DNA of 14,139 bases from Burkholderiaceae bacterium (GTDB lineage: Bacteria > Pseudomonadota > Gammaproteobacteria > Burkholderiales > Burkholderiaceae_C). A program made the translations under genes and the position numbers. The notes beneath the pieces are model-generated. The model worked only from the letters and a program-made list of their open reading frames with translations. It was not told where the DNA came from and searched no databases. The stretch is from the NCBI GenBank assembly GCA_023262365.1, contig JALRBF010000242.1:1-14139 (forward strand). The letters run 5' to 3'. Shown here one piece after another: positions 1 to 14,139 of this stretch; the stretch's first letter is position 1, and each line of letters opens with the position of its first letter.

Positions 1-1
1 G

Positions 2-277
2 GTGGACAACGGCAAATTTAAGCAGGTGTTGGGGCGCGGCAAAATGCTACCGCACGACGACGTGGTTGCGCTAACCGGCCACCCCGTGGGCGGGGTGTGC
101 CCGTTTGGTTTGGCCACCCCGTTGCCGATTTACCTTGACCAATCGTTGCTGGCTTATGACGAGGTGGTACCCGCTGCCGGTGGCACCCATAATGGGGTGC
201 GCATGTCGCCGCAGTTGTTGGCGGCAATCACGCAAGGGGAGTGGGTGGATGTGTGTTCGGGGGAGAAACGCCAATGA
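2..277 (+). CDS. YbaK/EbsC-family aminoacyl-tRNA deacylase, C-terminal part (5' end outside window)
   Basis: This is the last ~91 residues of a YbaK/EbsC/ProX-type protein; the reading frame is open to the window edge, so the true start lies upstream. Family members hydrolyse mischarged aminoacyl-tRNAs (for example Cys-tRNA-Pro) in the cytoplasm, protecting translation fidelity. Visible family features are the segment [13 protein letters not shown], followed by a [19 protein letters not shown] strand-turn region typical of the C-terminal half of the fold. The GTG at position 2 is simply the first in-frame candidate and probably not the start. The stop codon overlaps the ATG of the DUF2130 gene in an ATGA arrangement, implying co-transcription and translational coupling. 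Family assignment is fairly sure; which tRNA it edits cannot be told. Confidence 0.8.
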
Positions 278-1602
278 GTGAGGTGGTGTGTCCACATTGT
301 CACAAAGCCTTTCAGGTAGACGAGGCGGGTTATGCCCAGTTGCTGATGCAGGTGCGAGACCAGGAGTTGGAGAAACAAGTTCATGAGCGGCTAAGGCTGG
401 CAGAAGCTGAAAAACACGCCGCGGTGGGACTGGTCAAGGCGCAACTGGCCAGCGAGCTGCAACAGGCTGCCGCCGACAAAGACAGACAAATACAAGCCTT
501 GCAGGCGGAACTGCAATCGGGGGATGTGGCGCAACAGCTGGCGGTGAGCCAAGCGGTGGCGGACATGGCCAAAGAGCGTGACACACTGGCGCACCGGCTG
601 GAGCAAGCACAGCACCAAGCCCGGGTCGAGCGTGAGCTGATGCAGGCCAACCTGTTGGTGCAAAGCCAACAAGCCGCCGCCGAAAAAGATGCGCAAATTC
701 AAACCCTGCAAGCCAAGCTGCAGGCCGGCGACATCGCCAAACAACTGGCCGAGCAGGCGCTGCGCGATAAGTACGAGACACAAATCAAAGACCGTGAGGA
801 GACCATTGACCGGCTGAAGGATTGGCGCGCCAAACTGTCCACCAAAATGGTGGGTGAGACGCTGGAGCAGCACTGCGAGATTGAATTCAACCGGCTGCGA
901 GCCACAGCATTTACGCGGGCGTACTTTGAAAAAGACAACGACGCGAGCAGCGGCAGCAAGGGCGACTACATTTTTCGCGACAACGATGAGGCGGGTCAAG
1001 AAATTGTCTCGATCATGTTTGAGATGAAAAACGAGAGCGAAGGCGGCGGGGTTAAGCACAAAAACGAATCGTTTTTTAAGGAGTTAGACAAAGACCGGAA
1101 CGAGAAAAACTGCGAGTACGCCGTGTTGGTCTCTACGCTTGAGCCCGACAACGAACTGTACAACGGCGGCATTGTTGATGTTTCGCACCGTTACCCCAAA
1201 ATGTATGTGATTCGGCCGCAGTTTTTTATTCCTATCATCACGCTGTTACGCAACGCGGCCATGGGCGCCATGCAATACAAAACCGAACTGGCGTTGGTGA
1301 AGTCGCAAAACATTGACGTGACCCGCTTTGAGGATCAACTTGAGTCGTTTAAAACCGGCTTTGCCCGTAATTACGATTTGGCTTCGCGCCAGTTTGTGCA
1401 AGCCATTGACGAAATTGATAAGTCCATGAAGCACTTGCAAGCCACCAAAGACGCCTTACTGAAGTCGGTGAATAACCTGCGCTTGGCCAACGACAAGGCG
1501 CAAGAAGTCACCATCAAGCGGCTCATCCGCGGCAACGCCACCATGAAGGCCAAGTTCGATGCAATCGGGCCACCACCGGCAGCAAGCGACGACGCACAAT
1601 GA
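274..1602 (+). CDS. DUF2130 domain protein with long N-terminal coiled coil
   Basis: The protein has 442 residues. The start was chosen at ATG 274, which overlaps the upstream stop (ATGA); an in-frame GTG at 241 would only add residues lying over the previous gene. Order of parts: a short CPHC motif at residues 6-9, possibly half of a zinc knuckle; a Gln/Ala/Glu-rich coiled coil at about 25-190; then the DUF2130 domain at about 190-420. The coiled coil contains a near-duplicate 28-residue unit (residues 63-90 and 132-159). Within DUF2130, D231 follows SGSKG and FEMKNE supplies E250-x-K252, a D-Xn-ExK arrangement resembling the PD-(D/E)xK nuclease active site. That resemblance is my inference, not an established activity. 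The tail is low-complexity ([10 protein letters not shown]). The function is unknown; a DNA-related or scaffold role is possible. The YbaK-type neighbour says little about its job. Confidence 0.85.
460..750 (+). repeat. Duplicated 28-residue coiled-coil unit inside the DUF2130 gene
   Basis: Two copies, at 460-543 and 667-750, encode [20 protein letters not shown] followed by GDVAQQLA, and [20 protein letters not shown] followed by GDIAKQLA. They match at 21 of 28 residues by hand count and are offset by 69 residues (207 bases). The spacer between them is also heptad-like. The pattern suggests an internal duplication that lengthened the coiled coil. Confidence 0.75.
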
Positions 1603-1628
1603 AGCGTTTGCGCTAAGGGGTTGACGGC

Positions 1629-2699
1629 ATGGACTCGCTCACGCAAGCGGCGCTGGGTGCGGCAGTTAGCGTGGCGGTGTTGCGCCAACGCGCGCCCGTG
1701 TGGCAATCGGCCTTGTGGGGGGCGGCCATGGGCACAGCCCCAGACTTAGATGTGTTGATCGACCACGGTAACCCCGTGTTGAACATGACCCAGCATCGGG
1801 CCCATAGCCACGCCTTGTTCTATCAGGTGGCCCTGGCTGTTGGGTTGGGAGGAGCCGCTTACTGGGCGGTTGCCAAGCGCGCGCCTGCTGCCGTGCGCGG
1901 CGAAAAAACCCGGGCAATCGCTTTGTGGTCTTTGGCGATGATGTTGGCCTGGACCACCCACGCGTTGTTGGATGCGATGACGGTCTACGGCACGCGTTTG
2001 TGGCTGCCGTTCTCTGATGCTTCGGTTGGCGTTGGTAGCGTATTCATCATTGACCCGTTGTACACCCTGCCGTTGCTGCTTGGTTTGGCCGGCGTTTGGC
2101 GCTGGGCTGGCCCAATGGGTACCGCGTTTTTGTGGCTGGGACTCGGTTTGAGCAGCTTGTACCTGGTATGGTCATTCGCCGCGCAGCAGTGGGTGCTGCG
2201 CCAAGTCAAGCCGCAGGTGCCCAATGCGCACGTCAAGCTGCTGGCCACGCCGTCGCCCTTTAACACCGTGCTGTGGCGCGTGGTGGCGGTGGATGCCGCG
2301 GGCTACTACGAGGGGTGGGTCTCGCTGTTTGACAAACAAGTTAAACCACGTTGGGTGGCTTACGCCTGCCCGGCCAGCGTCTACGAACAAGCACGCACCA
2401 GTCATGAAGTGGCGGAGTTGGCCAAATTGTCTAACGGCTTTTTTTGCTTAAAGGGGGATGGGACGACTTGGCGCATGACCGATTTAAGAATGGGGCAAGA
2501 GCCAGGGTACGTGTTTGCCTTCGACATTTCGCACCCGGCGGCCGGCGATACAGCCCGCGCAACCATCGTCCAGCGTCCCTTTGTGCCGCCGCCTCTGCCC
2601 TTGAGCCTGACGTGGTTGCATCAGCGACTCACGAGCCAGACACCGCTCTCCCTGCCGGCGTGGCAAGCGCAGCAAGCGGCAGACAACCACCAGCGCTAG
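1629..2699 (+). CDS. YdjM-type inner-membrane metal-dependent hydrolase
   Basis: The protein has 356 residues and belongs by appearance to the YdjM/PF04307 family, membrane proteins predicted to be metal-dependent hydrolases; the substrate is unknown in the family. Visible hallmarks are the N-terminal MDSLTQAALGAA, then APDLDVLID (D39, D41), HRAHSHAL (H56, H59, H61) and THALLDAMTVYGT (H111, D115), which together form the conserved metal-ligand pattern. Hydrophobic stretches at about 64-82, 96-112, 140-158 and 163-183 fit membrane helices. They are followed by a soluble C-terminal domain of about 160 residues. ATG 1629 is preceded by AAGGGG at 1615-1620 (8-base spacing). It lies 26 bases after the DUF2130 gene and is probably in the same operon. 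Its stop overlaps the stop of the minus-strand gene in a shared CTAG. Confidence 0.85.
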   Translation: MDSLTQAALGAAVSVAVLRQRAPVWQSALWGAAMGTAPDLDVLIDHGNPVLNMTQHRAHSHALFYQVALAVGLGGAAYWAVAKRAPAAVRGEKTRAIALWSLAMMLAWTTHALLDAMTVYGTRLWLPFSDASVGVGSVFIIDPLYTLPLLLGLAGVWRWAGPMGTAFLWLGLGLSSLYLVWSFAAQQWVLRQVKPQVPNAHVKLLATPSPFNTVLWRVVAVDAAGYYEGWVSLFDKQVKPRWVAYACPASVYEQARTSHEVAELAKLSNGFFCLKGDGTTWRMTDLRMGQEPGYVFAFDISHPAAGDTARATIVQRPFVPPPLPLSLTWLHQRLTSQTPLSLPAWQAQQAADNHQR

Positions 2700-3022
2700 C
2701 TTTGAATGGGTTTCACGGTGAGGTCTTGGGTGATGTTGATGATTGAACGTTGTCTTGATACTTGGCTTTGCCAGACGCGATCAAATTCAGCGATTAACGT
2801 CTGCAAGGCGTCTCCGGTCAAAACCTGATTGGCCTGTTCGATGGAGTCAAACAGATAAAACGCGTGGTGCTTGGTTAGGTCAACGGTGTCCCAGCCGCGA
2901 AAGGCAGTTTTAACACCAAAGGCCTTTTGGGCATCCGGTAGATGTTCGGTTTGATACCAGTGGTCAAACGCTTGACGCGTCTCGGTTGGAACCGTGGCGG
3001 TAACTTGAAGCATGGCTGCCAT
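2696..3022 (-). CDS. Small dimeric alpha-beta-barrel (EthD/ABM-like) protein
   Basis: The protein has 108 residues and the look of a ferredoxin-like dimeric alpha-beta-barrel protein: an early strand (MLQVTATVP), a helix with FDHWYQTEHLPDAQKAFG, a strand pair including AFRGWD and HHAFYLFDS, then a C-terminal helix. The W-Y-x-x-E-H-L-P helix followed by a Gly-rich turn is common in EthD-like and antibiotic-biosynthesis-monooxygenase-like families, which include small oxygenases, isomerases and decarboxylases. No specific activity can be assigned. The start at 3022 is supported by AAAGGA (complement 3030-3035) with 7-base spacing; an in-frame ATG at 3013 is a weaker alternative. It is divergent from the CitE-like gene and convergent with the YdjM-type gene, sharing a four-base CTAG stop overlap. 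Being alone on its strand, it is probably monocistronic. Confidence 0.7.
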   Translation of the reverse strand: MAAMLQVTATVPTETRQAFDHWYQTEHLPDAQKAFGVKTAFRGWDTVDLTKHHAFYLFDSIEQANQVLTGDALQTLIAEFDRVWQSQVSRQRSIINITQDLTVKPIQS

Positions 3023-3131
3023 GAGTCATTCCTTTGTTCGTGCACACCTCCGCCCTTGCGGGCGATAAGCATACAAGCATTACCCAAGGACTAAAAGGTT
3101 CTTGACGCAACAAGACACAAAGGCCGGACTC

Positions 3132-3160
3132 TTGACATAATTTGGCTTGTTGCTCCCAAT
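3132..3160 (+). promoter_or_regulatory. Possible promoter for the CitE-like lyase gene
   Basis: A perfect TTGACA at 3132-3137 is followed after 17 bases by CCCAAT (3155-3160), which matches the -10 consensus at only three positions. The promoter would need help from an activator or may be a chance match. It does not contain the LysR-type block seen upstream of the TRAP and Rieske operons. Confidence 0.3.
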
Positions 3161-3198
3161 CAGCCGCTGGCCTTCACCTGCATTCATCTCTCCGGACC

Positions 3199-4083
3199 AT
3201 GACTGACCCCACGTCTCCCTTGCTGCGCCTTTGGTTATTTGGTGGAGGCGCAGACGCGGCCAACCAGCAGGCCATGGCCGAGTCGTGCGCTCAGGCGCTG
3301 ATTTTGGACTTGGAGGATTTCACACCACAGGCCGCGCGCCAGCAGGTGCGGCGTCGACTCGGTGAAATATGCCAAGGCTGGCGGCAGCGGGGCAAGGCCG
3401 TTGCCATTCGAATCAATGCGCTGGATGAAGACGGCCCCGAGGATTTGGCTGCCGCCATGCCGCATGCACCGGACGCGATTGCTTACCCCATGGCCAGCAG
3501 CGCGCAGGCAATTGCGCGTTTGGACCAAGCCATGGCGGTTCATGAGCGTGCGCTGGGCTTGGCGGTGGGGCAAACGGCGATCTTGCCGGTGTGCGAGACC
3601 GCGTTGGGCGTACTTCGCATCACCGAAATGGCTGCGGCCAGCCAGCGCATTCGTTACGCGTTGTTGGGTGCGGAGGATTTGGCTGCCGACCTCATGGCCG
3701 GGCGCACGCCGCAGGGCGATGAATTGGAGCACGCGCGCCGGCACTTTTTGCTGTTGTGCCGTGCCAGTGGTGTGGAGCCAATTGATGCACCCTACACCTG
3801 GGCCAGCGAGGACGGCGTGCGCGCTGAGACCATGCACGCTTTGGCGCTGGGCTACCAGTGCAAAAGCCTGGTGCGGCCCGAGCACGCCGCGGCCGCGTGG
3901 GCGGCCATTGAGCCCACGCCAGAGGAACTGGGCCACCTAAGGCGGGTGGTCGAGGGGTTTGAACAAGCTAGGGCCGCGGGGCTGGACCGCGCCCAAGTTG
4001 ATGGCCTGTGGGTTGAAGTGCCAACGTACAAGGCGGCGCGGCGCAAGCTGGAGGCGTGGGCAATGCCGGGCAACGCTGGCTAA
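3199..4083 (+). CDS. HpcH/HpaI/CitE-family lyase (CoA-ester or 2-keto acid aldolase type)
   Basis: The protein has 294 residues and is a TIM-barrel protein of the CitE/HpcH family, whose members cleave or form C-C bonds in acyl-CoA esters or 2-keto acids with Mg2+. Visible signatures are LILDLEDFTPQAAR (E39, D40), AIRINAL (R71), ILPVCETALGVL (E133, the metal-ligand position) and LLGAEDLAADL (D160). The C-terminal KSLVRPEHA stretch matches the usual conserved turn. The segment AYPMASS occupies the place where many CitE-like proteins have a PK motif, so the lysine is missing. ATG 3199 was chosen because the family N-terminus begins just after it; upstream TTG/CTG extensions add residues unlike the family. 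No strong ribosome binding site is visible. It could provide a late cleavage step of the pathway encoded downstream, but that rests on position only. Confidence 0.8.
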   Translation: MTDPTSPLLRLWLFGGGADAANQQAMAESCAQALILDLEDFTPQAARQQVRRRLGEICQGWRQRGKAVAIRINALDEDGPEDLAAAMPHAPDAIAYPMASSAQAIARLDQAMAVHERALGLAVGQTAILPVCETALGVLRITEMAAASQRIRYALLGAEDLAADLMAGRTPQGDELEHARRHFLLLCRASGVEPIDAPYTWASEDGVRAETMHALALGYQCKSLVRPEHAAAAWAAIEPTPEELGHLRRVVEGFEQARAAGLDRAQVDGLWVEVPTYKAARRKLEAWAMPGNAG

Positions 4084-4120
4084 AGGTGCCACATAGGGTT
4101 ACCCCCAGTTTGAAATAAGT

Positions 4121-4139
4121 CTATAACCCGTTGGAATAG
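4121..4139 (+). promoter_or_regulatory. LysR-type T-N11-A operator upstream of the TRAP operon
   Basis: CTAT at 4121-4124, eleven bases, then ATAG at 4136-4139 form an interrupted dyad with the classic LysR T-N11-A spacing. The centre is 4130, about -63 from the start point predicted by the downstream promoter. This is the usual place for a LysR recognition site that activates. The same arrangement is found at 7999-8017. Confidence 0.65.
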
Positions 4140-4157
4140 AAAAAGCATTACCGGTTG

Positions 4158-4186
4158 TTGTTGGCTCGGGTTTTGCCGGCTATGCT
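4158..4186 (+). promoter_or_regulatory. Predicted sigma70-type promoter of the TRAP operon
   Basis: TTGTTG (4158-4163), a 17-base spacer and TATGCT (4181-4186) form a moderate sigma70-type promoter; the start point would fall near 4193. The segment upstream, GCAT-N4-GGTTGTTG at 4145-4160, and the -10 region GGCTATGCTC are shared at identical spacing with the Rieske operon promoter. The region between the lysine-poor lyase gene and dctP holds nothing else recognisable. Confidence 0.6.
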
Positions 4187-4219
4187 CAGGCGTCAATCCT
4201 CTTTTTAGGAGTAAGGTTC

Positions 4220-5242
4220 ATGATTCGTTCGACAGCGATGTTCACGGCCGCCGCGGCGTTGATGGTTTCGGCGGTTTCGGTGGTTCACAAGCCGGTGCAA
4301 GCCGCCGAGGTCAACCTAACATACGCCTTTTTTGCCCCTGCTGGCACCTTTCCGGGCAAACAAATGGCGCATTGGGCCGACCAACTGGCCAAGCGAACGA
4401 ATGGCAAGGTGGCGGTTAAGTTGTTCCCCGGCAGCACCTTGCTTGGCGCGCGCGACATGTACGACGGTGTGACCAAAGGTGTGGCCGACATTGGACTGGG
4501 AGCACCCTCGTATGACCCGGGGCGCTTTCCCTTAACCTCGGGCATGTCGCTGCCACTGGGCTTTACCAGCGCCACCCAAGCCAGCCAGGTGCTTTGGAAA
4601 GTGACGCAAGAATTTGATCCACAGGAGTACAAGCCGTACAAGGTGATCGCCATGTTCACCACCGAGCCGGGTTATATCCAGTCAAAAACGGCGGTGGGCA
4701 GCGCCGCCGATTTGGCGGGCATGAAGCTGCGTGCCGCAGGCACTGGGGTGCCGATACTCAAGCGCTTGGGCGCGGCCCCGGTTGGCATGCCCATGCCCGA
4801 GGTGCCTCAAGCGGTGCAAACTGGTGTCATTCAAGGCACCATGACCTCGCGTGAAGTGCTTAAAGATTTTCGCTTGGCCGAGTCGCTCAAGTTTGTGACG
4901 GACTACCCCACCGCGGTGGTGACCTTTGCGGCGGTGATGGACCGCAAGCGCTGGGATAAATTGCCGGCTGACGTGCAGAAAGTCATCGACCAGCTTGCCA
5001 ACGAGATGCCCACCTGGACGGGCAACTACCACGACAACCAAAACGTGGGCGCGGCGCTCACGTGGGCAAAAGACACCCACGGCTTGAAGGTGGTGTCGTT
5101 ATCAGCCACCGAGCGCAAGGCGTGGGACGCCAAACTTGCCCCCATGGTGAGCGATTGGGTTAAAGAGATGAGCGGCAAGGGGCTGCCGGCTGAAAAGTTT
5201 ATTCAGCGGGTTCAGGTGCTTCGCGACCAAACGGCCAAGTAA
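4220..5242 (+). CDS. dctP: TRAP transporter periplasmic solute-binding protein (DctP family)
   Basis: The protein has 340 residues, normal for the family. DctP proteins bind a substrate, mostly an organic acid, in the periplasm and deliver it to the DctQM membrane complex. The N-terminus MIRSTAMFTAAAALMVSAVS is a signal peptide, with likely cleavage after V-Q-A (residue 28). The mature protein begins AEVNLTYAFF, a typical first strand. R171 in GMKLRAAG is the conserved arginine that usually salt-bridges a substrate carboxylate. The following GVPILKRLGAAPVGMPMPEVPQAVQTGVIQG is a DctP hallmark. ATG 4220 has AGGAG at 4207-4211 (8-base spacing). It is first in an operon with dctQ (21-base gap) and dctM, behind a LysR-type promoter. 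The ligand is unknown; a carboxylate is inferred from R171. Confidence 0.92.
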   Translation: MIRSTAMFTAAAALMVSAVSVVHKPVQAAEVNLTYAFFAPAGTFPGKQMAHWADQLAKRTNGKVAVKLFPGSTLLGARDMYDGVTKGVADIGLGAPSYDPGRFPLTSGMSLPLGFTSATQASQVLWKVTQEFDPQEYKPYKVIAMFTTEPGYIQSKTAVGSAADLAGMKLRAAGTGVPILKRLGAAPVGMPMPEVPQAVQTGVIQGTMTSREVLKDFRLAESLKFVTDYPTAVVTFAAVMDRKRWDKLPADVQKVIDQLANEMPTWTGNYHDNQNVGAALTWAKDTHGLKVVSLSATERKAWDAKLAPMVSDWVKEMSGKGLPAEKFIQRVQVLRDQTAK

Positions 5243-5263
5243 CTTGGCGGTACACGCTTGCCC

Positions 5264-5758
5264 ATGCGGCCCCTACAAGCCGCACTGACGCTGGCCAATC
5301 AAGCCCTGGCTTGGTTGGCTGGCGTGCTGCTTTTGCTGATGATGCTGGTGGTCTCGGCCGACATTGGTATGCGGCTGCTTGGCCGCCCCATGGCCGGGGC
5401 GTACGAGATCATTGGTTGGCTCAGTGCGGGGGCCATGGCGCTGTCGCTGGGGTACGTGCAACTGCACCGCGGCCATGTGGCCATGACGTTGTTGTCGTCC
5501 CGGCTCAGTGGCAGGGCGGCTTTGCTGGTCTGTGGGCTGATGGAGCTGATCGCCATGCTGCTGTTTTTGTTTGTTAGCCGATTTATTTTTCAATACGCCT
5601 GGACGCTCTTTAACACGGGCTCATTGTCCGAAACGCTGCTGGCCCCGGTGTACCCCTGGGTGATGCTGGTGGGTTTGGGTTGCGCCGGGCTTACCCTGGT
5701 GCTTTTGCTTCACGTGTGCCAAACGCTTGCTCAGCTGTGGCAGGGGCCCAGCGCGTGA
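5264..5758 (+). CDS. dctQ: TRAP transporter small membrane subunit (DctQ family)
   Basis: The protein has 164 residues with four hydrophobic segments at about 15-33, 46-66, 82-104 and 125-150, as expected for DctQ. DctQ pairs with DctM to form the membrane part of a Na+-driven TRAP carrier. The segment VVSADIGMRLLGRPMAGAYEIIGWL resembles the family first-loop pattern (D-x-x-x-R, then P and YE). ATG 5264 was chosen; a TTG at 5258 would add two residues and has slightly better placed GGCGG (5246-5250). No strong ribosome binding site precedes either, so translation may depend on dctP. It lies between dctP and dctM with gaps of 21 and 27 bases. Confidence 0.88.
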   Translation: MRPLQAALTLANQALAWLAGVLLLLMMLVVSADIGMRLLGRPMAGAYEIIGWLSAGAMALSLGYVQLHRGHVAMTLLSSRLSGRAALLVCGLMELIAMLLFLFVSRFIFQYAWTLFNTGSLSETLLAPVYPWVMLVGLGCAGLTLVLLLHVCQTLAQLWQGPSA

Positions 5759-5785
5759 ACGCCAACGGCAGCCAGGCTTAAGCGC

Positions 5786-7090
5786 ATGGAGCACTCCACC
5801 GTTGCCTTGCTGGGTTTGGTGCTGCTGTTTGGCTTAATGGCCGTGGGCATGCCTATCAGTTTTGCCATGCTCTTGGGTGGGCTGTTGGGCAACGCGTATT
5901 TGTTGTCGGTGGGTGCTGCCACCCATTTGCTGGCCACCAACGTGTGGGAGCAGTTTTCATCGTATGGCTTGTCGGTGGTGCCGTTGTTTGTGTTGATGGG
6001 GCAGTTTGCCTACCGATCGGGCGCCACCGAGCGCTTGTACCAAGCCGCATACACCTGGTTTGGCCGGCTGCCCGGCGGACTGGCGGGCACAACCATTGCC
6101 GCATCGGCTGGTTTTTCTGCCATTTGTGGCTCCAACTCAGCCACGGCGGCAACCATGGGCACGATTGCCTTGCCCGAGATGCGCCGCTATGCGTACGACC
6201 CAGCGCTTAGTGCTGGCGCGGTGGCCGTAGGCGGCACGCTGGGGGTGATTATTCCGCCCAGTGTGGTGTTGATTGTGATTGCTGTGCAAACTGAGCAGTC
6301 GCTGTTGGCCTTGTTTTTGGCCGGCATTGTGCCTGGCTTGTTGCTGACGCTGATGTTCATGCTCACCGTGGTTGTGATGTGCATGCGCCGGCCCCACTTG
6401 GGCCCGGCTGCACCACAGACGAGCTGGGCACAGAAGTGGCGTTCGCTTGGCGGTGTCTTTGAAACCCTGAGTTTGTTTTTGCTGGTCATTGGGGGGCTGT
6501 ACTTTGGATTTTTTACGCCAACCGAGGCCGGAGCCGCTGGCGCCTTGGGGGCGCTGGTGATTGGCGTGGTGCAGCGCAAACTCAGCTTTAAAGGGTTTTG
6601 CGACGCCGTTGGCGAGACGTTGCGCATCTCCTCCATGGTGATCTTGCTGATCACCGGGGCGGTGTTGTTTGGGCGTTTTCTCACCGTCTCTCGCTTGCCG
6701 TTTGAATTGGCCGATTGGGTAATTACGCTGCCGGTGGCGCCAACGTTTATTCTGTTGGCGGTGGTGTTGATTTATTTGGTTGGTGGCGCGCTCATGGACG
6801 CGCTGGGCTTTTTGGTGGTGACCCTGCCGATTTTCTTTCCACTGGCCCAAGCGTTGGGTTACGACCCCATTTGGTTCACGATGCTGTTGACCATCATTAC
6901 CACCATGGGTGCGATCACGCCGCCAGTGGGGGTGAATGTGTTTATTGTCAAAGGGCTTGCGCCCGATATTTCGCTGGGTACGATTTTTCGGGGGGTGGCC
7001 TTTTTTGGCGTGGCCTACGTGGGCTGCGTGGCCGCGATTTGGCTGTATCCGTCGATTGTGCTGTGGTTGCCCAAAGCCCTGATGGGCTGA
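5786..7090 (+). CDS. dctM: TRAP transporter large membrane subunit (DctM family)
   Basis: The protein has 434 residues and is very hydrophobic, with about 12 predicted membrane helices; it is the transporting subunit of the TRAP carrier. Family signatures include the early VGMPISFAMLLGG, GSNSATAATMG (about 115-125), GGTLGVIIPPSVVLI (149-163), the strongly characteristic FTPTEAGAAGA (243-253) and AITPPVGVNVF (375-385). Together they make a complete, apparently intact permease. ATG 5786 has only a weak AGG at 5774-5776. It is the last gene of the TRAP operon and ends nine bases before the stop of the convergent lysR gene, leaving no room for a separate terminator. Confidence 0.92.
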   Translation: MEHSTVALLGLVLLFGLMAVGMPISFAMLLGGLLGNAYLLSVGAATHLLATNVWEQFSSYGLSVVPLFVLMGQFAYRSGATERLYQAAYTWFGRLPGGLAGTTIAASAGFSAICGSNSATAATMGTIALPEMRRYAYDPALSAGAVAVGGTLGVIIPPSVVLIVIAVQTEQSLLALFLAGIVPGLLLTLMFMLTVVVMCMRRPHLGPAAPQTSWAQKWRSLGGVFETLSLFLLVIGGLYFGFFTPTEAGAAGALGALVIGVVQRKLSFKGFCDAVGETLRISSMVILLITGAVLFGRFLTVSRLPFELADWVITLPVAPTFILLAVVLIYLVGGALMDALGFLVVTLPIFFPLAQALGYDPIWFTMLLTIITTMGAITPPVGVNVFIVKGLAPDISLGTIFRGVAFFGVAYVGCVAAIWLYPSIVLWLPKALMG

Positions 7091-7099
7091 GCGCCGACG

Positions 7100-8002
7100 C
7101 TAAAAGTGGCTGGTAGCCGTTTGGCGCAAGGCCTCGGTAAGTAAGCGGCTGGCTGGGGTAAGGGTGCCCTGGCGGCGCCGGGTGATACCCACCTGCCTTG
7201 CCCATTGAAGGCGGGATTCGGCCAGTACCATGAGTTGGCCGGCTTGTTCTTCCCAGTAAATCAGCTCTTTGGGAATAAAGGTCAGCATATCGCTTTGCAT
7301 GACCATGGCTTTCATTAAGACCGTTGAGGTGGTTTCAACCGAGGCTTTATCGATGTTGAAATGATGCTCTTTCACGAGTGCATCAAAGGCTTGCCGCTCC
7401 AGTTCGCGGCTGCGTGGCAGCACCCACTGCTGGCTGGCCAAGTCCGTGGCGTTGATGTGGCGTTTTTTGCTCAGCGGATGGTCAACTCGAGCGACGATGA
7501 CGCCTTTGTCCAAAAACAACTTGTCGTGGACCAGCGTGGCATCGGCGGGTTCCTGCGGAATGGATGAAATGGCAAAGTCGACTTCGCCGTGCCTCACCCA
7601 CGGCATGAGCGATTCATTAAGCCCGTACAACACCGTGACTCGGATTTCAGGGTGACTGGTGTGCAAACGTTGTAAGGCCAGGGGCAGCAGCCGGTTGGCC
7701 TCGGTGGGGCCACAGCCCACCAGCACGTGGCCACGGGTGGCGTCTTTGAGTGCCTCAATCTCACCCACGGCGTTGCGCAGCTCGGCCTCCACCAGTTGGC
7801 CTCGGGCCAGTAAGGCCTCGCCATAGGGCGTGGGCGCCACGCCAAAGCGACCGCGCTCGAGCAAGGCCACACCCAGCGACCGTTCAAGTGTCTTGATGCC
7901 TTTGGATAAGGCGGGTTGAGATATGCCCAACTCGTAAGCCGCGGTGGTGAGGTTGCCGTGGCGAACCGCTGCCATGAAGTGTTGCAAGCGTCGGTAATCC
8001 AT
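7100..8002 (-). CDS. LysR-type transcriptional regulator
   Basis: The protein has 300 residues, the family norm. It has an N-terminal winged helix-turn-helix (MDYRRLQHFMAAVRHGNLTT, then AAYELGISQPALSKGIKTLE, residues 1-40), a linker helix, and a C-terminal effector-binding domain from about residue 90 (GHVLVGCGPTEANRLLPLAL onward). LysR proteins usually activate a divergent operon when a pathway metabolite binds, and repress themselves. It is divergent from the Rieske operon and next to the TRAP operon, and both of those promoters carry matching T-N11-A boxes. ATG 8002 gives the usual LysR N-terminus; ATG 8026 would add MLFSLQLV and overlap the conserved promoter block. No ribosome binding site precedes 8002, and a TACAAT lies only five bases upstream, so the message may be leaderless. 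The effector is unknown. Confidence 0.9.
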   Translation of the reverse strand: MDYRRLQHFMAAVRHGNLTTAAYELGISQPALSKGIKTLERSLGVALLERGRFGVAPTPYGEALLARGQLVEAELRNAVGEIEALKDATRGHVLVGCGPTEANRLLPLALQRLHTSHPEIRVTVLYGLNESLMPWVRHGEVDFAISSIPQEPADATLVHDKLFLDKGVIVARVDHPLSKKRHINATDLASQQWVLPRSRELERQAFDALVKEHHFNIDKASVETTSTVLMKAMVMQSDMLTFIPKELIYWEEQAGQLMVLAESRLQWARQVGITRRRQGTLTPASRLLTEALRQTATSHF

Positions 8003-8017
8003 AACCAATTGTAATGA
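7999..8017 (+). promoter_or_regulatory. LysR-type T-N11-A operator between lysR and the Rieske operon
   Basis: CCAT at 7999-8002, eleven bases, then ATGA at 8014-8017 give T8002-N11-A8014 inside an imperfect palindrome spanning 8000-8016 (six of eight base pairs complementary). The centre is 8008, about -63 from the predicted start of the Rieske transcript. The left half is the reverse complement of the lysR start codon, so a protein bound here would also block lysR expression. Confidence 0.7.
8008..8013 (-). promoter_or_regulatory. Possible -10 box for lysR (leaderless transcript)
   Basis: On the minus strand TACAAT (5 of 6 matches to TATAAT) ends five bases before the lysR ATG. Transcription would then start at or next to the start codon. 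No convincing -35 stands 16-18 bases upstream. The box lies exactly in the centre of the T-N11-A operator, which would suit autorepression. Confidence 0.35.
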
Positions 8018-8035
8018 AAAAAGCATGAAAGGTTG

Positions 8036-8064
8036 TTGGACATCCGTTGGGCTCTGGCTATGCT
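8036..8064 (+). promoter_or_regulatory. Predicted sigma70-type promoter of the Rieske oxygenase operon
   Basis: TTGGAC (8036-8041), a 17-base spacer and TATGCT (8059-8064); the start point would be near 8071. GCAT-N4-GGTTGTTG (8023-8038) and GGCTATGCTC (8056-8065) recur at the same spacing in front of dctP. Over 70 ungapped bases (7999-8068 against 4121-4190) I count 46 identities, with 31 in the first 40. Confidence 0.65.
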
Positions 8065-8084
8065 CGGGTTATTCGCAAAAGCCA

Positions 8085-8090
8085 GAGGAG
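8085..8090 (+). promoter_or_regulatory. Ribosome binding site fixing the Rieske alpha-subunit start
   Basis: GAGGAG stands five bases before ATG 8096. The frame is open further upstream, but that part covers the promoter, so this site settles the start. Confidence 0.75.
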
Positions 8091-8095
8091 CCCCC

Positions 8096-9442
8096 ATGAC
8101 ATTGACCAACTTAGGCACGCTTGTAGAGGATGATCGCGTTCACCGCTCGGTGTACACCGACCCCGAGATTTTTGATCTCGAAATGGCGCACATATGGGAA
8201 AAAATATGGGTGTACTGCGGGCATGAGTCGCAAGTGCCCAAGGTGGGCGACTACTACACCTTGCAAATTGGCCGCCAGCCCATGGTGATGGTGCGTGACA
8301 AGGAAAAGCGCGTGAACGTGTTGTACAACCGCTGCCCCCACCGGGGTGTGCAGTTGTGCGGCAACCAGTCGGGTAACACCGGCAACGGTTTTGTGTGTTC
8401 TTACCATGCGTGGAGCTTTCATCTGGACGGCAAGGTGCGGGCGATTCCGCTCATGAAAGGGTACGACGACACGCGCTGGAGTAAAGACAACCCCGACTGC
8501 AACATGAAAGCGGCGCCTCGCGTTGAAAGCTACCGGGGCTTTGTGTTTGCCAGCTTGGCTGAATCCGGGCCGAGCCTAGCCGAGTTTTTGGGCGATGCGC
8601 GGGTGGCGTTTGACGACATTTGTGATCGTTCGCCTGTGGGTGAGGTTGAAGCGGTGCCGGTGTGCCACCGGGTAATGCAGCGGTCGAACTGGAAGTTTTT
8701 TATGGAGAACCAGCTCGACGCCTTGCACGCGTCGGTAACCCACCAGTCAACCGGGGTGTCGGCGCGGCGGGTGGAGCAACGGGTAAAAGACGAAAAAGGC
8801 AGTGCGCCCTTGTTTTTTCACTATCTCTCGGCGTTTGCCACCAGCTTTGATCAGTGGGATTCGGTGCAGACGGTGAATTTTCCTAATGGTCATGGGATTC
8901 TTAAAGCCTACATGGGGCTGCGGCCCACCGACCCCGACACGGTGGCCTACGAAGACTTGCTGCGCCAAGCCTACGGCGAGCAAAAGACGGAGGAGTACTT
9001 GTCGCGCAGCATTCACCACGTGCTGGTGTACCCCTACCTGTCGGTTCAGTCGCCGCTGCAACAGCTGCGCTGCTTGCGCCCGATTGCGCCGAACAAAACG
9101 CTCTCAGAGATTTGGCACTTTCGCCTCAAGGGCGTGCCCGATGCGATTTACAAACGCTCGCTGTGGTACTTTAACTTAGTGAATTCGCCTTCAACCATGA
9201 TCAATGCCGACGACTTGGAGAACTGGACTAAAGGTCAATGGGGTTTGGAGAGTGAAAAAGCCGGGGATTGGGTGAGCTTTCACCGCGATCACGGTCGCGA
9301 CACGGTGGACCAAGGCGTGCATTACTCAAACTCCGGGACGTCCGAGGTGGTGATGCGCAACCAGTTTCAGGCCTGGAAGCAGTACATGACACAAGCCGCA
9401 TCGCCACAGGCCAAGCCACGCGACGCCAAAGAAGCCGCATGA
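8096..9442 (+). CDS. Rieske ring-hydroxylating oxygenase, large (alpha) subunit
   Basis: The protein has 448 residues, typical for the alpha subunit of an aromatic-ring-hydroxylating dioxygenase. Such subunits hold a Rieske [2Fe-2S] cluster and a mononuclear non-heme iron and usually insert O2 into aromatic acids. The Rieske motif is C80-P-H82 and C101-S-Y-H104; the 18-residue spacing is one longer than the usual 15-17. The catalytic domain shows NWKFFMENQLDALHASVTH, giving bridging D208 and iron ligands H211 and H216; the third ligand is D372 or D373 in NADDLENW. All key residues are present. It is first in an operon with the beta subunit (33-base gap) and the flavoprotein. The general look is of benzoate-, salicylate- or terephthalate-type oxygenases, but the substrate cannot be assigned. 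Confidence 0.92.
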   Translation: MTLTNLGTLVEDDRVHRSVYTDPEIFDLEMAHIWEKIWVYCGHESQVPKVGDYYTLQIGRQPMVMVRDKEKRVNVLYNRCPHRGVQLCGNQSGNTGNGFVCSYHAWSFHLDGKVRAIPLMKGYDDTRWSKDNPDCNMKAAPRVESYRGFVFASLAESGPSLAEFLGDARVAFDDICDRSPVGEVEAVPVCHRVMQRSNWKFFMENQLDALHASVTHQSTGVSARRVEQRVKDEKGSAPLFFHYLSAFATSFDQWDSVQTVNFPNGHGILKAYMGLRPTDPDTVAYEDLLRQAYGEQKTEEYLSRSIHHVLVYPYLSVQSPLQQLRCLRPIAPNKTLSEIWHFRLKGVPDAIYKRSLWYFNLVNSPSTMINADDLENWTKGQWGLESEKAGDWVSFHRDHGRDTVDQGVHYSNSGTSEVVMRNQFQAWKQYMTQAASPQAKPRDAKEAA

Positions 9443-9475
9443 TTGGCTTGATGGGTTGGAATGAGGAGTAATGAA

Positions 9476-10102
9476 ATGAGTGAAGCACGAGTAAAAGACG
9501 AACTGGGTAAAGGGGTGGTGATTGAAGCCATCGAGTCGATGACCGGGGCTGAATCGATTGCGCCTGATCACATGGGGCGAGGCTCGGCACCCGCAACGTT
9601 TTATGTCCCCAGCACGGCAGTTTGCAGCCCGCAGCAGCGCATGGAGTTTGAAAACTTGCTGTACTTGCAAGCCATTGCGCTGGACGCCAAGCGGTGGCAA
9701 GACTGGATGGACATGTTTACCGAAGACGGCATGTATTGGGCGCCGTCGCGGCCTGAGCAAACCGACTGGGAACTTGAGCCGTCGATATTTGCCGAAGACC
9801 GGCTGCTTATGGAGATTCGCATGGGGCGGTTGCTGCACCCCAACGCCTGGTCACAGGCGGCGCATTGGCAGACCAACCACATGGTGGGCAATATGTTGGT
9901 TGAATCGCTTACCGACTCAAGCGCCGAGGTCTACTCGCGTTTTCAAATGATGGAGCTTAGGCGCGATGACGTGCGCCACTTGGGGGGAAGCTACCGCCAT
10001 TCGTTGGTCAAGGTTAAGGGCGAATGGAAAATCAAAATGCAGCGAGTGGACCTCACCAATGCCCAAGCCGCGTTTGACTATGTGATTCAGGCTTGGGTAT
10101 AG
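9476..10102 (+). CDS. Rieske ring-hydroxylating oxygenase, small (beta) subunit
   Basis: The protein has 208 residues and an NTF2-like fold pattern: an N-terminal extension of about 50 residues, then EFENLLYLQAIALDAKRWQDW and MDMFTEDGMYWAP, the typical helix plus strand of beta subunits, with the closing GEWKIKMQRVDLTN. It forms the alpha3beta3 hexamer with the alpha subunit and has no metal site of its own. ATG 9476 has AGGAG at 9464-9468 (7-base spacing); the in-frame ATG at 9461 lies before that site. The N-terminal extension (residues 1-50, with GAESIAPDHMGRGSAPATFY) is longer than in many beta subunits. It is followed after 24 bases by the flavoprotein gene. Confidence 0.9.
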   Translation: MSEARVKDELGKGVVIEAIESMTGAESIAPDHMGRGSAPATFYVPSTAVCSPQQRMEFENLLYLQAIALDAKRWQDWMDMFTEDGMYWAPSRPEQTDWELEPSIFAEDRLLMEIRMGRLLHPNAWSQAAHWQTNHMVGNMLVESLTDSSAEVYSRFQMMELRRDDVRHLGGSYRHSLVKVKGEWKIKMQRVDLTNAQAAFDYVIQAWV

Positions 10103-10126
10103 CCTTTGGCGTGGTAACGTAGGCCC

Positions 10127-11599
10127 ATGTGGCAACCGAGTGAGCGCATCCGTTACCAGTCGTCGCTGGGCCCCGTACCCAGCGCACAAGCCGTGGCGCA
10201 GTCGCGCCTGTTTGACCCGGTGAGGGTTGGCGCGCTTGAGCTGACCAACCGCATATGGGTGCCGGCCATGGTGCCATGGCGCGCCAACGAAGCGGGCGAA
10301 GTGACCGATGACGTGATTGACTGGTACGCCCGGTTTGCACAAGGGCAACCCGGTGCCATCGTGATGGAGGCCACCGGCATTCGCGATGTGCCCAGCGGCC
10401 CTTTACTTAGGTTAAGCCACGACCGGTACATTGCCGGCTTGCAACGCGTGGTTGAGGCGGTAAAGCGCGCCAGCGGGGGCAAAACGCGTTTGCTGATTCA
10501 ACTGATTGATTTTCTGCGTATTCGCCGCCGCCCCAACCCCGAGACGTTTTTTAGGCGGCATCTGGTGCTCTCGGCGGCGCTGCTGCAACGCGCTGGGCTT
10601 GACCCGGCGACGCCGCCCGATGAGGCGCGTGAGGCTTTGCTTAGCCTAGGGCCGGCGCGCTGGCAGCAGGTGTTGGATGCTGCCGATTACAGGGACTTGC
10701 AGTATGGCGCACGCGAGTCAGTCAACGATGTGCACTTGCCACACGTGGCCTCGCTGCCTCATGAGCTGCCCGAGCTGTTTGCCCAGGCTGCGGCCCGCGC
10801 CAAGCAGGCGGGGCTGGATGGGGTGGAGTTGCACTACGCGCACGCGTACACCATGGCGTCTTTTTTGTCGACCACCAACACGCGCAGCGACGGCTACGGT
10901 GGATCGCTTGAGAACCGCTTAAAAGTGCCCCTGGCGGTGCTTGCACGGGTGCGTGACCGGGTCGGCACTGGGTTTACGGTGGGCTGCCGCATGCTAACCG
11001 AGGAGTGCATTGACGGCGGTACCTCAGTTGATGTGTCCTGCCAATACGCCGTGGCACTGGCCAAGGCAGGCATGGACTTTATTTCAACCAGTCGCGGCGG
11101 AAAATTTGACGATGCCAAGCAACCCGGGGTGGGGCAGGCGGCTTACCCGTACACCGGGCGCAGCGGCTACGAGTGCATGCCGTCGCGCATTTCAGACGCG
11201 TTGGGGCCGTTTGGGCGCAACCGTCACGCCACGCAACGTGTGCGTCACGCGCTGAGGGCGCAGGGCCTGGAGCAACCCGTGGTAGGGGTGGGCGGTATTC
11301 ATAACTTTGCCCAAGCCGAGGAGATGCTAAACGCGCAGGTGTGCGACGTGGTCGGTTTGGCACGCCAGTCGCTGGCCGACCCCGATTGGCCACGCAAGAT
11401 ACGCGATGGTCACGCGTCCAGTGTGCGCGTGTGCGAGTACACCAATTACTGCGAGGGCTTAGACCAAAAGCATAAGCAAGTGACGTGTCAATTGTGGGAC
11501 CGGCAGGGTATGCAGGCTCCTGGGGTCAAAAAAACCCACGATGGCAAGCGCCGATTGGTGGCGCCCGAGTGGTCGCCGATTGCGGTGATTACGGGTTAA
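10127..11599 (+). CDS. Old-Yellow-Enzyme-family NAD(P)H:flavin oxidoreductase with variant cysteine motif
   Basis: The protein has 490 residues. The FMN-binding TIM barrel begins LFDPVRVGALELTNRIWVPAM (28-48). The active-site strand GVELHYAHAYTMASFL supplies H236, H239 and Y241, followed by the family hallmark RSDGYGGSLENR (253-264). GVGGI at 387-391 and CDVVGLARQSLADPDWP at 406-422 are the phosphate-binding and closing segments. Two departures stand out. The usual QLxHxGR loop is replaced by QLIDFLRIRRRPN and an insert of about 70 residues (130-200). The C-terminal iron-sulfur motif CxxCxxxC-X11-12-C is reduced to C436-X5-C442-X11-C454. There is no FAD/NAD(P) Rossmann part after it. It may reduce or rearrange the product of the Rieske enzyme. 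Its stop overlaps the convergent VanA-like gene by 11 bases. The start has only a weak ribosome binding site. Confidence 0.85.
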   Translation: MWQPSERIRYQSSLGPVPSAQAVAQSRLFDPVRVGALELTNRIWVPAMVPWRANEAGEVTDDVIDWYARFAQGQPGAIVMEATGIRDVPSGPLLRLSHDRYIAGLQRVVEAVKRASGGKTRLLIQLIDFLRIRRRPNPETFFRRHLVLSAALLQRAGLDPATPPDEAREALLSLGPARWQQVLDAADYRDLQYGARESVNDVHLPHVASLPHELPELFAQAAARAKQAGLDGVELHYAHAYTMASFLSTTNTRSDGYGGSLENRLKVPLAVLARVRDRVGTGFTVGCRMLTEECIDGGTSVDVSCQYAVALAKAGMDFISTSRGGKFDDAKQPGVGQAAYPYTGRSGYECMPSRISDALGPFGRNRHATQRVRHALRAQGLEQPVVGVGGIHNFAQAEEMLNAQVCDVVGLARQSLADPDWPRKIRDGHASSVRVCEYTNYCEGLDQKHKQVTCQLWDRQGMQAPGVKKTHDGKRRLVAPEWSPIAVITG

Positions 11600-12623
11600 G
11601 TGCCTCGGCTTCGTGCTGCAGACGGCGCTTAATCATCATGCGAATCATGTTTAAGGCCTTGTCGGCGGCAATGCCGCGCATGGGGGCTTCGGGGTTGTCG
11701 TGAATGTTTTGTTGTTGCGCTTCAATCATTTGGCGGTCTTCTTCGAACGCGGTGTCGATGCCTTTTTTTACCTTGCCAATCAGGGTGTCGTCTGGCCGGG
11801 GGAACTGACACGGTTGGATCCAAAAGTAGTGCGTGGTGTGCTCGGTCTCTGGGGTAAGAAGAGAAAAGTGTCGCAACAGAAAAGCGCCAGGTTGTTCGTG
11901 CGCCGGGCCGGGTGTGGACGCTTCGACCGAGCCGGCCCAGTTTTCAAACACACTGGGTAGCCACCATGCTTGGCGGTTCCAAAAATTGACTCTTCCCTCA
12001 AACTTACCCGCCATTTGGTGCAATGGAGATGGCTGCGCATCGCGGATTTCGCGTGTGAGGCGAATGCCTTGATCGAAGGGCTCGATAGCGGGTTGCGCGT
12101 TGGGAAACGCGTTGTTAGCCAGCGTGGTTTTGTGCACAAAGGTAAGGTGCGAGAAGTCGAGCAAGTTGTCAACGATGAGCTGGTAGTTGGCTCGGTAGTG
12201 AATGTAGCCTTGTGTGCTTTGCCATTGCGAGTCGGTATGCCAGTGACAGTCCACGATGGCGCTTACTGAGGCTTGAGCACGGTCGCCTAGCCATATCCAC
12301 ACAAAGCCATGTTGTTCGTGTACCAGGTAATCTTGAACACACATCCGGGCATCGATTTGCGTTTGTCCCGGTATTTCAATGCACTGCCCGGTGGGGGCAA
12401 ACTTCATGCCGTGGTAGCCGCACCGAATGCCATCGGGTTCCACCTCGCCGCGCGACAGCGGCGCCATGCGGTGGCAGCAGCGGTCTTCGAGCGCGGCTGG
12501 CGCACCTGAAGCGGTGCGAAACAACACCACACGCTGGCCCAGCAGCGTGCGGGCCAGTGGTTGGTTGCTGAGTTCTTGAGAGAAACAGGCAACGTACCAG
12601 GCGTTTTTTATAAAAGGGCTCAT
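11589..12623 (-). CDS. VanA-like Rieske monooxygenase (O-demethylase type)
   Basis: The protein has 344 residues, close to VanA-type single-component oxygenase subunits, which remove O-methyl groups or hydroxylate side chains using electrons from a separate reductase. The Rieske motif is C49-C-H51 followed by C68-G-Y-H71 (16-residue spacing). The iron site is N153-L-L-D156-F-S-H159-L-T-F-V-H164, with third ligand D296 in FEEDRQMIEAQQ, the usual VanA C-terminal signature. The N-terminus MSPFIKNAWYVACFSQEL is also typical, so ATG 12623 was chosen although no clear ribosome binding site precedes it. The frame is open upstream without family similarity. It lies 121 bases after the alcohol dehydrogenase gene, and no strong own promoter was found. 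No VanB-type reductase is nearby. The substrate is unknown. Confidence 0.9.
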   Translation of the reverse strand: MSPFIKNAWYVACFSQELSNQPLARTLLGQRVVLFRTASGAPAALEDRCCHRMAPLSRGEVEPDGIRCGYHGMKFAPTGQCIEIPGQTQIDARMCVQDYLVHEQHGFVWIWLGDRAQASVSAIVDCHWHTDSQWQSTQGYIHYRANYQLIVDNLLDFSHLTFVHKTTLANNAFPNAQPAIEPFDQGIRLTREIRDAQPSPLHQMAGKFEGRVNFWNRQAWWLPSVFENWAGSVEASTPGPAHEQPGAFLLRHFSLLTPETEHTTHYFWIQPCQFPRPDDTLIGKVKKGIDTAFEEDRQMIEAQQQNIHDNPEAPMRGIAADKALNMIRMMIKRRLQHEAEALNP

Positions 12624-12744
12624 GGCGGCATCACGAAGCAAGCAGGCGACAGGGACTCGCCGCGCCATTCTATACATTGCCATGGTCCGCGCACTGGCGT
12701 GCGCCGAAGGTGCGCCCGCGATGGGCTCGGCATGGGCAACGGGG

Positions 12745-13803
12745 TTAATCGAACAAAAACACGCCTTTGCCCGCGGCTTGTTGGTCAAACAGCTGGTAGG
12801 CTTGCTCGGCGTCGTTCAACTGCCACCGGTGGGTGAACAGGCGATCGACGTCGATTTTTTTGTTGGCCACGTAGTCGGCGCACTCGGCTTGGCTGGCAAT
12901 CGAGAATGTCCACGAGCCCATGAGCGTGATTTGCTTGCGCAGCAACTCGGCGCTGACGTCTAGCGAGACCTCGCCGCCTTCTCCGACATAGCATGATTTG
13001 CCCCAGGCCCTGAGACATTGAATGGCTTGCCGGCGGGTGATGGGGCTGCCCGCGGCCTCAAACGACACGTGCGCCCCAAGGCCACCGGTGTGGTCCTTAA
13101 TTTGGCCGACCACGTCGGCGTCGGGGTCGCTGGCGTTCAGCGTTAACTCGGCCCCCAGCTGTTTGGCGGTGGTTAACCGGTCTTCGCTTATGTCAACTGC
13201 AATCACGCGTGCGCCCATGCTTACCGCCAGCTGCGTGGCTGACAACCCCACTGGCCCTTGACCAAAGATGGCCAGCACATGGCTGCCTTGAAGCCCCAAG
13301 CGCTGCAGCGCGCTCCACGCCGTGCCTGTGCCGCAGGCCACGGCCGCGCCGGTAGAGAACGATAAGCTCTCGGGCAGTGGCACCAAGGTGTTGGCTGGGC
13401 ACACCATGTATTGCGCGTGGGCGCCATGCGCGGTGGCGCCGTACACAGCGGCGCCGTCGTTGCACATTTGCGTCCAGCCTGACCAGCAATGCGCGCATAC
13501 CCCGCAGCCTTTGTAGTGAAACTGCATGGCGCGCATGCCAATCCAGGCTTGGTTGGCGGCAACGTCTGCGCCAATGGCCACCACGGTGCCGCACGGCTCG
13601 TGCCCGGCGATGACTGGGCCTTGGTCGCTTTTGAGGCCAATGGCTGAGGCGCCAGTGGCGCCTGAGGCACGGTAGTACTTTAGGTCGGTACCGCACATGC
13701 CCGAGGCTTTGATCTCCAAGACGACTTCGCCAGCCCCTGGCGAGGGGTCTTTGAAGTCACGCAGCTCGAGTTGGCGATCGCCAAGAAAAACCACACCTTT
13801 CAT
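12745..13803 (-). CDS. Zinc-dependent alcohol dehydrogenase (medium-chain MDR family)
   Basis: The protein has 352 residues, standard for medium-chain dehydrogenases that oxidise an alcohol or diol with NAD(P)+. Catalytic zinc ligands are C37 (GMCGTD), H68-E69 (GHEPCG) and probably C157 (ACGTGTAW). The structural zinc lobe is C100-x2-C103-x2-C106-x7-C114. The Rossmann motif G181-Q-G-P-V-G186 is followed by D204 at the end of the second strand (VIAVDIS), which favours NAD over NADP. ATG 13803 has TGGAGAG upstream (GGAG at complement 13810-13813, 6-base spacing); the ATG at 13833 would overlap the end of the preceding gene. It lies 30 bases after the small membrane protein gene and upstream of the VanA-like oxygenase, so the three probably form one operon. 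It could oxidise a hydroxylated intermediate of the pathway. Confidence 0.92.
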   Translation of the reverse strand: MKGVVFLGDRQLELRDFKDPSPGAGEVVLEIKASGMCGTDLKYYRASGATGASAIGLKSDQGPVIAGHEPCGTVVAIGADVAANQAWIGMRAMQFHYKGCGVCAHCWSGWTQMCNDGAAVYGATAHGAHAQYMVCPANTLVPLPESLSFSTGAAVACGTGTAWSALQRLGLQGSHVLAIFGQGPVGLSATQLAVSMGARVIAVDISEDRLTTAKQLGAELTLNASDPDADVVGQIKDHTGGLGAHVSFEAAGSPITRRQAIQCLRAWGKSCYVGEGGEVSLDVSAELLRKQITLMGSWTFSIASQAECADYVANKKIDVDRLFTHRWQLNDAEQAYQLFDQQAAGKGVFLFD

Positions 13804-13809
13804 TTTGCT

Positions 13810-13813
13810 CTCC
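13810..13813 (-). promoter_or_regulatory. Ribosome binding site fixing the alcohol dehydrogenase start
   Basis: GGAG on the minus strand stands six bases before ATG 13803. It favours that start over the in-frame ATG at 13833, which nearly abuts the upstream stop and would give a non-family N-terminus. Confidence 0.6.
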
Positions 13814-13833
13814 AGCTTGTGTTGAAACCGCAC

Positions 13834-14130
13834 TTAACCGCGGCTGGCATTGTCTGTGCCGCCCCGCCACTCTTGAATCATGGAGCGCACCAAAATCAAC
13901 ACCCACACGCCCAGCGAGGTCAGCCCGATTACGATTTTGGCGTTGTCGGGTATGGCGCTTAAATGTGAGCCGATGTTCACGCCAACAATGCAGACAAAGT
14001 AGACGAGAATCCGCAGACGGTGGCGGTCGACGGTCAGGGATTTGTGTGAATCGCTGAACGCTTCAATGTGTCGTTGGGTGTGTTGATTCATCGCGTCTTC
14101 GCTCCAGCCAGGCGACATCATGGCGCACAT
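13834..14130 (-). CDS. Small two-helix membrane protein, unknown function (start uncertain)
   Basis: The protein has up to 98 residues from ATG 14130; the frame stays open to the window edge, so it may begin outside. An alternative start at 14091 (MNQHTQRHIEAF) has GGAG ten bases upstream. The sequence shows a hydrophilic, His-rich N-terminal part, then two hydrophobic segments (LRILVYFVCIVGVNIGSHL and KIVIGLTSLGVWVLILVRSM) joined by a short SAIPDNA loop, and a charged tail. It looks like a 2TM-domain inner-membrane protein. I do not recognise the family. It lies 30 bases upstream of the alcohol dehydrogenase gene and is probably co-transcribed, but no role follows from that. Confidence 0.6.
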   Translation of the reverse strand: MCAMMSPGWSEDAMNQHTQRHIEAFSDSHKSLTVDRHRLRILVYFVCIVGVNIGSHLSAIPDNAKIVIGLTSLGVWVLILVRSMIQEWRGGTDNASRG

Positions 14131-14139
14131 TGGCCGGCT

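Follow-up and report, generated by a model that had tools for sequence, protein, structure and literature searches.

The window analyzed here is the whole 14,139-nt stretch of contig JALRBF010000242.1, from assembly GCA_023262365.1 of a Burkholderiaceae bacterium, and all coordinates refer to it. It carries a set of TRAP transporter genes, a pair of Rieske oxygenase genes on the same strand and, between them, a lysR gene on the opposite strand (Table 1).

Table 1. Genes and predicted regulatory elements of the locus
Feature	Coordinates	Strand	Remarks
LysR recognition dyad before dctP, ATAACCCGTTGGAAT (T-N11-A)	4123-4137	+	centre 4130; matrix score 41.0
Flanks of the dctP dyad, CTATA-N9-AATAG	4121-4139	+	
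Putative proximal (activation) site before dctP, AGAAAAAGCAT-N4-GGTTGTTGT	4138-4161	+	runs into the -35
Predicted promoter of dctPQM	4158-4186	+	-35 TTGTTG 4158-4163; -10 TATGCT 4181-4186; inferred start near 4193
dctP, TRAP solute-binding protein	4220-5242	+	PF03480, 5.8e-41
dctQ, TRAP small permease	5258-5758	+	PF04290, 2e-13
dctM, TRAP large permease	5786-7090	+	PF06808, 2.4e-88
lysR, proposed regulator	7100-8002	-	PF00126, PF03466; nearest NCBIfam model PcaQ
LysR recognition dyad between lysR and alpha, ATAACCAATTGTAAT	8001-8015	+	centre 8008; matrix score 55.6; conserved in orthologues
Putative proximal (activation) site before alpha, GAAAAAAGCATGAAAGGTTGTTGG	8016-8039	+	
Predicted promoter of alpha-beta	8036-8064	+	-35 TTGGAC 8036-8041; -10 TATGCT 8059-8064; inferred start near 8071
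Rieske oxygenase alpha subunit	8096-9442	+	PF00355, PF00848
Rieske oxygenase beta subunit	9461-10102	+	PF00866, 6.3e-24
FMN oxidoreductase, old yellow enzyme type	10127-11599	+	PF00724, 1.3e-41

Proteins of the locus and their nearest relatives

The transporter genes match the three TRAP families (PF03480, PF04290 and PF06808) in order and on one strand. The nearest PDB chains to DctP are 4n6d, 4pgn/4pgp and 4nap. We take the ligands of 4pgn, 4pgp and 4nap to be indolic acids; the literature matches for two of these three codes look unrelated by their titles. The alpha subunit contains the Rieske and iron ligands C80, H82, C101, H104, H211, H216 and D373, and is followed by a beta subunit of family PF00866. 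The FMN oxidoreductase gene is probably part of the same transcript, as suggested by its spacing. Of the 80 orthologous alpha loci, 10 have an orthologue of this gene 3' of beta; some loci stop too early to show it.

The nearest PDB chains to alpha are 9o71_A and 7yls_B/8h2t, which belong to the auxin dioxygenase IadD of Variovorax, and beta is nearest to 7yls_A and has a counterpart in 9o71. Entry 9o71 is IadDE (PMC12633357). The codes 7yls and 8h2t are linked to PMC10374108, although its main text shows neither. Over the first 408 aligned columns, alpha and 7yls_B share 144 identities. The pocket differs from that of IadD in two of the nine IAA-pocket residues listed in PMC10374108; the other seven are kept, as are all iron ligands. 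IadD residues L211 and K322 correspond to Q206 and Q318 in alpha and in all of the best 120 of 2597 homologues. The Variovorax iad locus thus holds the nearest solved relatives of both subunits, but it is controlled by MarR proteins and is associated with ABC binding proteins.

The lysR product has an N-terminal PF00126 (HTH_1) domain and a C-terminal PF03466 substrate domain, both above cut-offs. The arrangement at 7999-8068 is that of a LysR-type regulator, with a T-N11-A dyad near -65 of the inferred start, a proximal site at -35 and a divergent target. The best NCBIfam model is PcaQ (TIGR02424); the score, 176.9 bits, lies below the cut-off of 303.8. In a search of the genome this protein leads nine TIGR02424 matches with 176.4 bits, and the next has 127.8. 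Sub-cut-off matches are common, occurring in 10 of 14 control genomes, so the PcaQ resemblance is partly just general LysR likeness. Whereas PcaQ controls protocatechuate ring-cleavage genes, the genes divergent from this lysR encode a Rieske alpha-beta pair. The nearest solved LysR structure is that of TsaR, the LysR-type regulator of tsaMBCD (PDB 3fxq, 93.1 bits), a regulator of an aromatic-acid oxygenase cluster that is distant in sequence.

Paired blocks before dctP and alpha

The blocks at 4121-4190 and 7999-8068 are identical in 46 of 70 positions, with 31/40 in the first 40 bases and 15/30 in the last 30. The first two figures exactly reproduce the hand counts of a first-pass annotation of this DNA. 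Identity falls to 3/20 directly upstream and 1/20 directly downstream (offsets 80-99); farther out it is 3-8/20 per 20-base step, but 12/20 at offset -100 to -81. All paired elements share one offset, 3878, in agreement with the earlier claim that the dyad, the GCAT-N4 site, the -35, the 17-base spacer and the -10 lie at equal distances. GCAT-N4-GGTTGTTG occupies 4145-4160 before dctP and 8023-8038 before alpha, a 17-base spacer follows the TTG-type -35 in both, and the ten-base GGCTATGCTC is present in both -10 regions (4178-4187 and 8056-8065). The dyad centres fall at -63 from the inferred starts, which also agrees with that annotation. On the alpha side the dyad overlaps the start codon of lysR (8000-8002) and so abuts the beginning of that gene. 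In the dctP dyad the right half is degenerate, reading TGGAAT instead of GGTAAT; this dyad matches 20 of 23 nearly invariant operator columns and departs at columns 8, 10 and 12.

Simulating the window 20 times with a Markov model gave ungapped pairs of at most 43/70 and 30/40, so the figure of 31/40 alone barely exceeds chance. A sigma-70 match alone is non-significant (1 found, 1.3 expected), and the element is supported by its fixed position in orthologues. In orthologous alpha promoters, the -10 lies at operator offset 59-64, with T59 in 27/29, A60 in 22/29 and T64 in 29/29. A stronger real 70-base pair is found near 460 and 667, within a DUF2130 gene (49/70). An RNA leader was rejected, as an Rfam search of the window matched no family.

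Operators in the genome and in relatives

The decisive test of whether the paired blocks are real operators is an independent matrix, for which the Rieske-alpha promoters came from other genomes only and the window was left out. Sites were collected from 80 loci (L035-L114) and had at most two mismatches to ATAACCNATGGTAAT together with a GGTTGT-like word, yielding 36 loci with 29 distinct sites. Weaker variants (e.g., in L036, L053, L054, L063, L066, L069 and L103) were kept outside the matrix and inside the co-occurrence counts. This matrix gives 55.6 at position 8001 and 41.0 at position 4123. The next site in the window reaches -2.9, and the maximum over 20 Mb of random sequence is 10.4. 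No operator scoring above 5 precedes other genes of the window. These scores support both blocks as predicted LysR-type operators of equal geometry.

The host assembly (1.9 Mb, 90.67% complete) was also scanned for equally good matches elsewhere, a check proposed with the first-pass annotation. At up to 3 mismatches the pattern occurs in two places, the 4123 and 8001 blocks, and the reversed control gave none. A model of the orthologous sites detects just these blocks at E<=10 (150 of 486 first-look candidates scored), with E values of 2.4e-4 for 4135-4161 and 1.4e-9 for the alpha-side site. Exact matches to AAAAAGCATNNNNGGTTGTTG are confined to the dctP proximal site and 8018, and two more places match at 3 mismatches. 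Three of 399 family genomes match the model at E<=0.001 (16 candidates per genome scored): G000 with two sites, G327 with one, the alpha promoter by its coordinates, and G093, which is borderline with a matrix score of 6.3.

A divergent lysR adjoins alpha in 51 of the 80 orthologous loci. The operator is strong in 37 of the 51, weak in 5 and absent from 9, and it occurs in 0/29 loci without lysR; the lysR-to-site direction of this co-occurrence is partly circular because lysR and the adjoining DNA share ancestry and the matrix derives from lysR-bearing loci. The comparison across related genomes supports the alpha-side block as a phylogenetic footprint accompanying the divergent lysR. In one locus without lysR (L035), 100 of the 351 upstream bases are N. 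In a survey of 41 relatives, covering 41 of the 80 loci, 36 have a single strong site, and all 30 of those that were position-checked precede alpha. The strong matches in this survey are likewise partly circular. No second operator above a matrix score of 10 was detected within the 80 loci, as far as they reach. Alpha itself was found at E<=1e-100 in 0/9 other genomes of the genus, some of them incomplete.

Among 50 of the 51 lysR loci, site score correlates with whole-protein identity (Spearman 0.58) and with identity of the HTH (0.40). Mean HTH identity is 44.3 of 62 residues in 36 loci with a strong operator, 42.4 in 5 with a weak one and 33.6 in 9 with none, the last mean being lowered by one misregistered row (L083). 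HTH identity was set aside as proof of the binder, as it tracks the site less closely than the whole protein does.

The transporter side behaves differently. The operator precedes 0/5 dctP orthologues examined in other genomes (L077/L163, L037/L164, L116/L160, L117/L161 and L162/L168). Orthologues of dctP (E<=1e-100) occur in just 3 of 50 alpha-bearing genomes searched (50 of the 80 loci), so the importer is no fixed partner of alpha. TRAP genes adjoin alpha in two other genomes, L077 and L037; in L037, dctPQM lies directly before alpha on one strand. The operator copy of the importer was seen in this genome alone. The first-pass annotation had tied the TRAP carrier to the dioxygenase under the LysR gene. 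The twin operators, exclusive in the genome, favor this link, but its reading as a conserved regulon is not supported: on the transporter side the outcome named in that annotation as refuting, orthologous loci without the shared block, was observed, and relatives have a single strong operator. As a result, the TRAP link looks like a lineage-specific regulon expansion.

Candidate regulon and alternative explanations

Most likely, the lysR product is an activator of alpha-beta and, here, of dctPQM as well. From the operators found by computation, their exclusiveness, the footprint and the co-occurrence with lysR, we infer with good confidence a mechanism in which a PcaQ-like LysR would switch both operons together. 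Its usual and sole strong operator would be the one between lysR and the divergent alpha-beta operon. A LysR dimer would occupy the dyad near -63, ATAACC-N3-GGTAAT. Once inducer is present, another dimer would bind AAAAAGCAT-N4-GGTTGTTG, adjacent to the -35, and recruit RNA polymerase. Since this dyad lies right at the start codon of lysR, lysR itself is expected to be repressed. The citE-dctP gap of this lineage holds another operator with that layout, through which the regulator would activate the TRAP importer. With one regulator driving both operons, import and first oxidation of one aromatic acid, possibly indolic or aryl-alkanoic, would probably be switched jointly.

The scheme is of a known kind: PcaQ provides a precedent, as it drives one catabolic operon and one for a transporter. 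PcaQ is the LysR-type activator of pca genes in Sinorhizobium, Agrobacterium and Burkholderiales, and its regulon shares with this locus a divergent gene pair; the operators resemble each other in the form ATAAC-N5-GT(T/A)AT. The alpha site (ATAAC-N5-GTAAT) is one base off and the dctP site (ATAAC-N5-GGAAT) two bases off the Burkholderiales consensus ATAAC-N5-GTTAT, as given in PMC3572157. In S. meliloti, PcaQ also controls the importer operon pcaMNVWX, a parallel to dctPQM; PMC5002191 places the centre of the PcaQ site 65.5 bp upstream of this operon, and by the reference list of that paper its product is an ABC-type transport system. PcaQ of A. tumefaciens is described as autorepressed, a parallel to lysR. 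The present locus differs in having a Rieske dioxygenase target instead of pca genes, a TRAP instead of an ABC importer, and GTAAT as the second half-site. None of the literature matches listed is a published LysR-TRAP-Rieske regulon, judging by their listing entries.

It is unlikely, though worth weighing, that the dctP block is a drifted old copy of the alpha promoter, produced by duplication or gene conversion and perhaps a relic with weak or no LysR control. Its dyad has a degraded right half, and GGCTATGCTC is shared in full although orthologues vary there; this word has only three occurrences genome-wide, and the third is in L165, within an open frame. However, the spacer and near flanks are unlike, the free operator columns agree at 4/9, compared with a mean of 3.9/9 for sites of other genomes, and drift would not be expected to leave intact both the -10 and 20 of 23 constrained columns. 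The earlier view of selected sequence rather than a recent gene duplication is partly borne out: spacer, near flanks and free columns do not support a recent promoter duplication, but the rarity of GGCTATGCTC would fit an old copy whose spacer was scrambled.

That some other regulator of the genome reads both blocks seems very improbable. Eight further proteins match the PcaQ model, and neighborhood alone is no proof of the binder, but the operator goes with the adjacent lysR, the motif is PcaQ-like, and none of the other eight proteins is as PcaQ-like as the neighboring LysR. Since there is no third genomic site within 3 mismatches, no operator lies beside another LysR gene. A chance likeness or a dispersed intergenic repeat is hardly credible: the DUF2130 pair, the simulations and the chance-level sigma-70 match would allow it, but the mere two copies in the genome and the empty Rfam search speak against a repeat, and matrix scores far above random, the footprint in many genomes, the co-occurrence and the pattern scan already contradict it.

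If joint switching by the PcaQ-like LysR is true, the locus would be a case of regulon growth, with one operator in relatives and two here, the operator and -10 kept and the intervening bases changed. This unassigned Burkholderiales family of Rieske oxygenases, present in many freshwater genomes, gains a candidate regulator and a genome-searchable operator. For one lineage there is a candidate importer as well, which would allow inducer and substrate to be looked for in parallel. More tentatively, a one-operator regulator may have captured dctPQM here through a second full operator-promoter of fixed geometry, and L037 may have coupled the same importer and oxygenase in one gene run; import and oxidation of an IAA-like aromatic acid would then have been joined twice, by an operator and by a gene run. 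On that reading the locus would be a natural experiment in how regulons grow, centred on an uncharacterised Rieske family whose fixed pocket is its own. Close relatives exist with a DctP that is 94% identical and an alpha that is 94% identical.

Paired operators and their footprint

Twin 70-base blocks precede dctP and the Rieske oxygenase alpha gene. Compared without gaps, they agree at 46 positions, 31 of them within the first 40, and a recount returned the same values as the first-pass annotation. The similarity is bordered by the lysR start codon at one side and ends just past the -10 element at the other. The 40-base identity alone is weak evidence, because 20 Markov simulations of the window gave best pairs of 43/70 and 30/40.

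Features of the window in gene order
Order	Feature	Coordinates	Strand	Remark
1	DUF2130 gene			
2	membrane protein			YdjM-type
3	EthD-like protein			score under cut-off of its model
4	CitE-like protein			HpcH/HpaI family
	block before dctP	4121-4190		
5	dctPQM	4220-7090	+	TRAP importer
6	lysR	7100-8002	-	strand opposite to dctPQM
	block before alpha	7999-8068		
7	Rieske alpha	8096-9442	+	
7	Rieske beta	9461-10102	+	
8	FMN oxidoreductase			
9	VanA-type Rieske oxygenase	11589-12623	-	
10	zinc alcohol dehydrogenase		-	

DNA preceding alpha in orthologous loci (the best 80 of 236) carries a clear footprint, ATAACC-N-ATGGTAATGGAAAAAGCAT-N4-GGTTGT, with the GCAT part altered in one subgroup. A matrix built from 29 distinct sites, with the window left out, gives the 8001 site a score of 55.6 and the 4123 site one of 41.0; the next site in the window reaches -2.9, and the highest score in 20 Mb of Markov sequence is 10.4. 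The nearly invariant columns are kept at 22 of 23 in the alpha site and 20 of 23 in the dctP site. Counted from the start of the dyad, the -10 element occupies positions 59-64 both in the orthologues (T59 in 27/29, A60 in 22/29, T64 in 29/29) and in the two window promoters. On these sequence comparisons, the predicted pair of LysR operators is real, and the alpha half of the putative regulon is conserved. In four loci (L053, L054, L063 and L069) the operator upstream of alpha is a variant, ATAAC(C/T)AAAAGT(A/T)AT with GTTCTT downstream, accompanied by a similar set of LysR proteins.

Genome-wide occurrence and the regulator

The genome to which the window belongs, as contig C257, measures 1.9 Mb in 376 contigs and is 90.67% complete. 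A pattern fitting both sites with at most three mismatches occurs in this genome at exactly two places, the 4123 and 8001 sites; its reversed control gave no match. Of 486 candidates, 150 were scored with a sequence model of the 29 sites; at E<=10 these yielded 8001-8039, with E 1.4e-9, and 4135-4161, with E 2.4e-4, but no other match. Within three mismatches, the host-genome scan for equally good matches, proposed earlier, returned the two blocks alone.

One model match stronger than 5e-7 is present in 36 of 41 relatives, and none of the 36 has a second (next best 0.02). The lack of a second site is the informative part of this search, since most of the strong matches are themselves sites used to build the model. 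All 30 of these 36 matches checked for position lie within 300 bases before alpha. Among 399 family genomes, searched with stricter filters and 16 candidates scored per genome, three had a match at 0.001, one of them borderline.

A divergent lysR adjoins alpha in 51 of the 80 loci, where the site is strong in 37, weak in five and absent in nine; none of the 29 loci lacking lysR has a site (one, L035, has N in the searched stretch), a co-occurrence limited as a test by shared ancestry and by a matrix derived from lysR-bearing loci. The best model for the lysR product is PcaQ, with a score under the cut-off. The operator motif is one base off the Burkholderiales PcaQ consensus given in PMC3572157, and according to PMC5002191 a PcaQ site stands before the transporter operon pcaMNVWX. 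This kind of regulon is already known from PcaQ.

The transporter half and its origin

The importer was found in three of 50 alpha-bearing genomes searched. A functional link between importer and alpha is supported, because the two adjoin in two of these three. At locus L037, dctPQM leads directly into alpha on the same strand, and no lysR was found there; at L077, the importer precedes a 3-hydroxyacyl-CoA dehydrogenase gene and lysR. The operator was not found before the dctP orthologues of five other genomes. As far as can be seen, the predicted operator before dctP is peculiar to the window's own genome, the nearest relatives being represented by protein sequences alone. The expectation of a block shared across related genomes held before alpha and failed before the five dctP orthologues. 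The transport-plus-oxidation regulon claimed in the first-pass annotation is probable in its own genome, and its predicted TRAP half is a local addition.

Free operator columns are alike between the twins at 4 of 9, against a mean of 3.9 of 9 with other genomes' sites, and the spacers differ, which argues against a recent copy. However, an old copy is a possible origin of the second site, since GGCTATGCTC is common to both twins; it occurs three times in the genome, the third within an open frame.

Rieske oxygenases and neighbouring genes

A direct repeat lies in the DUF2130 gene (about 460-529 and 667-736, 49/70 bases alike, spacing 207). The VanA-type gene is convergent to the FMN oxidoreductase gene and overlaps its end; the nearest solved structure to its product is dicamba O-demethylase DdmC (168 bits), and the matrix scan of the window found no twin-type operator upstream of it. 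The genome carries another Rieske alpha gene (G000:C360:838-2124), 38% identical to that of the window.

The nearest solved structures to alpha and beta are IadD and IadE of the Variovorax auxin dioxygenase (PMC12633357 and PMC10374108). The iron ligands of IadD are present in alpha. Of the nine IadD pocket residues, seven are kept, whereas L211 and K322 are replaced by Q206 and Q318. Alpha and its homologues appear to make up a coherent Rieske family that neighbours the auxin dioxygenases and seems to be uncharacterised, and the substrate may be an aromatic acid akin to, yet distinct from, IAA. Every one of the 120 best-listed homologues of alpha has glutamine at both of these pocket positions.
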